From Christensenella timonensis (GTDB lineage Bacteria > Bacillota > Clostridia > Christensenellales > Christensenellaceae), in contig NZ_FLKP01000002.1 in the NCBI RefSeq assembly GCF_900087015.1, positions 372,001 through 436,000 of the forward strand: DNA of 64,000 bases. Reading direction: 5' to 3'. The position numbers and the translations under genes were made by a program. Below, in pieces: positions 1 through 64,000 of the stretch; the stretch's first letter is position 1, and every line of letters starts with the position of its first letter. The notes under the pieces were generated by a model that was given only the letters and a program-made list of their open reading frames with translations, was not told where the DNA came from and made no database searches.

Positions 1-483
1 AGCCTTGCAAAAGCGGTAGCGGACGGCCAGGACATACAGGCGCGCGAAGACGTGGCGCTTGCGAACTCGCTTGCAGGTATGGTGGAATCCACCTCGGGCT
101 GTATTTCCGAACACAGCTTAGAGCACGCTTTGAGCGCCTATCACCATAACCTCGAGCATGGCGCGGGCCTGATCGCAATCAGCCGGGAATATTACGCCTT
201 CTTCGCACGGACAGGGCAATGCGAGCAGCGTATGATCGACATGGCAAAAGCGCTTGGCAGGGCCGATGCAACCTCCTCTATGGATTTCGTAGATGCATTG
301 GTTGAGCTGCAAAAGGCATGCGGCGTGGATGATATCAAGCTAAGCGAATACGGCGTCACCGAGGAGGAATTGCCCAAATGCGTACAAAACGCGCGAGAGA
401 CAATGGGCGGACTGTTTGAGGTCGATCCGGTGGAGTTAAGCGATGAGGATGCGCTTGCGATCTACCAAAAATCTTTCCGTTAA
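1..483 (+). CDS. Iron-containing alcohol dehydrogenase, C-terminal part (5' end outside window)
   Basis: The frame is open from the first base, so the gene enters from the left; about 160 C-terminal residues are visible. The helical, His-rich stretch with SEHSLEHALSAYHHNLEHG followed by a GAGLI segment is typical of the C-terminal all-helical domain of group III, Fe2+-dependent alcohol dehydrogenases, in which the metal-binding histidines lie. The family oxidises alcohols or reduces aldehydes with NAD(P). The substrate cannot be told from this part. An internal GTG at 52 is not a real start because the family similarity continues upstream of it. A strong terminator follows directly, so this is the last gene of its transcript. 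Confidence 0.85.
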   Translation, partial: SLAKAVADGQDIQAREDVALANSLAGMVESTSGCISEHSLEHALSAYHHNLEHGAGLIAISREYYAFFARTGQCEQRMIDMAKALGRADATSSMDFVDALVELQKACGVDDIKLSEYGVTEEELPKCVQNARETMGGLFEVDPVELSDEDALAIYQKSFR

Positions 484-497
484 ACTGCGGATGGACG

Positions 498-525
498 GAG
501 GCTCCTTTGACGGAGCCTCTTTTTT
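498..525 (+). terminator. Intrinsic terminator after the alcohol dehydrogenase
   Basis: Eight-base-pair perfect stem GAGGCTCC/GGAGCCTC (498-505 with 512-519), six-base loop, then a run of T. Confidence 0.9.
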
Positions 526-625
526 CGCGCTTTGTTTTTAAGTTGTTTTTAAAAAGGAAAAGTGCTAACATAAATATAACCGAATGACTTTTGAGGTATA
601 CTGAGAAGAAACGGCTATTCGCAGA

Positions 626-2734
626 GTGAAAAAAACTATGAAACAAGAAGAGAAAAATGTGTCCGATTTTTCAGCCGATGAATACAGCCTGCTGATGAAT
701 TCTTTCGGCGCCAGCGTGAGCAAGCATTTGCTGGACGAGCACTATACCGTCGTCTGGGCGAACGATCGTTATTACGAGATGTTCGGCTATACCAAGGAAG
801 AGTATGAATCGCTTTTCCACAACCAGTGCGATCTGTTTTTCAAACATAATCCGAAGGATTGGCAGGACATGGTGGAGTATATCACCGAGGTCTTTTCTAC
901 CGGTGCGACGCGGTATGAATATGTCTGCCGGATGCCCCACCGCAGCGGAAAAAAACTGTGGATCAAGCTGGTCGGCAACCTCACGGGAGAGATCGTAAAT
1001 GGTTGTCCGATCTCTTATTCTGTGATGATGGATATCACCGAGCAGATGCAGCTCCAGGTCGAACAGACCATTACCTACAACAATTTTCCGGGGCTGATCG
1101 CCAAATATAAAATAACCGAAAGCGGTATTTGGTTTATTGACGCAAACACCAAATATTTCCAGAAGCTAAAACGACATTCCGATTTTTCCCTTGCCGACCT
1201 GACGCCGGAAAGCGGCCTTGGCGCTATCGTTCCTCTTTGGCCGGATATCCGCCAGGGGAAACCGATATCCTTTACCATCTCCCCGCCCGGCGTTGACGGA
1301 AAGCCGCTTTATATGCGTGTAACGGCCGAATGTGTGGATTGGGAAAAAGAGGATCCCGTTTATCTTTTGATTTACGACGACATCACGCAGCTCACCGAGC
1401 AGCAGGAGCTTTTGCAGCAAACCAATATCGAGCTGGAGAGGCTCGCCTACGAGGATCCTGTTACAGGCGGCATGAACCGTATGCGGTTCGATATGGTCGC
1501 CGGCGAAGCGATCCGCCGTGCAAGCGCGGGTTCGTACGCGCTCGTGTGGCTCAATATGCAACGGTTCAAGCTGATCAACGACATTGCCGGAAACGAAATG
1601 GGCGACTCTGTCCTGCGTTACGTATACGAAAAAATCAGCCTGTATCTGCAGGAGGGGGAGTTTCTTGCGCGGATCACCGCCGATAATTATTCCCTGCTGA
1701 TAAGAAATGCAGACGACGCGACGATCCGGAACCGGATAGGTGAAATTGTTACAGAGGTAAACCATTTCAATCAGCAGCGTAAAAACCAATATTTCCTTCC
1801 TTTTACCGCGGGTATCTACCGCATCGACGACCCGTCTCTTGAGATCACGCAGATACAGGACCGGGCGCACGTAGCACGCAAGGCGATCCGCAAAAAAGAA
1901 ACAGACAGCCTGTACAGCCTCCGCTTCTACAGCGAAGCTGACCGTAAAAAACTTGTCATTGAAAAGAATATAGAAAACAAGATGCATGCAGCGTTGGAGA
2001 ATCATGAATTTGAAATATACCTGCAGCCAAAATTCTCGCTTAAGGATAACCGGATTTCCGGAGCCGAGGCGCTCGTACGGTGGAACGACCCGAAACGGGG
2101 GATGATCCCTCCAAACGAGTTCATTTCGGTCTTTGAAAAAAACGGGTTCATTGTGGAGCTCGACCGTTATATGATGGAAAGCGTATGCGCGCTGCTGCGT
2201 TCATGGATCAAACGGGGGCTTGCGCCCATTCCCGTCTCGGTCAATGTTTCCCGCATCCATTTTGTGATGCCGGATTTTATACAATCCTATGCCGATATTT
2301 GTAAGAAATATGATGTCCCGACAGATTTGATCGAGATCGAAGTTACGGAGACTACTGTTTTTGAGGATCCCGACGCCTTTTCGAAGATTGTCGAACAGAT
2401 CCACAAGTATGGATTCTCCTGCTCTATGGACGATTTCGGCAGCGGTTATTCCTCTCTCAATGTACTAAAGGATATTTATGTGGATACGCTGAAGCTGGAT
2501 CGGGCGTTTTTCAGCTCAGAGCAGATGGACAACCCACGCGAGTGCGATGTCATCGCCGCCGCGGTCAATCTCGCCAAAAGTCTCCAAATCAAATCTGTTG
2601 CCGAGGGTGTGGAAACTTCTGCGCAGGCGGATTTCCTGCGGAGCATCGAATGTGACATGATCCAGGGCTTTGTATTCTCGCGTCCGATCCCTGTGGACGA
2701 GTTTGAAAAGCAGCTGTTTGGCGAAGCAGTATAA
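626..2734 (+). CDS. PAS-PAS-GGDEF(degenerate)-EAL cyclic-di-GMP phosphodiesterase
   Basis: Cytosolic signalling protein of about 700 residues with no membrane segment. Residues about 28-140 form a PAS domain, about 150-255 a second PAS-like domain, 272-430 a GGDEF domain and 455-690 an EAL domain. The GGDEF signature is replaced by ITADNY (residues 350-355), so cyclase activity is unlikely. The EAL domain keeps its catalytic motifs: EALVRW at 481, the VNVSR and EVTET metal-ligand motifs, DDFGSGYSS, a KLDRAF lysine motif and VAEGVET. The likely role is sensory hydrolysis of c-di-GMP. The start is uncertain: GTG 626, ATG 638 or GTG 659 are all possible and none has a strong ribosome binding site. 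A terminator shared with pepF follows. Confidence 0.88.
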   Translation: MKKTMKQEEKNVSDFSADEYSLLMNSFGASVSKHLLDEHYTVVWANDRYYEMFGYTKEEYESLFHNQCDLFFKHNPKDWQDMVEYITEVFSTGATRYEYVCRMPHRSGKKLWIKLVGNLTGEIVNGCPISYSVMMDITEQMQLQVEQTITYNNFPGLIAKYKITESGIWFIDANTKYFQKLKRHSDFSLADLTPESGLGAIVPLWPDIRQGKPISFTISPPGVDGKPLYMRVTAECVDWEKEDPVYLLIYDDITQLTEQQELLQQTNIELERLAYEDPVTGGMNRMRFDMVAGEAIRRASAGSYALVWLNMQRFKLINDIAGNEMGDSVLRYVYEKISLYLQEGEFLARITADNYSLLIRNADDATIRNRIGEIVTEVNHFNQQRKNQYFLPFTAGIYRIDDPSLEITQIQDRAHVARKAIRKKETDSLYSLRFYSEADRKKLVIEKNIENKMHAALENHEFEIYLQPKFSLKDNRISGAEALVRWNDPKRGMIPPNEFISVFEKNGFIVELDRYMMESVCALLRSWIKRGLAPIPVSVNVSRIHFVMPDFIQSYADICKKYDVPTDLIEIEVTETTVFEDPDAFSKIVEQIHKYGFSCSMDDFGSGYSSLNVLKDIYVDTLKLDRAFFSSEQMDNPRECDVIAAAVNLAKSLQIKSVAEGVETSAQADFLRSIECDMIQGFVFSRPIPVDEFEKQLFGEAV

Positions 2735-2743
2735 AACCGCACC

Positions 2744-2776
2744 AAAAAAGAGACTGCAGGATGCAGCCTCTTTTTT
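2744..2776. terminator. Bidirectional terminator between EAL gene and pepF
   Basis: A-tract, hairpin with CTGCA/TGCAG core and GAG/CTC extension around one mismatch, three-base loop, then a T-tract. It works in both directions between two convergent genes. Confidence 0.8.
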
Positions 2777-2790
2777 ATATCCCTATTTTT

Positions 2791-4668
2791 TCAGATCGTC
2801 TGCTCAAATTCTGTGAGCGCCTTATCAAATTCACTCATGCATACGTCGACCGGACCGCCGCTTGCAAGGTCGACATGGGCGATCTTTAGAAGTTCCAAAG
2901 GATGGTCGCTGCCGCCTGAAGAGAGGAAGCGGATATAATCCCTGACCGCGTTTTTCTTGCCGGATAAAATATCCGACGCGATCTGCACCGCGCACGAGAA
3001 TCCTGTCGCATATTTATAAACGTAAAACGCGTTATAAAAATGCGGGATACGCGACCATTCATACGAAATGATGTCGTCGCGTTGCATCTGCGGCCCGTAA
3101 TAGAGCGCGTTCAGGTCGCCATACATCTGGCACAGCACCTCATGCGTCAGCGCCTGCCCCTGCTCCACGGCGCTGTGCGTCATTTTTTCAAATTCGGCGA
3201 ACATCGTCTGGCGCACTACCGTGGTGCGGAACTGGTCCAGATAATGGTTGAGCACATATTTACGCGCCTTCTTATCCGTGACCGTATCCAGCAAATGGTG
3301 CGTGAGCAATATCTCGTTGACCGTGCTGGCCACCTCTGCAACGAATATCTCGTAACCCGCCTTTGCTTCGCTCTGGTATTTGTTGGAATGGTAGGTGTGC
3401 ATCGCATGCCCCAATTCGTGTGCGATGGTAAATACGCTGTCAAGGTCGCCGCGGTGGTTTAACAGCACATACGGATGCACGCCGTAAACGCCCCATGAAT
3501 AGGCGCCGCTCGTTTTGCCCGGCGTTTCGTATACGTCGATCCAGCCTGTGTCCTGCGCCTCCTGCAACAGGCTCGCATAGTCGTCGCCGAGGACGGCCAG
3601 CCCCTGTTTCACCATCTCCATGGACTGCTCGTAAGAATATTCGCCGTGCGTTTCTTCCGCGAGCGGCGTATAGATATCGTACATGTAAAGCTCGTCTAAT
3701 TTGAGCGCTTTTTTGCGTACATCCACGTAGCGGTACATGGTGGGCAGGTTTTTGTGGATCGTTTCGATCAGGTTATCGTAAAGCGACACCGGCACATTAT
3801 CCGAAAACAACGACTTTTCGAGCGCACTGCCATATTTGCGCGCCCGCGCATAAAAGACGTCCTTTTTGACGCTCGCGGAATAGGCCGCGCTGATCGTGTT
3901 GATCATACCCTGATAGGATTTATAGTAAATCTTGTAGGTGTTCTTGCGCACCTCGCGGTCCGGGCTTTGCATCATCACGATATATTTGCCGTGCGAAAGA
4001 GCCACCCGTTTGCCGTTTGCGTCCTTCACGCTGCCGAATTTTAAGTCGGCGTTATCGATCATCGTAAAAATATCCTTGGGCGCGCCTGCGATATCCGCGC
4101 TCATGGAGAGTAATTTTTCCTCTTTGCCGGAAAGCACGTGCTCTCTGCTGCGGATGAGCTCCCTTAACATAAAATCGTAATCCGCCAGCTTGTCGTTGCC
4201 TTTTACATTATTGTCGCACTTCTTGCAATGCCCGCCTTTTTTACACGTTTTGGGATCGCGGCCGTGCTTGCAGTGGTCTTTCGCACTCTCGATGTATCCT
4301 TCGAGCACTCCCGGCTTTAGGGCCAGCAAGGTGGGGTTCACAAACGAAAGTGCGCTGCCGAGGCGTACGTTTATGTCCATCGCGCGCGCGGTCATCGCCT
4401 GGTAAGTTGTATTGGAGTTGTTTTCGTCGCGGCGCATGCGCGCGTACACGAACAGGTTGCCCGCGATATGCTCCATCTTTTCCATCGCTTTCAAAGCTTT
4501 GGCGAGGCTCTTCGCATCCTTAGCCAGCGTCTTTTTGATGTCCGGTATCCCCTTCATCAGCTCTTCAAGGGCCGCATAATCTTCTTCCCACGCCCCGTCC
4601 GACGGATAAATATCTTCCAGCACCCATTTATATTGTTTTTCTATTTGGTCTCTTGTCTTTTCACTCAT
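2791..4668 (-). CDS. pepF: Oligoendopeptidase F (M3 family) with Cys/His-rich insertion
   Basis: Zinc metallopeptidase that cleaves short peptides in the cytoplasm. The M3 signature HELGHAMH is present (His417, Glu418, His421), and the third ligand is probably Glu445 in the AEVAST segment. The 625-residue length is slightly above the usual roughly 600. The extra length comes mainly from residues about 131-160 between the N-terminal helical lobe and the conserved DYDFMLRELIR segment. This stretch contains Cys133, Cys142, Cys148, Cys151 and three His, and looks like a small metal-binding knuckle not normally present in PepF. The ATG has a good upstream GGAGAT. The gene is last in a minus-strand cluster, 57 bases after the UPF0210 gene, and ends at a bidirectional terminator. 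Confidence 0.93.
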   Translation of the reverse strand: MSEKTRDQIEKQYKWVLEDIYPSDGAWEEDYAALEELMKGIPDIKKTLAKDAKSLAKALKAMEKMEHIAGNLFVYARMRRDENNSNTTYQAMTARAMDINVRLGSALSFVNPTLLALKPGVLEGYIESAKDHCKHGRDPKTCKKGGHCKKCDNNVKGNDKLADYDFMLRELIRSREHVLSGKEEKLLSMSADIAGAPKDIFTMIDNADLKFGSVKDANGKRVALSHGKYIVMMQSPDREVRKNTYKIYYKSYQGMINTISAAYSASVKKDVFYARARKYGSALEKSLFSDNVPVSLYDNLIETIHKNLPTMYRYVDVRKKALKLDELYMYDIYTPLAEETHGEYSYEQSMEMVKQGLAVLGDDYASLLQEAQDTGWIDVYETPGKTSGAYSWGVYGVHPYVLLNHRGDLDSVFTIAHELGHAMHTYHSNKYQSEAKAGYEIFVAEVASTVNEILLTHHLLDTVTDKKARKYVLNHYLDQFRTTVVRQTMFAEFEKMTHSAVEQGQALTHEVLCQMYGDLNALYYGPQMQRDDIISYEWSRIPHFYNAFYVYKYATGFSCAVQIASDILSGKKNAVRDYIRFLSSGGSDHPLELLKIAHVDLASGGPVDVCMSEFDKALTEFEQTI

Positions 4669-4725
4669 CCTTTTATCTCCTTTTCCTGAGATAATAATAA
4701 CCTCTTTCCTGCCGCGCGTAACGCG

Positions 4726-6078
4726 TCAATTCCTCTGTGCGTGCAGCGGCGCGGGGATCCTGCCGCCGCGTTCGATAAACTCCTTGGGGGAATTCGTATG
4801 ATACGGCATGATGGGCGCACGCCCCAGAAGGCCGCCAAAGCTTACGGATTCGCCCACCTTCTTTTTCGGAACGGGGATCAGGCGCACCGCCGTTGTCTTG
4901 GTATTGACCATGCCGATCGCCGCTTCGTCTGCGATGATCGCCGCGATCACATAATCCGGCGTGTCACCGGGAAGCGCGATCATATCCAGCCCCACCGAGC
5001 ATACGCACGTCATCGCCTCCAGCTTGGAAAGCGTCAGGGCGCCCGTTTCCACCGCGTGGATCATGCCCGCGTCCTCGCTTACGGGTATAAACGCGCCCGA
5101 AAGACCGCCCACATGCGAGGAAGCCATGATGCCGCCCTTTTTGACCGCGTCGTTTAAAAGCGCGAGCGCTGCCGTCGTGCCGTGCGCGCCGCAGGTTTCC
5201 AGTCCCATTTCCTCCAGGATATACGCGACGCTGTCGCCGATCGCGGGCGTTGGCGCCAGCGATAAATCGACGATGCCAAAGGGAACGCCCAGCCTGCGGC
5301 TTGCTTCGCGTGCAACTAGCTGTCCCATACGCGTGATATTGAAGGCCGTGCGCTTGATCGTGTCCGCGATCTCATCAAACGGCTGTCCTTTTTTATTTTC
5401 CAGCGCGACTTTCACAACGCCCGGGCCGGATACGCCTACGTTGATCACGCAGTCTCCCTCGCCCGTGCCGTGGAACGCCCCCGCCATGAAGGGATTATCT
5501 TCCACCGCATTTGCGAATACGACCAGCTTGGCAGCGCCGATGCCGTCACGATCCGCGGTCAGCTCCGCGCTCTTTTTGATGATGCGCCCCATGTGCGCGA
5601 CCTCGTCCATATTGATGCCCGCGCGCGTGGTGCCGATATTCACGGAGGAGCACACGAGGTCGGTCTGCGCCAGCGCCTCCGGGATCGTATCGATAAATTC
5701 CTTTTCTGCCTGTGTCGCCGCCTTTTGGACAAACGCGGAATATCCGCCGATGAAGTCCACGCCCACCTCTTTTGCGGCCTTGTCCATCGCCTTTGCAAAC
5801 AGTACATAGTCCCCGCAGCCCTGCGAAATCAGCGATATGGGCGTCACGGATATCCGTTTATTGACGATCGGGATGCCAAACTCACCCTCGATCGCTTCTC
5901 CCGTGGGCACCAAATACCTTGCCTGCCGCACAATCTTTTCGTACACGCGCTGCGCGCCTGTTTTTGCGTCGCCGCCCACACAATCCAAAAGCGAGATACC
6001 CATCGTGATGGTGCGGATATCGAGGTTTTGTTTGGAGATCATATCTATCGTTTTTAGTATATCTTTTTGATTTATCAT
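4726..6078 (-). CDS. PFL family protein (UPF0210/DUF711)
   Basis: 450 residues matching the UPF0210 family over its whole length. Typical features are the N-terminal [10 protein letters not shown] segment, glycine-rich [10 protein letters not shown] and the [20 protein letters not shown] stretch near the C-terminus. The family shares the glycyl-radical pyruvate formate-lyase fold but is not known to carry a radical Gly, and its biochemical function is unsettled. It is almost always next to a small ACT-domain protein, as here, where the ACT gene ends 14 bases upstream. The two products probably act together, with the ACT domain sensing a small ligand such as an amino acid; that is an inference. 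Confidence 0.92.
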
Positions 6079-6092
6079 ATTGCGCCCGCCCC

Positions 6093-6365
6093 TTATATCC
6101 TGTGCATACTGTTGAATATCTCTTCGCGCATCAGGCGGACTTCCAGCCCGATCTCCTCTCCCGCAGCTTCAAGCATCGTTTTGAGCTGCTCAAAAGATGC
6201 ATTCAATGCGGAAAGGTCAATCAGCATCGTCATGGCAAAGTACTCGTCGCGCAGCACTGTCTGCGTGATGTCGAGGATATTCGCATTCACTTCGTATAGG
6301 GTATTCGATACTTTGGCAATGATGCCCGGCTTATCGTGTCCGAGGACGCTTACGATCGCTCTCAT
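6093..6365 (-). CDS. ACT domain protein (UPF0237)
   Basis: 90 residues forming a single ACT fold: the start [20 protein letters not shown] is the standard ligand-binding N-terminal strand-loop of the UPF0237 family. It has no catalytic domain. It lies between the membrane protein gene (26 bases upstream) and the UPF0210 gene (14 bases downstream) and is presumably co-transcribed with both. Expected role: a regulatory partner of the UPF0210 protein. Confidence 0.92.
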
Positions 6366-6391
6366 GTTCGTTTCATTCTCCTTTTATCGTT

Positions 6392-7315
6392 TCAAGCATG
6401 ATCCCGCTCTTTGCGCGGGTACTTTTTTTCATATTCATATTTGGCGTTCTTGTAGGTATGGTAAGTGAACGCATACCAAAACGGGAAGATCAGCGTGACG
6501 ATCACGATGGCCGCAAGAGCGAGCAGGATGACGAATATCATCAGCGGGTTTTGCAGCGCGAGCATCGGATCCACAAGGTAGAGCTCATACAGTTCTTTGA
6601 AGGGCAGCTGCGACAGCCAGTTGACGACCACGCCGCCCAGCGCTACGATGGCCGCAGCCGTTAAAATACGTGTGAAATTTCCCCAGAAATTTCCCAGGAA
6701 CGCGTAGCGGTAAGACGTGAACACCGCGCCAAAGCCCGCCTTGCCCTGGATCGCCACCGTGTAGGGCACGAACACGATACCAAACAAGATGAACAGCGCG
6801 GCAACCGCCAGCAATACCACTGCCACGATCTCGCCTGCCGAAAGTGTGTTTTGGAGGACGCCGTCTACAAACGCGCCTGTCCCGACCACGCAGCCGATGA
6901 GCACAACGACAGGGACAAGCAGCGCAATGATCGCAAAATACGACCGGAGCATACTGCCGTAGCGCTTCTTTGCGTGCGCCGCCGCATCCTGAAAGGTGAT
7001 TTCCCTGTTATGGTAATCGCTGTCGATCACATATACCACGTTGGAAACCATGAGCGGCGACAAAAAGAGAGCGATGCACAGTACGATCCCCAGGATAGAG
7101 AGCACGGAGCTCAAACTGCTGCCGCCTGTCTGTGAAAGCGTCAGCAAAAGCGAGCGCGCCACAGAAACCGTGCCCGGCATCGTGAAAAACATCAGCGGGA
7201 CGAGCAGTACAAGCTGGAACAACAACAGCGGCACAAACAGCTTCCCAAAATTTTTCCTGTAGGCATACGCGGATTTCCGGAACATCTCGCGAAACCCCAT
7301 CGGTAATTGATTCAT
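6392..7315 (-). CDS. Polytopic membrane protein of unknown function
   Basis: 307 residues with about six hydrophobic segments (roughly residues 25-45, 70-92, 125-147, 160-185, 213-232 and 260-285) and a basic C-terminal tail ending in a KYEYEKKYPRKERDHA-like cytoplasmic segment. I do not recognise the family with certainty; the alternation of long helices with short charged loops is like the DUF624 or DUF975-type membrane proteins of Firmicutes. The frame is open further upstream to 7465, but the ATG at 7315 has a GAGGGG ribosome binding site and the upstream extension is Arg/Ser-rich and overlaps the LOG gene. It lies in the queT-LOG-ACT-UPF0210-pepF cluster. Confidence 0.75.
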   Translation of the reverse strand: MNQLPMGFREMFRKSAYAYRKNFGKLFVPLLLFQLVLLVPLMFFTMPGTVSVARSLLLTLSQTGGSSLSSVLSILGIVLCIALFLSPLMVSNVVYVIDSDYHNREITFQDAAAHAKKRYGSMLRSYFAIIALLVPVVVLIGCVVGTGAFVDGVLQNTLSAGEIVAVVLLAVAALFILFGIVFVPYTVAIQGKAGFGAVFTSYRYAFLGNFWGNFTRILTAAAIVALGGVVVNWLSQLPFKELYELYLVDPMLALQNPLMIFVILLALAAIVIVTLIFPFWYAFTYHTYKNAKYEYEKKYPRKERDHA

Positions 7316-7340
7316 TTCTGACCCCTCAACGCGGCCCGCC

Positions 7341-7925
7341 TTACGGGGCATCCGGCGTAAACCACTTGCTCCCCATGGCCTGGTATTTGTAATTTTTGAT
7401 CGCGTCGACCGCCTCCCCGGGCGTTTTGACGACCTCGTAGACACTGAGCGCCTCTTCCTTGGCAAACCTCTGCGCTACGCTTTTTTCAAACATGGCGATC
7501 ATCTCGTCGTAAAAACCGTTGGTATTTAAAATGACAATCGCTTTTTCATGCCGTTTCAGCTGCTTTAAGGTAATGACCTCGCACAGCTCCTCAAATGTAC
7601 CGAAGCCGCCCGCCGTCACAATGAACGCATCGGCCATTTCTTCCATCACGAACTTGCGCTCGCGCATGGACGGGGAAACGATGAGCTCGTCGCAATCCTC
7701 AAACGGGATACCCGGCAGGTTCATGAACTCCGGAAGCACGCCCGTGATCCGTCCGCCGGCGGATTTTACGCCGCGTGCCGCATGCCCCATCATACCCATA
7801 TCCCCTGCGCCGAAAACCATCTCCCATCCATTTTCGGCAATCAGCTTTCCCACCAGAAAAGCGTCGTCAAAATAGCTTTGATCCAGCACCGAGGAAGAGG
7901 ATCCGAATACGCATATCTTTTTCAT
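7341..7925 (-). CDS. LOG-family nucleotide phosphoribohydrolase (TIGR00730, YvdD-like)
   Basis: 194 residues with a Rossmann fold. Members hydrolyse the N-glycosidic bond of nucleoside 5'-monophosphates (AMP or cytokinin riboside monophosphate), releasing base and ribose 5-phosphate. The first glycine-rich motif appears as GAGDMGMMG (residues 39-47). The family PGGxGTxxE motif is present as AGGFGTFEE (105-113): the catalytic Glu113 is kept but Pro is replaced by Ala. The conserved Arg-Lys pair RERK lies at 88-91. It is preceded by queT (22-base gap) and followed by the membrane protein, so it is probably the second gene of an operon. Confidence 0.87.
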   Translation of the reverse strand: MKKICVFGSSSSVLDQSYFDDAFLVGKLIAENGWEMVFGAGDMGMMGHAARGVKSAGGRITGVLPEFMNLPGIPFEDCDELIVSPSMRERKFVMEEMADAFIVTAGGFGTFEELCEVITLKQLKRHEKAIVILNTNGFYDEMIAMFEKSVAQRFAKEEALSVYEVVKTPGEAVDAIKNYKYQAMGSKWFTPDAP

Positions 7926-7947
7926 TGTTACACCCTTTCCTTTCGCA

Positions 7948-8442
7948 TTAAACCCTTTTGAAAATCGTCTTTTGGTAGCGCTTCAGCAAGAAGAAAAGCG
8001 GCATACCTATCGCGTAACAGGCGACCGCCTGCCCTGCACCTACGCTGAGAACGTTGACCCAGTAGGGAAACGGGGTCTGCCCCTGCGCCACCAGCACCCA
8101 CGCTACCAAAAACGCGTTGGCGACCACACTCGGCAGCGGCAGCAGCCATTTGCTTTTGTTGCGGATCAGCCAAGTGACCGTCGCGGCGAGAAGGGTCGCC
8201 AAGCTGCCGACCACGATATCCATGATCCCCAAGCCCACCGTATAAAGGTTTGCGAGCATACAGCCGATAAACAGCCCGGGCACCGCCGCAGGCGTGAAAA
8301 ACGGCAGCACACACAGCGCCTCTGAAATACGCACCTGCACGCTCCCGTAACTAAGCGGCGCCAAAAGCAGCGTCAGCGCCGCATAGATCGCGGCGATCAG
8401 GCTTGCCTCGCACAAATAACGTACCTTTGATGTCCCTTGCAT
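7948..8442 (-). CDS. queT: QueT-family transporter (queuosine precursor uptake)
   Basis: 164 residues, about five hydrophobic helices. The conserved N-terminal YGSVQVRISEALCVLPFF stretch and the LFIGCMLANLY helix mark the QueT family (DUF988), the substrate-binding S component of an ECF transporter thought to import queuine or preQ0/preQ1. The start was set at ATG 8442, which has a GAGGGG site at the right distance; longer in-frame starts have none. No preQ1 riboswitch was found in the roughly 140-base leader. It is the first gene of a minus-strand cluster and diverges from the PHP-domain gene. Confidence 0.88.
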   Translation of the reverse strand: MQGTSKVRYLCEASLIAAIYAALTLLLAPLSYGSVQVRISEALCVLPFFTPAAVPGLFIGCMLANLYTVGLGIMDIVVGSLATLLAATVTWLIRNKSKWLLPLPSVVANAFLVAWVLVAQGQTPFPYWVNVLSVGAGQAVACYAIGMPLFFLLKRYQKTIFKRV

Positions 8443-8475
8443 AGTTCCCCTCAACATTAAAATTAAATACAGTAT

Positions 8476-8484
8476 AGTATAGCA
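8476..8484 (-). promoter_or_regulatory. Extended -10 promoter of the queT cluster
   Basis: On the minus strand the sequence TGCTATACT gives an extended -10 element about 35 bases from the queT start. A weak TTTATT lies 16 bases upstream as a possible -35. Confidence 0.5.
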
Positions 8485-8516
8485 CATTTCCCGCGCGAAT
8501 AAAACCGCCATGCAGC

Positions 8517-8546
8517 TTGAACTTGTGCGCCCGGATAGTATATGAT
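8517..8546 (+). promoter_or_regulatory. Promoter of the PHP-domain gene
   Basis: TTGAAC (8517-8522), 18-base spacer, TATGAT (8541-8546), 38 bases before the start codon. It overlaps the leader region of the divergent queT promoter. Confidence 0.65.
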
Positions 8547-8584
8547 AAGGATAGAATTTTGAATTTTGGGAAGCGAGGCACACT

Positions 8585-9397
8585 ATGTTTGATTATCACG
8601 TCCATTCCACCGTGTCGTTCGACGGGCACGACAGTATGCTCAAATGTGCGCAGGCAGCGCGCGATAAAGGGTTTCAGGAAATATGCTTTACCGAGCACCA
8701 TGAGCTCGGTTATCCATATGAGGAATCCAAGCCGTATTTTGATTTTGACCTTTATTTCAGCGAGCTCAAAAAGGCGCGTGCCGCTGTGCCCGAAATAAAA
8801 ATACGCGCAGGTGTGGAAGCGGCGCTCATCCCCGGCTGGCTTACACGCATCGCGGACGACCTTTCCGGGCGCGGGTTTGATTTTGTGATCGCTTCGCAGC
8901 ACACGGCGCTCGGTCAGGATCCTTTTTTCGGCGACCTGTTTCCCGGACGTACGCTGCGGCAGGCGCAGGAGGCATACTTAAGCGAAACGCTCTATGATTT
9001 AAAGGAATTCAAGGGAGATTATTGCGTGATCGCGCATTTGGGGTATATCGACAAATACCTGGACAAGTGTGACCTTGCTCCCGGCGACGCGCCCTTCCAG
9101 TACAAAGACTTCCCCGACTTGCTGGACGAAATCCTGCTGACCGCCATCCGCAAGGGGCGGGGCATTGAAGTGAATACGAGCAACTATTACATCCACGGCT
9201 ACCCGACGCCGCACCCTACCATCATCAAGCGTTTCTTCGAGCTTGGCGGCGAGGTCGTGACCATCGGCAGTGACGCGCACAGCGCGGACGTGATCGGGCA
9301 TAAATTCAGGGAAGCGCGCGAGCTGCTTTTGAGCAGCGGCGCCAAATACATCTGCACCTTCGAGGAGATGAAGCCCACGTTCGTGCCCCTCGGCTAA
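8585..9397 (+). CDS. PHP-domain phosphoesterase, HisJ-type histidinol-phosphatase family
   Basis: 270-residue PHP-fold hydrolase. Metal-binding motifs are visible: DYHVHSTVSFDG at the N-terminus (His5, His7), TEHHE, the GVEAAL motif, and near the C-terminus GSDAHSADVIG with the Asp-Ala-His motif. The family includes histidinol-phosphate phosphatase (last but one step of histidine synthesis) and other small phosphoesterases. No other his gene is nearby, so the assignment to histidine synthesis is uncertain. The ATG follows an AGCGAGG site and a good promoter. Confidence 0.85.
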   Translation: MFDYHVHSTVSFDGHDSMLKCAQAARDKGFQEICFTEHHELGYPYEESKPYFDFDLYFSELKKARAAVPEIKIRAGVEAALIPGWLTRIADDLSGRGFDFVIASQHTALGQDPFFGDLFPGRTLRQAQEAYLSETLYDLKEFKGDYCVIAHLGYIDKYLDKCDLAPGDAPFQYKDFPDLLDEILLTAIRKGRGIEVNTSNYYIHGYPTPHPTIIKRFFELGGEVVTIGSDAHSADVIGHKFREARELLLSSGAKYICTFEEMKPTFVPLG

Positions 9398-9569
9398 TTG
9401 CCGATCCTTTGTTTTTGCACGTGCGCAGCTATTCGCAGATGTTTTCGGCACGTCACTTTTCGTTTATATATCATACGTAGTTCATAAAATGATGCTATCA
9501 TCATGATGGTAAGCGGGCATATTCCTTGAGCGGCGCCCCTTACCGGCAGAATAGAAGGAGGGAAATACG

Positions 9570-10262
9570 ATGCCATTTTTCCTATGGTTTGACTGGACAT
9601 GGCTGATCCTCATCCCCGCGTTCATCATTACGATCTGGGCGCAGGCAAAGGTCAGCTCCGCATATAAAAAATATTCGGAGATCCCCGCGCAAAGCGGCGT
9701 TACAGGCAGGGAATTTGCCCAGACGATGCTCCGGCAAAACAACATCGACGGTGTGCGCGTGCAGGCGGTAGAGGGACAGATGACCGACCACTTCGACCCG
9801 CGCAACAATACGGTGAGCCTTTCAGAAGGCGTATACGCCAAACACAGCGTCGCCGCCGTATCCATTGCGGCGCACGAATGTGGCCACGTGCTGCAGAGAT
9901 TCAAAAAATATGGCCCCATGCGCGTGCGTAACGCGATCGTACCCGTGGTCAACATCGCGACCAGCTTGGCTTTTCCGCTGATCCTGATCGGCCTGCTGTT
10001 CCGTGAGAACATGGGCGTGCTGGTGGACATCGGCGCGTGGGTATATTTTGCGGTCGTGATCTTCCAGCTGGTCACGCTGCCCGTGGAGTTCAATGCCTCC
10101 AAGCGGGCCATGGCAAATATCCAGGCCTCCGGCGTACTTACCTTGCAGGAACAGGGCGAAGCCAAAAGAATGCTCAATGCAGCGGCCATGACCTATGTCG
10201 CGGCCATGCTGGCCTCCTTCCTTTCCTTCCTGCGGTTGTTTTTGCTTTCCCGCAGGAGGTAA
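9570..10262 (+). CDS. YugP-type neutral zinc metallopeptidase, membrane-anchored
   Basis: 230 residues. An N-terminal membrane helix (residues about 8-27) is followed by a domain with the zinc motif AAHECGHVLQ (His102, Glu103, His106), then two further helices (about 122-142 and 150-172) and a C-terminal hydrophobic segment. The pattern is that of the YugP family. The substrate is not known. The ATG has AAGGAGGG at ideal spacing. The 172-base region upstream (9398-9569) contains no gene; an inverted pair GGTAAG/CTTACC there may form a loose hairpin but no clear promoter was recognised. Confidence 0.87.
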   Translation: MPFFLWFDWTWLILIPAFIITIWAQAKVSSAYKKYSEIPAQSGVTGREFAQTMLRQNNIDGVRVQAVEGQMTDHFDPRNNTVSLSEGVYAKHSVAAVSIAAHECGHVLQRFKKYGPMRVRNAIVPVVNIATSLAFPLILIGLLFRENMGVLVDIGAWVYFAVVIFQLVTLPVEFNASKRAMANIQASGVLTLQEQGEAKRMLNAAAMTYVAAMLASFLSFLRLFLLSRRR

Positions 10263-10279
10263 CCAAAAAGGAACGCGCC

Positions 10280-10549
10280 CTACAGGCAATATTTGACGAT
10301 CAGCACCGTCCCCACCGCCCACAGCATACAAAAAAGCGGGATCACGATGCAAAAACCCAAATGCTTCGTTTTGTGCCGCAATGTTAGCATACCGGCCAAA
10401 AAGCCAAATGCCCCGCCAAAGGCAGACAATAAAAACAGCGTTTGCTCGGAGATTCGGCGTTTAGACCTCCTCGCGGCACGTTTATCTATAAGGCATACCA
10501 GAAAGGCAATGACATTGATTGCCAGTAAATAACACAAATAATATCCCAT
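10280..10549 (-). CDS. DUF1294 family small membrane protein
   Basis: 89 residues: helix 1 (about 4-20), the conserved basic segment IDKRAARRSKRRISEQTL, helix 2 with FGGAFGFLAG, the RHKTKHLGF motif, and helix 3 at the C-terminus. This is the DUF1294 pattern. Function is unknown; the family is often found as a free-standing membrane domain or fused to cold-shock domains. It converges on the YugP gene with a 17-base gap and diverges from the phosphatase gene. Confidence 0.88.
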   Translation of the reverse strand: MGYYLCYLLAINVIAFLVCLIDKRAARRSKRRISEQTLFLLSAFGGAFGFLAGMLTLRHKTKHLGFCIVIPLFCMLWAVGTVLIVKYCL

Positions 10550-10586
10550 GATGCATTATTATAGCATGGCAAGGAGGTTTTTCGCC

Positions 10587-11309
10587 ATGGATTTCATATC
10601 ACAACCCCTGCCGCTTACGGGGGCGTACAATGTACGCGATTTAGGCGGTTACCCTGTGCAAGAGGGAAAAACGACAAAGTACAAATCGTTTTTGCGTGCC
10701 GACAGCCTTGCAAACCTGACCGGCGACGACCGGAAATATTTGTACGATTACGGCGTGCGGCTGGTGATTGACCTGCGCGCGGAGGCAGAAACACAGCGCA
10801 ATCCGGACGCGGTCGACCGCCAGGTCATGGAATATATGAATTTTCCGTTGCTGGACAACATCCAGTCCTCCTTTTTGCAGGGCAAGATGCCCAGCGATAT
10901 GTCGGAAATGTATATCCGCCTTGTCGAGGACAGCAAAACGACCCTGGCGGCGATCTTTCGCAAGCTGGCGGGAGCGGAGGGTTGCGCCCTTTACCACTGT
11001 ACCGCAGGAAAAGACCGTACCGGCATCGTCACCATGCTCTTATTGAAGCTGGCCGGCGTGGACGACAAATCGATCATCGACGATTACAGCGTTACGGAAA
11101 AATACATGCAGCCCGTCTTTTTGGAGCAGCAGAAAATGATACAGTCCGCCGGGATCGAGGTTCCGGATTTTGTTTTCCAGTCCAAGTCATCCTTTATGCA
11201 GAAACTGATGCAGTACATGTACCGGCATTACGAGACTGCGGAGGACTATTTGCTGCAGGCAGGGCTCAGCGCGCACACAGTCGAGCAATTAAAAGGAAAG
11301 CTGGTATAA
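10587..11309 (+). CDS. Tyrosine/dual-specificity-type protein phosphatase
   Basis: 240 residues. The Cys-x5-Arg active site is HCTAGKDRTGIV, with the nucleophile Cys at about residue 138. The N-terminal NVRDLGGYP motif and a VIDLRAEAE segment are typical of the bacterial Y-phosphatase family related to LipA/Lmo1800-type phosphatases. These act on phosphotyrosine or on phosphoinositides; the substrate here is unknown. An ATG 39 bases upstream is in frame, but ATG 10587 has a perfect AAGGAGG at nine bases. The next gene starts 11 bases after the stop. Confidence 0.88.
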   Translation: MDFISQPLPLTGAYNVRDLGGYPVQEGKTTKYKSFLRADSLANLTGDDRKYLYDYGVRLVIDLRAEAETQRNPDAVDRQVMEYMNFPLLDNIQSSFLQGKMPSDMSEMYIRLVEDSKTTLAAIFRKLAGAEGCALYHCTAGKDRTGIVTMLLLKLAGVDDKSIIDDYSVTEKYMQPVFLEQQKMIQSAGIEVPDFVFQSKSSFMQKLMQYMYRHYETAEDYLLQAGLSAHTVEQLKGKLV

Positions 11310-11320
11310 GAGGAGAAAGC

Positions 11321-11587
11321 ATGGGTGAATTATCGAAGCTGCCGAATATCGGCGCGGTGTTGAAGCAGCAACTAAACGATGTGGGCATCCAGACAGCGGA
11401 AGACCTGCTGAAGATCGGCAGCCGGGATGCATGGCTCAGGATTCAGGCGATGGATCCGTCAGCTTGTTATAACCGTTTATGCGGCCTTGAGGGCGCGATC
11501 CACGGCATACGCTGGCACGACCTGCCCGATCAGGTCAAGGCAGAGCTCAAAGAATTTTATTTGGCGCATAAGTTGGCGCGGCAATAA
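11321..11587 (+). CDS. TfoX C-terminal domain-like helix-hairpin-helix protein
   Basis: 88 residues matching only the C-terminal domain of TfoX/Sxy: the segment LPNIGAVLKQQLNDVGI followed by AEDLLKIGSRDAW is the usual start, and GLEGAIHGIRWHDLP the centre. The domain is helical with a helix-hairpin-helix-like core and may bind nucleic acid. In Firmicutes these stand-alone versions have no shown competence role. It has an AGGAG site and is probably co-transcribed with the phosphatase. Confidence 0.85.
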   Translation: MGELSKLPNIGAVLKQQLNDVGIQTAEDLLKIGSRDAWLRIQAMDPSACYNRLCGLEGAIHGIRWHDLPDQVKAELKEFYLAHKLARQ

Positions 11588-11610
11588 AAAACCCGCTCAT
11601 AGAGCGGGTT
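11584..11610 (-). terminator. Terminator of the tRNA-Ser transcript
   Basis: Nine-base-pair stem AACCCGCTC/GAGCGGGTT with a three-base loop. The six-T run follows it on the minus strand, immediately after the tRNA 3' end; on the plus strand the T-run is only three bases. Confidence 0.8.
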
Positions 11611-11704
11611 TGGCGGAGAAGGAGGGATTTGAACCCTCGCGCCGGTTACCCCAGCCTACTCCCTTAGCAGGGGAGCCCCTTCAGCCGTACTTGGGTACTT
11701 CTCC
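11611..11704 (-). tRNA. tRNA-Ser(GCT)
   Basis: On the minus strand it starts GGAGAAGTACCCAAGT and ends with encoded CCA (11613-11611). The acceptor stem GGAGAAG/CTTCTCC, the long variable arm of a class II tRNA, the GGTTCAAATCC T-loop and the CTCCC-CTGCTAA-GGGAG anticodon arm are all visible. Anticodon GCT reads AGC/AGU. Confidence 0.95.
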
Positions 11705-11758
11705 AACTGAATTTTTTGATGATTTATATAAAGCGGTTTCTCCGCAATTTTTTAAAAT

Positions 11759-11847
11759 TGGCGGAGAGGATGGGATTCGAACCCATGTGGGCTTGCACCC
11801 TAACGGTTTTCAAGACCGCCCCGTTATGACCGCTTCGGTACCTCTCC
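11759..11847 (-). tRNA. tRNA-Ser(TGA)
   Basis: On the minus strand it starts GGAGAGGTACCGAAGCGG and ends with encoded CCA. The variable arm is long, the T-loop is GGTTCGAATCC, and the anticodon loop CTTGAAA gives anticodon TGA, reading UCN codons. It is 54 bases upstream of tRNA-Ser(GCT) and shares its transcript. Confidence 0.95.
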
Positions 11848-11900
11848 AAAAGAAATATTCCGCAGCTTTGTGAACATCTCCCATTCAAATACGCTTTAAT

Positions 11901-11930
11901 AGTATAGCAATAACTTAATATATTTGTCAA
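11901..11930 (-). promoter_or_regulatory. Promoter of the tRNA-Ser pair
   Basis: On the minus strand TTGACA (11930-11925), 18-base spacer, TATACT (11906-11901), about 54 bases from the first tRNA base. It is close to the sigma-A consensus, as expected for a stable RNA. Confidence 0.75.
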
Positions 11931-11989
11931 GAAAAATCCTTTCTGTAAAGCCTTTTTTTCTATAATGAAAAGCCGCACCGTCCTTTGCC

Positions 11990-12018
11990 TTGAAAAACTC
12001 AGGAAAACATAGTATGCT
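11990..12018 (+). promoter_or_regulatory. Promoter of the lipoprotein gene
   Basis: TTGAAA (11990-11995), 17-base spacer, TATGCT (12013-12018), 31 bases before the start codon. Confidence 0.65.
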
Positions 12019-12049
12019 GTGGATACAAGATTGCAAACAAGGTGGTAGG

Positions 12050-12643
12050 ATGATGAAAAAAGTATTGATTGTAGTGATGTGTGTGGTGCTTGCATGTGCA
12101 TTTACGGGTTGCGCGGGCGTCCCTGTCAAACAGTATGTAGCCCTGCAGGAAGAATATGAATCTTTGCAGATGGACTATGATTCGGTCGTGGCGGAACGCG
12201 ACGCACTGCAAGAAGAGCTTGATGCTGTTACGGCTCTACCTTCGCCCGATACGGAACCGGACACCCCTGTTTCCCCTGCCGGGAGTTCCACAGAAGCAAA
12301 TCAGGTATTGATGGATCAGGACGGCATCAAGATCACTTATACCGGCGTCAATTACGACGGATGGTCAGGCCCTGAAATCAAACTGTCTATCGAGAATAGT
12401 TCCGCCCAGGATGTTACCATCCAGGTGCGGGATATGTCCGTAAACGGGATCATGCTCTCCGGTATTATGTCCGCAGACGTAACAGCGGGCAAAAAAGCGG
12501 TAGACGCTATCACGATCGCTTCCTGGGATATGGAAGAAAAAGGGATTACGACTTTGGAAACTGCGGAATTCGCTTTTAACGTTTTTTCCACCGAGACGTG
12601 GGACGATATTTTTGTCTCCGATAAAATTTCCCTTTCCTTCTAA
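12050..12643 (+). CDS. Predicted lipoprotein with N-terminal coiled coil
   Basis: 197 residues. A basic start and hydrophobic run lead to a lipobox ending FTGC, so the mature protein should be lipid-anchored outside the membrane. Residues about 28-62 are a heptad-like coiled coil (QYVALQEEYESLQMDYDSVV and onward), followed by a Pro/Ser/Thr linker and a beta-rich C-terminal domain. I do not recognise a named family; the C-terminal domain looks like the DUF4352/DUF5067-type immunoglobulin-like modules of Firmicutes lipoproteins. ATG 12050 or the adjacent ATG 12053 could be the start. It ends at a bidirectional terminator facing gyrA. Confidence 0.75.
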   Translation: MMKKVLIVVMCVVLACAFTGCAGVPVKQYVALQEEYESLQMDYDSVVAERDALQEELDAVTALPSPDTEPDTPVSPAGSSTEANQVLMDQDGIKITYTGVNYDGWSGPEIKLSIENSSAQDVTIQVRDMSVNGIMLSGIMSADVTAGKKAVDAITIASWDMEEKGITTLETAEFAFNVFSTETWDDIFVSDKISLSF

Positions 12644-12650
12644 ACGGCAA

Positions 12651-12684
12651 AAAAAGCAGATGCCTTTGAGCATCTGCTTTTTTA
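12651..12684. terminator. Bidirectional terminator between lipoprotein gene and gyrA
   Basis: Eight-base-pair stem GCAGATGC/GCATCTGC with a six-base loop, A-tract on one side and T-tract on the other. Confidence 0.88.
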
Positions 12685-12695
12685 TTTCCTATTAT

Positions 12696-15191
12696 CTATT
12701 CCTGTTCCTGCGGCGCGTCCTTTTCCCCTGCCTCACAGCCGCAGCCTTCCGGATCAGCGTCGTCATATTCGTTCTCCACGAACTTGGCGACGCATACGAC
12801 CTTTGTTTCATCATCCACGCGCATCAATCGCACCCCCTGTGTGGAACGGCCGATCAGCGATATCTCGTCCACGCTCATGCGGATGACCACGCCCGCGTCG
12901 TTGATCAGCATGATCTCCTCGCTGCCGTCCACGATTTTAAGGCCGCACATCTTCCCGGTCTTTTCCGTGATGTTCATGGTCTTAAGCCCGATGCCGCCGC
13001 GTGTCTGCAAACGGTATTCGCTCGCTTGCGTACGTTTCCCGTATCCATTTTCCGTGATAACCAATATCTGCTGGTCTTTTTCCACGATACAGGCATCCAC
13101 GACTTCATCGCCTTCCCGCAGCTTGATCGCGCGGACGCCCGTGGAGACTCGGCCCATCGGACGCACGTTTTCTTCGTTAAAGATAATGGACATCCCATCG
13201 CGCGTACCAACCACGATATTTTTCGAGCCATCCGTTTCCATAACGGAGATCAATTCATCGTCGTCGCGCAAATTGACGGCTTTTAAACCATTCTGGCGGA
13301 TATTGGAATACTCGCTGAACGGTGTCTTCTTGATCACGCCGCCCTTGGTGACGATCACAAGGTTGGAATCCTTCTCGATTTCCGACTCGATGGGGAACAC
13401 AGCCGAAATCTTTTCATCCGGGTCGAGGTTTAACATATTGACGATCGCCGTTCCTTTGGCCGTCCTGCCTGCCTCAGGGATCTGGTAGCACTTCTTCATA
13501 TAAACCTTGCCCTTATTCGTAAAGAACAAAAGCTGGTTGTGCGTGCAGGTGACAAAGACCTGTTCCGCGAAATCCTCTTCCCGCGTGGACATGGCCGTGA
13601 TGCCCCGTCCCCCACGTTTTTGCGCACGGTAGGTCTCCAGGCTGATACGCTTGATATACCCGTAATGCGTAAGAGTCACCACCATATCCTCGCGTGCGAT
13701 CAGCTCATCAAGGTCGATGTCGTCTTCGTCGAACGTGATCTCCGTCCGGCGTGCATCCGCATATTTTTCCCGGATCTCCGCCAAATCTTCCTTGATGATG
13801 TCAAGAACCATCTGCGGCGTGGAAAGGATCGCGTTGAAATGCTCGATCTTGGACAGGATGTCCTTATATTCCGCTTCGATCTTGTCGCGCTCTAAACCTG
13901 TCAAACGCTGCAGGCGCATATCGAGGATCGCCTGGGCCTGTACCTCCGAAAGACCGAAGCGCTCGGACAGTGCCGCACGCGCTGTCGCTGCGTCCGGCGA
14001 TTTTTTGATCAGGTTTACGATCTCGTCGATATTATCGAGGGCGATGATCAGCCCTTCCAGGATATGCGCGCGTTTCTGCGCTTTTTCCAATTCAAATTTT
14101 GTACGGCGTACAATGACCTCTTTTTGGTGCTCCAAATAATGCTCCAGCACTGCCTTGAGGCTCAAAACCCTTGGCTCGCCATCCACCAGCGCCAGCATGA
14201 TCACGCCGAACGTATCCTGCATCTGCGTGTGCTTATACAGATGGTTCAAAACCACATTTGCGTTCGCGTTGCGCTTTAATTCGATCACGATACGCATGCC
14301 CGATTTATCAGATTCGTCACGCAGGTCGGAAATGCCTTCCAGCCGTTTATCGTGTACCAATTCAGCGATTTTTTCGACCAGCGTCGCCTTATTGACCTGG
14401 TAAGGGATTTCTGTTACAACGATCCGCTCACGGTCTTCGTTGTATTTCTCGATCTCCGCTTTCGCACGCACGCGGATCCTGCCGCGGCCCGTTTTATATG
14501 CCTCGCGGATGCCCGACACGCCCATGATGATACCACCTGTCGGAAAATCCGGCCCGGGGATGATATCGATCAACTCCTCGATCGTGATATCCGGATTATC
14601 GATGAGGGCAATGGTCGCGTTGATCGTTTCCGCCAGGTTGTGCGGCGGGATATTCGTTGCCATACCGACCGCGATACCGCCCGTTCCGTTTACAAGCAGG
14701 TTTGGAAAGCGCGCCGGCAGCACGGACGGCTGCTCCAGCGTTTCGTCAAAGTTCGGATAGAAGTCGACCGTGTCCTTGTCGATGTCGCGCATCAGCTCCA
14801 TCGTGATTTTGGACATACGCGCTTCCGTATAACGCATGGCGGCGGCGCCGTCGCCGTCCACAGAGCCAAAGTTCCCGTGGCCGTCGACGAGCTGGTGGCG
14901 GATGGAGAAATCCTGCGCCATCCTGACCATTGCGTCGTATACCGCCGTATCGCCGTGCGGATGGTACTTACCGAGTACGTCGCCTACGAGGCGCGCGCTT
15001 TTGCGGTACGGTTTGTCCGGATACATGTTGAGCTCGCCCATCGAATACAATATCCGGCGGTGTACCGGCTTTAAGCCGTCGCGTACATCCGGCAGCGCGC
15101 GGTTGATGATGACCGCCATCGCATAGGCGATGAACGACTTCTGCATCTCCTTATTAATGTCAATCGGTACAATATTTTTTGTTATTTCCAA
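12696..15191 (-). CDS. gyrA: DNA gyrase subunit A
   Basis: 831 residues; the A subunit breaks and rejoins DNA in the A2B2 gyrase. The catalytic tyrosine is Tyr121 in [11 protein letters not shown]. The quinolone-resistance region reads [12 protein letters not shown], with Thr82 at the position of E. coli Ser83, the usual residue in clostridia. The GyrA box needed for DNA wrapping is present as QKRGGRG in the C-terminal beta-pinwheel. The C-terminal tail is acidic and ends with an unusual GCGCE segment. It follows gyrB by 40 bases on the same strand. Confidence 0.98.
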
Positions 15192-15231
15192 AACATGAAC
15201 CTCTTCTTTCCGAAAAGTATTGGTTTTTCCC

Positions 15232-17163
<1,932 letters not shown>

Positions 17164-17433
17164 TTATCTCAAAACACAATTTTCTTCTTCCAGTTCAAAC
17201 TTCTTGCTGCGCCGAAGCAGCGTACGCGACGAAATAGGCGAAAGAAAGCCCTGCTTCTTTTCGCCTTCCTGCGTAATAATAATGGATTTTGGGTTGTCTT
17301 CCGCAATTTTTAAACACTCGATCCCCTTTAAAAAAAGGCTTGTATCTTCATTTTTTACAGCCTCTTCATAGTCCAGGATCATCACAATATTTTCTGTTCT
17401 TGCAAAACAGTCGTTTCCCAAATGTAAAATCAT
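17164..17433 (-). CDS. remB: RemB-like protein (DUF370)
   Basis: 89 residues. The start MILHLGNDCFARTENIVMIL is typical of the DUF370/RemA-RemB fold, a DNA-binding ring protein that controls biofilm matrix genes in Bacillus subtilis. The position between recF and gyrB is the usual site of remB. ATG 17433 follows GGGGAG at eleven bases; a TTG nine bases upstream is in frame but too close to that site. The function in this organism is inferred only from family and place. Confidence 0.88.
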   Translation of the reverse strand: MILHLGNDCFARTENIVMILDYEEAVKNEDTSLFLKGIECLKIAEDNPKSIIITQEGEKKQGFLSPISSRTLLRRSKKFELEEENCVLR

Positions 17434-17450
17434 ATAAAACAAAACTCCCC

Positions 17451-17487
17451 TACTATATATATTATACTATATATATATATAATAGGG
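17451..17487. repeat. TA-dinucleotide-rich tract between recF and remB
   Basis: About 37 bases made almost only of alternating T and A, with near-palindromic halves. It lies in the 63-base gap upstream of remB. It may hold a -10-like element for remB, act as an easily melted site, or be a simple repeat. Confidence 0.6.
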
Positions 17488-17496
17488 AAGCGTTTT

Positions 17497-18573
17497 TTAC
17501 GTTTTTGGCGTTATTTTGCCGCCGGAAACCTCGAATTTATGCACGTTTTCCGAGGATTTTATTTCTTCCGTCCCGGCGGTCGTGATAAAGACCTGTATTC
17601 CCCTTAAAACATGCAGTAAATTCTTCTTGCGCGTATCGTCAAGTTCCGAAAAAACATCATCCAGCAAAAGAACAGGCATTTCCCCCGTGCTTTCTTCGAG
17701 AATCCTAAGGCATGCCGTTTTGATAGCCAGCATAAGCGTCCTGAGCTGCCCCTGTGACGCGTAAATGCGTACGTCCTTATCATTTATCATGATATCGATA
17801 TCGTCCCTGTGAGGGCCTGCTGCGCAGCCAAAATCGGCAATCTCCTTTTTTACCAGTTTTTGCAGCGTTTCCCTGACTTGCTTTTCGGGAATGGTCTCCT
17901 TGTAGCGGATCGTGATCTTTTCCGTCCCGCCGGATATCTCCTGATGCGTCCTGTTTACATATTCGTTCAGCCTTTTGATATAGGATTTCCGGTTTTTCAA
18001 AATGATTTTAATATAGCTTTCCAGCTGATCGTTATATGCTTCGAGCACCGTTTCCGGATTTTTCACACGTTTGGAGCGCAATACGGCATTTTTTTCCGCG
18101 ATAATGCGCGTATATTTTTTTAAAGCATCCACATAAGAAGGACGGATTTTGGAGATCTCCCCGTCCAAAAACCCCCGCCTGAGAGACGGCCCTTCCTTGG
18201 CTGTTTTGATATCTTCGGGCGAAAAGACCACGACATAAAGGTTTCCCAGCAATTCCTTTAAACTCCTCGCCGGTATGCCGTTTATTTTCAGGCCTTTCTT
18301 TTTTTCTTTTTCGATCAGCACCTCAATATAGTTGGTTTCGCCGTTACGCACGAATTCCGCCCTGATATACGCTTCGCCCTGTTCAAACATGATCGTTTTA
18401 CTATCCGTATTTACGCGAAACGATTTTCCATTGGCACAAATATTGATCGCCTCTAAGACATTCGTCTTCCCCTGTGCATTTTTGCCGTAAAGGATATTGA
18501 TGCCCGGATAAAAATCCATGTTCAATTGTTTATAATTCCTGAAATGAATCAGCCTGATATTCTTTAAAAACAT
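17497..18573 (-). CDS. recF: DNA replication and repair protein RecF
   Basis: 358 residues; an SMC-like ATPase that helps load RecA on gapped DNA through RecOR. The Walker A is GKNAQGKTNV, the signature region is ASQGQLRTLMLAIK and the Walker B is LLLDDVFSELDD. The start was set at ATG 18573 (FLKNIRLIHFRNY), which has AGAAGGAAA at good spacing; the frame stays open further upstream. The small S4-domain gene yaaA that usually separates dnaN and recF is missing, and instead a terminator hairpin lies in the gap. Confidence 0.95.
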   Translation of the reverse strand: MFLKNIRLIHFRNYKQLNMDFYPGINILYGKNAQGKTNVLEAINICANGKSFRVNTDSKTIMFEQGEAYIRAEFVRNGETNYIEVLIEKEKKKGLKINGIPARSLKELLGNLYVVVFSPEDIKTAKEGPSLRRGFLDGEISKIRPSYVDALKKYTRIIAEKNAVLRSKRVKNPETVLEAYNDQLESYIKIILKNRKSYIKRLNEYVNRTHQEISGGTEKITIRYKETIPEKQVRETLQKLVKKEIADFGCAAGPHRDDIDIMINDKDVRIYASQGQLRTLMLAIKTACLRILEESTGEMPVLLLDDVFSELDDTRKKNLLHVLRGIQVFITTAGTEEIKSSENVHKFEVSGGKITPKT

Positions 18574-18595
18574 CAATATTTCCTTCTTTAAACTT

Positions 18596-18632
18596 AAAAA
18601 ATGCGTATACCAAACCAGTATACGCATTTTTT
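18596..18632 (-). terminator. Intrinsic terminator/attenuator between dnaN and recF
   Basis: Fifteen-base-pair perfect stem (ATGCGTATAC core with A5/T5 flanks), seven-base loop and a T-run on the minus strand. It lies 16 bases after the dnaN stop and 22 bases before the recF start. Confidence 0.88.
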
Positions 18633-18648
18633 ATCTCATTGCTTAAAA

Positions 18649-19749
18649 TCAATCCTCACGCAACTGTACCGGCAAAATCAGGTATTCATAAATATCCGAA
18701 TTCTCCTGCTTAACGATACACGGGCTTACTCCCGTATTATACTGCATGAGGATTTCCGGTTCTTCTACGCATTTTAACACGTCGAGCACATATTTTGCGT
18801 TGAATGCGATTTTCAAATCGTTTCCTTCCGTGATCACGGGAATTTTTTCGTCGATATTACCCATTTCCGAATTGGAGGTAATATCCAGATTCTTTTCCCT
18901 GATCTCAAATTTCACGACATTATTGCTTCCCTCGCGGGCCAGGATCGATGCACGCTCAATACTGTCCTTGAGCATACCCGTTTCCACTTTGACGCTTGTC
19001 GCACAATCCTTGGGCAGGAGGTTCCTGTAATTAATATATTCCCCTTCCAAAAGACGCGTAAATATCTGCGTATGGTTTGCTTCAAAAAGCGCCATATTCC
19101 CGCTGATCGAAATTTTGATATTCTCTTCCGTATCGTCTATGATCCTGGATACCTCGCGCAGCGTACGCGCCGGGATCACGCAGTTTTTTTCGATATCGGA
19201 GATCGCCTGCTGTTTTCTGACCGCCATACGGTACCCGTCAAGCGCCACGATCGTCAGGGAATCCTTTCCTATATCAAAAAAAAGTCCTGTCAGGATCGGC
19301 TTATCTTCATTGATCGCCGCAGCAAAGATCGTCTGGTTGATCATACTCTTGAGGATATTCTGCGGGATTTTGATCTGTTCATTTTGCTCTAACACAGGAA
19401 AAACAGGAAATTCATCCGGATTCATCTGCTGCAATACGACTTTTGAATTCAGGCAGCTGATCTCCACAGAATTTTCATTGATGCTCGAAAAGCTAACATC
19501 GCTGTCCGGGAAACGGTTGATGATTTCATATAAAAGCCTTGCGGGAATTGCAGCATCCCCTGTCTTTTCTACCTGCGCCTCCATTTCAGTCTTGATGGAA
19601 AGTGCGATATCCGTTGCCTTTAGCGTAATTCCATCTTCAGAACAGGAAAACAGGATGCACTCCAGGATTGTTTTTTGCATTTTTGAAGCAGCGCGGTTCA
19701 CTGTTCCGATGGCTGTGAGTAAATTTGTTTTCGTACATGTGAATTGCAT
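18649..19749 (-). CDS. dnaN: DNA polymerase III subunit beta (sliding clamp)
   Basis: 366 residues, the usual length for the three-domain clamp that forms a dimeric ring around DNA. The N-terminus MQFTCTKTNLLTAIGTVNRA and the C-terminal YLILPVQLR (the hydrophobic-cleft strand) are typical. The GGAGG site lies nine bases before ATG. It is downstream of dnaA with a 246-base spacer that holds DnaA boxes, and is followed by a terminator rather than directly by recF. Confidence 0.97.
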   Translation of the reverse strand: MQFTCTKTNLLTAIGTVNRAASKMQKTILECILFSCSEDGITLKATDIALSIKTEMEAQVEKTGDAAIPARLLYEIINRFPDSDVSFSSINENSVEISCLNSKVVLQQMNPDEFPVFPVLEQNEQIKIPQNILKSMINQTIFAAAINEDKPILTGLFFDIGKDSLTIVALDGYRMAVRKQQAISDIEKNCVIPARTLREVSRIIDDTEENIKISISGNMALFEANHTQIFTRLLEGEYINYRNLLPKDCATSVKVETGMLKDSIERASILAREGSNNVVKFEIREKNLDITSNSEMGNIDEKIPVITEGNDLKIAFNAKYVLDVLKCVEEPEILMQYNTGVSPCIVKQENSDIYEYLILPVQLRED

Positions 19750-19995
19750 GACGCCAGTCCTCCATTTTTTAATTAACCATATATGTGTCAGTTGTATGTA
19801 TTAGGGCATGTTCATAATGTGGATAAGCCCTTTTTTTCCTAATGTAGCCGTATTTTCCTGCTATCCGTTTTGTGTATGGAGTGTCTTTTTTCCAAGGCAT
19901 GTCCGTGCACAGAATGGTTTCAATTCGTGGATAAAAATTTTTACAGCAGCCAGAAAATAAAACGATATATTTTTTATCCGCAAGATGTTCTTTCG
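19750..19995. other. oriC part 2: dnaA-dnaN intergenic region with DnaA boxes
   Basis: 246 bases without a gene. It holds one perfect DnaA box (TGTGGATAA, 19818-19826) and two one-mismatch boxes (CGTGGATAA at 19926-19934, TTATCCGCA at 19974-19982), with AT-rich stretches between them that may serve as the unwinding element. In B. subtilis the unwinding element lies in this same interval. Confidence 0.75.
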
Positions 19996-21402
19996 TTATC
20001 CCTTAATTCTTGCTTCGATATCCTCAACGATCCGCTTAAGTTCGATATCCTCCTTGATCTGGTTTTTAATTTTTTCCTCGGCATAGATAACGGTCGTATG
20101 GTCTTTTTTACCGAAAAATTCAGCGATTTTCAGGTAGGAAAGGTCTGTCATATCGCGCAGGATATACATGGAGATCTGCCGTGGAAACGCGATTTCCCGG
20201 TTTTTTTTCTGGCCCCTTAGATCGTCTTCCTTTACATCGTAGTAGCTGCATACGACGTCCACGACCGATTTTGGCGTAATCGCTTTGACCGTAGGCGTAC
20301 TGAAAAAGTCGTCCAGCGCTTTTTGGGCAAGTGCAAGGTCTATTTCCTGAATGGAGGAAATATCGTTATGCAGCTCCGCATACATAATGACCTTTTGCAG
20401 CGCCCCCTCAAGCGTACGGATGCTGGCATCCTTCTGCTGCGCGATATAGTGGAAGACTTCATTCTTAATAGGAAGGATATCGGGATTCTGTTCCTTTAAT
20501 GCCTGCATTTTTTTCAAAAGGATGGCTACGCGCGTTTCATAGTCGGGCATTTTGATATCTGCGATAAGGCCCCATTCAAAGCGTGAACGCATGCGTTCTT
20601 CAAGCTTTTCCATTTCCTTTGGCGGCCGGTCCGAAGAAATCACGATCTGCTTATTGAGCTCGTGCAGGGCGTTGAAGGTATGGAAAAATTCATCCTGCGT
20701 TACGTCCTTTCCGGCGATAAACTGGATATCGTCCACCAAAAGTACGTCCACATTGCGGTATTTATTGCGGAACTGCTCGCGCAGGTCGATATTCGCATTG
20801 TTATTGGTAAGCTGGATCATGCGGATCAGCTCGTTCATGAAAGTTTCGCTGGTGACATAAACGATCTGGGCATCCGGATTTTCTTTTTTGATATGGTTGC
20901 CGATAGCGTGCATCAGGTGCGTTTTGCCAAGACCGACACCTCCGTATAAAAATAAGGGATTGTAGGAATGTCCCGGGGACTGCGCAACGGCAAGGGCCGC
21001 GGCGTTGGCAAATTTATTGGATTCGCCCACGACAAAGCTATCAAAGGTATAGGCCGGGTTGAGCGTGGAGCCCATGGGCTTTTTTGGCTGCGGCTTTTCC
21101 GGCGTGATCTCGTTTACCTTGATATTCGCCGCTTCCTGCGGCGTTACAAAGAGAAGCGAAAGATTGACGGAAGAAGCGCCGTAAAGCTCTTCATAGGCAA
21201 GCTGCATCGTTTTTTTGATCTGCTCTGCGTATTTTTCATTGATCAGGTTTTTGTGCATGGGGCTGGATACTTCAAAATAATAAGTATTGTCTTCTTCATG
21301 GATCGGTTTTAGTTCCTTGATCCATACGTTAAATTGGAACATGGGAAGTTCTTCTTCCAAATAACTCAATGTTTTTTCCCATAGAATGTTAAATACGCCC
21401 AT
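19996..21402 (-). CDS. dnaA: Chromosomal replication initiator DnaA
   Basis: 468 residues in the four-domain order: domain I (1-85), a variable linker, the AAA+ ATPase (about 110-325) with Walker A GGVGLGKTHL and Walker B LLVDDIQF, and the C-terminal HTH (about 355-468) with the DnaA signature DHTTVIYAEEKI. It binds DnaA boxes at oriC and opens the duplex. The start is ATG 21402, with GAGGAA at eight bases; an adjacent TTG is in frame. Boxes lie upstream and downstream, so the gene is likely autoregulated. Confidence 0.98.
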   Translation of the reverse strand: MGVFNILWEKTLSYLEEELPMFQFNVWIKELKPIHEEDNTYYFEVSSPMHKNLINEKYAEQIKKTMQLAYEELYGASSVNLSLLFVTPQEAANIKVNEITPEKPQPKKPMGSTLNPAYTFDSFVVGESNKFANAAALAVAQSPGHSYNPLFLYGGVGLGKTHLMHAIGNHIKKENPDAQIVYVTSETFMNELIRMIQLTNNNANIDLREQFRNKYRNVDVLLVDDIQFIAGKDVTQDEFFHTFNALHELNKQIVISSDRPPKEMEKLEERMRSRFEWGLIADIKMPDYETRVAILLKKMQALKEQNPDILPIKNEVFHYIAQQKDASIRTLEGALQKVIMYAELHNDISSIQEIDLALAQKALDDFFSTPTVKAITPKSVVDVVCSYYDVKEDDLRGQKKNREIAFPRQISMYILRDMTDLSYLKIAEFFGKKDHTTVIYAEEKIKNQIKEDIELKRIVEDIEARIKG

Positions 21403-21569
21403 CAAAAAAATTCCTCTGCCTTATTTTATGTGGATAACTATGTGCACAGATAAAAGGGCTGTGCACAAGTGTTTCCATGTTCTTGTAAAAAGTTATACGA
21501 ACGTTATCCACAAATCTATCCACAAAATCCACAAAAATGTGAATAACCATGCGGGTTTGTACGTGTTTT
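21403..21569. other. oriC part 1: DnaA-box cluster upstream of dnaA
   Basis: Perfect or near-perfect DnaA boxes: TGTGGATAA (21429-21437), TTATCCACA (21504-21512), CTATCCACA (21516-21524, one mismatch), a weak AAATCCACA (21525-21533) and TGTGAATAA (21538-21546, matches TTATNCACA). Boxes at 21504, 21516 and 21525 are in direct repeat about 9-12 bases apart. The cluster lies between the dnaA start and its promoter, so DnaA binding should also repress dnaA. Confidence 0.85.
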
Positions 21570-21578
21570 ATTATAGCA
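21570..21578 (-). promoter_or_regulatory. Extended -10 promoter of dnaA
   Basis: On the minus strand TGCTATAAT forms a perfect extended -10. It gives a leader of about 160 bases that spans the DnaA-box cluster. No good -35 was seen. Confidence 0.6.
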
Positions 21579-21626
21579 TAAAGGGAGAAAAAAGGGAAAG
21601 GAAAAAAGAAATAAAAAGTGATGGAA

Positions 21627-21655
21627 TTGTAATACCGTAAAAACTGTATTAGAAT
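21627..21655 (+). promoter_or_regulatory. Promoter of the DUF975 gene
   Basis: TTGTAA (21627-21632), 17-base spacer, TAGAAT (21650-21655), 38 bases before the ATG. Confidence 0.6.
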
Positions 21656-21693
21656 ACAAGATAGAAAAAGGGAAACCTGTCCGGTAGGAAAAT

Positions 21694-22426
21694 ATGAAAA
21701 AGAGAAGAGAAATAAAAAGGATAGCCCAAATAAATTTTTTGGGGCAATACTGGAAGTCGGTCGTAGTGGTACTGATCGTTTCGATCATTCCTTTTTTTAT
21801 GATGTGGACGGGAACGATTTTTACGATCGCGGCCCTGTACTGTACGGTTTTTATTTTCCAGCTGAGTTTGGTGCAGACGGTGGCCACGACGATCTCGTCC
21901 GTTCTGCTGGGGATCATCATGGTGTTGATGCAGCCTATCCTGTCGGTCGGCGCCGCGGGAATGTATATCGATGTTTTTGAAAGCAGGAAAACAAGCGTGT
22001 GGAAATGCCTGGGGGGGGTTCCAGAACTTCGGAAACGCGCTTGGGGGTATGTTGTGGATGATCCTGTGGATATTCCTCTGGTCTATCCTCCTTATCGTAC
22101 CGGGGATCGTCAAAAGTTATTCCTATTGTATGACGCCCTATATATTGTCAGATTGCCCGCGCGTATACGGGCCGGATGCTGTGGAGATATCCAAACGTAT
22201 GATGCGCGGTTACAAGGCAAAAATATTCGTGGCCCAGCTGAGTTTTTTGGGGTGGATGGTCTTATCCGTGATGACGCTGGGGATATTGTGGATATTTTAT
22301 GTAGGCCCTTATTATAATACGGTGATGGCAGGATATTATGAGGAGATCAAGCGGGCGGCGGTAAAAAACGGCGCGGTGACGCAGGAAGAATTTGAAGGGG
22401 CGGAACTTAGGCCCACGGAAGTTTAG
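21694..22426 (+). pseudogene. DUF975 family membrane protein, interrupted by a frameshift in a G8 tract
   Basis: Two overlapping frames together encode one protein of about 243 residues. The first frame gives the N-terminus and two to three membrane helices up to WKCLGG; the second continues with FQNFGNALGGMLWMILW, IVPGIVKSYSYCMTPYIL and the C-terminal helices. The order of helices and the conserved GIVKSYSY...M segment fit DUF975. The frames join at eight G (22011-22018); removing one G joins them perfectly. It could be a real mutation, a phase-variable switch or a sequencing error. The ATG at 21694 has a GTAGGAAA site and a promoter. It is the first gene to the right of oriC. Function is unknown. 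Confidence 0.8.
22011..22018 (+). repeat. G8 homopolymer at the DUF975 frameshift
   Basis: Run of eight G inside the coding region, exactly where the reading frame changes. Seven G would restore one open frame. Confidence 0.9.
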
Positions 22427-22449
22427 GCTTCGCGCATGCCTTTTTTTGG

Positions 22450-22478
22450 TTGACACTTGACCTTAATAAATATATAAT
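22450..22478 (+). promoter_or_regulatory. Consensus promoter of the rpmH-rnpA operon
   Basis: Perfect TTGACA (22450-22455), 17-base spacer, perfect TATAAT (22473-22478). It leaves a leader of about 85 bases before rpmH. Confidence 0.9.
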
Positions 22479-22571
22479 AATAATCGTCTTTTTATCGAAA
22501 AAAATATGGTGCAAGCTTCCGGCGCTTATGTCGGTTAGTAATACGATTACAGAAGTGGAGAGAATGAGATT

Positions 22572-22706
22572 ATGAAAATGACCTATCAGCCCAAAAAGAG
22601 AAAACGCAGCCGCGTCCACGGCTTTATGAGCAGAATGAAAACGAAAGCCGGCAGGAATGTCCTGAAAAGAAGACGTGCAAAGGGCAGAAAAGTGCTGTCT
22701 GCATAA
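22572..22706 (+). CDS. rpmH: 50S ribosomal protein L34
   Basis: 44 residues, highly basic. The protein starts [18 protein letters not shown] and ends [12 protein letters not shown], the standard L34 pattern. It is a structural protein of the large ribosomal subunit. It is in its usual place next to the origin, just upstream of rnpA (three-base gap) and downstream of a consensus promoter. Confidence 0.97.
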
Positions 22707-22709
22707 AAA

Positions 22710-23084
22710 GTGAACATACTGACTCTGAAAAAAAACAAGGAGTTCAACTTTGTTTACAGGCGTGGGAAGCCTGCAGGATCGCGCGATATGACGCTTATCT
22801 GTGCAAAGGGCAGATATGGCGGCGTGCGGGTCGGATTTTCGGTCAGCAAAAAAGTAGGAAACAGTGTGGTGAGAAATCGTACAAGACGCAGGCTAAAGGA
22901 AGCGTTTCGTACGTTTTTACCTGTTTTAAGCGGAAATTACAGTCTTGTTTTTGTGGCGCGGCCAACGATCCGCGAGGCGGAGTTTGCAGACATCGAAAGA
23001 CAGATGCAAACGCTCCTCAATAAGGCCGGACTGCTTTCCCTGAAGGGAGAGAAGCATGAAAAAAGTGATATTGGCGCTCATTAG
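22710..23084 (+). CDS. rnpA: Ribonuclease P protein component
   Basis: 124 residues; the protein cofactor of the RNase P ribozyme, which removes 5' leaders from pre-tRNA. The RNR signature is seen in [22 protein letters not shown] start, three bases after rpmH with no separate strong ribosome binding site, so translation is probably coupled to rpmH. The C-terminal 29 bases overlap yidD. Confidence 0.96.
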
Positions 23085-23265
23085 GTTTTACAGGAGGGCG
23101 ATCTCGCCTTATTTGCGCCCGTGCTGCCGGTATACGCCGACATGTTCGCAGTATGCGATCGAGGCGGTCACAAAATATGGCGCGCTCAAAGGCTCATTCC
23201 TGGCAATCAAGCGGATATTGCGCTGTAACCCGTTGTTTCCGGGCGGATACGATCCCGTTCCATAA
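23056..23265 (+). CDS. yidD: Membrane protein insertion efficiency factor YidD
   Basis: 69 residues with the family motif [17 protein letters not shown] and C-terminal [15 protein letters not shown]. The protein has an N-terminal amphipathic helix and assists YidC in inserting membrane proteins. The ATG lies inside rnpA with a GGGAGAG site; the overlap is the usual arrangement. Confidence 0.96.
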
Positions 23266-23284
23266 TTTGGGGAGGATATAGATC

Positions 23285-24274
23285 TTGGATTTTCTATATA
23301 ATAACTTTTTATCAGATTTTTTCAGCATTTGCATGAATGGGCTCAACAGCCTATTTGCGGATTATGCGCTGACGATCGTTATCCTGACGATTCTGATCCG
23401 CCTGTGCCTGCTGCCGCTCGACTTGAAAATGCGGAGCAATTCCGCTAAGATGCAAGCGCTCGGGCCGGAGATCCAGTCCTTGCAAAAGCGCTATGCCAAC
23501 AATCCGCAGCAGCTGCAGAGAAAGCAGCAGGAGCTTTATCGCAAGATGAATGTAAAGCCGATGCTGGGCTGCCTTCCGTCGCTCATACAGCTGCCGATCC
23601 TTTTTGCGTTTTTCGGCGCAATGCGTGTTCTGCAGAGCCAGCAGACGGTAGCCCTCATGCTTGACGCGGCGCAGTATGGCGCGAGTACGGTGCAGCTTCC
23701 CGAATTTTTCTGGGTGCATAACTTCTGGCAGCCGGACAACGGGATGTCCAACATCCTGCCAAACTCGACGGAGTTCCTGTCGTTTATCCAGCAGAACTCC
23801 CTGTACATCACCCCGCAGACGATGGGGCTGTTACAGAGCAAGGGGCTGCTTGATTTTTCGACGGGCGTGATGAGCGTACCGGACGCGACGTATACGCAGC
23901 TGACGACGCAGATACTCCAGGCGAACGGGTTTGTGGACGCGGCCGGAAAGGTCACCAACTACAATGGATACTTTATCCTGCCGGCGCTTGCGGGCGTGGC
24001 ATTGTTCCTGCAGCAAAAATTCAATCCTGCCGCGATGAACGGGGGAATGAACATGGCTGCCTCCGGCGGCAGCGAACAGGCAGAGGCACAGGGATGCACC
24101 AACAAGATGATGCTTTGGATCTTCCCGATCTTTTCAATCTGGATTTGCGCAACATCGAATACAGCGTTTGCCCTTTACTGGTTCATTTCCAGCTTGTATG
24201 CCTTCACGCAGATGAAGCTGGTTGACCTCATTAAAAAGGCACGGGCAAAAAAGAAAGAGGTCAGCGTTGTATAA
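23285..24274 (+). CDS. yidC: Membrane protein insertase YidC/Oxa1 (SpoIIIJ-type)
   Basis: 329 residues. It has no large N-terminal periplasmic domain, as in Gram-positive forms, and no lipobox is evident at the N-terminus. Helix 1 (about 22-48) ends with the conserved Arg at IRLCLLP; the amphipathic coiled loop with KMRSNSAKMQ and MKPMLGCLPSLIQLPIL follows. A long segment of about 100 residues (about 125-225) separates helices 2 and 3. The C-terminal region has FALYWFISSLYAFTQM. Start codon is TTG at 23285 after a GGGGAGGA site. It is 19 bases after yidD. Confidence 0.94.
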   Translation: MDFLYNNFLSDFFSICMNGLNSLFADYALTIVILTILIRLCLLPLDLKMRSNSAKMQALGPEIQSLQKRYANNPQQLQRKQQELYRKMNVKPMLGCLPSLIQLPILFAFFGAMRVLQSQQTVALMLDAAQYGASTVQLPEFFWVHNFWQPDNGMSNILPNSTEFLSFIQQNSLYITPQTMGLLQSKGLLDFSTGVMSVPDATYTQLTTQILQANGFVDAAGKVTNYNGYFILPALAGVALFLQQKFNPAAMNGGMNMAASGGSEQAEAQGCTNKMMLWIFPIFSIWICATSNTAFALYWFISSLYAFTQMKLVDLIKKARAKKKEVSVV

Positions 24275-24289
24275 AAGGGGGATGAAATC

Positions 24290-25003
24290 GTGAAATATGT
24301 GGAAGCAAAGGGTAAGACGGTCGATGAAGCGATCTTCAGCGGCTTGGAGGAATTGGGCCTTGCCCTCGATGAAGTAAATATTGAGATCGTACACGAAGGA
24401 AGTAAAGGCTTTTTCGGGCTCGGCAAAAACGCGGTCGTCCGGCTGACGAAAAAGGAAGACGAAAAACCAGAAAAACCAGCGCCCCGGAGCAGCAATAAGG
24501 GCGCAGCCAAAAGCGAGGAACGCAAGCCGCGCGTAAACGTCGTCCCGGGAGACAGTGCGCCGGAAAATTTCCTAAACGGGCTTTTCCAGCGGATGGATGT
24601 GGATGCTGTCTGCGCCTTAAAAGAAGAAGGTGAAAAAAGCATCCAGATCGAGATCACCGGAAAGGATACGGCGGTGCTGATCGGCCGCCGGGGGGATACG
24701 CTGGACGCCCTGCAATATTTGACGGGGCTTGCGGTCAATAAGGGAAAAGACGATTACAAGAAGATCATGCTGGATGCGGAAAACTACCGCCAGAAGCGTG
24801 AGCATACATTGGAAAAACTGGCTAAGAGGCTGGCAAGCACGGTGGCGAAAACCGGAAAGCCAATCACGCTGGAGCCTATGAACCCATACGAACGCCGGAT
24901 ATTGCATGCAACGTTGCAGAACAATCCCCGCGTGGAAACGATGTCGGAAGGTGAAGAACCTTACCGCCGTGTGGTGATCAGGAGAAAGCGCAGCGCCGAT
25001 TAA
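24290..25003 (+). CDS. jag: RNA-binding protein Jag/KhpB
   Basis: 237 residues: Jag-N domain (1-50, with the KGFFGLGKNAVVRL end), a charged linker rich in Lys/Glu/Pro, a KH domain (about 105-170, IGRRGDTLDALQYLTGL) and a R3H domain (about 175-237, LEPMNPYERRILHATLQ). In other Firmicutes it pairs with KhpA and affects cell elongation and division through RNA binding. GTG start with AAAAGGGGG, 15 bases after yidC. Confidence 0.95.
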   Translation: MKYVEAKGKTVDEAIFSGLEELGLALDEVNIEIVHEGSKGFFGLGKNAVVRLTKKEDEKPEKPAPRSSNKGAAKSEERKPRVNVVPGDSAPENFLNGLFQRMDVDAVCALKEEGEKSIQIEITGKDTAVLIGRRGDTLDALQYLTGLAVNKGKDDYKKIMLDAENYRQKREHTLEKLAKRLASTVAKTGKPITLEPMNPYERRILHATLQNNPRVETMSEGEEPYRRVVIRRKRSAD

Positions 25004-25012
25004 TACGCAAAC

Positions 25013-25042
25013 GGACCCGGCTTTGAATAGTCGGGTTTTTTT
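25013..25042 (+). terminator. Terminator after jag
   Basis: Stem ACCCGGCTT/TAGTCGGGT with one wobble pair, short loop and a seven-T run. It closes the rpmH-jag transcript 12 bases after jag. Confidence 0.75.
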
Positions 25043-25062
25043 GAATCATGTGAGGAACAACG

Positions 25063-26424
25063 ATGCAAGAGGAGACCATTGCAGCAATCGCTACGCCGCC
25101 CGGCACGGGAGGCGTAGCCATCATCAGGATCAGCGGGCCGCAGGCAAAAGATGTTTTGCGGCGCGTGTTTTCGCGTGGCGTTTTTGAGCACGCGCGGATG
25201 TATCATGGCAGGATCGTACGTGACGGCGAGCTTTTGGACGAAGGCATGGCTGTGTTTTTCCGGGCGCCGCATTCGTATACGGGCGAGGACGTGGCAGAGC
25301 TGCATTGCCATGGAAGCCTGGTCGGGCTTCGCGGCGTACTGGACTTCGTATTTGCGTCCGGGGCGCGCCCGGCACAAGCGGGAGAGTTTACGCGGCGCGC
25401 TTTTTTGAACGGGAAGATGGACTTGACGCAGGCAGAAGCGGTATGCGATTTTATTTCCGCTTCCTCTAAGGCAGGGGCAAAAGCTTCCCTAAGGCAGCTT
25501 GCCGGAGGATTGAAGGATACGGTGTCCGCCTTCCAAAGCGAGCTGACCGACCTGTTGGCGCAGGTCACGGCAGCGGTGGAATATCCGGAGGAAGACCTGG
25601 AGCACGAGATCACCGCGGATGCGCTGCCGTTGATTGGAAAACTGAAAAAAAGCATCGGGCAATTGGCAGATACGTTTGAGCAGGGGCGGGTCTTGAAGGA
25701 AGGGCTCGATGTGGCGATCGCCGGAAAACCGAACGTGGGAAAATCGTCTTTGATGAACGCGCTTTTGGGGCACGAGCGTGCCATTGTGGCAGACGTTCCG
25801 GGCACGACGCGGGATACGATCGACCAAAGCTTTTACATCGATGATATCAGGATAAACCTGACGGATACGGCAGGAATCAGGAACACAGACGATTTTATTG
25901 AAAGCAAAGGCGTAGAACGGTCTAAAAACGCCGTAGAAACGAGTAAATTGACGATTTTTGTGCTGGATGCGGCGGAGGGAATATCGGCGGAAGACCAGGA
26001 CGTGTTTGAAACGCTTAAAAACAGTGAAGCCGATGTTCTGGTCGTTTTGAATAAATTAGATGCTTCTGAGAGGCTCACAGAAAAGGATGTTTTATCACAG
26101 TTTCTTGCATATCCCGTGCTATGTGTTTCCGCTAAAACGGGCGAAGGCATGGAAGCACTGAGGGCGTGGTTGTATCAATATGCGTTGAAGGATCAAACTT
26201 CGGCGGAAGGTACGGTTATTACAAATTTGCGCCACAGGTATGCGCTGCTCGATGCGGCGGCAAAACTAGGGGAAGCGCAGGACGCTCTTGAACACGGAAT
26301 GGATATGGACTGCGTGACCATTGACCTAAATGGAGCATGGATGAGTTTGGGGGAAATTACGGGCAACACGGTCAGCGAGGAGATCATTGACCGCGTGTTC
26401 GAGAATTTTTGCCTGGGGAAATAA
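25063..26424 (+). CDS. mnmE: tRNA modification GTPase MnmE
   Basis: 453 residues; with MnmG it installs the carboxymethylaminomethyl group on wobble U34. The N-terminal formyl-THF binding domain is followed by helical parts and an inserted GTPase domain: G1 GKPNVGKSS, G2 TTRDT, G3 DTAG, G4 NKLD. The protein ends CLGK, the catalytic C-terminal Cys motif (CxGK). ATG follows GAGGA. It is followed by mnmG after nine bases. Confidence 0.97.
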   Translation: MQEETIAAIATPPGTGGVAIIRISGPQAKDVLRRVFSRGVFEHARMYHGRIVRDGELLDEGMAVFFRAPHSYTGEDVAELHCHGSLVGLRGVLDFVFASGARPAQAGEFTRRAFLNGKMDLTQAEAVCDFISASSKAGAKASLRQLAGGLKDTVSAFQSELTDLLAQVTAAVEYPEEDLEHEITADALPLIGKLKKSIGQLADTFEQGRVLKEGLDVAIAGKPNVGKSSLMNALLGHERAIVADVPGTTRDTIDQSFYIDDIRINLTDTAGIRNTDDFIESKGVERSKNAVETSKLTIFVLDAAEGISAEDQDVFETLKNSEADVLVVLNKLDASERLTEKDVLSQFLAYPVLCVSAKTGEGMEALRAWLYQYALKDQTSAEGTVITNLRHRYALLDAAAKLGEAQDALEHGMDMDCVTIDLNGAWMSLGEITGNTVSEEIIDRVFENFCLGK

Positions 26425-26433
26425 GGAGAACGT

Positions 26434-28305
26434 ATGACGGAATACGATGGCGGGCAATTTGATATCGTGGTCGTGGGTGCGGGCCACGCGGGTGTGGAAG
26501 CTGCGCTTGCCTGTGCACGCCTTGGGAAAAGGACGCTACTTGCGACGATCAATATGGACGCCATAGCATTGATGGCATGCAATCCGGCTATCGGCGGCAG
26601 CGCAAAGGGGCATTTGGTGCGCGAGATCGATGCGTTGGGCGGGCAGATGGGCCTCGCCGCAGACGCGACTTTTATCCAGATCAAGATGTTGAATACAAAA
26701 AAAGGGCCGGCGGTGCATTCGCTGCGCGCACAGCAGGATAAAAAGCAGTATCAGGCCTATATGAAGCAAGTGCTTGAGAATACGGACAACCTCTCGCTTG
26801 TGCAGGACGAAATCACACAGCTTATGACGGACGACAAGGGCGTCACGGGCGTGACCGGAGCGATGGGCGCACGGTACTTGGCCCGCGCAGTCATATTGGC
26901 GACGGGCGTGTATCTAAAAGGAAAGGTGATCGTTGGGGAATTTGCGAAAAGCGCCGGGCCGAGCGGCCTTTTCCCTGCGGAGTATTTGAGCGGCAGCCTT
27001 TCTTCCCTTGGTTTTTCGCTGCAGCGCTTCAAGACGGGTACGCCTGCGCGCGTGGATGCGCGCTCTATCGATTTTTCCAAAACGACGCCGCAGTATGGGG
27101 ATGAAAGGATCGTACCCTTTTCTTTTATGAGCAGCAGGATCGAGCGGGAGCAGGTTCCCTGCTTCCTTACCTACACAAACGAAAAAACGCACGGGATCAT
27201 TCGCGAGAACATACACAGGAGCCCGCTGTACAGCGGCATGATCGAGGGAATCGGGCCGAGGTACTGCCCGTCTATCGAGGATAAGGTGGTCAAATTTCCG
27301 GACAAGGAGCGGCACCAGCTGTTTTTGGAGCCGGAGGGGCTGCATACAAATGAAATATATGTGCAGGGCATGTCCTCCAGCTTGCCTGTCGAGGTGCAGG
27401 TCGCGCTTTACCGGACGATTCCGGGATTGGAAAAGGTGCATTTCGTACGCCCGGCTTATGCGATCGAGTATGATTGCATCGATCCGACGCGGCTTATGCC
27501 CAGCCTGCAAACAAAGGATGTTCCCGGCCTTTTTACGGCAGGACAGATCAACGGTACCTCCGGATATGAGGAGGCGGGCGCGCAAGGACTTGTCGCAGGG
27601 ATCAATACCTGCCGCTACCTGGATGGGCAGTCGCCCGTTATTTTGGGCCGCGACCAGGCGTATGCGGGCGTGTTGATCGACGACCTTGTGACGAAAGGGA
27701 CAAAAGAGCCGTACCGTATGATGACGGCGCGTGCCGAATACCGCTTGCTTTTGCGGCAGGACAACGCGGATACGCGCCTTACGCAGATCGGGCGGGACGT
27801 GGGGCTCGTGGATGACGCACGTTACGACCGCTTCATGTATAAGATGGAAAATGTTTCACGTGAAACAAAACGCCTCAACGAAACGACGGTGGGACGTATG
27901 GATGCGGATGCTTTTTTGAAAAAGCGCGGCATGCAGGAAACGGGTAAGGGAATGAAGCTTTCCGCTCTGCTTATGCGGCCGGGGGTCAGGTATGAAGATA
28001 TCCGGCAGCTTTACGGGCATTGCCCGGAACTGGAAGAGGATATAGCCCTGCAGATCGAGACAAATATTAAATATGCGGGCTATATCGATAAGCAGCTAAA
28101 GCAGGTCGCGGCGGCGGAAGCGCTCAACAAAAAGCAGATACCTCCGGAGATAGATTATACACGGATCAGCGGGCTACGGCTGGAAGCGCGTGCAAAATTA
28201 AACGATGTGCGCCCGCTAAGCGTGGGGCAGGCGTCGCGCATTTCGGGAGTATCGCCTGCGGATATTTCGGTATTGCTGGTGTATCTGGCATCGATCGGCA
28301 AATGA
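26434..28305 (+). CDS. mnmG: tRNA uridine-5-carboxymethylaminomethyl synthesis enzyme MnmG
   Basis: 623 residues, the usual length. The FAD site is VVGAGHAGVEAALACARLG; the conserved CNPAIGGSAKGHLVREIDALGG, the GTPARVD and the NGTSGYEEAGAQGL motifs are present. It forms a heterotetramer with MnmE. GGAG site before ATG. A perfect parS site lies within the coding sequence (codons for NVSRET). Confidence 0.97.
   Translation: MTEYDGGQFDIVVVGAGHAGVEAALACARLGKRTLLATINMDAIALMACNPAIGGSAKGHLVREIDALGGQMGLAADATFIQIKMLNTKKGPAVHSLRAQQDKKQYQAYMKQVLENTDNLSLVQDEITQLMTDDKGVTGVTGAMGARYLARAVILATGVYLKGKVIVGEFAKSAGPSGLFPAEYLSGSLSSLGFSLQRFKTGTPARVDARSIDFSKTTPQYGDERIVPFSFMSSRIEREQVPCFLTYTNEKTHGIIRENIHRSPLYSGMIEGIGPRYCPSIEDKVVKFPDKERHQLFLEPEGLHTNEIYVQGMSSSLPVEVQVALYRTIPGLEKVHFVRPAYAIEYDCIDPTRLMPSLQTKDVPGLFTAGQINGTSGYEEAGAQGLVAGINTCRYLDGQSPVILGRDQAYAGVLIDDLVTKGTKEPYRMMTARAEYRLLLRQDNADTRLTQIGRDVGLVDDARYDRFMYKMENVSRETKRLNETTVGRMDADAFLKKRGMQETGKGMKLSALLMRPGVRYEDIRQLYGHCPELEEDIALQIETNIKYAGYIDKQLKQVAAAEALNKKQIPPEIDYTRISGLRLEARAKLNDVRPLSVGQASRISGVSPADISVLLVYLASIGK
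27852..27867. promoter_or_regulatory. parS centromere site inside mnmG
   Basis: Perfect 16-base palindrome TGTTTCACGTGAAACA, the Firmicutes parS consensus bound by ParB/Spo0J. Confidence 0.95.
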
Positions 28306-28347
28306 AAAGACGGACTACAGGACAGGACGCCCCAAAAGGAGGACGTG

Positions 28348-28863
28348 ATGGAAAAAACCGTTGAATCGGAAAGATTGGTTTTCAGGAAATTAAAGAAGGA
28401 AGATTTTGATACGATTTCCGTTTTTTTGAAAGCCCCGGACGTGATGTATGCGTGGGGGCATGGCTTTTCCGATGAAGAAGTCCGGGAGTGGCTGGATAAG
28501 AACTTGAAACGCTACGAGGACAATGGCTACGCCTTTTTTCTTGCGGTAAACAAGCAAACGCAGGATGCAGTAGGCACCATGGGCATTATTTACAATGAGA
28601 TCGACGGCAGGTGGCGCTGGGAGATCGGTTATATTCTGGATAAACGTTTTTGGGGGCAGGGATATGCGCGTGAAGGCGCAAAAGCTTTCCTCGATCACGC
28701 ATTTACAAAGATGGGTATCGACGAAGTGGCCTTCCAGATCCGCGACAGCAACATTGCCTCGCAAAAGGTCGCGGAATCGTTGGGTGCCTGCCGGGAGGGA
28801 GCGTATATCCGTCACTACTATGGCGAAGATATGCCGCATTACATTTATGTAGTAAGGAAATAG
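28348..28863 (+). CDS. GNAT family N-acetyltransferase (RimJ/RimL-like)
   Basis: 171 residues with a complete GNAT fold: ESERLVFRKLKKEDF at the start, the IGYILDKRFWGQGYAREG acetyl-CoA-binding segment and the IRDSNIASQKVAESLG motif near the end, as in RimJ/RimL-type enzymes. The acceptor is unknown. The AGGAGG site is best placed for ATG 28348; a GTG one codon earlier is in frame. It sits 42 bases after mnmG and is followed by a parS site. Confidence 0.9.
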   Translation: MEKTVESERLVFRKLKKEDFDTISVFLKAPDVMYAWGHGFSDEEVREWLDKNLKRYEDNGYAFFLAVNKQTQDAVGTMGIIYNEIDGRWRWEIGYILDKRFWGQGYAREGAKAFLDHAFTKMGIDEVAFQIRDSNIASQKVAESLGACREGAYIRHYYGEDMPHYIYVVRK

Positions 28864-28888
28864 CAGGGCACGGTAATGGTAAAGGAAA

Positions 28889-28904
28889 TGTTTCACGTGA
28901 AACA
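28889..28904. promoter_or_regulatory. parS centromere site before the DUF1349 gene
   Basis: Second perfect TGTTTCACGTGAAACA, in the 59-base gap after the GNAT gene and about 1.0 kb from the first site. It lies 18 bases before the next start codon. Confidence 0.95.
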
Positions 28905-28922
28905 TTACGCAAGGAGCAGGAC

Positions 28923-29516
28923 ATGGATTTTGATTTCAAAAAGGCGAAATGGCTAAATGAGCCGGAAAAACATGAGGAAAGCGGCCATAAAGCAGTAATC
29001 TATACACAGCCCGGAACGGATATCTGGCAGCGTACCTATTATGGCGCCTGCCAGAACAATCCGCACGCGCTGCTCATCGACACACAGGAAAATGAATTCA
29101 CGTTCACGGTAAAGACGACCTTTGCGACCGCTTCACTCTATGACCATTGCGGGGCGCTCCTATACCTGGATGAAGAAAACTGGGCAAAGGTTTGTACAGA
29201 ATACGAAACAGGGGACGAACAGATGCTGGGCAGCGTCGTCACGAACCTGGGCTACTCGGACTGGGGCGGCACTTATATCAGTGAAAAGGTAAAACGCATG
29301 TACTACCGCGTGAGCCGGCGCGGCAATGATTTCCTGTTCGAGAGCGCGACGGACGGAGAGAATTTCAGGCAAATGCGGTTTTTCCACATGTTTTGCGAAA
29401 ATGAACCGCTTAGCGTGGGCATATTCGCGTGCAGCCCATACGAGAAGGGGTTCAAAGCGGTTTTTGAGGATATGGAATTTACGGAATGCGTATGGCGAGG
29501 GCCTTCCGCAGAATAA
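28923..29516 (+). CDS. DUF1349 concanavalin A-like domain protein
   Basis: 197 residues, beta-rich. The segments YTQPGTDIWQRTYYG, KTTFATASLYDHCGALLYLDEENWAK and MRFFHMFCENEPLSVGIFACSP fit the DUF1349 family (Regulation of enolase 1-like, concanavalin A fold). The role is unknown; the fold suggests carbohydrate binding, but no signal peptide is present. AAGGAG site 8 bases before ATG. It is followed by rsmG after 11 bases. Confidence 0.88.
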   Translation: MDFDFKKAKWLNEPEKHEESGHKAVIYTQPGTDIWQRTYYGACQNNPHALLIDTQENEFTFTVKTTFATASLYDHCGALLYLDEENWAKVCTEYETGDEQMLGSVVTNLGYSDWGGTYISEKVKRMYYRVSRRGNDFLFESATDGENFRQMRFFHMFCENEPLSVGIFACSPYEKGFKAVFEDMEFTECVWRGPSAE

Positions 29517-29527
29517 CGGAGGCGGAA

Positions 29528-30226
29528 ATGTCGGTGTTTTTAGAAGAACTGGATGCGCTTTGTACACAAAACGGTTATGAGGTGCCAAAAGCTGCCATGC
29601 AAAGTATGGAAGCCTACTACGACTGCCTGGTCATAACAAACAGGCAGTACAACCTGACGGCGATCGTAGAGCCAAAGGCCGCCGCGCTCAAGCATTTTTT
29701 TGACAGCATCGTGCCTTGTGCGTTGCTGCCGAAAAACGGCAGGGTCGTTGACGTAGGCAGCGGCGCAGGGTTTCCCATAGCCCCGCTAAAGGCGGTGCGC
29801 GGGGATATCCGCGCGTTTGCCATAGAATCCTCCAAAAAGAAATGTGATTTCATTATTGACGCAGCAAGGAAGGCGGCGCTCGACATCACGGTATTCCATG
29901 AGCGTGCGGAGGCGATCGCGGCAGGAAAGCCGCGGGAAAGCTTTGATGCCTGTGTTTCGCGCGCGGTCGCACCTTTAAGTATATTATGCGAGCTGTGCGC
30001 GCCCCTCCTGAAAAACGGAGGGCTGTTTTTAGCATATAAGGGGAATTACGAAGCGGAGCTTAAGCAGGCCCAAAATGCGCTCAGGACGCTGAACTTGGAG
30101 CCCTTACAAACCGTGAGGATGCCGCATGGGGAATATGCGCACCATGTCCTTGTTTTCAGGAAAACAGGGGAAAACGCCGCAAAATACCCACGGCGGTATG
30201 CGCAGATCGTAAAGGCCCCCCTATAA
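29528..30226 (+). CDS. rsmG: 16S rRNA (guanine(527)-N(7))-methyltransferase RsmG
   Basis: 232 residues. SAM-binding motif VVDVGSGAGFPIAPLK, then AIESSKKKCDF and the SRAVAPLSIL motif, as in RsmG/GidB. It methylates G527 of 16S rRNA; loss gives low-level streptomycin resistance in other species. ATG 29528 has ACGGAGG at six bases; an upstream in-frame ATG overlaps the preceding gene and lacks a site. It lies in its usual place between mnmG and parA, separated here by two extra genes. Confidence 0.95.
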   Translation: MSVFLEELDALCTQNGYEVPKAAMQSMEAYYDCLVITNRQYNLTAIVEPKAAALKHFFDSIVPCALLPKNGRVVDVGSGAGFPIAPLKAVRGDIRAFAIESSKKKCDFIIDAARKAALDITVFHERAEAIAAGKPRESFDACVSRAVAPLSILCELCAPLLKNGGLFLAYKGNYEAELKQAQNALRTLNLEPLQTVRMPHGEYAHHVLVFRKTGENAAKYPRRYAQIVKAPL

Positions 30227-30291
30227 TAGTTCATATTGGATTCGCAAAAGTATGATAAAATGAAATATCCTGAAGAAAAGAAGGCAATGGT

Positions 30292-30684
30292 ATGAATTGG
30301 TTCAGAAAATTTATGATGGGAAGGTACGGCGGTGACCAGCTGGGTATGTTCCTGATCATCCTATCCATCGTCCTCAGCATTGTATTGATGTTTGTGCCGG
30401 TGGCGTTCATCGGCTGGTTGAGCTGGATTCCGCTTGTTTTTGCGGTCTACCGGATGTTTTCCAAAAACATCACCAGGCGCCAGCAGGAAAACTTTGCCTA
30501 CCTGCGCAAATGGGGGGCGATCAAGACATGGTTTTGGAAACTGAAAAGCGGTACCCTGGTCGACAAAACGCACAAGACTTTCAAGTGCCCCAAATGTGGA
30601 CAAAAACTGCGTGTGCCGCGGGGCAAGGGGAAGATCAGCATCACCTGCAGCAAGTGCGGGAACAAGTTTGTTAAAAAAACCTGA
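30292..30684 (+). CDS. Small membrane protein with C-terminal zinc ribbon
   Basis: 130 residues. Two close hydrophobic segments (about 18-38 and 40-55), then a cytoplasmic stretch and a zinc ribbon at the C-terminus with Cys-x2-Cys pairs: FKCPKCGQKLRVPRG and ITCSKCGNKFVKK. Similar proteins occur widely in Clostridia and are mostly uncharacterised. It is between rsmG and parA and is followed by a hairpin. Confidence 0.82.
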   Translation: MNWFRKFMMGRYGGDQLGMFLIILSIVLSIVLMFVPVAFIGWLSWIPLVFAVYRMFSKNITRRQQENFAYLRKWGAIKTWFWKLKSGTLVDKTHKTFKCPKCGQKLRVPRGKGKISITCSKCGNKFVKKT

Positions 30685-30712
30685 TTTCCATATTTGGTAT
30701 GAATGAGTGAAA

Positions 30713-30756
30713 AAATCCCGTGATACATACGATATGTTGTATGTAATGCGGGATTT
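30713..30756. terminator. Hairpin after the zinc-ribbon gene
   Basis: Outer stem AAATCCCG/CGGGATTT and inner stem TACATAC/GTATGTA separated by a small internal loop. It has no long T-run on the plus strand; on the minus strand a run of T follows. Probably a terminator for the preceding gene. Confidence 0.55.
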
Positions 30757-30788
30757 ACTTTGTGGAAAAGCAAACATGGAAACAAAAC

Positions 30789-30817
30789 TTTTCAATGCGG
30801 CCATTTTCCGTTATAAT
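30789..30817 (+). promoter_or_regulatory. Promoter of parAB
   Basis: TTTTCA (30789-30794), 17-base spacer, TATAAT (30812-30817), 49 bases before parA. Confidence 0.55.
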
Positions 30818-30865
30818 AAGAAGTACTGGTTTTGACAGTTTATATGCTGAGGAGAGTGAAATCAT

Positions 30866-31633
30866 TTGGGTAAAATCATAGCGATCGCCAACCAGAAGGG
30901 CGGCGTGGGCAAAACGACGACGGCCATCAATTTAAGCGCGTGCGTGGCAAGCATGGGAAGACGCGTGCTGCTGATCGATATCGACCCGCAGGGCAACAGC
31001 ACGAGCGGCCTTGGCGTGGAGCGCACGGGGTTGAGCAAGTCCTCTTATAACGTGTTGGTAACGGGAACCTCCCCGCTCGAAGCGATCCGGCCGACGATGA
31101 TCAAAACGCTCGATTTGATGCCCGCGAATATCGACCTTGTAGGCGCGGAGGTAGAGCTCGTTTCCATGATGGCCAGGGAATCGATCTTAAAGCGTGCCTT
31201 AGAGGAAGTCAAAGGATTGTATGATTACATTTTTATGGATTGCCCGCCTTCCCTTGGATTGATCACGCTCAACGCACTCACCGCAGCAGATAAGATATTG
31301 GTACCGATCCAATGCGAATATTATGCGCTGGAGGGGCTGACACAGCTGATGAGCACGGTCAAGCTGGTACGCCAGAGCTTAAACCCCGGACTGGAGGTCG
31401 AAGGCGTCGTGCTGACGATGTTCGACAGCCGTACCAACCTCTCTGTGCAGGTGGTGGAAGAAGTGCGGAAGTTCTTTAAAAACAAAGTATATGAAACGGT
31501 GATCCCGCGCAACGTCCGCCTGGGCGAAGCGCCGAGCTACGGGCTTCCCGTATTGCTGTACGACGAAAAATGCCTGGGAACGGAAGCGTACAACGAATTG
31601 GCGCGCGAGTTCCTGGTCAACGACAGGAAGTAA
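30866..31633 (+). CDS. parA: Chromosome partitioning ATPase ParA (Soj)
   Basis: 255 residues. Deviant Walker [16 protein letters not shown], Walker A' [14 protein letters not shown] and Walker [12 protein letters not shown] define the MinD/ParA class. ATP-bound dimers bind nucleoid DNA and interact with ParB; Soj can also regulate DnaA. Start codon TTG with GAGGAGAG upstream. It is followed by parB after 25 bases, about 9 kb from oriC. Confidence 0.97.
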
Positions 31634-31658
31634 ACCATAAACCATTGCGGAGGAAACC

Positions 31659-32510
31659 ATGAAGAGAGGTCTTGGAAAGGGTCTTGGCGCGCTGATGGCG
31701 GACGCAGCCACAGAGCATGTTGAAAATATGGGCGTAAACGAGGTCGACATTTTCCTGATCGACAACGACACGAACCAACCGCGGAAAAAATTCGACAAAG
31801 AAAAATTGAATGAACTGGCACAGTCCATCAAAATGCATGGGATCATGCAGCCCATCGTCGTGTATCCAAACGAAGGGCGGTACACGATCATCGCGGGGGA
31901 ACGCCGTTTCCGCGCGGCAAAGATCGCGGGGCTTAATAAAGTCCCGGTGGTCGTAAAGCAGCTCGATAAGAGGGGGATACTGGAGCTTTCGCTGATCGAG
32001 AACATCCAGCGCGAAGACTTAAACCCCATGGAACAATCGGCGGCGCTTTACGAGCTGATGATGGAATATGGGCTCACGCAGGACGAGGTCGCAAAGCGCG
32101 TGGGCAAAAGCCGCAGCGCGATCGCCAACCTGCTGCGCCTGCGTTCGCTGCCGGGCAGCGTAAAGGCGTTGGTGGAAAACGGGAAGCTGTCGGCAGGACA
32201 TGCGCGCTGCCTGCTTCCGCTGGAGGACGAAAAGCGGATCGCGGACGCAGCCAAAACGGTGGTGGAAAACGATCTTTCGGTGCGCGACGCAGAGGCGCTG
32301 GTAAAAGAACTTCTAAGCCCCGCGGTGCAAAGGCCCCGGGCTAAAAAGAAATCGCTGCCGGTAGAGATGAAGGAAGCGCAGGACGAGCTTTCAAAGGCAT
32401 TGTCAACAAAGGTGCGATTTATGGGAACGGCGGACAAAGGCCGCATTTCCATTGCTTATTACAGTGCGGAGCAGCTGAACGAATTATACGAGTTTTTAAA
32501 AAAGATGTGA
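31659..32510 (+). CDS. parB: Chromosome partitioning protein ParB (Spo0J)
   Basis: 283 residues. The N-terminal CTP-binding domain shows TNQPRKKFD (box I) and AGERRFRAAKIAG (box II), and the HTH region is GLTQDEVAKRVGKSRSAIANLLRL. The C-terminus is the dimerisation domain. It loads at parS as a CTP-dependent clamp; two perfect parS sites are 3-4 kb away in this window. GGAGGAA site before ATG. A 42-codon frame starts one base after the stop codon. Confidence 0.97.
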   Translation: MKRGLGKGLGALMADAATEHVENMGVNEVDIFLIDNDTNQPRKKFDKEKLNELAQSIKMHGIMQPIVVYPNEGRYTIIAGERRFRAAKIAGLNKVPVVVKQLDKRGILELSLIENIQREDLNPMEQSAALYELMMEYGLTQDEVAKRVGKSRSAIANLLRLRSLPGSVKALVENGKLSAGHARCLLPLEDEKRIADAAKTVVENDLSVRDAEALVKELLSPAVQRPRAKKKSLPVEMKEAQDELSKALSTKVRFMGTADKGRISIAYYSAEQLNELYEFLKKM

Positions 32511-32511
32511 T

Positions 32512-32640
32512 ATGGTCGAAACGGTATTTACGGACGTTGCGGACGAGCGCTTTGCGTTTTTGAACAGGATGCTGGACGAAGAATATTTCCGGCAGTTTGG
32601 CAATGACGATTTGTGCGTGTGCATGAAAAAAGTATTTTAG
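32512..32640 (+). CDS. Small ORF immediately after parB (42 aa), hypothetical
   Basis: ATG one base after the parB TGA; 42 residues (start MVETVFTDVADERFAFLNRM). It is acidic, probably helical, with CVCMKK near the end. No independent ribosome binding site is seen, so it would depend on re-initiation after parB. The frame ends two bases before the next possible start (GTG 32642). It could be a real small protein, a decayed gene end, or chance. I do not recognise it. Confidence 0.4.
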   Translation: MVETVFTDVADERFAFLNRMLDEEYFRQFGNDDLCVCMKKVF

Positions 32641-32662
32641 GGTGCGCGACGGGGGACTTTCG

Positions 32663-33604
32663 ATGGAACGGGAAATCAAAACGGTTTATCATTATTGCAG
32701 TGTGGAAAGCTTTTACAGCATTATTTCCAACAGTACGCTGCGGCTTTCGGATATCGACAAAAGCAACGATTATATGGAGCGCAAATGGCTGCAGCGGTTT
32801 ATCCTGGAAACGGCGCTCGAAGAATACGAGAAAAATCCGTTTCCTTTTTCCTTTGAGGATGGCGGAACGGAGTATAACGGCCGCGACGCGGTCAGGGAAT
32901 TGATCGGCTTTGAGCTCAAAAGCACGGGACAGCACTGGTATGATGATTTTATCACCTATGCGATCTGTTTTTCCGAACGGGGCGACAGCTTGAGCCAATG
33001 GCGCGGTTACGCGGACGACGGCAGCGGCGTTTGTATCGGCTTTCGTGCGGACAAGCTGCGCGAAAAGCTGGTGGACATCCATGAGGCGGACGGGCCGGGG
33101 CATACCTTCCAGTTCCAGCCGATCCGGTATACGCAGCAGGAGCAAAAAGACATGATCCGTCCGTATATCCGCAGTATTTTCCAGGTATTAAACGCCCTGC
33201 TCAAACAAAACGCACAGCCCACGGGAGAGATCATCAAGCTTTTCCGCGCCATCAATGGGGAAAGCGCATTTTGCAAGAACCCCGCTTTCAGTGAAGAACA
33301 TGAGTGGCGGCTGGCAGTCAATTTTCCCCTGCCCACGCGCAACGCTTACGAGAAATTTGAACGGCGTTCCCGGCATGTCGCGCAAAACGACCTGTTCAGC
33401 AGCATCAAAACAACGGTGGTGGGCAAAACCATCAAATCTTATGTGGAACTCAATTTGCAGACGGTGGGGATGGACGCTTTGGTGAGCGTACGCCTCGGCC
33501 CCAAATGCCAATTGAGCAAAAACGACGTAAAATTGTTTTTGTACAGTGAGGGGCTGGCACTGCCGGACCAGGATATCCTCTCCTCGGCGGCGACCTATCG
33601 GTAA
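32663..33604 (+). CDS. DUF2971 domain protein
   Basis: 313 residues. The HYCSVESFYSIISNSTLRLSD start and the SFEERGDSLSQWRGYADDG-like segment (here CFSERGDSLSQWRGYADDGS) are the family hallmarks, followed by NPAFSEEHEWRLAV. The family is common in defence or mobile regions as well as free-standing; its fold resembles ADP-ribosyltransferase-like proteins, but the activity is not established. ATG 32663 has GGGGGAC at six bases; a GTG seven codons earlier is in frame. It ends at a strong terminator. Confidence 0.87.
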   Translation: MEREIKTVYHYCSVESFYSIISNSTLRLSDIDKSNDYMERKWLQRFILETALEEYEKNPFPFSFEDGGTEYNGRDAVRELIGFELKSTGQHWYDDFITYAICFSERGDSLSQWRGYADDGSGVCIGFRADKLREKLVDIHEADGPGHTFQFQPIRYTQQEQKDMIRPYIRSIFQVLNALLKQNAQPTGEIIKLFRAINGESAFCKNPAFSEEHEWRLAVNFPLPTRNAYEKFERRSRHVAQNDLFSSIKTTVVGKTIKSYVELNLQTVGMDALVSVRLGPKCQLSKNDVKLFLYSEGLALPDQDILSSAATYR

Positions 33605-33616
33605 AGGACGATCAAG

Positions 33617-33641
33617 AGCAGCCTGCGGGCTGCTTTTTTTG
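33617..33641 (+). terminator. Terminator after the DUF2971 gene
   Basis: Seven-base-pair stem AGCAGCC/GGCTGCT, four-base loop, seven T. Confidence 0.88.
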
Positions 33642-33657
33642 ATGGAACACAAAACGG

Positions 33658-33686
33658 TTGACAAACAAAAAAATTATTACTATAAT
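33658..33686 (+). promoter_or_regulatory. Consensus promoter of the blaI-M56 operon
   Basis: Perfect TTGACA (33658-33663), 17-base spacer, perfect TATAAT (33681-33686). A strong promoter that needs a repressor; see the overlapping operator. Confidence 0.92.
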
Positions 33687-33697
33687 CATAGTAATAA
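33674..33697. promoter_or_regulatory. Operator dyad overlapping the -10 of the blaI promoter
   Basis: Perfect inverted repeat TTATTACTAT / ATAGTAATAA (arms 33674-33683 and 33688-33697, four-base spacer). It covers the -10 element. This is the size and position expected for a BlaI/MecI dimer site. Confidence 0.85.
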
Positions 33698-33736
33698 AAC
33701 TATTGCAATCGTAATACGACATGAAAGGAAACGATC

Positions 33737-34114
33737 ATGAAAACAACTTTAACCGGGCCGGAATGGGCTGTGATGTCCGCCTTGTGGGGAAAGCAGCCGC
33801 AAACGCTGTCCGGGGTCATCAAATCTATGGGCGATACGGTCTCCTGGAGCTACACGACGTATGCGACATACCTTTCCAAACTGTGTAAAAAGGGTTTTGT
33901 AGGCTTTGACCTCAAAGGGAGGGACAAGTTTTACTATCCGCTGGTGCAGATGGAGGAATGTGTCCGGGCAGAAAGCAAAAATATCTTCGAGAAGATGAGC
34001 GGTGCGGGCGCCAAACAGCTTTTGGTATGCATGATCCGCGAAGGCAATCTTACGAAAGAGGATCAGCAAGAGCTGAAAGCCCTGATCGACGAACTTTCCG
34101 AAGGAAGTGATTGA
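33737..34114 (+). CDS. BlaI/MecI/CopY family transcriptional repressor
   Basis: 125 residues: N-terminal winged helix (about 1-75) with EWAVMSALWGKQPQTLSGVI and SYTTYATYLSKLCKKGFV, then a dimerisation helix pair. In the family a partner sensor protease causes cleavage of the repressor and opens the operon. The gene starts after a GAAAGGAAAC site and overlaps the M56 gene by eight bases if that gene starts at GTG 34107. Its operator is most likely the dyad at 33674-33697, so it represses itself and its partner. Confidence 0.92.
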   Translation: MKTTLTGPEWAVMSALWGKQPQTLSGVIKSMGDTVSWSYTTYATYLSKLCKKGFVGFDLKGRDKFYYPLVQMEECVRAESKNIFEKMSGAGAKQLLVCMIREGNLTKEDQQELKALIDELSEGSD

Positions 34115-35774
34115 TGTGACGGTACTGGATACGGCTTTGTCCGTTTCCCTGTATGCAGCAGTGGTCTTTTGCGGCATTATGGCGTTCCAAAGGCTGTTCA
34201 GAAACAAATTTTCCCCGGCGCTGCGCTACGGGCTCTGGTTTTTGCTGATCGCGCGGCTGCTGCTTCCGGTGACGCTGGAAAGCGGATTCCACTTCATTAC
34301 GTTGCCGGCGGCAGTGGCAGTACCGCAATCGACAGGCATTGCGGCAGCAACGGCTGCGGGCACGACAGCCGGAACCGTGACGGCGCAGGCGGCGCAGAAC
34401 CCGGCAGGGCAAATCGCAGGGATCGTATGGCTTACGGGGACAGCGGCCGTTATGGCGTGGATGGCCATCTGCGCGGTGCGCATGCATACGATGATCCGCA
34501 AAAACGCTGTTTTGCCGGACGGACGGATCGGTTGTGTTTTTGAGGAATGTAAGAAAAAAGCGGGGGTCAAACGCAGTATTCCCCTGCGCCTGTGCAGCGG
34601 GCTTAGTACGCCCGCGCTCACGGTAGCGCCCTGGCCCAAGCTGCTTTTACCCGTCGGCATGGCGAACGCGCCTGACCGGGCGTTGCGTTGCGCGATGCTG
34701 CACGAGCTGACGCATTACCGCCGCTGCGACCATCTCGTGCGCATGCTGGTGAATGTGTTGAAAGCGGTATGGTGGTTCAACCCGGTGGTTTGGATTTTCG
34801 ACAGGCGGATCGTGATGGATATGGAGACCGCGTGCGACAGTATGGCCGTGAAAGACATGGAAAAGCAGGAAAAAAAGCAATATGCAAACACGGTGCTGGC
34901 GATGTTTTCGCAGGAACAGGCGCCGCGGTATGTTTTGGGAATGGCTCTCGGCAGCTCAAAAGGGGTTGCCGAACAAAGAATAAGAGGGATCTATATGAAA
35001 CAACATACAAAGAAAAGCGTCAAGCTGGCAGCAGTCTTGCTGGCAGCGGTTCTGCTGGCGGCATGCTTTACTACAGCGTGTTCGCCTGTGCAGGCGGCGG
35101 ATCAGGATATGCAGCCGCAGGAACCTGCCAGCGTAATCGGCGGCGCCGACGGGCCGACGGAGATCAACATTGAAGAGACAGACGGCACGACAAACGAAGA
35201 CGATCCGCAACTTACGGAGTTGCCGGAGGAAGCTGTCGCCGACGGTGTGGCGATTCGGGCGAATATGTCTGCTGCCCCACAAAACGAGGAGAGAGTAACA
35301 TATATTTTTACGATAGAAAACAACAGTGGCATAAAGATTGAAGACTGTAAACTGGAAGCAGCAGCCGTCAAGGAAGGCCAAATGGGAGATACCTTCTCTC
35401 TGGAAAATGGACAAAAGAAAACAATGCAATGGACGACTGCCAAACAGGCCCCGATCATCGTTGAAGCGGTTTTGACATTTCAAAAGGATGGAGAGACAAA
35501 ATCCTGCAAGGCTGTGTTATGTGTGCCGGAGTACACAGAGGAAGGAACATGGAAAACAGCACCGGGAATCGTAGAACAGCCCGCCCCAGAGGCGGCGGTC
35601 GAACCTACGCCTGCGCCATCGGCAGACGAGGGGCCGGTACCCACTCCAACGCCCGCCCCACCTGTTGCGGAAAAGAAGACATGGTCGGGAAATGTACCAA
35701 GGCCAACCGCGGATCCAGGCCCCGTACCAACGCCAACACCGGCGCCTACGCCCGCTCCGGAAGCGGCAGAATAA
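34107..35774 (+). CDS. M56 (BlaR1-like) membrane metallopeptidase without penicillin-binding sensor
   Basis: 555 residues. Three N-terminal membrane helices (about 10-28, 34-55 and 105-127) are followed by a cytoplasmic zinc domain with HELTHYRRCDHLVRM and the later METACDSMAV. A fourth helix lies at about 303-325. BlaR1 has a class D beta-lactamase-like sensor here; this protein instead has a segment with SVIGGADGPTEINI, a roughly 110-residue beta-rich domain and a Pro/Thr/Ala tail. So the inducing signal is not a penicillin bound as in BlaR1. The start could also be GTG 34116. It probably cleaves or triggers cleavage of the adjacent repressor. A hairpin follows. Confidence 0.88.
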   Translation: MIDVTVLDTALSVSLYAAVVFCGIMAFQRLFRNKFSPALRYGLWFLLIARLLLPVTLESGFHFITLPAAVAVPQSTGIAAATAAGTTAGTVTAQAAQNPAGQIAGIVWLTGTAAVMAWMAICAVRMHTMIRKNAVLPDGRIGCVFEECKKKAGVKRSIPLRLCSGLSTPALTVAPWPKLLLPVGMANAPDRALRCAMLHELTHYRRCDHLVRMLVNVLKAVWWFNPVVWIFDRRIVMDMETACDSMAVKDMEKQEKKQYANTVLAMFSQEQAPRYVLGMALGSSKGVAEQRIRGIYMKQHTKKSVKLAAVLLAAVLLAACFTTACSPVQAADQDMQPQEPASVIGGADGPTEINIEETDGTTNEDDPQLTELPEEAVADGVAIRANMSAAPQNEERVTYIFTIENNSGIKIEDCKLEAAAVKEGQMGDTFSLENGQKKTMQWTTAKQAPIIVEAVLTFQKDGETKSCKAVLCVPEYTEEGTWKTAPGIVEQPAPEAAVEPTPAPSADEGPVPTPTPAPPVAEKKTWSGNVPRPTADPGPVPTPTPAPTPAPEAAE

Positions 35775-35806
35775 CATATTGTTAACCCAAACAAAAACTA
35801 TATAAC

Positions 35807-35840
35807 CGAAAGAAGGAAGCGGGAACGCTTCCTTCTTTCG
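35807..35840. terminator. Long perfect hairpin between the M56 gene and the gntR operon
   Basis: Fifteen-base-pair perfect stem starting CGAAAGAAGGAAGCG, four-base loop GGAA. There is no T-run after it on either strand, so it may be an inefficient terminator or an RNA stability element. Confidence 0.6.
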
Positions 35841-35872
35841 CGCCGTGCAAAACGCACCCCATGATAAAAATG

Positions 35873-35925
35873 TTGACAAACAAATACATGGGAGTTATAT
35901 TGTACATATAGTATATATACAATAT
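35873..35925 (+). promoter_or_regulatory. Promoter and operator of the gntR-ABC operon
   Basis: TTGACA (35873-35878), 17-base spacer, TATATT (35896-35901). The inverted repeat ATATTGTA/TACAATAT (35897-35904 and 35918-35925, 13-base spacer) begins inside the -10 and is the likely site of the GntR regulator. Confidence 0.8.
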
Positions 35926-35945
35926 TTAAATGGAGGATTGGATGA

Positions 35946-36320
35946 GTGGATATCATCATCAGCAACTCCAGCGGAAAGCCGATCTATGAACAGATCACCT
36001 CGCAGGTCAAGAACATGATCTTAACAGGTGTGCTAAAAGAGGGGGACGCCCTTCCGTCCATGCGGCTGCTGGCAAAGGAACTGCGGATCAGCGTGATTAC
36101 GACAAAGCGCGCGTATGACGATCTGGAACGCGACGGCTTTATCGAGAGTTTCACAGGCAAGGGAAGCTTTGTCGCAAAAAAGAATATGGAACTGGTGCGC
36201 GAGGAACAACTGAAAATCGCTGAATCACATCTGAAAAATGCGGTGGAAACGGCAAAAAGCAGCGGTATCTCTTTGGAAGAATTACGCGAGATCCTGGATG
36301 TACTTTACGACGGAGAATAA
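35946..36320 (+). CDS. GntR family regulator, YtrA subfamily
   Basis: 124 residues: N-terminal winged helix (about 8-75) with GKPIYEQITSQVKNMILTGVLKEGD and RISVITTKRAYDDLERDGFI, followed by only a short C-terminal helical tail. This short form is the YtrA subfamily, which represses its own ABC operon and in B. subtilis responds to cell-wall antibiotics. GTG start with GGAGG at eight bases. The next gene begins after five bases. Confidence 0.93.
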   Translation: MDIIISNSSGKPIYEQITSQVKNMILTGVLKEGDALPSMRLLAKELRISVITTKRAYDDLERDGFIESFTGKGSFVAKKNMELVREEQLKIAESHLKNAVETAKSSGISLEELREILDVLYDGE

Positions 36321-36325
36321 GAAAA

Positions 36326-37186
36326 ATGGAAAGTATTAAGCTGGAAAATGTATGCAAACAATATAAAGACTTTGCCTTGCGCGACGTAAGTTTTACCGTG
36401 CCCACGGGCAGCATCATGGGGTTGATCGGCGAGAACGGCGCGGGAAAAACGACGACCATCAAACTGATCCTCAATATGATCAAACGGGACGCGGGCAGTA
36501 TCCGCGTGCTGGGGATGGATAACTTAGAATATGAGCGGGAAGTAAAATCACAGGTGGGCGTGGTGCTCGACCGGGTCAGCTTCAATGAACAGCTCAAGTT
36601 AAAAGAGGCGGCGGCCATCATGCGGGCGATCTTCCGTGGGAGCTGGGACGATGCGCTTTTCAACGAATATGCAGAAAAATTTCAGCTGCCGCAGGATAAA
36701 AAGATCAAGGCGTTTTCCCGCGGTATGGGCATGAAACTTTCCATTGCGGCCGCGCTTTCCCACCGGCCGAAGCTGTTGATCCTCGACGAGGCGACAAGCG
36801 GGCTTGACCCCATTATCCGCAGCGAGATATTGGACGAATTCCTGGATTTCATACAGGACGAGGAGCATTCCGTACTCATTTCCTCCCACATCACCAGCGA
36901 TTTGGAGAAAGTGGCGGACTACATCACGTTCATCCACGACGGCAGAGTCGCCATGTCCGAATCCAAAGACAAAATGCTGTATGAATACGGCATTTTGAAA
37001 TGCGGCGAAGAACTGTTCCAAAAGGTTGATAAAAAAGATATCGCCGGTTACCGCAAATCGAGCTTTGGCATTGAAGCGCTCGTTTGCGACCGCGAAAGCG
37101 CGGCGCGCAAATATGAAGGCGCGGTCATAGACAGCGCGACTTTGGAAGATATCATGTTATTTACGGTAAAGGGGGGACAAAAATGA
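36326..37186 (+). CDS. ABC transporter ATP-binding protein
   Basis: 286 residues. Walker A GENGAGKTTTIK, a signature motif changed to FSRGMGMKLSIA (from LSGGQ), Walker B LLILDEATSGLDP and the switch His in VLISSHI. The altered signature is typical for YtrB/BcrA-like exporters. The C-terminal extension of about 60 residues is typical for the same group. It overlaps the first permease gene by four bases (ATGA), so the products are translationally coupled. Confidence 0.93.
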   Translation: MESIKLENVCKQYKDFALRDVSFTVPTGSIMGLIGENGAGKTTTIKLILNMIKRDAGSIRVLGMDNLEYEREVKSQVGVVLDRVSFNEQLKLKEAAAIMRAIFRGSWDDALFNEYAEKFQLPQDKKIKAFSRGMGMKLSIAAALSHRPKLLILDEATSGLDPIIRSEILDEFLDFIQDEEHSVLISSHITSDLEKVADYITFIHDGRVAMSESKDKMLYEYGILKCGEELFQKVDKKDIAGYRKSSFGIEALVCDRESAARKYEGAVIDSATLEDIMLFTVKGGQK

Positions 37187-37818
37187 AAGGGCTTCTTTTG
37201 AAAGACCTCCTGGGAATGAAAAGCTTTTTTAAGTTTTTCCTGGTCATTCTGGTCATTTGCCTTGTCCCGGCGTTTTCCACACAAAGCGGCGACTTTTCCG
37301 CAGGGTTTTCTTGCACGGTCTTTATCTTTGTCGGGGGGATGATGGGCTTCACTTCCTTTGCCTATGACAAAGCGTACGGCTGGGACAGCTACGTCCTGAC
37401 GCTGCCCTACACCAGGAAGCAGATCGTGCTTTCCAAATACCTGTTTTCCCTGCTCATCACGGGCATCGGCGCTGCCCTCGGTATCGGGGTCAACCTGATC
37501 CTGATGGCATCGGGACTTGCGGGGCAGGATGCGGATATCTGGTCTATGACCGGGCTGGTCCTGTGCATGGTAGTAATTTTCATCAGCATCATGATTCCCC
37601 TGATGTTCCGATACGGGGCTGAAAAGGCGCGGATCCTCGTTATCGTCATATTCTTAGTCCCGTTTATGCTGTTTGTACTTCTGGGCGGTGAACATGGGGC
37701 GGACGGCATGATGGAGATGATCAACAGCATGATCCTCTGGTTGCCCTTTATCACCGCGGCGGGGCTGATCCTGTCATGGTTTTTATCGGTGCATATCTAC
37801 AGCAAAAGAGAAGAGTGA
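37183..37818 (+). CDS. ABC-2 type permease, first copy
   Basis: 211 residues with six hydrophobic helices. The start MKGLLLKDLLGMKSFFKFFL and the AYGWDSYVLTLPYTRKQIVLSKYLFSL segment are the ABC-2 permease pattern. The second permease is a paralogue: GLLLKD(F/L)LGM and LPYTxxQIVLSKYLF are shared. The two probably form a heterodimer with the upstream ATPase. Confidence 0.9.
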   Translation: MKGLLLKDLLGMKSFFKFFLVILVICLVPAFSTQSGDFSAGFSCTVFIFVGGMMGFTSFAYDKAYGWDSYVLTLPYTRKQIVLSKYLFSLLITGIGAALGIGVNLILMASGLAGQDADIWSMTGLVLCMVVIFISIMIPLMFRYGAEKARILVIVIFLVPFMLFVLLGGEHGADGMMEMINSMILWLPFITAAGLILSWFLSVHIYSKREE

Positions 37819-37822
37819 GGAA

Positions 37823-38497
37823 ATGAGAGGCTTATTGTTAAAAGATTTTCTGGGGATGCGGAGCTACCTGCTGACATGTTTGGGAGTCATGGCGGCGTTG
37901 CTGATCCCAATGAATTTAAGCGGCGCGCAGGACGCGCAGGGTTTCACGGTCGGGTGCTGCGCGCTGGTGGGCGGTATGATGTGCCCGGCCTCCTTCGGCT
38001 ATGACAATAAATCCGGCTGGGACGGCTATGTGCGAGCACTTCCCTATACCAAACGGCAGATCGTGCTTTCCAAATACCTGTTCGGGCTGATGCTGATGGG
38101 CGGGTGCGCCACGGTGGGCATCCTGTTCAATCTCGTTTTTATGTTGCTCGGTGTCGCCGCGTTTGGTGGGGCCAGTTTGCCCATAGCGGTCGGTATCTTA
38201 TGTGCTACGGTCATCCTGATCGGGATATTGATGCCGCTGATCTATAAATTCGGGGTGGAAAAGGGACAGGCCGCTGTCATCCTGATTTGTGTGCTGGGGT
38301 TCATGCTCTTAGCAAAGGGATTTGTGTGGCTGCAGCAGGCCGGGATGAACCGGTTCCTCGATATGGTCATATTCTTGCTGCCGTTTATCGCCGTATTGGT
38401 ATTAGCAGGCTCCTACTTTATTACCTGCCGTATTTATGACGAAGAGAGACAGGAAAACAAACAGGTGATCCGGATTTCCAAACCGCACCTTCGGTAA
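37823..38497 (+). CDS. ABC-2 type permease, second copy
   Basis: 224 residues, six helices, paralogue of the previous gene, and only four bases after it. Conserved are the N-terminal MRGLLLKDFLGMRSY, the FGYDNKSGWDGYVRALPYTK segment and QIVLSKYLFGL. The C-terminus is longer and basic (NKQVIRISKPHLR). It ends the operon before a bidirectional terminator. What the transporter exports is not known. Confidence 0.9.
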   Translation: MRGLLLKDFLGMRSYLLTCLGVMAALLIPMNLSGAQDAQGFTVGCCALVGGMMCPASFGYDNKSGWDGYVRALPYTKRQIVLSKYLFGLMLMGGCATVGILFNLVFMLLGVAAFGGASLPIAVGILCATVILIGILMPLIYKFGVEKGQAAVILICVLGFMLLAKGFVWLQQAGMNRFLDMVIFLLPFIAVLVLAGSYFITCRIYDEERQENKQVIRISKPHLR

Positions 38498-38500
38498 GCG

Positions 38501-38547
38501 GCATAAAAATCCCGTACAGGCAGATGCGCTGCACGGGATTTTTATGC
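38501..38547. terminator. Bidirectional terminator between the ABC operon and cvpA-like gene
   Basis: Fifteen-base-pair perfect outer stem GCATAAAAATCCCGT/ACGGGATTTTTATGC with a four-base-pair inner stem in the loop (GCAG/CTGC). T-runs on both strands. Confidence 0.88.
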
Positions 38548-38553
38548 CGTGTA

Positions 38554-39252
38554 CTATATGATGCCTGATATCCCCGCGAGCAGGAAATTGTTGTGGTAGA
38601 AAAACGACACAAAAGAGGAGCCGTTGATAATATCGGCAATCAAATCGGTGGGCATGGAGACCAGGATCACCGGAATGATCATGAACAGCGCGAACATCCC
38701 CAGGAACCCCCGCAGTACCCCTGCGCCGCCGCCGATCAGGCTGTCGTACTTACGCAGCACCGGAAGCGGAGACGCGTAATTATAAGCGTTGACCAAAAGC
38801 GCGATGATGATGCGCGCGATCACGTAGATCACGAGGAAAGCAAAAATATTCACAACCACATTGGTGATCGTATAGCTGACGTATTCGGATACCGTATGCA
38901 GCCCGGCGGACTCAAAAACCGCATTTGTCATGTTCTGCGTCACCAGCTGGTCAAAGGGCGCAGGAAGGTTTGCCGTAGAAACGACCTGGTCGATCTGCGG
39001 CTGTGTCATCGTGGTTACAAGCATGTTGCCCGACGCCTGGAGCTGATCCACGCCATTTGTGAAATACAGCAGGAATTTATAAAAAGGCCCTTTGGCGATC
39101 GCCTGCGACATCAGCGGGCTGAACACAAAACCAATGACCCATGAAAGCGCCATACCGATCGTATTGGCAACGGAGATCAGGAATCCCTTATGCAAGCCCT
39201 GCATGATATAGATTGCGATCAGGAACAGCACAATCCAGTTCAGTATACCCAT
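38554..39252 (-). CDS. CvpA family membrane protein
   Basis: 232 residues. N-terminal helix with LNWIVLFLIAIYIMQGLHKGFL, another at about 20-50, then a soluble loop of about 80 residues, and three helices in the C-terminal half with YDSLIGGGAGVLRGFLGMFALFM. The C-terminal Gly-rich pattern is the CvpA signature. The E. coli protein is linked to colicin V production; in Firmicutes the role is unclear, probably envelope-related. It follows DUF5711 on the same strand by eight bases. Confidence 0.85.
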   Translation of the reverse strand: MGILNWIVLFLIAIYIMQGLHKGFLISVANTIGMALSWVIGFVFSPLMSQAIAKGPFYKFLLYFTNGVDQLQASGNMLVTTMTQPQIDQVVSTANLPAPFDQLVTQNMTNAVFESAGLHTVSEYVSYTITNVVVNIFAFLVIYVIARIIIALLVNAYNYASPLPVLRKYDSLIGGGAGVLRGFLGMFALFMIIPVILVSMPTDLIADIINGSSFVSFFYHNNFLLAGISGII

Positions 39253-39260
39253 AGTTCCCC

Positions 39261-40373
39261 CTAATTCAAATGCATGATGTAACTCTTGTCCTGATCCCAG
39301 ACGAGCGCAATGTCACTGGAAAGCTGCTTGACGGCGGTGATCGTCTGGTCGAGCTTCACGGATTTATCCAGCTTGCCTTCCGGCGTATAGGAATAAATCT
39401 CGTTCGGCGTATAGGCAAAGAGCTTTGTCTGCGAAAGCGCCAGCGAAAATACGTCGCGCGGCAGATGGACGGTCTGGTAGCTCAAATCGCTTGCGTAAAT
39501 GCGCGCGGACTCAATGGTGGCGAGGCTGGCACGCGATACATAGGCGGCTTTCAAACTACCGGCGTCGACGCTCGAGCCGGCCGGCTTCCAGCCATAGATG
39601 AGCGCATCTCCCTGCTTTGCGCCTACATAGCTGTAGGAAAGCAGGTTGTTGGTGCCTGAGGCAAAGATCGAATCGGACGTAACGTACACTTTTTCTATGA
39701 CCTGCGTATCGATCTCGATACTGCCCGTGATGGAGCCGTCCGTTTTATAGGTCGTGATATAAGAAACGGGGACAACGCCCGAGCTGTCTAAAGAAAGCAC
39801 CCAGAAAAGATCGCCGCCCGCGTTGAAGCCAAAATCGAGCACGGGTTTGGCAGCAAGCTCGATGCGCTGGGCGGCGGCTTCGCCCTTGTCATTATACAAA
39901 TAGATGTAATATTGCACCGTTCCCGCTTCGTCCGCCGCACTGGTGAGGGCCGCGACTGCGGCATTCGCGCAGCGTACGCCCAAGATATCAGAATCCAGCG
40001 AGGTGGAAAACAGCGGCTGCTTATCAAAGGAAAGCGCCTGCAAGGATTTCTGCGCATACAGGCAAATGATCTGTTCCGAGCACGCGACCTTTGGGTCGGC
40101 AAGATCCTGCCTTAATTCCCACAGGGAAGAACCGCTTTTGTCGAGCGCATAAAGCGTGCCGTCCCGCATATACAAAATGCCGCCGCTGCTGGCGACAGCC
40201 GTATCCGGAAGACGGGTTTCGGTTTCTTTCAAAAGCGGCTTGGAAAACGAGAAGTCCGTAAAATTATCGAGGTATAACAACACCCCGGCTACGGCCGCGA
40301 TCACGATAATAATGACGATCAATATAGATGTGCGCCTGCGCATTCTTTTATGACGCGATGGCTTCAAATACAT
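39261..40373 (-). CDS. DUF5711 family membrane-anchored protein
   Basis: 370 residues. A basic N-terminus (HKRMRRR) and one helix (about 16-34) anchor an extracellular domain of beta-propeller appearance, with repeats such as GGILYMRDGTLYALDKSGSSLW, NPKVAC and YNDKGEAAAQRIELA. This fits DUF5711, which is mostly clostridial and uncharacterised. It starts after AGAGGG and is upstream of the CvpA gene with an eight-base gap, so the two are an operon. The region 40374-40611 upstream holds divergent promoters and no gene. Confidence 0.85.
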   Translation of the reverse strand: MYLKPSRHKRMRRRTSILIVIIIVIAAVAGVLLYLDNFTDFSFSKPLLKETETRLPDTAVASSGGILYMRDGTLYALDKSGSSLWELRQDLADPKVACSEQIICLYAQKSLQALSFDKQPLFSTSLDSDILGVRCANAAVAALTSAADEAGTVQYYIYLYNDKGEAAAQRIELAAKPVLDFGFNAGGDLFWVLSLDSSGVVPVSYITTYKTDGSITGSIEIDTQVIEKVYVTSDSIFASGTNNLLSYSYVGAKQGDALIYGWKPAGSSVDAGSLKAAYVSRASLATIESARIYASDLSYQTVHLPRDVFSLALSQTKLFAYTPNEIYSYTPEGKLDKSVKLDQTITAVKQLSSDIALVWDQDKSYIMHLN

Positions 40374-40512
40374 ACACTACCCTCTGCCGCCTGCATCCTG
40401 CGTGCGGCGTATCTGTTTTCAGGACAAAATTCCTGCAACTTATAATATTCTGGGGAAAACCCTCAAATCCTTTATTTTTAATATTATTGTACCATAAAAC
40501 CCCCGTCCGTTG

Positions 40513-40531
40513 TGCTATAATATGTTATAAT
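40513..40531 (+). promoter_or_regulatory. Two tandem extended -10 elements before dapF
   Basis: TGCTATAAT (40513-40521) and TGTTATAAT (40523-40531), ten bases apart, both perfect extended -10 elements. No convincing -35 for either. Confidence 0.6.
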
Positions 40532-40611
40532 ACAAAATAAATTAACAATTTGACAGATGCCGCAGGGTGGCTTTTTCGCCCCGTTTTGCGGGTAAAGAGT
40601 GGTGAAGGTAA

Positions 40612-41433
40612 ATGCACGTTACAAAAATGCACGGATTGGGAAATGATTTCATTGTGATCGAAGAGCGGGAGCTTGCGGGGCAGGAAATCCCGGAACTTGC
40701 GCGCAGGTTGTGCACAAGAAGGCTCAATGTAGGTGCGGATGGGCTGCTGTTGGTCGGCGGTAGCAGCTGTGCGGACGTGCGGATGCGTATTATCAATGCC
40801 GACGGCAGCGAGGCGGAAATGTGCGGCAACGGGATCCGCTGTTTTGCGCGGTATGTATACGACCATGGTATCGTGCCCAAAACGTTGATGGATGTGGAAA
40901 CACTGGCAGGCGTGATCAGGCCGGAGCTTGTGATCGAAGACGGCAGGGTGCGGGCGGTGCGCGTAGATATGGGGAAACCTTCGTTTGACCCGGAGGCGGT
41001 TCCCGTATTGGCGCAGGAGCCGATGGACCTTGAAATACCTACCGATTGCGGCGCAGTGCGCGCTTCCAGCGTGCTGATGGGCGTGCCGCATACGATCGTT
41101 TTTGTGGAGGATATGGACGCCGTGCCCATTGACGTACTGGGGCCGGCGATCGAGAAGCACGCGCTTTTCCCGCGCGGGACAAATGTCGATTTTATCCAGG
41201 TGCTGGACGATAAAACGGCGCGCATGGAAACATGGGAGCGCGGGGCGGGGCGTACGCTTGCTTGCGGAACCGGGGCGAGCGCGGCCGGGGCCGTGATGTA
41301 CAAAAAAGGGGTCATGGGCCCGCGGGCGGATATCCGCCTTTTTGCAGGGAGCCTGCACATTGAAAACCTGCCGGACGGGCGGGTCATGATGACGGGCGCT
41401 GCGGAATATGTGCTTGACGGAGAAATAAAATGA
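40612..41433 (+). CDS. dapF: Diaminopimelate epimerase
   Basis: 273 residues; converts LL-DAP to meso-DAP for lysine and peptidoglycan synthesis. The two catalytic cysteines are in EMCGNGIRC and LACGTGASA, and KMHGLGNDFIVIE is the standard N-terminus. A pyridoxal phosphate-free racemase fold of two similar halves. AAGGTAA-type site. It overlaps the CCA-adding gene by four bases (ATGA), so translation is coupled. Confidence 0.96.
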   Translation: MHVTKMHGLGNDFIVIEERELAGQEIPELARRLCTRRLNVGADGLLLVGGSSCADVRMRIINADGSEAEMCGNGIRCFARYVYDHGIVPKTLMDVETLAGVIRPELVIEDGRVRAVRVDMGKPSFDPEAVPVLAQEPMDLEIPTDCGAVRASSVLMGVPHTIVFVEDMDAVPIDVLGPAIEKHALFPRGTNVDFIQVLDDKTARMETWERGAGRTLACGTGASAAGAVMYKKGVMGPRADIRLFAGSLHIENLPDGRVMMTGAAEYVLDGEIK

Positions 41434-42836
41434 AGATTGTCCTTGGTGCGCCGCAGCAAAGGTTGTTTGAACTGCTGCGGCAAGCGGGGATAACGCCCGC
41501 TTACCTGGTGGGCGGGTATGTACGCAACCAATTGCTCGGCCTGCCGGAAGGCGATATGGATATCGCCTCGCCGTTTCCGCCGCAGGTGCTTGCAAAAATA
41601 AAAGCGCCGGAGATCGAGCTTTTAGAGCGCTCCTATGGGCTGGGTACGGTCGTGGTCAAACAACGTTTTGGGGGCGAAACGTACCCTTACGAATATACGG
41701 CTTTCCGCTGTGACAACTATGGCAGGGGCGGCGCGCATGTACCGCAAAATGTGGCCTTTACGAAGGATATCAAAAAAGACGCACAGCGCAGGGATTTCAC
41801 GGTAAACGCACTGTATGCGGATGAAACGGGCAGTGTTCTCGACCCGACGGGAAGAGGCCTTTTGGCGCTTGCAGAAAAACAGGTGGCGCAGGTGCGTAAG
41901 GATACACTGGCCGAGGATGCGCTGCGTATTCTGCGCATGGTGCGTTTTGCCTGCGAGCTCGGGTTTACGATAGAAGAAGGAACGTATGCGTGCGCCAAAA
42001 AATATGCGTACCAGCTTAAGGATATCTCCAAAGAACGCATCCGCGACGAATTCACGAAGATACTCCTGTCCGATGCGGCGCAGTGCAGCAGCGGCGCAGT
42101 GCTGAAAGGATTGCATCTGTTAAAAGACCTGGGGGCGCTTCGCTTCATTTTCCCGCGGCTGCTCGACGGCGACGGTGTGCAGCAGAGTGCGGCCTACCAC
42201 GCATACGACGTACTGGAGCACAGTATGAGGACATGTGCATGCACGCCGCCCGACCTGGTCACAAGGCTTGCCGGACTGCTGCACGACGTCGGAAAGCCGG
42301 AAGCGAAAAAACGCGGCGGCAGGATGTACGGGCACGAACGGCTGGGCGCGGCGATGGCGGAAGAGGAGCTAAGGCAGCTGCGCTTTGAGAAAACGACGAG
42401 AGCGACCGTTGCGGAGCTGGTGGAAAACCACATGTTCGATTTAAGCAACGAAGCGCATACCAAGGCGGTGGCGCGTATGATCGCCAAATTGGGAAAGCGG
42501 CAGTTTTTACGCTTGTGTGATTTGCGCGAAGCGGATTTCGCGGGGTCGGGCAAGGGCAATCCGGCCGATTCCGCACACAAGTGGCGGGCGGTCTTAGAAG
42601 AGCTGCTGAAGCAACAAGCGCCCATCGACAGGAAAAATCTTGCGGTCAATGGGGAGGACTTGCAAAAAGAGCTGGGGATCCCGCAGGGAAAGCGGATAGG
42701 TATGCTCCTTTCCAAGCTACACGAGTATGCGGTAAAAAAACCGTCCCAAAATAACTACAAAAGTTTGATTAGATATGCTAAAATAGTAAATGCGCGTAAC
42801 GGAGCGGCAGACGGCGAAAAAGAAGGCTGCCCATGA
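41430..42836 (+). CDS. CCA tRNA nucleotidyltransferase with HD domain
   Basis: 468 residues. N-terminal nucleotidyltransferase domain with YLVGGYVRNQLLGLPEGDMDIAS (the catalytic Asp pair in GDMDIA), the RRDFTVNALYAD motif, and the ERIRDEFTKIL motif. A C-terminal HD domain has LLHDVGKPEAKKRGGRM and GHERLGAAMAEE. It adds or repairs 3' CCA on tRNA; the HD domain may give phosphodiesterase activity. It could also be a poly(A) polymerase-type member. It overlaps dapF and is followed by a hydrolase gene after 28 bases. Confidence 0.92.
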   Translation: MKIVLGAPQQRLFELLRQAGITPAYLVGGYVRNQLLGLPEGDMDIASPFPPQVLAKIKAPEIELLERSYGLGTVVVKQRFGGETYPYEYTAFRCDNYGRGGAHVPQNVAFTKDIKKDAQRRDFTVNALYADETGSVLDPTGRGLLALAEKQVAQVRKDTLAEDALRILRMVRFACELGFTIEEGTYACAKKYAYQLKDISKERIRDEFTKILLSDAAQCSSGAVLKGLHLLKDLGALRFIFPRLLDGDGVQQSAAYHAYDVLEHSMRTCACTPPDLVTRLAGLLHDVGKPEAKKRGGRMYGHERLGAAMAEEELRQLRFEKTTRATVAELVENHMFDLSNEAHTKAVARMIAKLGKRQFLRLCDLREADFAGSGKGNPADSAHKWRAVLEELLKQQAPIDRKNLAVNGEDLQKELGIPQGKRIGMLLSKLHEYAVKKPSQNNYKSLIRYAKIVNARNGAADGEKEGCP

Positions 42837-42864
42837 ATCCGGCTACAGTTGGAGGGAAACAAAC

Positions 42865-43782
42865 GTGTTTGAACAGATCAGTATCAAGAATTTTTTGAAC
42901 AGGGAACACATGGGCGAATATGCCGAAGTGGAATTTGATACCTATATCGATGATCGTGGAAAAGAGGAAGTACAGGACGTGCGCCTGCCCGTCCACTATT
43001 ACGAAGCGGGCGAGGGCGAGCCGCTGATTTTGGTGCACGGGGTGGGCCAGTCGCTCTATACCTGGAGGAACAACTTCAGGGAGCTGTCCGAATTTTTCCA
43101 CGTCTATGCGATCGACCTGCCGGGGCATGGGTTTTCCGGTAAGCCGCAGATGAGCTACAGCATCGAAGAATTTGCGCTTACCTTAGAAGCGTTTATGAAT
43201 GTGATGGAGCTGCCGTCCGCGCACTTTTGCGCGTTTGGCGAAAGCGCGGTATATGTGCTCGATTTCGCGATCCACAACCCCAAACGAACCAAAAAGGTCG
43301 TCCTGATCTCGCCGATGGTTTCGGTGGGCGCGAGCACGGGACGGGGGAAAGGCCTTCCGTCGGCGCTGGGAACGACCGCGGGACGGATGATGCTCAACCA
43401 GGCAGCTATCCGCGCGACGCTCGAGGACTGTTATTTTGACCGTACGCTCGTGACCGACGAGGTGGTGCAGGAATACGCAGCAGGTCTTATGGATCGTGAT
43501 TTTAAAGTGATTTCAAAAATGTGTATTGGGAACTTCATCGACGACGGCGTGGTCGCGAACGTACACTCTTTGAAAAATCCGATGCTCGTGGTGCTGGGCG
43601 CGGAGGATAAGATCACCGGCGGCAGCGGCTGTGAATTTATGAAGCTGCCCATTGCCAACGGCAGTGTGCTTACGGTGCGCAACTGCGGCTTTTTTGTCCA
43701 TGAAGAGAAGCCGGAAAAGGTCAACGAAGCGGTGGTAAAGTTTTGCCTGGCGCCAAAGCAGCCGGCAGCCGGGGAATCCTAA
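42865..43782 (+). CDS. Alpha/beta hydrolase
   Basis: 305 residues. Oxyanion HG motif in LILVHGVGQSLYTWR, IDLPGHGFSGKP after it, nucleophile motif FGESAV (Ser127), probable acid in VLGAEDKI and catalytic His in GFFVHEEKPEKVNEAV. The usual GxSxG has Val at the last position. A N-terminal extension of about 40 residues precedes the hydrolase fold. GTG 42865 follows GGAGGG at nine bases; an in-frame ATG earlier lies in the preceding gene. Substrate unknown. Confidence 0.87.
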   Translation: MFEQISIKNFLNREHMGEYAEVEFDTYIDDRGKEEVQDVRLPVHYYEAGEGEPLILVHGVGQSLYTWRNNFRELSEFFHVYAIDLPGHGFSGKPQMSYSIEEFALTLEAFMNVMELPSAHFCAFGESAVYVLDFAIHNPKRTKKVVLISPMVSVGASTGRGKGLPSALGTTAGRMMLNQAAIRATLEDCYFDRTLVTDEVVQEYAAGLMDRDFKVISKMCIGNFIDDGVVANVHSLKNPMLVVLGAEDKITGGSGCEFMKLPIANGSVLTVRNCGFFVHEEKPEKVNEAVVKFCLAPKQPAAGES

Positions 43783-43800
43783 AAGGGCGGAAAATGAGAG

Positions 43801-45246
43801 ATGATCAAATTTACGCTGGATGAACAGGCATTCCTGCCTGTTCCTACTATTTTTATCCGAAAATATATGTGCGACGCACCTGCGGAATATGTAAAGGTGT
43901 TTCTTTATGGGCTCTATCTTGCAAGCAACGGCGCATCGTTGGCGGAAACAGAGCTGGAGGACGAGCTTCACATGTCTTTTTCGCAGATCGAGGCGGCGCT
44001 CAATTATTGGTGCCTGAAGGAGCTGATGGTGAAAAACGGCTCCCGGTACGAGCTGGTCGCCGGAAAACCGCGCGAGGAGGAAACGGGCAAAAAGAAACGA
44101 GCGCCCCTTTATGGGATGCAGAATTTCAACAATATGCTGCGCACGGTATTAAACCGTGACCTTACCCCCAGCGAGCTCAACAGCATTTATGATTATACGG
44201 ACGTGTTTGGCCTGCCGCAGGAGGTCGTTTTGGCGTTGGTGGAATATTGCGCACAGACGCGCGGCAGCCGTGTGAGTATCGCCTACCTCGACAAAGTCGC
44301 CGAGGCGTGGAGCGCGGAAGGCATCAAAACGCTTGAGCAGGCACAACAGAAAATCGAGGAACACAAGGCGGTATCCGGCGGTGCAAACAAGCTGATGCGC
44401 CTGATGGGCTTGCATGGGAAATATCCGGGCAAAACCGAGATGGACTTGTACAATAAATGGACGGAAAAATGGGGCTTTACCCATGAGGCCATCGAATATG
44501 TGATGAAGGACAGGGAATTTTCAAAAGACCAGCCCTTTAAATATCTGGACGCGATCCTTCGTTCGCTTTATGACCAGGGGATCACTTCGTCCCGTAAAAT
44601 AAGCGAACACTTAAGTGTGCAGACGCGCCGCAGGGACGCGATCAAAGAAGTACTCAAAACGCTGGATTATTCGCGTATCAACGTGACGCCACGGTATGAG
44701 AAGTTTTACAGCGAATGGGAGCAGGCCGGGTTTTCGCACCCGGTGATCCTGCTTGCCTGCATGCAGTCGGCAAACCTTGGGAGCCGCAAATTTGAATCGG
44801 TGGACAGCCTTTTGAAGGAATGGGCGTCGCTGGGGCTGGAAAGCGAAGAGGATATCAAAAAATACCTGCGCAAGCAAAATACGATCGACCGCAAGGTAAA
44901 GCAGGTATACGACTGTGCGGGCATCGGGCGTACGGTGGGCGAGGCCGACCGAAAAAACTATATCCGGCTGACAAAGGAAAAGGGGCTTTCGCATGATGTG
45001 CTTTTGTATGCGGCGGAGTTAAGCTCGCTTTTCAACGATCCGTTCTCCTACATGCAAAAGGTGCTTTCCGCATGGGCGGAAGAGGGCGTGGATACGCTCG
45101 ATAAAGCGAAAAAGCAGAATTTGAGCCGTGCGTTCGGGCAGGCGAAGGATAAGAAGTCCTTTGAGCAGCGCGAATATACGGAAGAACAAAAGGAACAGCG
45201 AAAAGCGGACGCTTATGCGGAATTGGAGCGGCTATATGGCAAATAA
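43801..45246 (+). CDS. DnaD domain protein (replication initiation)
   Basis: 481 residues. The N-terminal winged-helix domain (about 1-85) and two DnaD C-terminal-type helical modules (GFTHEAIEYVMKDR, GLSHDVLLYAAELSS, each ending in a YxxxxLxxW-like motif) are visible. DnaD acts with DnaB and DnaI in loading the replicative helicase in low-GC Gram-positives. It overlaps the helicase-loader gene by 11 bases and lies about 22 kb from oriC. Confidence 0.9.
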   Translation: MIKFTLDEQAFLPVPTIFIRKYMCDAPAEYVKVFLYGLYLASNGASLAETELEDELHMSFSQIEAALNYWCLKELMVKNGSRYELVAGKPREEETGKKKRAPLYGMQNFNNMLRTVLNRDLTPSELNSIYDYTDVFGLPQEVVLALVEYCAQTRGSRVSIAYLDKVAEAWSAEGIKTLEQAQQKIEEHKAVSGGANKLMRLMGLHGKYPGKTEMDLYNKWTEKWGFTHEAIEYVMKDREFSKDQPFKYLDAILRSLYDQGITSSRKISEHLSVQTRRRDAIKEVLKTLDYSRINVTPRYEKFYSEWEQAGFSHPVILLACMQSANLGSRKFESVDSLLKEWASLGLESEEDIKKYLRKQNTIDRKVKQVYDCAGIGRTVGEADRKNYIRLTKEKGLSHDVLLYAAELSSLFNDPFSYMQKVLSAWAEEGVDTLDKAKKQNLSRAFGQAKDKKSFEQREYTEEQKEQRKADAYAELERLYGK

Positions 45247-46150
45247 GACCATAAGCGACCTTCTGGCCGATTTTGAACTGCGCCACGCGCAAAAAAGCTA
45301 CGCGAATGAACGGCGGCGCGTACGCAGTAAAATAATACAAGGGATCGAAGAAGAAAAACGCGCGCTGCTTTTAAAAAAGCTGGAGTGCGCTTTTTTGCAG
45401 GGAGAGGCCAGGGCGTGCGACAAGGAGCTCGCCGCACTGGAACAAAGGGAACAGGAAGCCCTGCGTGCTGAAGGAATCGCCGAAGAATACGATTGCCCCG
45501 CCTGCAGGGACACGGGCGTGATCGGCGGGAAGTACTGCAACTGCTTTTTATATGAAGTCTACCGCTTGGTTTACGGCGCTGTGGACCTAAAAACGCTCAC
45601 GGAAAGCTTTGATACGTTCGACCGTTCGGTGTTCGATGATAAGCTGCCGCAAAAAAGCGGCAAGACGCAGCGGCAGATGATGGAGCTTTACCGGAAGATT
45701 TGCGAGGACTATATCGGCGTATTTCCCAAAACAGTCAAGCAAAATATCCTGCTGCGCGGCAAGGCCGGGCTGGGGAAAACTTATCTTTTGAATTGCATGG
45801 CCAAGGAGGCGCATAAAAAAGGGATCGACGTATGCTTGATGCGTTCGGCGGCGCTGTTCGACGTTTTTTTCAAACACCGCATGGGGGAAGAAGTGCCGCT
45901 TGAGTTTTTGCGGAATGTGCAGCTTTTGCTGATTGACGATCTGGGGACGGAGCCGGTCACGCAAAACGTTTCGACCGAATACCTGTTCGACCTGCTAAAC
46001 CGGCGGCTGGAAGCGGGGCTGCATACTGTGGTAGCGACCAATATAGACGACCTGCAAAAGCGCTACGACGAGCGAATTTCGTCGCGGCTGGAAGCAAAAC
46101 AGGCGTGCGCGACTTTGTTTTTTGACGGGGAAGACCTGCGGCTGAAATAA
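45236..46150 (+). CDS. Helicase loader, DnaC/DnaI-like AAA+ ATPase
   Basis: 304 residues. N-terminal part with a zinc-binding segment EYDCPACRDTGVIGGKYCNC (four Cys), as in DnaI. AAA+ domain: Walker A GKAGLGKTYLLNCMA, Walker B LLLIDDLGTEPV, sensor-1-like VATNID. It loads the hexameric helicase in the style of DnaI. The start inside the end of the DnaD gene has GGAG at seven bases; an alternative longer frame runs within DnaD. The two genes are translationally coupled. Confidence 0.93.
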   Translation: MANKTISDLLADFELRHAQKSYANERRRVRSKIIQGIEEEKRALLLKKLECAFLQGEARACDKELAALEQREQEALRAEGIAEEYDCPACRDTGVIGGKYCNCFLYEVYRLVYGAVDLKTLTESFDTFDRSVFDDKLPQKSGKTQRQMMELYRKICEDYIGVFPKTVKQNILLRGKAGLGKTYLLNCMAKEAHKKGIDVCLMRSAALFDVFFKHRMGEEVPLEFLRNVQLLLIDDLGTEPVTQNVSTEYLFDLLNRRLEAGLHTVVATNIDDLQKRYDERISSRLEAKQACATLFFDGEDLRLK

Positions 46151-46221
46151 AGCCTGATGTTTCCGTAAGGTGAAAATGTGTTATCAAAAAAGGGAAAACA
46201 AAGAAGGCTGGGTATTTTACT

Positions 46222-46866
46222 ATGCGCATCAGGGTCTTAAAGGACGGTCCTTACGAAGTAAGCGGAGGCGTTCCGCTCAAAAAAATGACGATCGGCGCGA
46301 ACAAGCAGGGAGAGTCCACGCATTGGATCGAGGGAGAACGGCTAAAGACAGGGCAGGCCTACCGCCTGTGCCGCTGCGGGAAATCAAAACACCTGCCGTT
46401 TTGCGACGGGAGCCACGCGCATGGGTTCGACGGCAGGGAAACAGCCGGCCGCATACCATATGAGGAAGCGGCGATCCGCTACCAGGGCGACGGGATGGAG
46501 CTTTTAGACCAGGAAGAGCTGTGCGCGGTCGCGCGTTTCTGCGACGTGGCCGGCAGCATCTGGAACCTGATCAACGATGCGGAAAACCTGGAGATCGCCA
46601 CGCAGCAGGCGTGCGATTGTCCATCGGGCAGGCTGACGATCATCACGGACGACGGGACGCGGGTAGAACCGGAACTCAAGCCGGAGATCGCGCTCATATG
46701 CGACGAGCCGGAGGGGAAAATGGGGCCTATCTGGGTACGGGGCGGCATCGAGATCGAGGCAGAGGACGGTACCGTCTATGAAAAGCGGAACCGCGTTACG
46801 CTTTGCAGGTGCGGGAAATCGCGCAACAAGCCGTTCTGCGATGCGATGCATATGGAAGAGGAATAA
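46222..46866 (+). CDS. CDGSH iron-sulfur protein with two CDGSH boxes and a central Fe-S-like domain
   Basis: 214 residues. CDGSH boxes at CRCGKSKHLPFCDGSH (Cys50, Cys52, Cys61, His65) and CRCGKSRNKPFCDAMH (Cys195, Cys197, Cys206, His210) should each bind a [2Fe-2S] cluster by three Cys and one His. Between them is a domain with CAVARFC, SIWNLI and ACDCPSGRL, similar to the Fer4_19/DUF1271-type domain that goes with CDGSH proteins. The protein is cytosolic and presumably redox-active; its partner is unknown. Confidence 0.9.
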   Translation: MRIRVLKDGPYEVSGGVPLKKMTIGANKQGESTHWIEGERLKTGQAYRLCRCGKSKHLPFCDGSHAHGFDGRETAGRIPYEEAAIRYQGDGMELLDQEELCAVARFCDVAGSIWNLINDAENLEIATQQACDCPSGRLTIITDDGTRVEPELKPEIALICDEPEGKMGPIWVRGGIEIEAEDGTVYEKRNRVTLCRCGKSRNKPFCDAMHMEEE

Positions 46867-46959
46867 AAAGGGAGAAAGTTGCTTTTACTTTCCAAAACTA
46901 TAATGTACTGCTGGGGGCAAAATGCTATGACAGGGGCGTCGCCATCGCGTCCTCGCTGT

Positions 46960-47313
46960 TCAAACGGTCTTATTCTGCCTTAAAACGTTCAGGGCGTTGA
47001 TGGCGGTGGGAAAACCGTTATACGGCACGGAATGTATGATGACCTCTTCGATTTCTTCTTGTGTCAGGCCGACATGCATGCCCGCGCGGATATGTACCCC
47101 CAGCTGCGGTTCGCGACCGAGCACGGCCAGCATGGCGATGGTGATCATTTCCCGCTCGCGCAGGCTGAGCGTACCGCGGCTGTAAATATCGCCAAATGCA
47201 AATTCCACAATATAGCGGCCCAGATCGCCGAGAGAATCCGTGATGTCCGTACCTTCCTGTCCGTCCACCTCGGAAAGCTTTTGTAAACCTTGTTGATACC
47301 GTTCATTATCCAT
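46960..47313 (-). CDS. Carboxymuconolactone decarboxylase family protein
   Basis: 117 residues. Typical EREMITIAMLAVLGREPQLGVHIRAGM and QEEIEEVIIHSVPYNGFPTAINAL segments of the AhpD-like/CMD fold. It has no CxxC, so it is not a classical AhpD. ATG 47313 overlaps the merR stop by eight bases; longer starts in this frame run through merR. It is probably the effector gene of this MerR regulon. The 93 bases downstream up to 46867 hold no gene. Confidence 0.9.
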   Translation of the reverse strand: MDNERYQQGLQKLSEVDGQEGTDITDSLGDLGRYIVEFAFGDIYSRGTLSLREREMITIAMLAVLGREPQLGVHIRAGMHVGLTQEEIEEVIIHSVPYNGFPTAINALNVLRQNKTV

Positions 47314-47683
47314 TGTTGTTTTTCTCCATTTCTTTATAGAGCGAAATTTTATTGTCGAGCAAGGCGATGTTCTCCCGGATACGTCCGATTTTTTCCAGCA
47401 TATGCTTTTTGTGCATATCGAGCAATTCCATCCGTTCATGGATGGTTCCGTTTCCCTGTGCGCGCAAAATAGCGTAGCGTTTCATCAGTTTCACAGGCAT
47501 CTCCATGTCCTTGAGCCGTGCTAAGAAGCGGATCCACTCGACGTCCGTTTGGGAGAAGAGGCGCACATTGGCGCTGTTCCTCCCGATACCTGCGATCAAT
47601 CCCTCCTGTTCGTAATAGCGGATGTTGGATGTGCTTAGGCCTGTTGCTTCAGACACTTGCTTGATCGTGTATTTCTTTTCCAT
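47306..47683 (-). CDS. MerR family transcriptional regulator
   Basis: 125 residues. N-terminal winged helix with YTIKQVSEATGLSTSNIRYYEQEGLI and the ARLKDMEMPVKLMKRY segment, then a C-terminal antiparallel coiled coil and no metal-type Cys motif. So it probably senses an organic ligand or redox state. Its promoter has the 19-base spacer of MerR-type promoters, and the ATG is only about seven bases after the -10. Confidence 0.93.
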   Translation of the reverse strand: MEKKYTIKQVSEATGLSTSNIRYYEQEGLIAGIGRNSANVRLFSQTDVEWIRFLARLKDMEMPVKLMKRYAILRAQGNGTIHERMELLDMHKKHMLEKIGRIRENIALLDNKISLYKEMEKNNNG

Positions 47684-47689
47684 ACCTGT

Positions 47690-47720
47690 AGTCTACCACC
47701 TTAAAGCTGCTGTAAGTCAA
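47690..47720 (-). promoter_or_regulatory. MerR-type promoter with 19-base spacer
   Basis: On the minus strand TTGACT (47720-47715), 19-base spacer, TAGACT (47695-47690). Long-spacer promoters are twisted and activated by MerR proteins. The start codon of merR (47683) is about where transcription should begin. Confidence 0.8.
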
Positions 47721-47731
47721 GCACTGTTTTA

Positions 47732-47766
47732 CAAAAAAAGCCTGTACCTTTCGGCACAGGCTTTTT
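47732..47766 (-). terminator. Terminator after the ACT-domain gene
   Basis: Stem AAGCCTGT/ACAGGCTT extended by CC/GG around one mismatch, four-base loop; T-run on the minus strand. Confidence 0.82.
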
Positions 47767-47781
47767 CCAGAAATGATCCGG

Positions 47782-48213
47782 TCAGAATTCGTACAGTTCA
47801 TCCTGGCAAATGAGCTTAATCCCGTTTTGGGAAAGGACTTCGATGGCCCGTTCATTGTCTTCCACGCGGAAGATCATATAGGCAAGCTCCCGTTTGCGGC
47901 TGATGAACGCATAGGTATATTCCAGGTTGATTTTATTATCGCCGAGGATCCCAAGCACCTTATTGAGGCCGCCCGGCTCGTCCGGGATGGCTACCGCAAG
48001 CACAGGCGTGATGGAGCAGATATATCCCGCATCCTTCAGGACTGTCGCCGTTTTATAGGAATCGTTCACGATCAGGCGCAAGATGCCGAAATCGCGCGTT
48101 TCCGCAACGGACAAGGCGCGCATATCGATCCCGTTTTCATTGAGTACACTGGTGAGCGCCGCCAGCTGGCCTGCGTCGTTTTCCAGAAATACGGAAATTT
48201 GTTTTACAGTCAT
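47782..48213 (-). CDS. ACT domain protein linked to paaK
   Basis: 143 residues holding two ACT-like repeats: KQISVFLENDAGQLAALTSVL and VLAVAIPDEPGGLNKVLGILGDN. Such proteins are usually beside phenylacetate-CoA ligase genes, and here the gene is 18 bases after paaK. It is taken to be an amino-acid-sensing regulator of the ligase. Confidence 0.88.
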   Translation of the reverse strand: MTVKQISVFLENDAGQLAALTSVLNENGIDMRALSVAETRDFGILRLIVNDSYKTATVLKDAGYICSITPVLAVAIPDEPGGLNKVLGILGDNKINLEYTYAFISRKRELAYMIFRVEDNERAIEVLSQNGIKLICQDELYEF

Positions 48214-48231
48214 AGTTTACACCCCTTTCCC

Positions 48232-49533
48232 TTAATAAAGGTTGCGTTTGTCGATCACACGGACAGCCTTGCCTTCGCTGCGCGCGATCGTTTTCGGGGC
48301 CACGAGGCGCACCTCGACATAAATGCCGAGCATAGCCTTCATGGCATCGATCAACTCTTTTTCCCTGCCCTCGACCGTGCTGATCGTATCGGAGAACATT
48401 TCACCCGTCATTTCCACCTGTACTTCCAGCTTGTCGCTGTTCTTCTCGCGGCTGACGATGATCTGGTAATTCGCCGGATAACCCTTGTTGAGCAGGACGG
48501 TCTCGATCTGCGAAGGGAATACGTTCACGCCTTTGACGATGAGCATATCGTCGCTGCGCCCCAGCGGTTTTGTCATCTTCACATGCGTCCTGCCGCACGA
48601 ACACTTTTCGCGGCTCAGGATACAGATGTCGCGCGTGCGGTAGCGGAGCAGCGGGAACGCTTCTTTGGTGATGCTGGTAAAGACCAGCTCTCCCTTTTCC
48701 CCATCCGGCAAAACCTCGCCCGTAATGGGGTCGATGATCTCTGCAATAAAATGGTCTTCGTTGATGTGCATACCTGTCTGTTCGCTGCATTCAAACGAAA
48801 CCCCCGGGCCGGAAATCTCCGTCAGGCCGTAGATATCGTAAGCCTTGATGCCGAGTTTGTTTTGGATATCCCGCCGCATCTCCTCGCTCCATGCTTCCGC
48901 GCCGAAGATGCCCGCTTTTAATTTGATCTGATCCTGCAATCCGCGTTCGCAGAGCGTTTCGCCGAGGTAAGCGGCGTAGGACGGCGTACAGCACAATATC
49001 GTAGAACCGAGGTCTACCATGAACTGGATCTGCCTGTCCGTGTTGCCAGAGGACATGGGCAGCGTCAAGCAGCCGACCTTATGCGACCCGCCGTTTAGAC
49101 CCGGCCCGCCGGTGAACAGTCCATACCCATAGCTTACATGGACGACATCTTCCTTTGTCCCGCCTGCCGCCATGATGGCGCGCGCGCAGCATTCGTCCCA
49201 AAGATCGATATCGTGCTGCGTATAAAAGGCCACAACACGTTTGCCTGTCGTTCCGCTGGTGGACTGGATACGCACAGCTTCTTCAAGCGGCACGGCCAGA
49301 AGGCCGTAAGGATATGCTTCGCGCAAATCGTCTTTGGTTAAAAACGGCAGCTTATGAAGATCGGCCGTGGATTTGATATCCGCAGGCGTAACGCCTCTCT
49401 CATCCATCATTTTTTTGTAATAGGGGACGTTTTCATAGACGTGCTTTACCGTTTTCACAAGGCGTTCATCCTGCCATGCCCTGATCTGCTCCCGGGATGC
49501 GCACTCAATATCTTTTTGGTAATAGTGCTCCAT
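48232..49533 (-). CDS. paaK: Phenylacetate-CoA ligase (PaaK family)
   Basis: 433 residues of the adenylate-forming family. The ATP-binding SGTTGKRVV motif, the YGLTEISGPG motif and the YRTRDICIL segment match PaaK; the GRTHVKMTKPLGRSDDMLIVKGVNVFPSQIE motif is conserved too. It makes CoA thioesters of phenylacetate or similar arylacetates, often arising from aromatic amino acids. The start is ATG 49533 with AAAGGAAAGGAAC upstream; no iorAB genes are present in the window. Confidence 0.92.
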   Translation of the reverse strand: MEHYYQKDIECASREQIRAWQDERLVKTVKHVYENVPYYKKMMDERGVTPADIKSTADLHKLPFLTKDDLREAYPYGLLAVPLEEAVRIQSTSGTTGKRVVAFYTQHDIDLWDECCARAIMAAGGTKEDVVHVSYGYGLFTGGPGLNGGSHKVGCLTLPMSSGNTDRQIQFMVDLGSTILCCTPSYAAYLGETLCERGLQDQIKLKAGIFGAEAWSEEMRRDIQNKLGIKAYDIYGLTEISGPGVSFECSEQTGMHINEDHFIAEIIDPITGEVLPDGEKGELVFTSITKEAFPLLRYRTRDICILSREKCSCGRTHVKMTKPLGRSDDMLIVKGVNVFPSQIETVLLNKGYPANYQIIVSREKNSDKLEVQVEMTGEMFSDTISTVEGREKELIDAMKAMLGIYVEVRLVAPKTIARSEGKAVRVIDKRNLY

Positions 49534-49854
49534 AATTGGTTGGTTCCTTTCCTTTAAGCGCCGCTTTCCGGCCAAATTTTCCTGTTATTACTATCATACC
49601 ATTTTAAGCCGTGTACGCAAATAAAAAACTTTCGGAAAAGCGGGAAAAATGAAAGACTGGCGCACCTTTCCTGTTTTGCCCGGCGCAGATGGGAGACGGC
49701 GCACCGCTTTGGATTTTATTGGGGATCGGTGACAAGCCGAAAAACCAAAAGCAAAGAACCGCATGTCTAGCTTGACAACGTGCGTTCGGTTGTAATATAT
49801 TTAAAGTAGAATTTGTGCAAAAATTATTAATGAATGTCAAAGGTGCAAACTTTT
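49534..49854. other. Intergenic region between paaK and the SorC-type regulator
   Basis: 321 bases, no gene seen. A minus-strand -10 TATGAT (49598-49593) preceded by TG forms an extended -10 for paaK. On the plus strand TTGACA (49772-49777) with an 18-base spacer to TATATT (49796-49801) fits the regulator. No clear operator dyad was found. Confidence 0.6.
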
Positions 49855-50847
49855 ATGGATACAGAATATATCAATGTCATGTTGAAAACACAAAAGTCTA
49901 CCGCGCAGCGCAGGCTGATGGTTCGTATTGCCAAAATGTACTATTATGACAACATGTCCCAGCAGGCGATCGCGGATGTTTTGGGAATCTCGCGTTCCAA
50001 TGTCTCCCGGCTTCTCCGGCTTTCGCGGGAAATGGATATCGTGGACATCAGGATCAACGACGCCTCCCTGAAATCCATCGAGATCAGCGAAAAGCTGAAA
50101 AATATGTTTCATTTGAAACAAATGATCGTTGTCCCCTCCAATCACGACCCGAACATGAATTTATCCAACATTGGCGCTTCTGCAGCGCGGCACATCGAAA
50201 AACAGCTGAAAGATAATATGAAAGTCGGCGTTTCCTGGGGGCAGAGCGTCTACCAGACGATTTTCCACCTGGTTCCGGTCGTGCGTGCGAACGTGGACAT
50301 CGTACAGCTCATGGGCGGCACGGCCTGGGACGATTCTTATATGTACGGCGTACAGCTGATCTTGAGTTTTGCGGACAAGCTGGGCGGCAGCGCAAAAATG
50401 ATGCATTCTCCGCTTACCCTAAAAAGCAAGCAGCTGCGCGATATGCTGCTGGAAGAAGACGATATCAAACGGCATTTTGATTTGACAAAAAACCTGGATA
50501 TTGCGGTGATCGGCATCGGGAGCAATTCCGGGGATGTGAGCTCCATGGTACATTCCAATTATATCACCAGGAAAGATTCAGAACAGCTTTGGAACAACGG
50601 CATCAAGTGCCACATATGCGGGCGGCATATCGACATGGATGGGAACCTTGCGGATATCGAATACAACGACAGGGTCATCGGCATCGAGCTTGAAGATTTG
50701 AAAAAGATCGATAATGTCATTGCCATCGCCGGAGGAAGGCCCAAGGTAGAGCCGATCATGGCGGCGCTGCGCGGCGGCTATATCGATACGCTGGTCACAG
50801 ACGAAGAAACCGCGATCCTCGTAGAGCGTGCGGTCACGCAGCAATAA
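49855..50847 (+). CDS. SorC/DeoR-type sugar-binding transcriptional regulator
   Basis: 330 residues. HTH near the N-terminus (MSQQAIADVLGISRSNVSRLLRLSRE) and a SorC effector domain with VSWGQSVYQTIF, GGTAWDDS and GIGSNSGDVSS. The C-terminus has the AGGRPKVEPIMAALRGGYIDTLVTDE pattern. It should bind a sugar phosphate or polyol phosphate and regulate an uptake operon, but no sugar operon is adjacent. ATG 49855 has AAAGG upstream; an ATG seven codons earlier is possible. Confidence 0.88.
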   Translation: MDTEYINVMLKTQKSTAQRRLMVRIAKMYYYDNMSQQAIADVLGISRSNVSRLLRLSREMDIVDIRINDASLKSIEISEKLKNMFHLKQMIVVPSNHDPNMNLSNIGASAARHIEKQLKDNMKVGVSWGQSVYQTIFHLVPVVRANVDIVQLMGGTAWDDSYMYGVQLILSFADKLGGSAKMMHSPLTLKSKQLRDMLLEEDDIKRHFDLTKNLDIAVIGIGSNSGDVSSMVHSNYITRKDSEQLWNNGIKCHICGRHIDMDGNLADIEYNDRVIGIELEDLKKIDNVIAIAGGRPKVEPIMAALRGGYIDTLVTDEETAILVERAVTQQ

Positions 50848-50852
50848 GCGGA

Positions 50853-51056
50853 TCAGTCGTCCGGATTTTCGCCGTCTAAAAAACGGGATTCAAAAAACGG
50901 ATCGCCCTTTAAAGCATGCAGGTCTTCCTTGCTGAGCAGGGTATTGGTTCCGAGGCATGCGCTGCACCGCGCCTTGCAGGCGGGACAGACACAGCCCATT
51001 TTCATATCTTCTGCGTGCGCCATATAGGTACCGCATACCGCACATTCACAACGCAT
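50853..51056 (-). CDS. Cys-rich mini-protein (67 aa), hypothetical
   Basis: 67 residues starting MRCECAVCGTYM, with GCVCPACKARCSACLG behind it. In all, nine Cys are packed in the first 35 residues as Cx1Cx2C and CxCx2Cx3Cx2C. The C-terminus is acidic. Looks like a rubredoxin-like or zinc-ribbon protein, but I do not recognise a family. ATG 51056 has GAGGAG at eight bases; a longer frame exists but would add a non-polar leader. It converges on the SorC-type gene with a five-base gap. Confidence 0.65.
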   Translation of the reverse strand: MRCECAVCGTYMAHAEDMKMGCVCPACKARCSACLGTNTLLSKEDLHALKGDPFFESRFLDGENPDD

Positions 51057-51163
51057 TTGGAATACTCCTCGCCAATAAAATAATCTGTTATTATAGTAGT
51101 CAAAAATGCAGGGCATGTCAAACGCCGGAAAGGCGGCGCGGAACGGGAAAGGATGGAAATAGG

Positions 51164-51883
51164 GTGAAAGCACAGATCACATATCTTGATAACAGCGGGT
51201 TTGCAGTAAAAACGAAAGAACACTTTTTGGTATTTGATTGCTGGAACATGCACCCGGAGCCCGGGAAAAGCGGGCTTGCGGGCGGTGTCATAGACCCGGC
51301 GGAGATTGCGGGAGAAAAAGTTTTAGTCTTTGTATCCCATAGGCACGGCGATCATTATAATACGGGAATATTCAAATGGGCGGACAGTATTCCCGATATC
51401 CATTATATCGTGTCGGACGACGTGCGCGCCCCAAAAGGCGCGCTGGCTGCGCGGGCACATGAGGAATATGACATCGGCAGCGTTGCTATCAAAACGCTGC
51501 GCTCCACAGATGAGGGCGTCGCATTTTTGGTGGCGGCGGACGGACTGAAAATATACCATGCGGGCGACCTCAACTGGTGGCATTGGGAGGGAGAGGATCC
51601 GCGCTGGAACGCGCAGATGGGCGACGACTATAAGAGGGAGATCGATCGGCTCGCAAAGGAGCGGGTCGATATTGCCTTTGTGCCCGTGGATCCGCGTTTA
51701 GAGCGCGACCAGGTACGGGGCGTCGCTTACTTCATGGAAACGGTAGATGCCCAAATGGTGATCCCAATGCATTACGGAAATGCTGCCAAAAGCGCGGCGC
51801 AGGCACTTAAGCAGGCGCACATCCGGCATGGGGAGCGCATCATAAGCCCGATGCAGCGCGGACAGACAGTCGCTTTTGAATGA
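51164..51883 (+). CDS. MBL fold metallo-hydrolase (UlaG-like)
   Basis: 239 residues. Metallo-beta-lactamase fold with the motif SHRHGDH (HxHxDH), KIYHAGDLNW as the next metal motif and VIPMHYGN near the end. The overall pattern is that of the L-ascorbate-6-phosphate lactonase-like or metal-dependent hydrolase group. Start GTG 51164 with an AAAGGA site; the frame stays open far upstream but that part is not conserved-looking. Ends with a terminator. Confidence 0.88.
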   Translation: MKAQITYLDNSGFAVKTKEHFLVFDCWNMHPEPGKSGLAGGVIDPAEIAGEKVLVFVSHRHGDHYNTGIFKWADSIPDIHYIVSDDVRAPKGALAARAHEEYDIGSVAIKTLRSTDEGVAFLVAADGLKIYHAGDLNWWHWEGEDPRWNAQMGDDYKREIDRLAKERVDIAFVPVDPRLERDQVRGVAYFMETVDAQMVIPMHYGNAAKSAAQALKQAHIRHGERIISPMQRGQTVAFE

Positions 51884-51887
51884 GCTG

Positions 51888-51918
51888 GAATACGGATGGT
51901 TTTCCATTCGTATTTTTT
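51888..51918 (+). terminator. Terminator after the MBL gene
   Basis: Eleven-base-pair stem AATACGGATGG/CCATTCGTATT with one G-T wobble, four-base loop and a T-run. Confidence 0.88.
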
Positions 51919-51921
51919 AGC

Positions 51922-51977
51922 TTGACTGCGTAACAATGTTATGTTATATTACAAGCATGAAACGTAACAATGTTACG
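51922..51977 (+). promoter_or_regulatory. Promoter with two palindromic operators upstream of the yhbD-like gene
   Basis: TTGACT (51922-51927), 17-base spacer, TATATT (51945-51950). Operator 1 CGTAACAATGTTATG (51929-51943, one mismatch) fills the spacer, and operator 2 CGTAACAATGTTACG (51963-51977, perfect) lies after the start site. They are 34 bases apart. Confidence 0.88.
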
Positions 51978-51995
51978 AAAGGAGGCGCGGCTGCA

Positions 51996-52625
51996 TTGAA
52001 TTTGATATCAAAAAAAGACCTGCTGGCACAAACGGGGATATCCTACGGGCAGCTTTACCGCTGGAAGAGGCAACGGCTGATCCCTGACGAATGGTTCATC
52101 AAACAGGCATCCTATACGGGACAGGAAACGTTTTTTCCCAGGGAACAGATATTGAGCAGGGTGCAATCGATCCTGGAGCTCAAGGATAAGCACTCTATGG
52201 AAGAGCTTGCGCGCATGTTCTCGCCGGAAACGGCAGGGACGCTGATCCCCGCCGGCAAGGTACAAACACTGCAGGAGATTGACAGCGAGCTGCTTGCATT
52301 GCTGGATGGCAACAAGGAAAATTATGCGTTTGCAGAGGCCGTCCTGCTGGCGATCCTGTCGCAGGCAGTGAAGGAAACGGAAATCCCCGTAAAAGAAGCG
52401 GCAGGCCTGTTCAGGAAAGGCGCGGCAGCGCTTTACAGCCGGAAGACAGCCGGACTGGCATGTGTGGTTTTTCGGGCGGACGGCAGCTATTATATCGCAT
52501 TTACCAGAGGCTTTGTTTTGTTCGGCGGCGATGTGGCGACGCTGGGGGTATGGCCCATGGACGAGTGGGCGGGAAAACTGAAAATAAGTGATCAAGGAAA
52601 ATGGAAACAAGGAGAAAAAATATGA
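51996..52625 (+). CDS. YhbD-like DNA-binding regulator (DUF4004)
   Basis: 209 residues. N-terminal MerR-like helix-turn-helix SKKDLLAQTGISYGQLYRWKRQRLIP with the WF motif, then a helical and a C-terminal beta domain ending in GVWPMDEW. The pattern is the YhbD/DUF4004 family. Start is TTG 51996 after an AAAGGAGG site; an upstream frame would run into the operator. It overlaps the bactofilin gene by four bases (ATGA), as in the yhbDEF locus of B. subtilis. It is probably the repressor of the twin palindromes. Confidence 0.85.
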   Translation: MNLISKKDLLAQTGISYGQLYRWKRQRLIPDEWFIKQASYTGQETFFPREQILSRVQSILELKDKHSMEELARMFSPETAGTLIPAGKVQTLQEIDSELLALLDGNKENYAFAEAVLLAILSQAVKETEIPVKEAAGLFRKGAAALYSRKTAGLACVVFRADGSYYIAFTRGFVLFGGDVATLGVWPMDEWAGKLKISDQGKWKQGEKI

Positions 52626-53224
52626 ATGGGTTTACGATAAATGGCGTAGGAACGATAGACGGCGGGCAATTCAGTACGCTGAAAATAGACGGAACGGGAA
52701 GATGTACGGGCGACCTGGAGGCGGAAAGCATCGAGGTCGACGGGACGTTCAAGTGCGAAGGAAATGTCAAAACAGGACTTTTTGATTGCGATGGTTCTGC
52801 AAAGCTGCACGGGAACCTGGAAGCAAAGAAAATCGACGTCGACGGGCTGCTTTCAGTAAAAAGCGGCAAGATCGAAGCGGAAGAGATCGATTGCGACGGC
52901 CTGATCGATGTAGGCGGGGAGGTATCTGCGGATATCATCCAGGCGGATGGTTATATCCGCGCAAAAGAAATCGTAGGCGACAGGGTATCGATCAAATCCC
53001 ACATGGGCAGGCTCGTCAAGGTGCTCAATAAAAAAAGCGAGATCGGCATGATCGAGGCGACGACCGTAGATTTGGAGGGCGTATGGGCCAATACGGTAAA
53101 CGGCAGGGACATTACGATCGGGCCGCGGTGCGAGATCAAGACCGTGGATTGCAATGGCACGCTGTACATCGATGAAAAGGCGACGGTAGGCGAGATCACC
53201 GGGAATTTCCAGCGGCGCGGTTAA
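52622..53224 (+). CDS. Bactofilin family polymer-forming protein
   Basis: 200 residues made of repeated right-handed beta-helix turns of about 17-20 residues, with recurring Asp-Gly, as in GTIDGGQFSTLKIDGTG and EVDGTFKCEGNVKTG. This is the bactofilin (YhbE/YhbF-like) pattern; it forms filaments without nucleotide and can scaffold membrane or flagellar structures. AAGGAG before the ATG, overlapping the regulator by four bases. Terminator downstream. Confidence 0.88.
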   Translation: MNGFTINGVGTIDGGQFSTLKIDGTGRCTGDLEAESIEVDGTFKCEGNVKTGLFDCDGSAKLHGNLEAKKIDVDGLLSVKSGKIEAEEIDCDGLIDVGGEVSADIIQADGYIRAKEIVGDRVSIKSHMGRLVKVLNKKSEIGMIEATTVDLEGVWANTVNGRDITIGPRCEIKTVDCNGTLYIDEKATVGEITGNFQRRG

Positions 53225-53301
53225 GCGTCCCTGGTATAGACAGGATGCAGGTGCTGCCGGCCGCAAAAGCGATGTAGCTCCCGCTGCTGTAGGCCAAATA
53301 A

Positions 53302-53342
53302 AAAAGCAGATGCACCCGCTTTGGAACGGGACACCTGCTTTT
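53302..53342. terminator. Bidirectional terminator between the bactofilin gene and uppP
   Basis: Outer stem AAAAGCAG/CTGCTTTT, inner stem CCCG/CGGG, and T-runs on both strands. The 77 bases before it (53225-53301) hold no gene. Confidence 0.8.
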
Positions 53343-53368
53343 CTGTTCCGTTTGGAACGCCGTGCTTT

Positions 53369-54169
53369 TTACGACAGGAACATTGACGGGTTGGTATTGT
53401 TCAGCAGGAGCACCGTCACGCCGATCACAGCCGTATAAACCGCAAAGCCGTATAATTTATGCTTGCTGATCAGCTTCAGCATGAACTTGATCGCGATAAA
53501 GCCGCATACCGCGGAGACCGCGAGCCCGATCAATACCATGGGGATGGAGACATCGCCCATGCCGTTTTCCGCCGCGTCCTTGGCGCCAAAAACAACGCCG
53601 CCGAGGATGGCCGGGATAGACATCAAAAATGCGTATTTCGCCGCGCGTTCGCGGCCTACGCCGGTAAAGAGCCCGCCCGCGATGGTGGAGCCGCTGCGCG
53701 AAAGACCGGGCAGAATCGCCGCGGCCTGCATGAGGCCCATGGCCATGGCCTGCGGAAGCTCCACATCCCGCTTACGCTCCATGCGACGCGCAATGACTTC
53801 GCACAGGACAAGCACGCCGGTCGTGGCGAAGAAACCGATCGCCAGGTATTTTCCGTTGAGGATATCGGCAAACGCCTGCGGAGCAACTTTTTCCGCGATG
53901 AGCGTGACGACGACGGCGGGGACGGTCGCCAAGATCAGCATACCGAGCTTGTTTTTGACAGGGTGCGTGACAATCGCCACGATCTCCGGCCACAAAACGA
54001 TGAAAACTGCGATGAGCGTACCGACATGCAGCATCACGTCATAGAGGATGGGAACCTCTTTTAAGCCCATCAGTCCCTGAAAAAGCGCGAGGTGTCCGGA
54101 ACTGGAGACCGGCAGGAATTCCGTGAAGCCTTGTACGATACCCAATACTATCGATTCCAAAAAACCCAT
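53369..54169 (-). CDS. uppP: Undecaprenyl-diphosphatase
   Basis: 266 residues, about eight hydrophobic helices; dephosphorylates undecaprenyl pyrophosphate for cell-wall lipid recycling (bacitracin resistance protein BacA). The two family motifs are EFLPVSSSGHLAL and PGLSRSGSTIAGGL with a catalytic Ser/His network. AAGGAGT before ATG. It is alone on its strand and converges on the bactofilin gene. Confidence 0.97.
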   Translation of the reverse strand: MGFLESIVLGIVQGFTEFLPVSSSGHLALFQGLMGLKEVPILYDVMLHVGTLIAVFIVLWPEIVAIVTHPVKNKLGMLILATVPAVVVTLIAEKVAPQAFADILNGKYLAIGFFATTGVLVLCEVIARRMERKRDVELPQAMAMGLMQAAAILPGLSRSGSTIAGGLFTGVGRERAAKYAFLMSIPAILGGVVFGAKDAAENGMGDVSIPMVLIGLAVSAVCGFIAIKFMLKLISKHKLYGFAVYTAVIGVTVLLLNNTNPSMFLS

Positions 54170-54268
54170 AAAATACTCCTTATAAGTTGCGCTCGCTGGC
54201 GCTCACTTCGCGGGCGGCAGCTGCGTTTCCCACGCGTGCCCCCCTTTGCCCAAATTTTACGGCCATGC

Positions 54269-54297
54269 TTGCGGAAAGAACGGATACCGATTATAAT
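54269..54297 (+). promoter_or_regulatory. Promoter of ychF
   Basis: TTGCGG (54269-54274), 17-base spacer, TATAAT (54292-54297), about 93 bases before ychF. Confidence 0.5.
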
Positions 54298-54389
54298 AAG
54301 ATGGTCGTAAGAATGAATCAAAAATGCGCCTACATTTGTATTTTATACTGATTGGCGGCGCGTTACAATAAGGAGTTTCTTAAAATAAA

Positions 54390-55487
54390 ATGAAATTAGG
54401 GGTTGTTGGGCTTCCCAACGTGGGGAAGAGTACGCTTTTTAACGCATTGACACAGGCAGGCGCGCAAAGCGCGAACTATCCGTTTTGTACGATCGAGCCG
54501 AACTACGGCATCGTTTCCGTACCGGACGCGCGCATGGATTATCTGGCGGAGATTTACCATCCGCAGAAATTTACGCCCGCGCAAATCGAATTCGTAGATA
54601 TCGCCGGGCTCGTGAAGGGCGCGAGCAAGGGCGAGGGGCTGGGCAATAAATTTTTGTCGCATATCCGCGAGGTGGACGCCATCATCGAGGTGGTACGCTG
54701 CTTTGAAGACGACAATATCACGCATGTGGACGGCAGTATCGATCCGCTGCGCGATGTGACGACCATCAATTACGAGCTTATCTTCGCAGATATGGAGACC
54801 GTGCAAAAGAGGCTGGATAAGGCGCTCAAAATGCAAAAGACGGGCGACAAAAAATTCAAACTGGAAGCACAGGTCGCACAGACCCTGCTGGATGAACTGG
54901 AAAAAGGAAATTTTGCGCGCAATATTGAATTTGATGAAAAGCAGCAGGAGATCATGCATTCCATGTTTTTGCTGACGGACAAGCCGATCATCTATGTGGG
55001 CAATATTGCGGAAAACCAGGTGGGGATAAGCAGCCCGCCTATATTGCAGCCGCTTTTGCAGTATGCAAGCGAACATGGCAGCGAGGTCGTGACGATTTCC
55101 GCGAAGATCGAGGAAGACCTCGCGGGTATGGACGAAGAAGAAAAACAGATGTTTATCGAAGAGCTGGGGATCGGTGAATCCGGCCTTATGAGGCTGATCA
55201 AAAAATCCTATTCGCTTTTGGGGCTCATCAGCTACCTGACGGCGGGTGAAAAGGAAGTGCGCGCATGGACGATCACGCGCGGCACCAAAGCGCCGCAGGC
55301 GGCCGGAAAAATCCACAGTGATTTTGAGCGTGGCTTTATCAAGGCGGAGGTCATTGCCTTTGATACACTGAAGAACGAATGTAACGGCGACATGCAGCTG
55401 GCTAAGGAAAAAGGGCTCGTTCGCCAGGAGGGTAAGGAGTATGTAATCGCGGACGGCGACGTTGTGCTGTTCCGCTTCAATGTGTAA
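54390..55487 (+). CDS. ychF: Redox-regulated ATPase YchF/OLA1
   Basis: 365 residues. OBG-type NTPase with [37 protein letters not shown] and a C-terminal TGS-like domain. The Asn-x-x-Asp-like specificity motif favours ATP. It binds ribosomes and is linked to translation and stress. The next gene starts ten bases after. Confidence 0.96.
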
Positions 55488-55497
55488 GGGGCAGGGT

Positions 55498-55722
55498 ATG
55501 AAGAGCGTTTTTCTGGTAGCTACCGAAAATAATGTGCAGACGCAAATGATCGTGGACGTCTTAAAGCAGAACAATATCGTATCCGTTGTCCAGGGACGAC
55601 AGGCAGGCGAGGCACTGGAGGCGTATATGGGTTTTTCCCCTTACGGGGACGATATTTACGTGGATAAGGACGACCTTTCCGCTGCGCTCGACGTGATCGG
55701 CGGTATGGAGCAGGAAAAATAA
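55498..55722 (+). CDS. DUF2007 domain protein
   Basis: 74 residues starting MKSVFLVATENNVQTQMI and VLKQNNIVSVVQGRQAGE, similar to DUF2007 (putative signal transducing, PII-like ferredoxin fold). ATG 55498 has GGGCAGGG at five bases. It ends at a bidirectional terminator and is probably co-transcribed with ychF. Confidence 0.8.
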   Translation: MKSVFLVATENNVQTQMIVDVLKQNNIVSVVQGRQAGEALEAYMGFSPYGDDIYVDKDDLSAALDVIGGMEQEK

Positions 55723-55735
55723 AGTAAAGCGTCAG

Positions 55736-55766
55736 CAAAAAGGGCTTTCCGAAAGGAAAGCCCTTC
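55736..55766. terminator. Bidirectional terminator between DUF2007 and M23 genes
   Basis: Ten-base-pair stem AGGGCTTTCC/GGAAAGCCCT with a GAAA loop and T-run on both strands. Confidence 0.9.
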
Positions 55767-55772
55767 TTATGA

Positions 55773-56897
55773 TCATTCCGCTTCCGCCATGACCGCATCC
55801 TGCAAATAAGGATATGGGTTCAAATAAACGCCTGACGGATGCAGGATCGCAAGGTGCAGGTGGTTGGCGGTACTGTTGCCTGTATTGCCGGCAAGCCCGA
55901 CCACATCGCCGCGCTCTACCGTATCTCCCACCGAAACAAGGTTGGATACCTCCACCATGTGGTAATAGTGGTATTGCGTACCGTCGCTGCCGCCGAGCAC
56001 CACATAATTTCCCGTTCCCTCGCCCGTTCCTACGGCGAGGATCGTACCGTCAACACAGGCGAGCTCTTCTGTGCCTTCCGGGCAGAGGATGTCCGTACCC
56101 ATATGGCGGCGGGCCCCGCCGTCGCGGTCGTCATACCAGCTGTCCACAAAATTGTAACGTTCCGGGAGCGGGAAAGTCAGCGTTTCGGAAAGCGGCGGGA
56201 GGTTTTCGTCCTCCGGTAGGATCATCTCCATTTCCTCATCATAAGCTGTGCTCAAGTAAGTGCACATAAAAAGGTCGTAAGGGATGGACGACGGATCGCT
56301 GCCATCCGTGCGCGGCAGCTCATAAAAAAGCTGTTGCGGTTTTTTTGTGGTAACTGTCAGGTCAAAAGAGGCCGAGTCCTCTGTGAAATCCTCGTTTTTT
56401 GTTATTTTGACGCGGATAAGTGACGGGAAAAGCCCGACCAGCTCCCCGGGGCTTTCGCACCCATAGGCCACAGACGATAACAGCTGCCAGGTGGGCTCGC
56501 CGATATCCGCCGTCAGGGTGACATGCGGGTAATATTCCTCATATTGCCTTTGCACAGCACAGATCGCTTCGGAAAGCCACGTATCGAAACAATCCTGAAA
56601 AGATTGCGTGACCTCTTTGTTTTCTGTGATCGCTGCATAGCCCTTTTGCTCCGTATCCGCAGGATACAGCTCCTCAGGCGTGCAATCCTTGGAAAAAGTA
56701 TGCCCTTTTATGATCTCCTCGAAGGTGGGCAGGACGGCCGGAACCGCAGGTGTGGGCGCGGCGCTTGCCTCGGGCGAAGCGGAAGGGACTGTTACGGATC
56801 CTGCCGCCGGGGCCTCCATGGTAAAAGGCACGGCACAGGCAGAAAAAGCAAAGACAGCGGCCATGACGATGATAAAAATACAGGTGTTTTTTTTCAT
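55773..56897 (-). CDS. M23 family metallopeptidase lipoprotein
   Basis: 374 residues. Signal peptide and lipobox ending FSAC at the start, a Ser/Pro/Ala linker, an N-terminal domain of about 190 residues without a name, and a LytM/M23 domain at the C-terminus with RRHMGTDIL (His-x3-Asp) and NHLHLAIL (HxH). Presumed peptidoglycan endopeptidase or regulator. The LytM sites are complete, so it is likely active. Confidence 0.88.
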   Translation of the reverse strand: MKKNTCIFIIVMAAVFAFSACAVPFTMEAPAAGSVTVPSASPEASAAPTPAVPAVLPTFEEIIKGHTFSKDCTPEELYPADTEQKGYAAITENKEVTQSFQDCFDTWLSEAICAVQRQYEEYYPHVTLTADIGEPTWQLLSSVAYGCESPGELVGLFPSLIRVKITKNEDFTEDSASFDLTVTTKKPQQLFYELPRTDGSDPSSIPYDLFMCTYLSTAYDEEMEMILPEDENLPPLSETLTFPLPERYNFVDSWYDDRDGGARRHMGTDILCPEGTEELACVDGTILAVGTGEGTGNYVVLGGSDGTQYHYYHMVEVSNLVSVGDTVERGDVVGLAGNTGNSTANHLHLAILHPSGVYLNPYPYLQDAVMAEAE

Positions 56898-56982
56898 AAA
56901 TACCGTTCCCCCATCAGGACAGATGGCTTACGATTGCCATTCTGTTATAGTATTTCGACGCAAGCGGCACTTTTCCTTGCAA

Positions 56983-57495
56983 TCATAATATTTGGTGCAC
57001 TGTTTCCCGGCGGAGCCGCGAGAATACAAGAGCGCACAATACCCCCATACAAAAACCGCATACGCAGCCCATCAAAGCGAGCACCGGAAGGTAATACGAT
57101 ACCTGCGGCGTTGCGGTCAGGAGCGCGGCAACGGCGAGCTGCGCAAGGCTGTGCGTCACGCCTCCCAGCACGCTGACCTTGACAAGGGACAGGCGCCGCA
57201 AAAAGAGGCACATGACCAGGATGGAGAGGAGCCCGCCCGCGAGCGAGAAGAAAAGCATGGTCAGGTTCCCGCTGAAAACGGCGGCAAGCAAACTGCGCAC
57301 GATGCAGATCGAAAAAGCGTACGGCGCGCCCAAATAGTAAAGCGCAAAGAGGGAAACGATATTGGCAAGGCCCAGCTTGAAGCCGGGCAGCGGCAGCAGG
57401 GAGGAAATCGCCCCATCCACAAGGGAGAGGGCAAGCGCCACGCCGCACAAAACGGCGGCCAGTACAAATTTTGAGGTCTTATTGGGTAATGCCAT
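56983..57495 (-). CDS. Gx transporter family protein (HepT-like)
   Basis: 170 residues with five to six helices. The motif LPLPGFKLGLANIVSLFALYYLG and the paired SLLAAVFSGN and GVTHSLAQLAVAAL are diagnostic of the Gx/heptaprenyl diphosphate synthase component I family. Such genes sit next to NusG-II and ApbE genes and are linked to quinone or flavin electron transfer. ATG 57495 has GGGAGG at nine bases; a 17-base overlap with the preceding gene exists. Confidence 0.9.
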   Translation of the reverse strand: MALPNKTSKFVLAAVLCGVALALSLVDGAISSLLPLPGFKLGLANIVSLFALYYLGAPYAFSICIVRSLLAAVFSGNLTMLFFSLAGGLLSILVMCLFLRRLSLVKVSVLGGVTHSLAQLAVAALLTATPQVSYYLPVLALMGCVCGFCMGVLCALVFSRLRRETVHQIL

Positions 57496-57844
57496 CGACA
57501 TCCGCCTCCCTGCCTGTGATCGTTGCACTCACGCCGTTTGGCGCACACACGATCGATTGTCCCGCATGGGAAATGCCCCCCGTTTTCTCACACTGGTGGT
57601 TCGGGCAGTCTGTCTGCACGATACGCACCGTGCCATCCTTTATTTCAAAAATATTTCGATAGGCGCCGGATATCCCGTATATCGTATCCTTTGACAGCGG
57701 CAGGGTAGCCATGACCTCGCCGTCCTTGCGAAACACGACCTGCGTACCGGCTTCGCGCGGCAGCGAAAAGAGCCACACCAAAAGAATCGCCGCGGCAATG
57801 ATCACAGTAAAGATGATATCGCTTTTTTTGACCAGTTTATTCAT
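57479..57844 (-). CDS. NusG domain II-containing membrane protein
   Basis: 121 residues. One N-terminal helix (about 9-30) and a small beta domain with the signature TDCPNHQCEKTGGISHAGQSIVC, in which the Cys pair is conserved. The domain is extracytoplasmic. It overlaps apbE by eight bases and the Gx gene by 17 bases, so the three are one transcript. This set is common near rnf or flavin-based electron transport genes. Confidence 0.9.
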   Translation of the reverse strand: MNKLVKKSDIIFTVIIAAAILLVWLFSLPREAGTQVVFRKDGEVMATLPLSKDTIYGISGAYRNIFEIKDGTVRIVQTDCPNHQCEKTGGISHAGQSIVCAPNGVSATITGREADVDGITQ

Positions 57845-58847
57845 GGTAATCCTTATTTGTGACGGTAAGGCCATACTTTTCGGCAAACCCGTCCGTGGTG
57901 ATGACCCGCTTATCGTCTGTCAGGAAAAGCGCGTCCACGCCCTGCTCCTGCGCAAAAGCCACGCCGCGCTCCGCCCCCATGACAAACAAGGCGGTGGAGT
58001 AAATGTCCGAGAGGATCCCGCTTGTACAGATGACTGTTACCGCCGCCAGGCCGCTTTCGGCGGGATGGCCCGTTTCTGGATCCAGGATATGGAAATAGTA
58101 TTTTCCGCCCTGCGTAAAGCCGCGCTCGTAAGTCCCGGAGGTGGAAACAAATTTTCCGTCGAGCGTGAGCTTTGCCATGTAGTCATTTTCGCCACCGAAG
58201 GGGTCGCGTATGCCTATTTTATATGCGCTGCCGTCAGGCTTTGTCCCCACGGCGTAGATACTCCCTCCCAGCGAAAGGATCGCAGAGGAAATATCATTGT
58301 CTGCGAGGTTTTGTGCAAGGCAGTCGAGCGCATAGCCTTTTACCGCGCCGCCGAGGTCGACCTGCGTGCCTCCCGCGTTGGCGACCGACTGGCCGTTTTC
58401 ATTGGCGCTGACGCTGATCGCGTTATAATCCGTATGGGCAAGCAAGCCTTCCAGCTCCTCTTCGCCCGGGACGCGCGCATTGTCCGTGCCAAAGCCCCAG
58501 GCCGCGACTACGCCGCCGAGTGCGGGATCGAAAGTACCGCCGGTCACTTTGGCCTGCTCGATACATGCCTGCAGAACCTGCGCCGTGGCATCGGAAATTT
58601 CCACATCCTGTACGTTTTGGGCATTCATCCTGCCGATATCGCTGGTGGGTATGGTTTTGGACATCTCGTTTTCGATGTCGCGCAATATTTGGTTGTTTTG
58701 CCTGACCACGCTGTTGTCGCTGGCATACACAGTCTGGGTGACGATGGTATCCATAATGAAAGATTCGCTCTGCTGTGCAACTGGCGAACACGCGCAAAGC
58801 GCGAACATGCAGGATAAGGCAAGGAGCAAGGGGATGATACGTTTCAT
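57837..58847 (-). CDS. apbE: FAD:protein FMN transferase ApbE, lipoprotein
   Basis: 336 residues. Lipobox LCAC at the N-terminus, so it is lipid-anchored outside. It attaches FMN from FAD to Thr of target flavoproteins (for example RnfG-type or FMN-binding domains). Motif DPETGHPAESGLAAV (the ApbE LDPxTG box), SLGGSIYAVG and LGGAVKGYALD are visible. The ATG overlaps the stop of a 27-residue membrane peptide by four bases (ATGA). No FMN-binding domain target is in the window. Confidence 0.94.
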   Translation of the reverse strand: MKRIIPLLLALSCMFALCACSPVAQQSESFIMDTIVTQTVYASDNSVVRQNNQILRDIENEMSKTIPTSDIGRMNAQNVQDVEISDATAQVLQACIEQAKVTGGTFDPALGGVVAAWGFGTDNARVPGEEELEGLLAHTDYNAISVSANENGQSVANAGGTQVDLGGAVKGYALDCLAQNLADNDISSAILSLGGSIYAVGTKPDGSAYKIGIRDPFGGENDYMAKLTLDGKFVSTSGTYERGFTQGGKYYFHILDPETGHPAESGLAAVTVICTSGILSDIYSTALFVMGAERGVAFAQEQGVDALFLTDDKRVITTDGFAEKYGLTVTNKDYHE

Positions 58848-58927
58848 TTGTATGATAACACCAAAAGCACGACCGCAAAAACGATAAACGGGATCAAAAA
58901 CAGCAGGCGCTTTATTCCTAACTTCAT
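58844..58927 (-). CDS. 27-residue membrane micro-protein ahead of apbE
   Basis: MKLGIKRLLFLIPFIVFAVV followed by seven more residues, ending YK. A short basic N-terminus and one long hydrophobic helix. GAGGAGA lies at the right distance upstream and its TGA overlaps the apbE ATG (ATGA), so the two are coupled. It is likely a real small membrane protein; its function is unknown. Confidence 0.7.
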   Translation of the reverse strand: MKLGIKRLLFLIPFIVFAVVLLVLSYK

Positions 58928-58978
58928 AATATCTCCTCTTTTTTATGGCTACCATGTTAGTATAACACACAAAATACA

Positions 58979-59007
58979 TTGATAAAACCGCGCTTTTATG
59001 ATATATT
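58979..59007 (+). promoter_or_regulatory. Promoter of argS
   Basis: TTGATA (58979-58984), 17-base spacer, TATATT (59002-59007), 38 bases before argS. No T-box leader is seen. Confidence 0.75.
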
Positions 59008-59044
59008 TATGGATGCTAACAAACGAGTAAGGCGAGGGAATAAA

Positions 59045-60736
59045 ATGGATTTGAAAACCGCATTGGCGGAAAAAATAGCGAACGCGGCAGGCATGCAGGG
59101 CGATCAGGTTCTTGAAATGCTGGAAACGCCGCCCGACCCAAAGATGGGCGACGCGGCTTTGCCATGCTTCAAGCTGGCAAAAGTGCTCAAAAAAGCGCCG
59201 CCGGCAATCGCGCAGGAGATCGCCGAAAACATTGAAAAGCCGGATTTCGTGTCTGAAATACAGGTCGCGGGAGGGTATCTCAATTTCTTTTACGACAGGA
59301 CATATTACGCGCAGAGCGTTCTTAGCGAGGTAAGCGCCGCGGGAGAGAATTGGGGAAGATCGGATATCGGCGACAATAAGACGATTGTGATCGATTATTC
59401 GTCCGTCAATATCGCGAAGCCGTTCCACATCGGCCACCTTTCTTCAACGGCGATCGGCAGCGCGCTTTACAAGATCAACAAATACCTGGGATATAACGTG
59501 GTGGGCGTCAACCACCTGGGCGACTGGGGTACGCAGTTCGGCAAGCTGATCGCGGCCTACAAACTGTGGGGGGACGACGACGAAATAAACCGCGACAGCG
59601 TTTCCGCCATGCTCAAGCTGTATGTGCGTTTCCATGAGGAAGCGGAAAAAGACGAAGCGCTCAACGAACAGGCGCGCGCATGGTTTAAAAAGATCGAAGA
59701 CGGCGACGAAGAGGCTATGCGCATCTTTGGCTGGTTCAAGGAGCTGACGCTGCGCGAGGCAAAGCGCGTGTACGAGCTTTTGGACGTGCAGTTCGACAGC
59801 TTTGCGGGCGAGAGCTTTTACAACGACAAGATCCCGGCGGTGCTGGATGAACTGCGCGAGAAAAATTTGCTCGTTAAGAGCGAGGGCGCGTATGTGGTGC
59901 GGCTTGACGAAGAGGAGCTGCCGCCGGCGATTATCTTAAAATCCGACGGGACGACGCTGTATGCGACGCGCGATCTAGCGGCTGCTAAGTACCGTAAAAA
60001 GACGTATGATTTTTATAAAAACCTGTATGTGGTGGCATACCAGCAGAACCTGCACTTCAAGCAGGTGTTCGCCGTACTTAAAAAAATGGGCTACGAATGG
60101 GCGGACGACTGCGAGCATGTCGCGTTCGGCATGGTATCTTTAGAGGACGGAACGCTTTCCACGCGCCACGGTAAGATCGTGCTTTTGGAAGACGTGCTCA
60201 AAAAAGCGGTGGAAAAGACGCTGTCCATCATCGAAGAAAAGAATCCCGCCCTGGAAGACAAGGAACAGGTCGCAAGCGATATCGGCATCGGCGCGGTGAT
60301 TTTCTCAACGCTTAGCCAGAGCCGTATCAAGGATATTATGTTCTCGTTTGACCGCGTACTCAATTTCGACGGAGAAACGGGCCCGTATGTGCAATATACG
60401 CATACGCGCTGCGCTTCGGTCATTACGCGGCATGAAGCAAACGACGCGGGTATGGACGTTTCCGTCCTTAGCAATGACGAAGCGTTCGCCGTTTTAAAAT
60501 CCTTGGCGGGTTTCCCGCAGACGCTGCTTGCCGCAAGTGAAAAGAACGAGCCTTTCTATGTGACGCGGCATTTAATAGAGCTTGCACAGGCATTTAACAA
60601 GTACTATTATGAATACAGGATCATTGACGATAATAAAGAGCAGACCAACGCGCGGATCGCACTTGCGCGCGCGGTGAAGGATACGCTCAAACGGGGGCTT
60701 TCCCTGCTGGGGATCAAAGCGCCCAATAAAATGTGA
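59045..60736 (+). CDS. argS: Arginine-tRNA ligase
   Basis: 563 residues; class I aminoacyl-tRNA synthetase. HIGH motif as KPFHIGHLSS, and the KMSKS region as TLSTRHGKIVLLEDVL. The N-terminal additional domain is complete, and the C-terminal helical anticodon domain ends in LLGIKAPNKM. ATG 59045 has GGCGAGGG; a longer frame begins at the promoter. It is followed by serS after 44 bases. Confidence 0.97.
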   Translation: MDLKTALAEKIANAAGMQGDQVLEMLETPPDPKMGDAALPCFKLAKVLKKAPPAIAQEIAENIEKPDFVSEIQVAGGYLNFFYDRTYYAQSVLSEVSAAGENWGRSDIGDNKTIVIDYSSVNIAKPFHIGHLSSTAIGSALYKINKYLGYNVVGVNHLGDWGTQFGKLIAAYKLWGDDDEINRDSVSAMLKLYVRFHEEAEKDEALNEQARAWFKKIEDGDEEAMRIFGWFKELTLREAKRVYELLDVQFDSFAGESFYNDKIPAVLDELREKNLLVKSEGAYVVRLDEEELPPAIILKSDGTTLYATRDLAAAKYRKKTYDFYKNLYVVAYQQNLHFKQVFAVLKKMGYEWADDCEHVAFGMVSLEDGTLSTRHGKIVLLEDVLKKAVEKTLSIIEEKNPALEDKEQVASDIGIGAVIFSTLSQSRIKDIMFSFDRVLNFDGETGPYVQYTHTRCASVITRHEANDAGMDVSVLSNDEAFAVLKSLAGFPQTLLAASEKNEPFYVTRHLIELAQAFNKYYYEYRIIDDNKEQTNARIALARAVKDTLKRGLSLLGIKAPNKM

Positions 60737-60780
60737 ACGTAGAATAAGTTTATATGATAGAGAAGAGGTTGGAGTAAGTA

Positions 60781-62055
60781 ATGCTGGATTTAAGGACGTT
60801 GCGCGACAATTTCAAAACGATTGCGGACGCGCTTTCAAAGCGTGGCAAGGACATTGAGCTGGACGTGGTGATAAAGCTTGACGAAGAGCGCCGCGCGTTG
60901 ATGACTAAAGTGGAAGAATTAAAGGCAAAGCGGAACAGGATCTCAAAGGAAATCCCCGTGATGAAGAAAAACGGGGAGGACGTTTCGTCCGTCATGATGG
61001 AAATGAAAGAGCTGGCGGCGCAAATCAAGGATTACGACGCGGAGCTGCAGATCATGTCCGCGAATCTGGAAAAAAATATGATGACAATCCCCAACCGTCC
61101 GGACGCAAGCGTTCCGGCGGGCAACGACGACAGCGACAACGTGGAAATCCGCAAGTTTATGGAGCCCACGAAATTCGATTTCGAGCCTAAAGCACACTGG
61201 GATTTGGGAAACGACCTCGACATCATCGATCCGGAGTTGGGCGCAAAGGTCGCGGGCAGCCGCTTTGTTTTTTATAAGGGCCTGGGCGCGCGCTTAGAGC
61301 GTTCTGTCATGAACTTCATGCTCAATACGCATACCGAGCAGAACGGTTATACGGAAGTGATCCCGCCGTTCGTGGCTAACCAGAAATCCATGGAAGGTAC
61401 AGGCCAGCTTCCGAAATTCGCGGAAGACATGTACCACATCGAAGATACCGACCTGTACCTGATCCCGACGGCAGAAGTCCCGGTGACGAACATGTACCGT
61501 GAATCCATCCTTGACGGAGCAGACCTGCCGATTTACCGTTGTGCGTATACGCCGTGCTTCCGCGCAGAGGCAGGCAGCGCAGGGCGCGATACCAAAGGAC
61601 TTATCCGTTTGCACCAGTTTAATAAAGTGGAGCTTGTGAAATTCACACGGCCGGATGAATCCTATCTGGAGCTTGAAAAATTGGTAGCGAATGCGGAAAG
61701 TATTTTGCAGATATTGCAGATCCCTTACCGCGTGGTTCTTTTGTGCGGCGGCGATCTCGGTTTTTCGTCCGCGAAAACATACGATATTGAAGTGTGGATG
61801 CCGAGCTATGGGCGGTATGTAGAAATTTCTTCGTGCTCGAACTTTGAAGATTTCCAGGCGCGCCGCGCAGGAATCCGTTTTAGGGACAGCGACGGTTCGC
61901 TGAAATTTGTGCACACCCTAAACGGCAGCGGCCTTGCGGTAGGCCGTACGGTGGCGGCAATCATGGAAAATTACCAGCAGCAGGACGGCAGTATCAAAGT
62001 GCCGCAGGCTTTACGGTCATATATCGGACGCGAGTTCATTCGTGGAGTAAAATAA
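60781..62055 (+). CDS. serS: Serine-tRNA ligase
   Basis: 424 residues; class II synthetase with an N-terminal long antiparallel coiled coil (residues about 25-105) that binds the variable arm of tRNA-Ser. Motif 2 is [17 protein letters not shown], and motif 3 [17 protein letters not shown]. It serves both tRNA-Ser genes seen in this window. GGAG before ATG. Terminator after. Confidence 0.97.
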
Positions 62056-62064
62056 AAAGGAATA

Positions 62065-62097
62065 AAAAAGAGGCTGTGGATTTTCCACAGCCTTTTT
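62065..62097. terminator. Bidirectional terminator after serS
   Basis: Ten-base-pair stem AGGCTGTGGA/TCCACAGCCT with a three-base loop and T-run on the plus strand, A-tract on the other side. Confidence 0.9.
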
Positions 62098-62106
62098 AGG
62101 TTAATT

Positions 62107-62814
62107 TTATTCCACCGCGTAGGGCTGGAAACCGGTCAAGGCAAGCTCAGCCTTATCAACAGAATCGTCCGTATATGTCAAAATGAACGCTATGATCCGA
62201 TCATGCACTTTCGTAAAATAATAATCCTGACCGACGAACACGCCGTCGCCTTGATCGATTGCCATAGGAGCTTTGATAAAATCAAGTCCTGCAATCGTCA
62301 CATGTTCTGTCGTGCCATCGTAGGAATATGTTTCATCTGTCACAATATTTTTTGTCACAGTATCTACGTACTGTTCGGTTGTCATATTTGAAAGCGGAAG
62401 CTTTTCAGTCATCATAATCAAATTGGTATCCACAGCAGCAGTGGAAGCCATCAGTTCATATGTGTTTTTGTAGCCTTCGAGCTCCGCAGCATCTACCGAA
62501 GACTCCGCAAATTCAGTCAGTTCCGCTTGTGTAGCCATAATAAGGTCGCTGCCCTCAGGAATCGTCCATTGCAGCCCGAGATATTCGCTGGAATATCCAG
62601 TATCCGTAAGCGTACCCGGCGCATACTCCGGTATCGGCTCGGGTGTTGGTTCCGGCGTTGGTGTCGGCTCAGGTGTAGCGGAAACCGATAAATCCGGCGT
62701 GGCCTCTGAAACCGCCGGGACTTCGGCGGAAGGCTGCGGCGCAGGCGCGCAGCCCGCAATCATACCTGCCATAAGCAGGACTACTGCAACAATAGCGCAT
62801 GTTTTCTTATTCAT
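62107..62814 (-). CDS. Predicted lipoprotein with Pro-Thr-Glu linker
   Basis: 235 residues. Signal peptide with lipobox IAGC, then a linker with PTPEPTPEP repeats, and a domain of about 170 residues starting with SSEYLGLQWTIPEGSDL. The family is not recognised with certainty; it resembles the lipoprotein domain found in clostridia as a PsbP-like fold. ATG 62814 has GGGGGGAAG. Downstream of leuS on the same strand. Confidence 0.75.
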   Translation of the reverse strand: MNKKTCAIVAVVLLMAGMIAGCAPAPQPSAEVPAVSEATPDLSVSATPEPTPTPEPTPEPIPEYAPGTLTDTGYSSEYLGLQWTIPEGSDLIMATQAELTEFAESSVDAAELEGYKNTYELMASTAAVDTNLIMMTEKLPLSNMTTEQYVDTVTKNIVTDETYSYDGTTEHVTIAGLDFIKAPMAIDQGDGVFVGQDYYFTKVHDRIIAFILTYTDDSVDKAELALTGFQPYAVE

Positions 62815-62842
62815 TTTTCTTCCCCCCAATTTCCCTTTTATA

Positions 62843-64000
62843 TTATTTCACAACGATATTTACAATACGCCCGGGCACGACGATGAATTTCACGATTTCC
62901 TTGCCTTCCCAGAGATTTGCAAATCTGCTGCGCACAAACGCTTCGGTTTCTTCCTTGGAAGCGTCCGAAGAAATATCAAATTTTGCGCGAACCTTGCCGT
63001 TCACCTGGATCGCCATGTTGACGGTCGAGCGCACGAGAGCGCTTTCGTCGCACACAGGGTAATCCTGGTTGAAAATGGAATATCCGCCGCCCAAACGTTC
63101 CCACATCTCTTCTGAGAAATGCGGCGCGACCGGGGCAAGCAGCAGGCACAGCTTTTGTGCAGCGTCCTTTGCAAAAACGCTGTCCGGCTGTGCGTCTATA
63201 TATTTGTAAAATGCGTTCACCAGCTCCATGATACGCGCGACCGCCGTATTGAACGAGAAGATCGGGTAGTCGTGCGTCACGTTCTTGATGGCGTAATGCA
63301 GCTGGTAGTTTAAATCTGCATCCACCTTGCCGCTTCCTCCCTCAAGCTTTGCGACCGCGCCGACAAGACGCTCCACACGTTCCAAAAAGCGGTTGATGGC
63401 CTTGATGCCGTCGTCGTTCCACGGGCCGCCTTCTACATAATTAAAACCGAACGCAAGGTACATGCGCAACGTATCCGACCCGTATTTTTTGATCAGGTCG
63501 TCGGGGGAAATCACGTTTCCACGGCTCTTGCTCATCTTTTCGCCGTCCGGCCCCAAAATCGTCCCTTGGTGCACAAGCGACATAAACGGCTCGTCAAAGC
63601 CGATATAACCCATGTCGTGGAAAGCTTTGGTAAAAAACCGCGCGTACAGCAGGTGCATGACCGCATGCTCCGCGCCGCCGATGTATTTATCCACAGGCAG
63701 CATCTCGTCGACGATCTTTTTGTTCCACGCCTCCTCGCTGTTTTTGTTGTCGGGATAGCGCAGGTAATACCACGACGAACATACGAACGTATCCATCGTA
63801 TCCACGTCGCGCTTGGCTTTCCCGCCGCAAATAGGGCAGGTCGTGTTGACAAAATCTTCTTTCTTCGCCAGCGGGGACGTACCGTCGGGCGTGAAGTTTA
63901 CGTCGTACGGAAGCTCGACCGGAAGCTGATCTTCAGGAACGGGCACTTCGCCGCATTTGTCGCAATACACCATGGGGATGGGCGCGCCCCAATAACGCTG
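62843..64000 (-). CDS. leuS: Leucine-tRNA ligase, C-terminal part (5' end outside window)
   Basis: About 386 residues visible. The frame runs to the window end; it starts with QRYWGAPIPMVYCDKCGE. KMSKSRGNVISPDDLIKKYG is the KMSKS loop, and NYVEGGPWNDDGI follows. A zinc-binding Cys motif CPICGGK is present; this is the bacterial LeuS form. The HIGH motif lies outside the window. The C-terminus is complete and ends 28 bases before the lipoprotein start. Confidence 0.96.
   Translation of the reverse strand, partial: QRYWGAPIPMVYCDKCGEVPVPEDQLPVELPYDVNFTPDGTSPLAKKEDFVNTTCPICGGKAKRDVDTMDTFVCSSWYYLRYPDNKNSEEAWNKKIVDEMLPVDKYIGGAEHAVMHLLYARFFTKAFHDMGYIGFDEPFMSLVHQGTILGPDGEKMSKSRGNVISPDDLIKKYGSDTLRMYLAFGFNYVEGGPWNDDGIKAINRFLERVERLVGAVAKLEGGSGKVDADLNYQLHYAIKNVTHDYPIFSFNTAVARIMELVNAFYKYIDAQPDSVFAKDAAQKLCLLLAPVAPHFSEEMWERLGGGYSIFNQDYPVCDESALVRSTVNMAIQVNGKVRAKFDISSDASKEETEAFVRSRFANLWEGKEIVKFIVVPGRIVNIVVK

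Follow-up and report, generated by a model that had tools for sequence, protein, structure and literature searches.

Does the very short open reading frame (ORF) that precedes apbE in Christensenella timonensis encode a protein and, if so, what could a single membrane helix do at the head of such an operon? We addressed this question in a window of 64,000 nucleotides, i.e., the whole stretch of DNA that was analysed, in which the elements concerned are arranged as follows:

58959-58964, minus strand: candidate -10 box TATACT preceded by TG (extended -10), picked out by eye
58933-58939, minus strand: Shine-Dalgarno (SD) sequence AGAGGAG of the microprotein, just 5' of its ATG (anti-SD duplex -9.1 kcal/mol)
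58844-58927, minus strand: ORF of the 27-aa single-helix microprotein, stop included (27 codons in 9/9 related operons; pooled pN/pS 0.27)
58844-58847, minus strand: ATGA overlap between the microprotein stop TGA and the apbE start ATG, with no SD for apbE
57837-58847, minus strand: apbE, FAD:protein FMN transferase lipoprotein, 336 aa (PF02424, E 3.1e-78)
57479-57844, minus strand: NusG domain II membrane protein, 121 aa (PF07009, E 2.3e-24), sitting at the EetA position
about 56983-57498, minus strand: PF07456 membrane protein (Hpre_diP_synt_I/Gx, EetB family, ECF-S-like; E 4.2e-36)

The ORF is translated as MKLGIKRLLFLIPFIVFAVVLLVLSYK, followed by the stop. The original prediction had given it a ribosome binding site of its own and an ATGA overlap with the apbE start, and had placed overlapping apbE, NusG-II and Gx genes behind it. 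Both descriptions hold: AGAGGAG and ATGA are found at these positions, the three genes match PF02424, PF07009 and PF07456, and they overlap by 8 nt (apbE/NusG_II) and by about 20 nt (NusG_II/Gx). We take the NusG_II protein to be the equivalent of EetA. The N-terminus of ApbE consists of a signal peptide starting at 58847, with the lipobox LCAC. An in-frame ATG further upstream would lengthen apbE to 380 aa (57837-58979, minus strand), and a gene finder could choose this form, hiding the microprotein. We rejected it, since the apbE frame of C. hongkongensis is closed 3 nt upstream of the short-form ATG and since the signal peptide and lipobox begin at 58847.

Several signals for the expression of the ORF can be recognized upstream of it. 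The TATACT at 58959-58964 was not called by a consensus promoter scan; a TGnTATANT-like site occurs at the corresponding place in several relatives. The duplex energies, computed against the canonical anti-SD, average -8.7 kcal/mol (strong) at the microprotein start and -1.6 kcal/mol (weak) at the apbE start over the nine family operons that carry both genes, and neither sequence nor duplex energy reveals an SD at apbE in any of them. The microprotein SD is strong in most of these operons, the exception being Christensenellaceae OttesenSCG-928-K19 (-2.8 kcal/mol). In this genome, we noticed by eye a TATACT 7 nt 5' of the microprotein ATG, and no SD (locus L007, about 1400); with a TATACT so close to the ATG, the mRNA may be leaderless. 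Since apbE has no SD and the microprotein has a strong one, apbE is probably translated by coupling, i.e., by termination-reinitiation after the microprotein. On the other side of the promoter region, a divergent gene, argS (named by eye), starts upstream of the operon; its promoter-like TTGATA-17-TATATT (58979-59007, plus strand) adjoins the promoter region of the microprotein operon, and the divergent promoters are closely packed.

This arrangement, with apbE lacking an SD in 9/9 operons, the ATGA overlap in all of them and, for most, an SD in front of the microprotein, favors the main rival of the accessory role that we propose below. The short ORF would then mainly serve to load ribosomes for the SD-less apbE, and its hydrophobic peptide might draw the ribosome to the membrane, without any later role.

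The comparison covered 18 genomes of the Christensenellaceae (f1), including that of the window (G000, 2.65 Mb). The relatives include C. intestinihominis (G004), C. hongkongensis (G005) and Christensenella sp. Marseille-P2438 (G001) and, further off, OttesenSCG-928-K19 (G012), UBA5399 (G009) and a Clostridia metagenome-assembled genome (MAG, G006). All nine family genomes that have ApbE possess an ORF of exactly 27 codons with the ATGA overlap, and in the alignment of the nine peptides M1, K6, R7, F14, A18, L22 and L24 are invariant. In the underlying reading of loci, the minus-strand ones among L001, L009 and L011-L022 were re-read in the proper orientation, L025, L028, L029 and L030 were read once, and L010 was covered in part. 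When the six Christensenella genomes are pooled, pS is 0.70 and pN 0.19 in the microprotein frame (pN/pS 0.27), and the other five frames give 0.64, 2.50, 0.74, 0.37 and 3.99, the next lowest value, 0.37, belonging to an antisense frame. Within the ORF, the differences are distributed 130/45/212 over the three codon positions. Ungapped comparison within the genus gives a mean nucleotide identity of 0.68 over the ORF, 0.40 over the preceding 81 nt and 0.57 over the initial 81 nt of apbE. None of 2000 column shuffles matched the observed protein conservation, either for six or for nine sequences, although these counts are not independent tests, as the nine peptides are related sequences.

A 27-codon ORF in nine of nine operons, together with selection on its protein frame, is more than chance, and these comparisons show the ORF at 58844-58927 (minus strand) to code for a protein and to be under purifying selection. 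The original prediction hinged on a short ORF being conserved at this place among related genomes; all nine related operons have one, and selection keeps its protein sequence. This bears on annotation, since a selected gene of this length is below most gene finders and the usual annotation, and an erroneous apbE start further upstream can also hide it. That the ORF is instead a chance frame, a piece of the signal peptide of apbE, or a toxin-like peptide of type I is highly improbable. The peptide is indeed short, hydrophobic and orphan, and its single match among the PHROG families, a weak one, is to a holin family (E 0.02). However, chance is rejected by the purifying selection (pN/pS 0.27; 0/2000 shuffles), the length of 27 codons and the overlap are fixed in nine genomes, the peptide shows by eye no resemblance to that signal peptide, and the operon always has ApbE.

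The tie between this gene and its operon is strict within the family. The microprotein, ApbE, NusG_II, PF07456, FMN_bind and RnfD show an identical presence pattern, with nine genomes having them and nine lacking them out of 18; the microprotein is never found without apbE or away from it, and the coordinates show a constant apbE-NusG_II-PF07456 order in the nine operons. This co-occurrence rests on three genera with and two without, and it is therefore perhaps the trace of one gain or loss event. The upstream neighbor is more variable: argS is the immediate divergent neighbor in seven of the nine operons, an ORF intervenes in C. intestinihominis, and no argS is found within 3 kb upstream of the operon in the Clostridia MAG. 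Even with the changed neighbors of these last two genomes, the overlap with apbE is kept.

Outside the family, the picture is different. Among 291 genomes of the class, the only three matching at E <= 0.001 are Christensenella, and a survey of 80 named apbE loci retrieved the microprotein in all six from Christensenellaceae. At the apbE start of the 74 loci from outside the family, no separate short hydrophobic ORF was seen (0/74). Candidates preceding apbE proved to be the terminal parts of longer frames: PF07456-like ones of 177-189 aa in L094, L108, L132 and L138 (named by eye), and other long ones in L111, L113 and L136. A general clostridial feature is thus rejected (0/74 loci; 3/291 class genomes, all Christensenella). 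The microprotein matches no Pfam and no NCBIfam family, and its best match in the PDB (E 1.7) identifies no solved chain. Within the library consulted, our literature search returned no paper on a microprotein or small ORF at apbE, or on apbE with NusG domain II; small-protein catalogues may list the peptide.

When 297 genomes of the order were searched, the matches that came next were in five genomes of another family, f22 (E 2.5e-7 to 3.7e-5). The only relatives that we found are indeed the C-terminal helices of a protein of 51-56 aa in these genomes (G038, G064, G085, G103, G120), the start codons of which were chosen by us. An hhalign comparison of the microprotein with the f22 C-terminal helix gives a probability of 97.7 and an E of 1.9e-12 over 26 columns. 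In the reverse direction, a search of the order with the f22 profile ranks the six Christensenella microproteins (E 9e-9 to 3e-7) directly behind the f22 proteins, and a gap to 0.001 follows. This search gave a match only at E 0.004 in UBA5399 and nothing in the Clostridia MAG, and its two matches in OttesenSCG-928-K19 (E 0.001) lie within long frames on another contig and not at the microprotein. Mere hydrophobicity was rejected as the source of this likeness: scores of 61-64 were obtained for the six Christensenella peptides, 17166 hydrophobic windows reached 42.8 at most, and none of 3000 shuffles per peptide attained the real score. The three peptides from other genera score more weakly, being reached by 1, 1 and 15 windows and by 1, 1 and 27 of 3000 shuffles. 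As the scores of the genus lie beyond all controls and those of the other three do not, the evidence for homology to the f22 helix is good for the genus Christensenella and only suggestive for g2 and g5.

The f22 protein displays a conserved K...IRNP..DE.EKEF, then a KRLLF.PFIIAALIFLLLS helix, and looks tail-anchored (L041 1414-1578, plus strand; L166-L170); no Pfam (best E 0.016) or NCBIfam family matches it. It shares with the microprotein a C-terminal helix of the KRLLFLVPFIIAALIFFLLSLK type and differs from it by about 27 extra N-terminal residues and by its location away from apbE, in a gene of its own. This gene stands by itself in f22: its neighbor is a DtxR-like regulator or a phospholipase-like gene (by eye), and no flavin genes adjoin it. 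Conversely, the microprotein is absent from the four readable apbE operons of f22, out of five (the fifth being that of G064). In two of these genomes (G120 and G085), a TATAAT lies a few bases before the apbE ATG. From these distributions, the helix is portable and its tie to apbE specific to Christensenellaceae. Looking upstream of apbE in other Clostridia, as had been recommended for the original prediction, thus gave a divided answer: the peptide is there in 9/9 operons of the family, and missing from the 74 loci outside and from the four readable operons of f22.

The f22 relatives raise the possibility that the microprotein has an unrelated cellular job, as in f22, and simply became the first gene of the family's apbE operon. 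The profile match to the f22 helix, reciprocal in the genome searches, and the location of the f22 genes away from apbE fit this explanation. We consider it unlikely, however, as in the Christensenellaceae the microprotein never parts from apbE, and its overlap with apbE persists where the upstream genes differ.

Conservation along the peptide follows an alpha-helical period, the best angle being 100 to 105 degrees; this signal is modest (permutation p about 0.03-0.04). It defines a conserved face formed by R7, F14, A18, L21/L22 and S25, and suggests packing on a partner. It is on this point that ribosome loading for apbE falls short as the sole function. A pure leader would need neither the seven invariant residues, nor selection on amino acids, nor a helical period of conservation, nor a related helix that exists elsewhere as a stand-alone protein, as in f22. 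We therefore disfavor it, and hold it rather unlikely that the microprotein does nothing else. A leader role in apbE translation is likely to be true in addition to an accessory role.

What the operon does can be approached through PF07456, which is the EetB family. According to the excerpts of PMC9973259, Listeria EetB binds FAD, is needed for PplA flavinylation, and has been proposed as the ECF-S subunit of an FAD exporter. The same excerpts report that extracellular flavin is unchanged without EetB, with targeted delivery suggested, and that loss of eetA has no phenotype. They also count 2,169 genomes with eetB near apbE and 572 with eetB near Rnf genes, the text stressing Clostridia for the latter. 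Multi-flavinylated RnfG in Christensenellales is the subject of a passage of PMC8238504. The C. timonensis genome contains a complete rnfCDGEAB cluster (genes assigned by eye except D and G). RnfG is the only FMN_bind protein found in this genome, its LTGATIT carrying the TGAT flavinylation motif, and RnfD has no [ST]GA[ST] motif. Given the EetB family membership of PF07456 and a complete rnf cluster with the RnfG motif, the most likely function of the operon is to provide FAD and to attach FMN to Rnf. The flavin link originally proposed for this gene set is thereby strengthened, and the original prediction as a whole is partly supported, the suggested subunit role staying a hypothesis. ECF-T proteins (PF02361) are present in 17 of the 18 family genomes, none being seen in the operon; OttesenSCG-928-K19 (72% complete, operon present) is without. 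Compared with the Listeria EET locus (fmnB (ApbE), eetA, eetB), the Christensenella operon has in common an ApbE accompanied by a PF07456 ECF-S-like FAD exporter (PMC9973259). It differs in that no fmnA, ndh2 or pplA is seen in it, and in that Rnf is its likely client. The excerpts of PMC9973259 mention no 27-aa ORF heading the Listeria locus.

We propose that the microprotein serves as an accessory of the FAD-export/ApbE module in Rnf maturation, as a single helix with its N-terminus inside; this proposal is drawn from sequence, and we give it an even chance of being right. From its charges, the peptide would insert N-in/C-out, with K2, K6 and R7 inside, about 18 hydrophobic residues, and a terminal K or R. 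It would be made together with ApbE through coupled translation, and its conserved face would pack against a membrane partner from the same operon, the likeliest being either the EetB-type FAD exporter (PF07456) or ApbE and NusG_II as a membrane-anchored pair. It could in this way assist FAD delivery and Rnf flavinylation. Single-helix accessory subunits of membrane complexes are a familiar kind, such as CydX and KdpF, to which the maturation protein NqrM can be added. Like the microprotein, they are very short, contain a membrane helix, and share an operon with a membrane enzyme or a maturation factor. The microprotein differs from them in having no Pfam, NCBIfam or PDB sequence match, and from NqrM in having no cysteines. 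Counting against an accessory role, orthologous apbE operons elsewhere do without the microprotein (0/74 loci; 4/4 readable f22 operons), and its only relatives found stand alone without flavin neighbors.

More tentatively, and with some doubt, the microprotein might be a small subunit dedicated to extracytosolic flavinylation, the first of its kind in this machinery. Its helix would dock on the EetB-type exporter, or between exporter and ApbE, and would channel or gate FAD to ApbE for Rnf maturation, being co-supplied by coupled translation. Being conserved and tied to this operon, the helix is a candidate for the specific handover of FAD to ApbE outside the membrane, and a lineage with RnfG as the only FMN_bind client offers a setting for it.

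Two minor observations concern the PF07456 gene. An M23 peptidase gene (55773-56897, minus strand) lies 85 nt downstream of it, a place taken by other genes in several relatives. Moreover, the C. timonensis genome has a second PF07456 match, below the cut-off (25.7 bits; C2:1107023-1107400, plus strand), which is perhaps another ECF-S protein.
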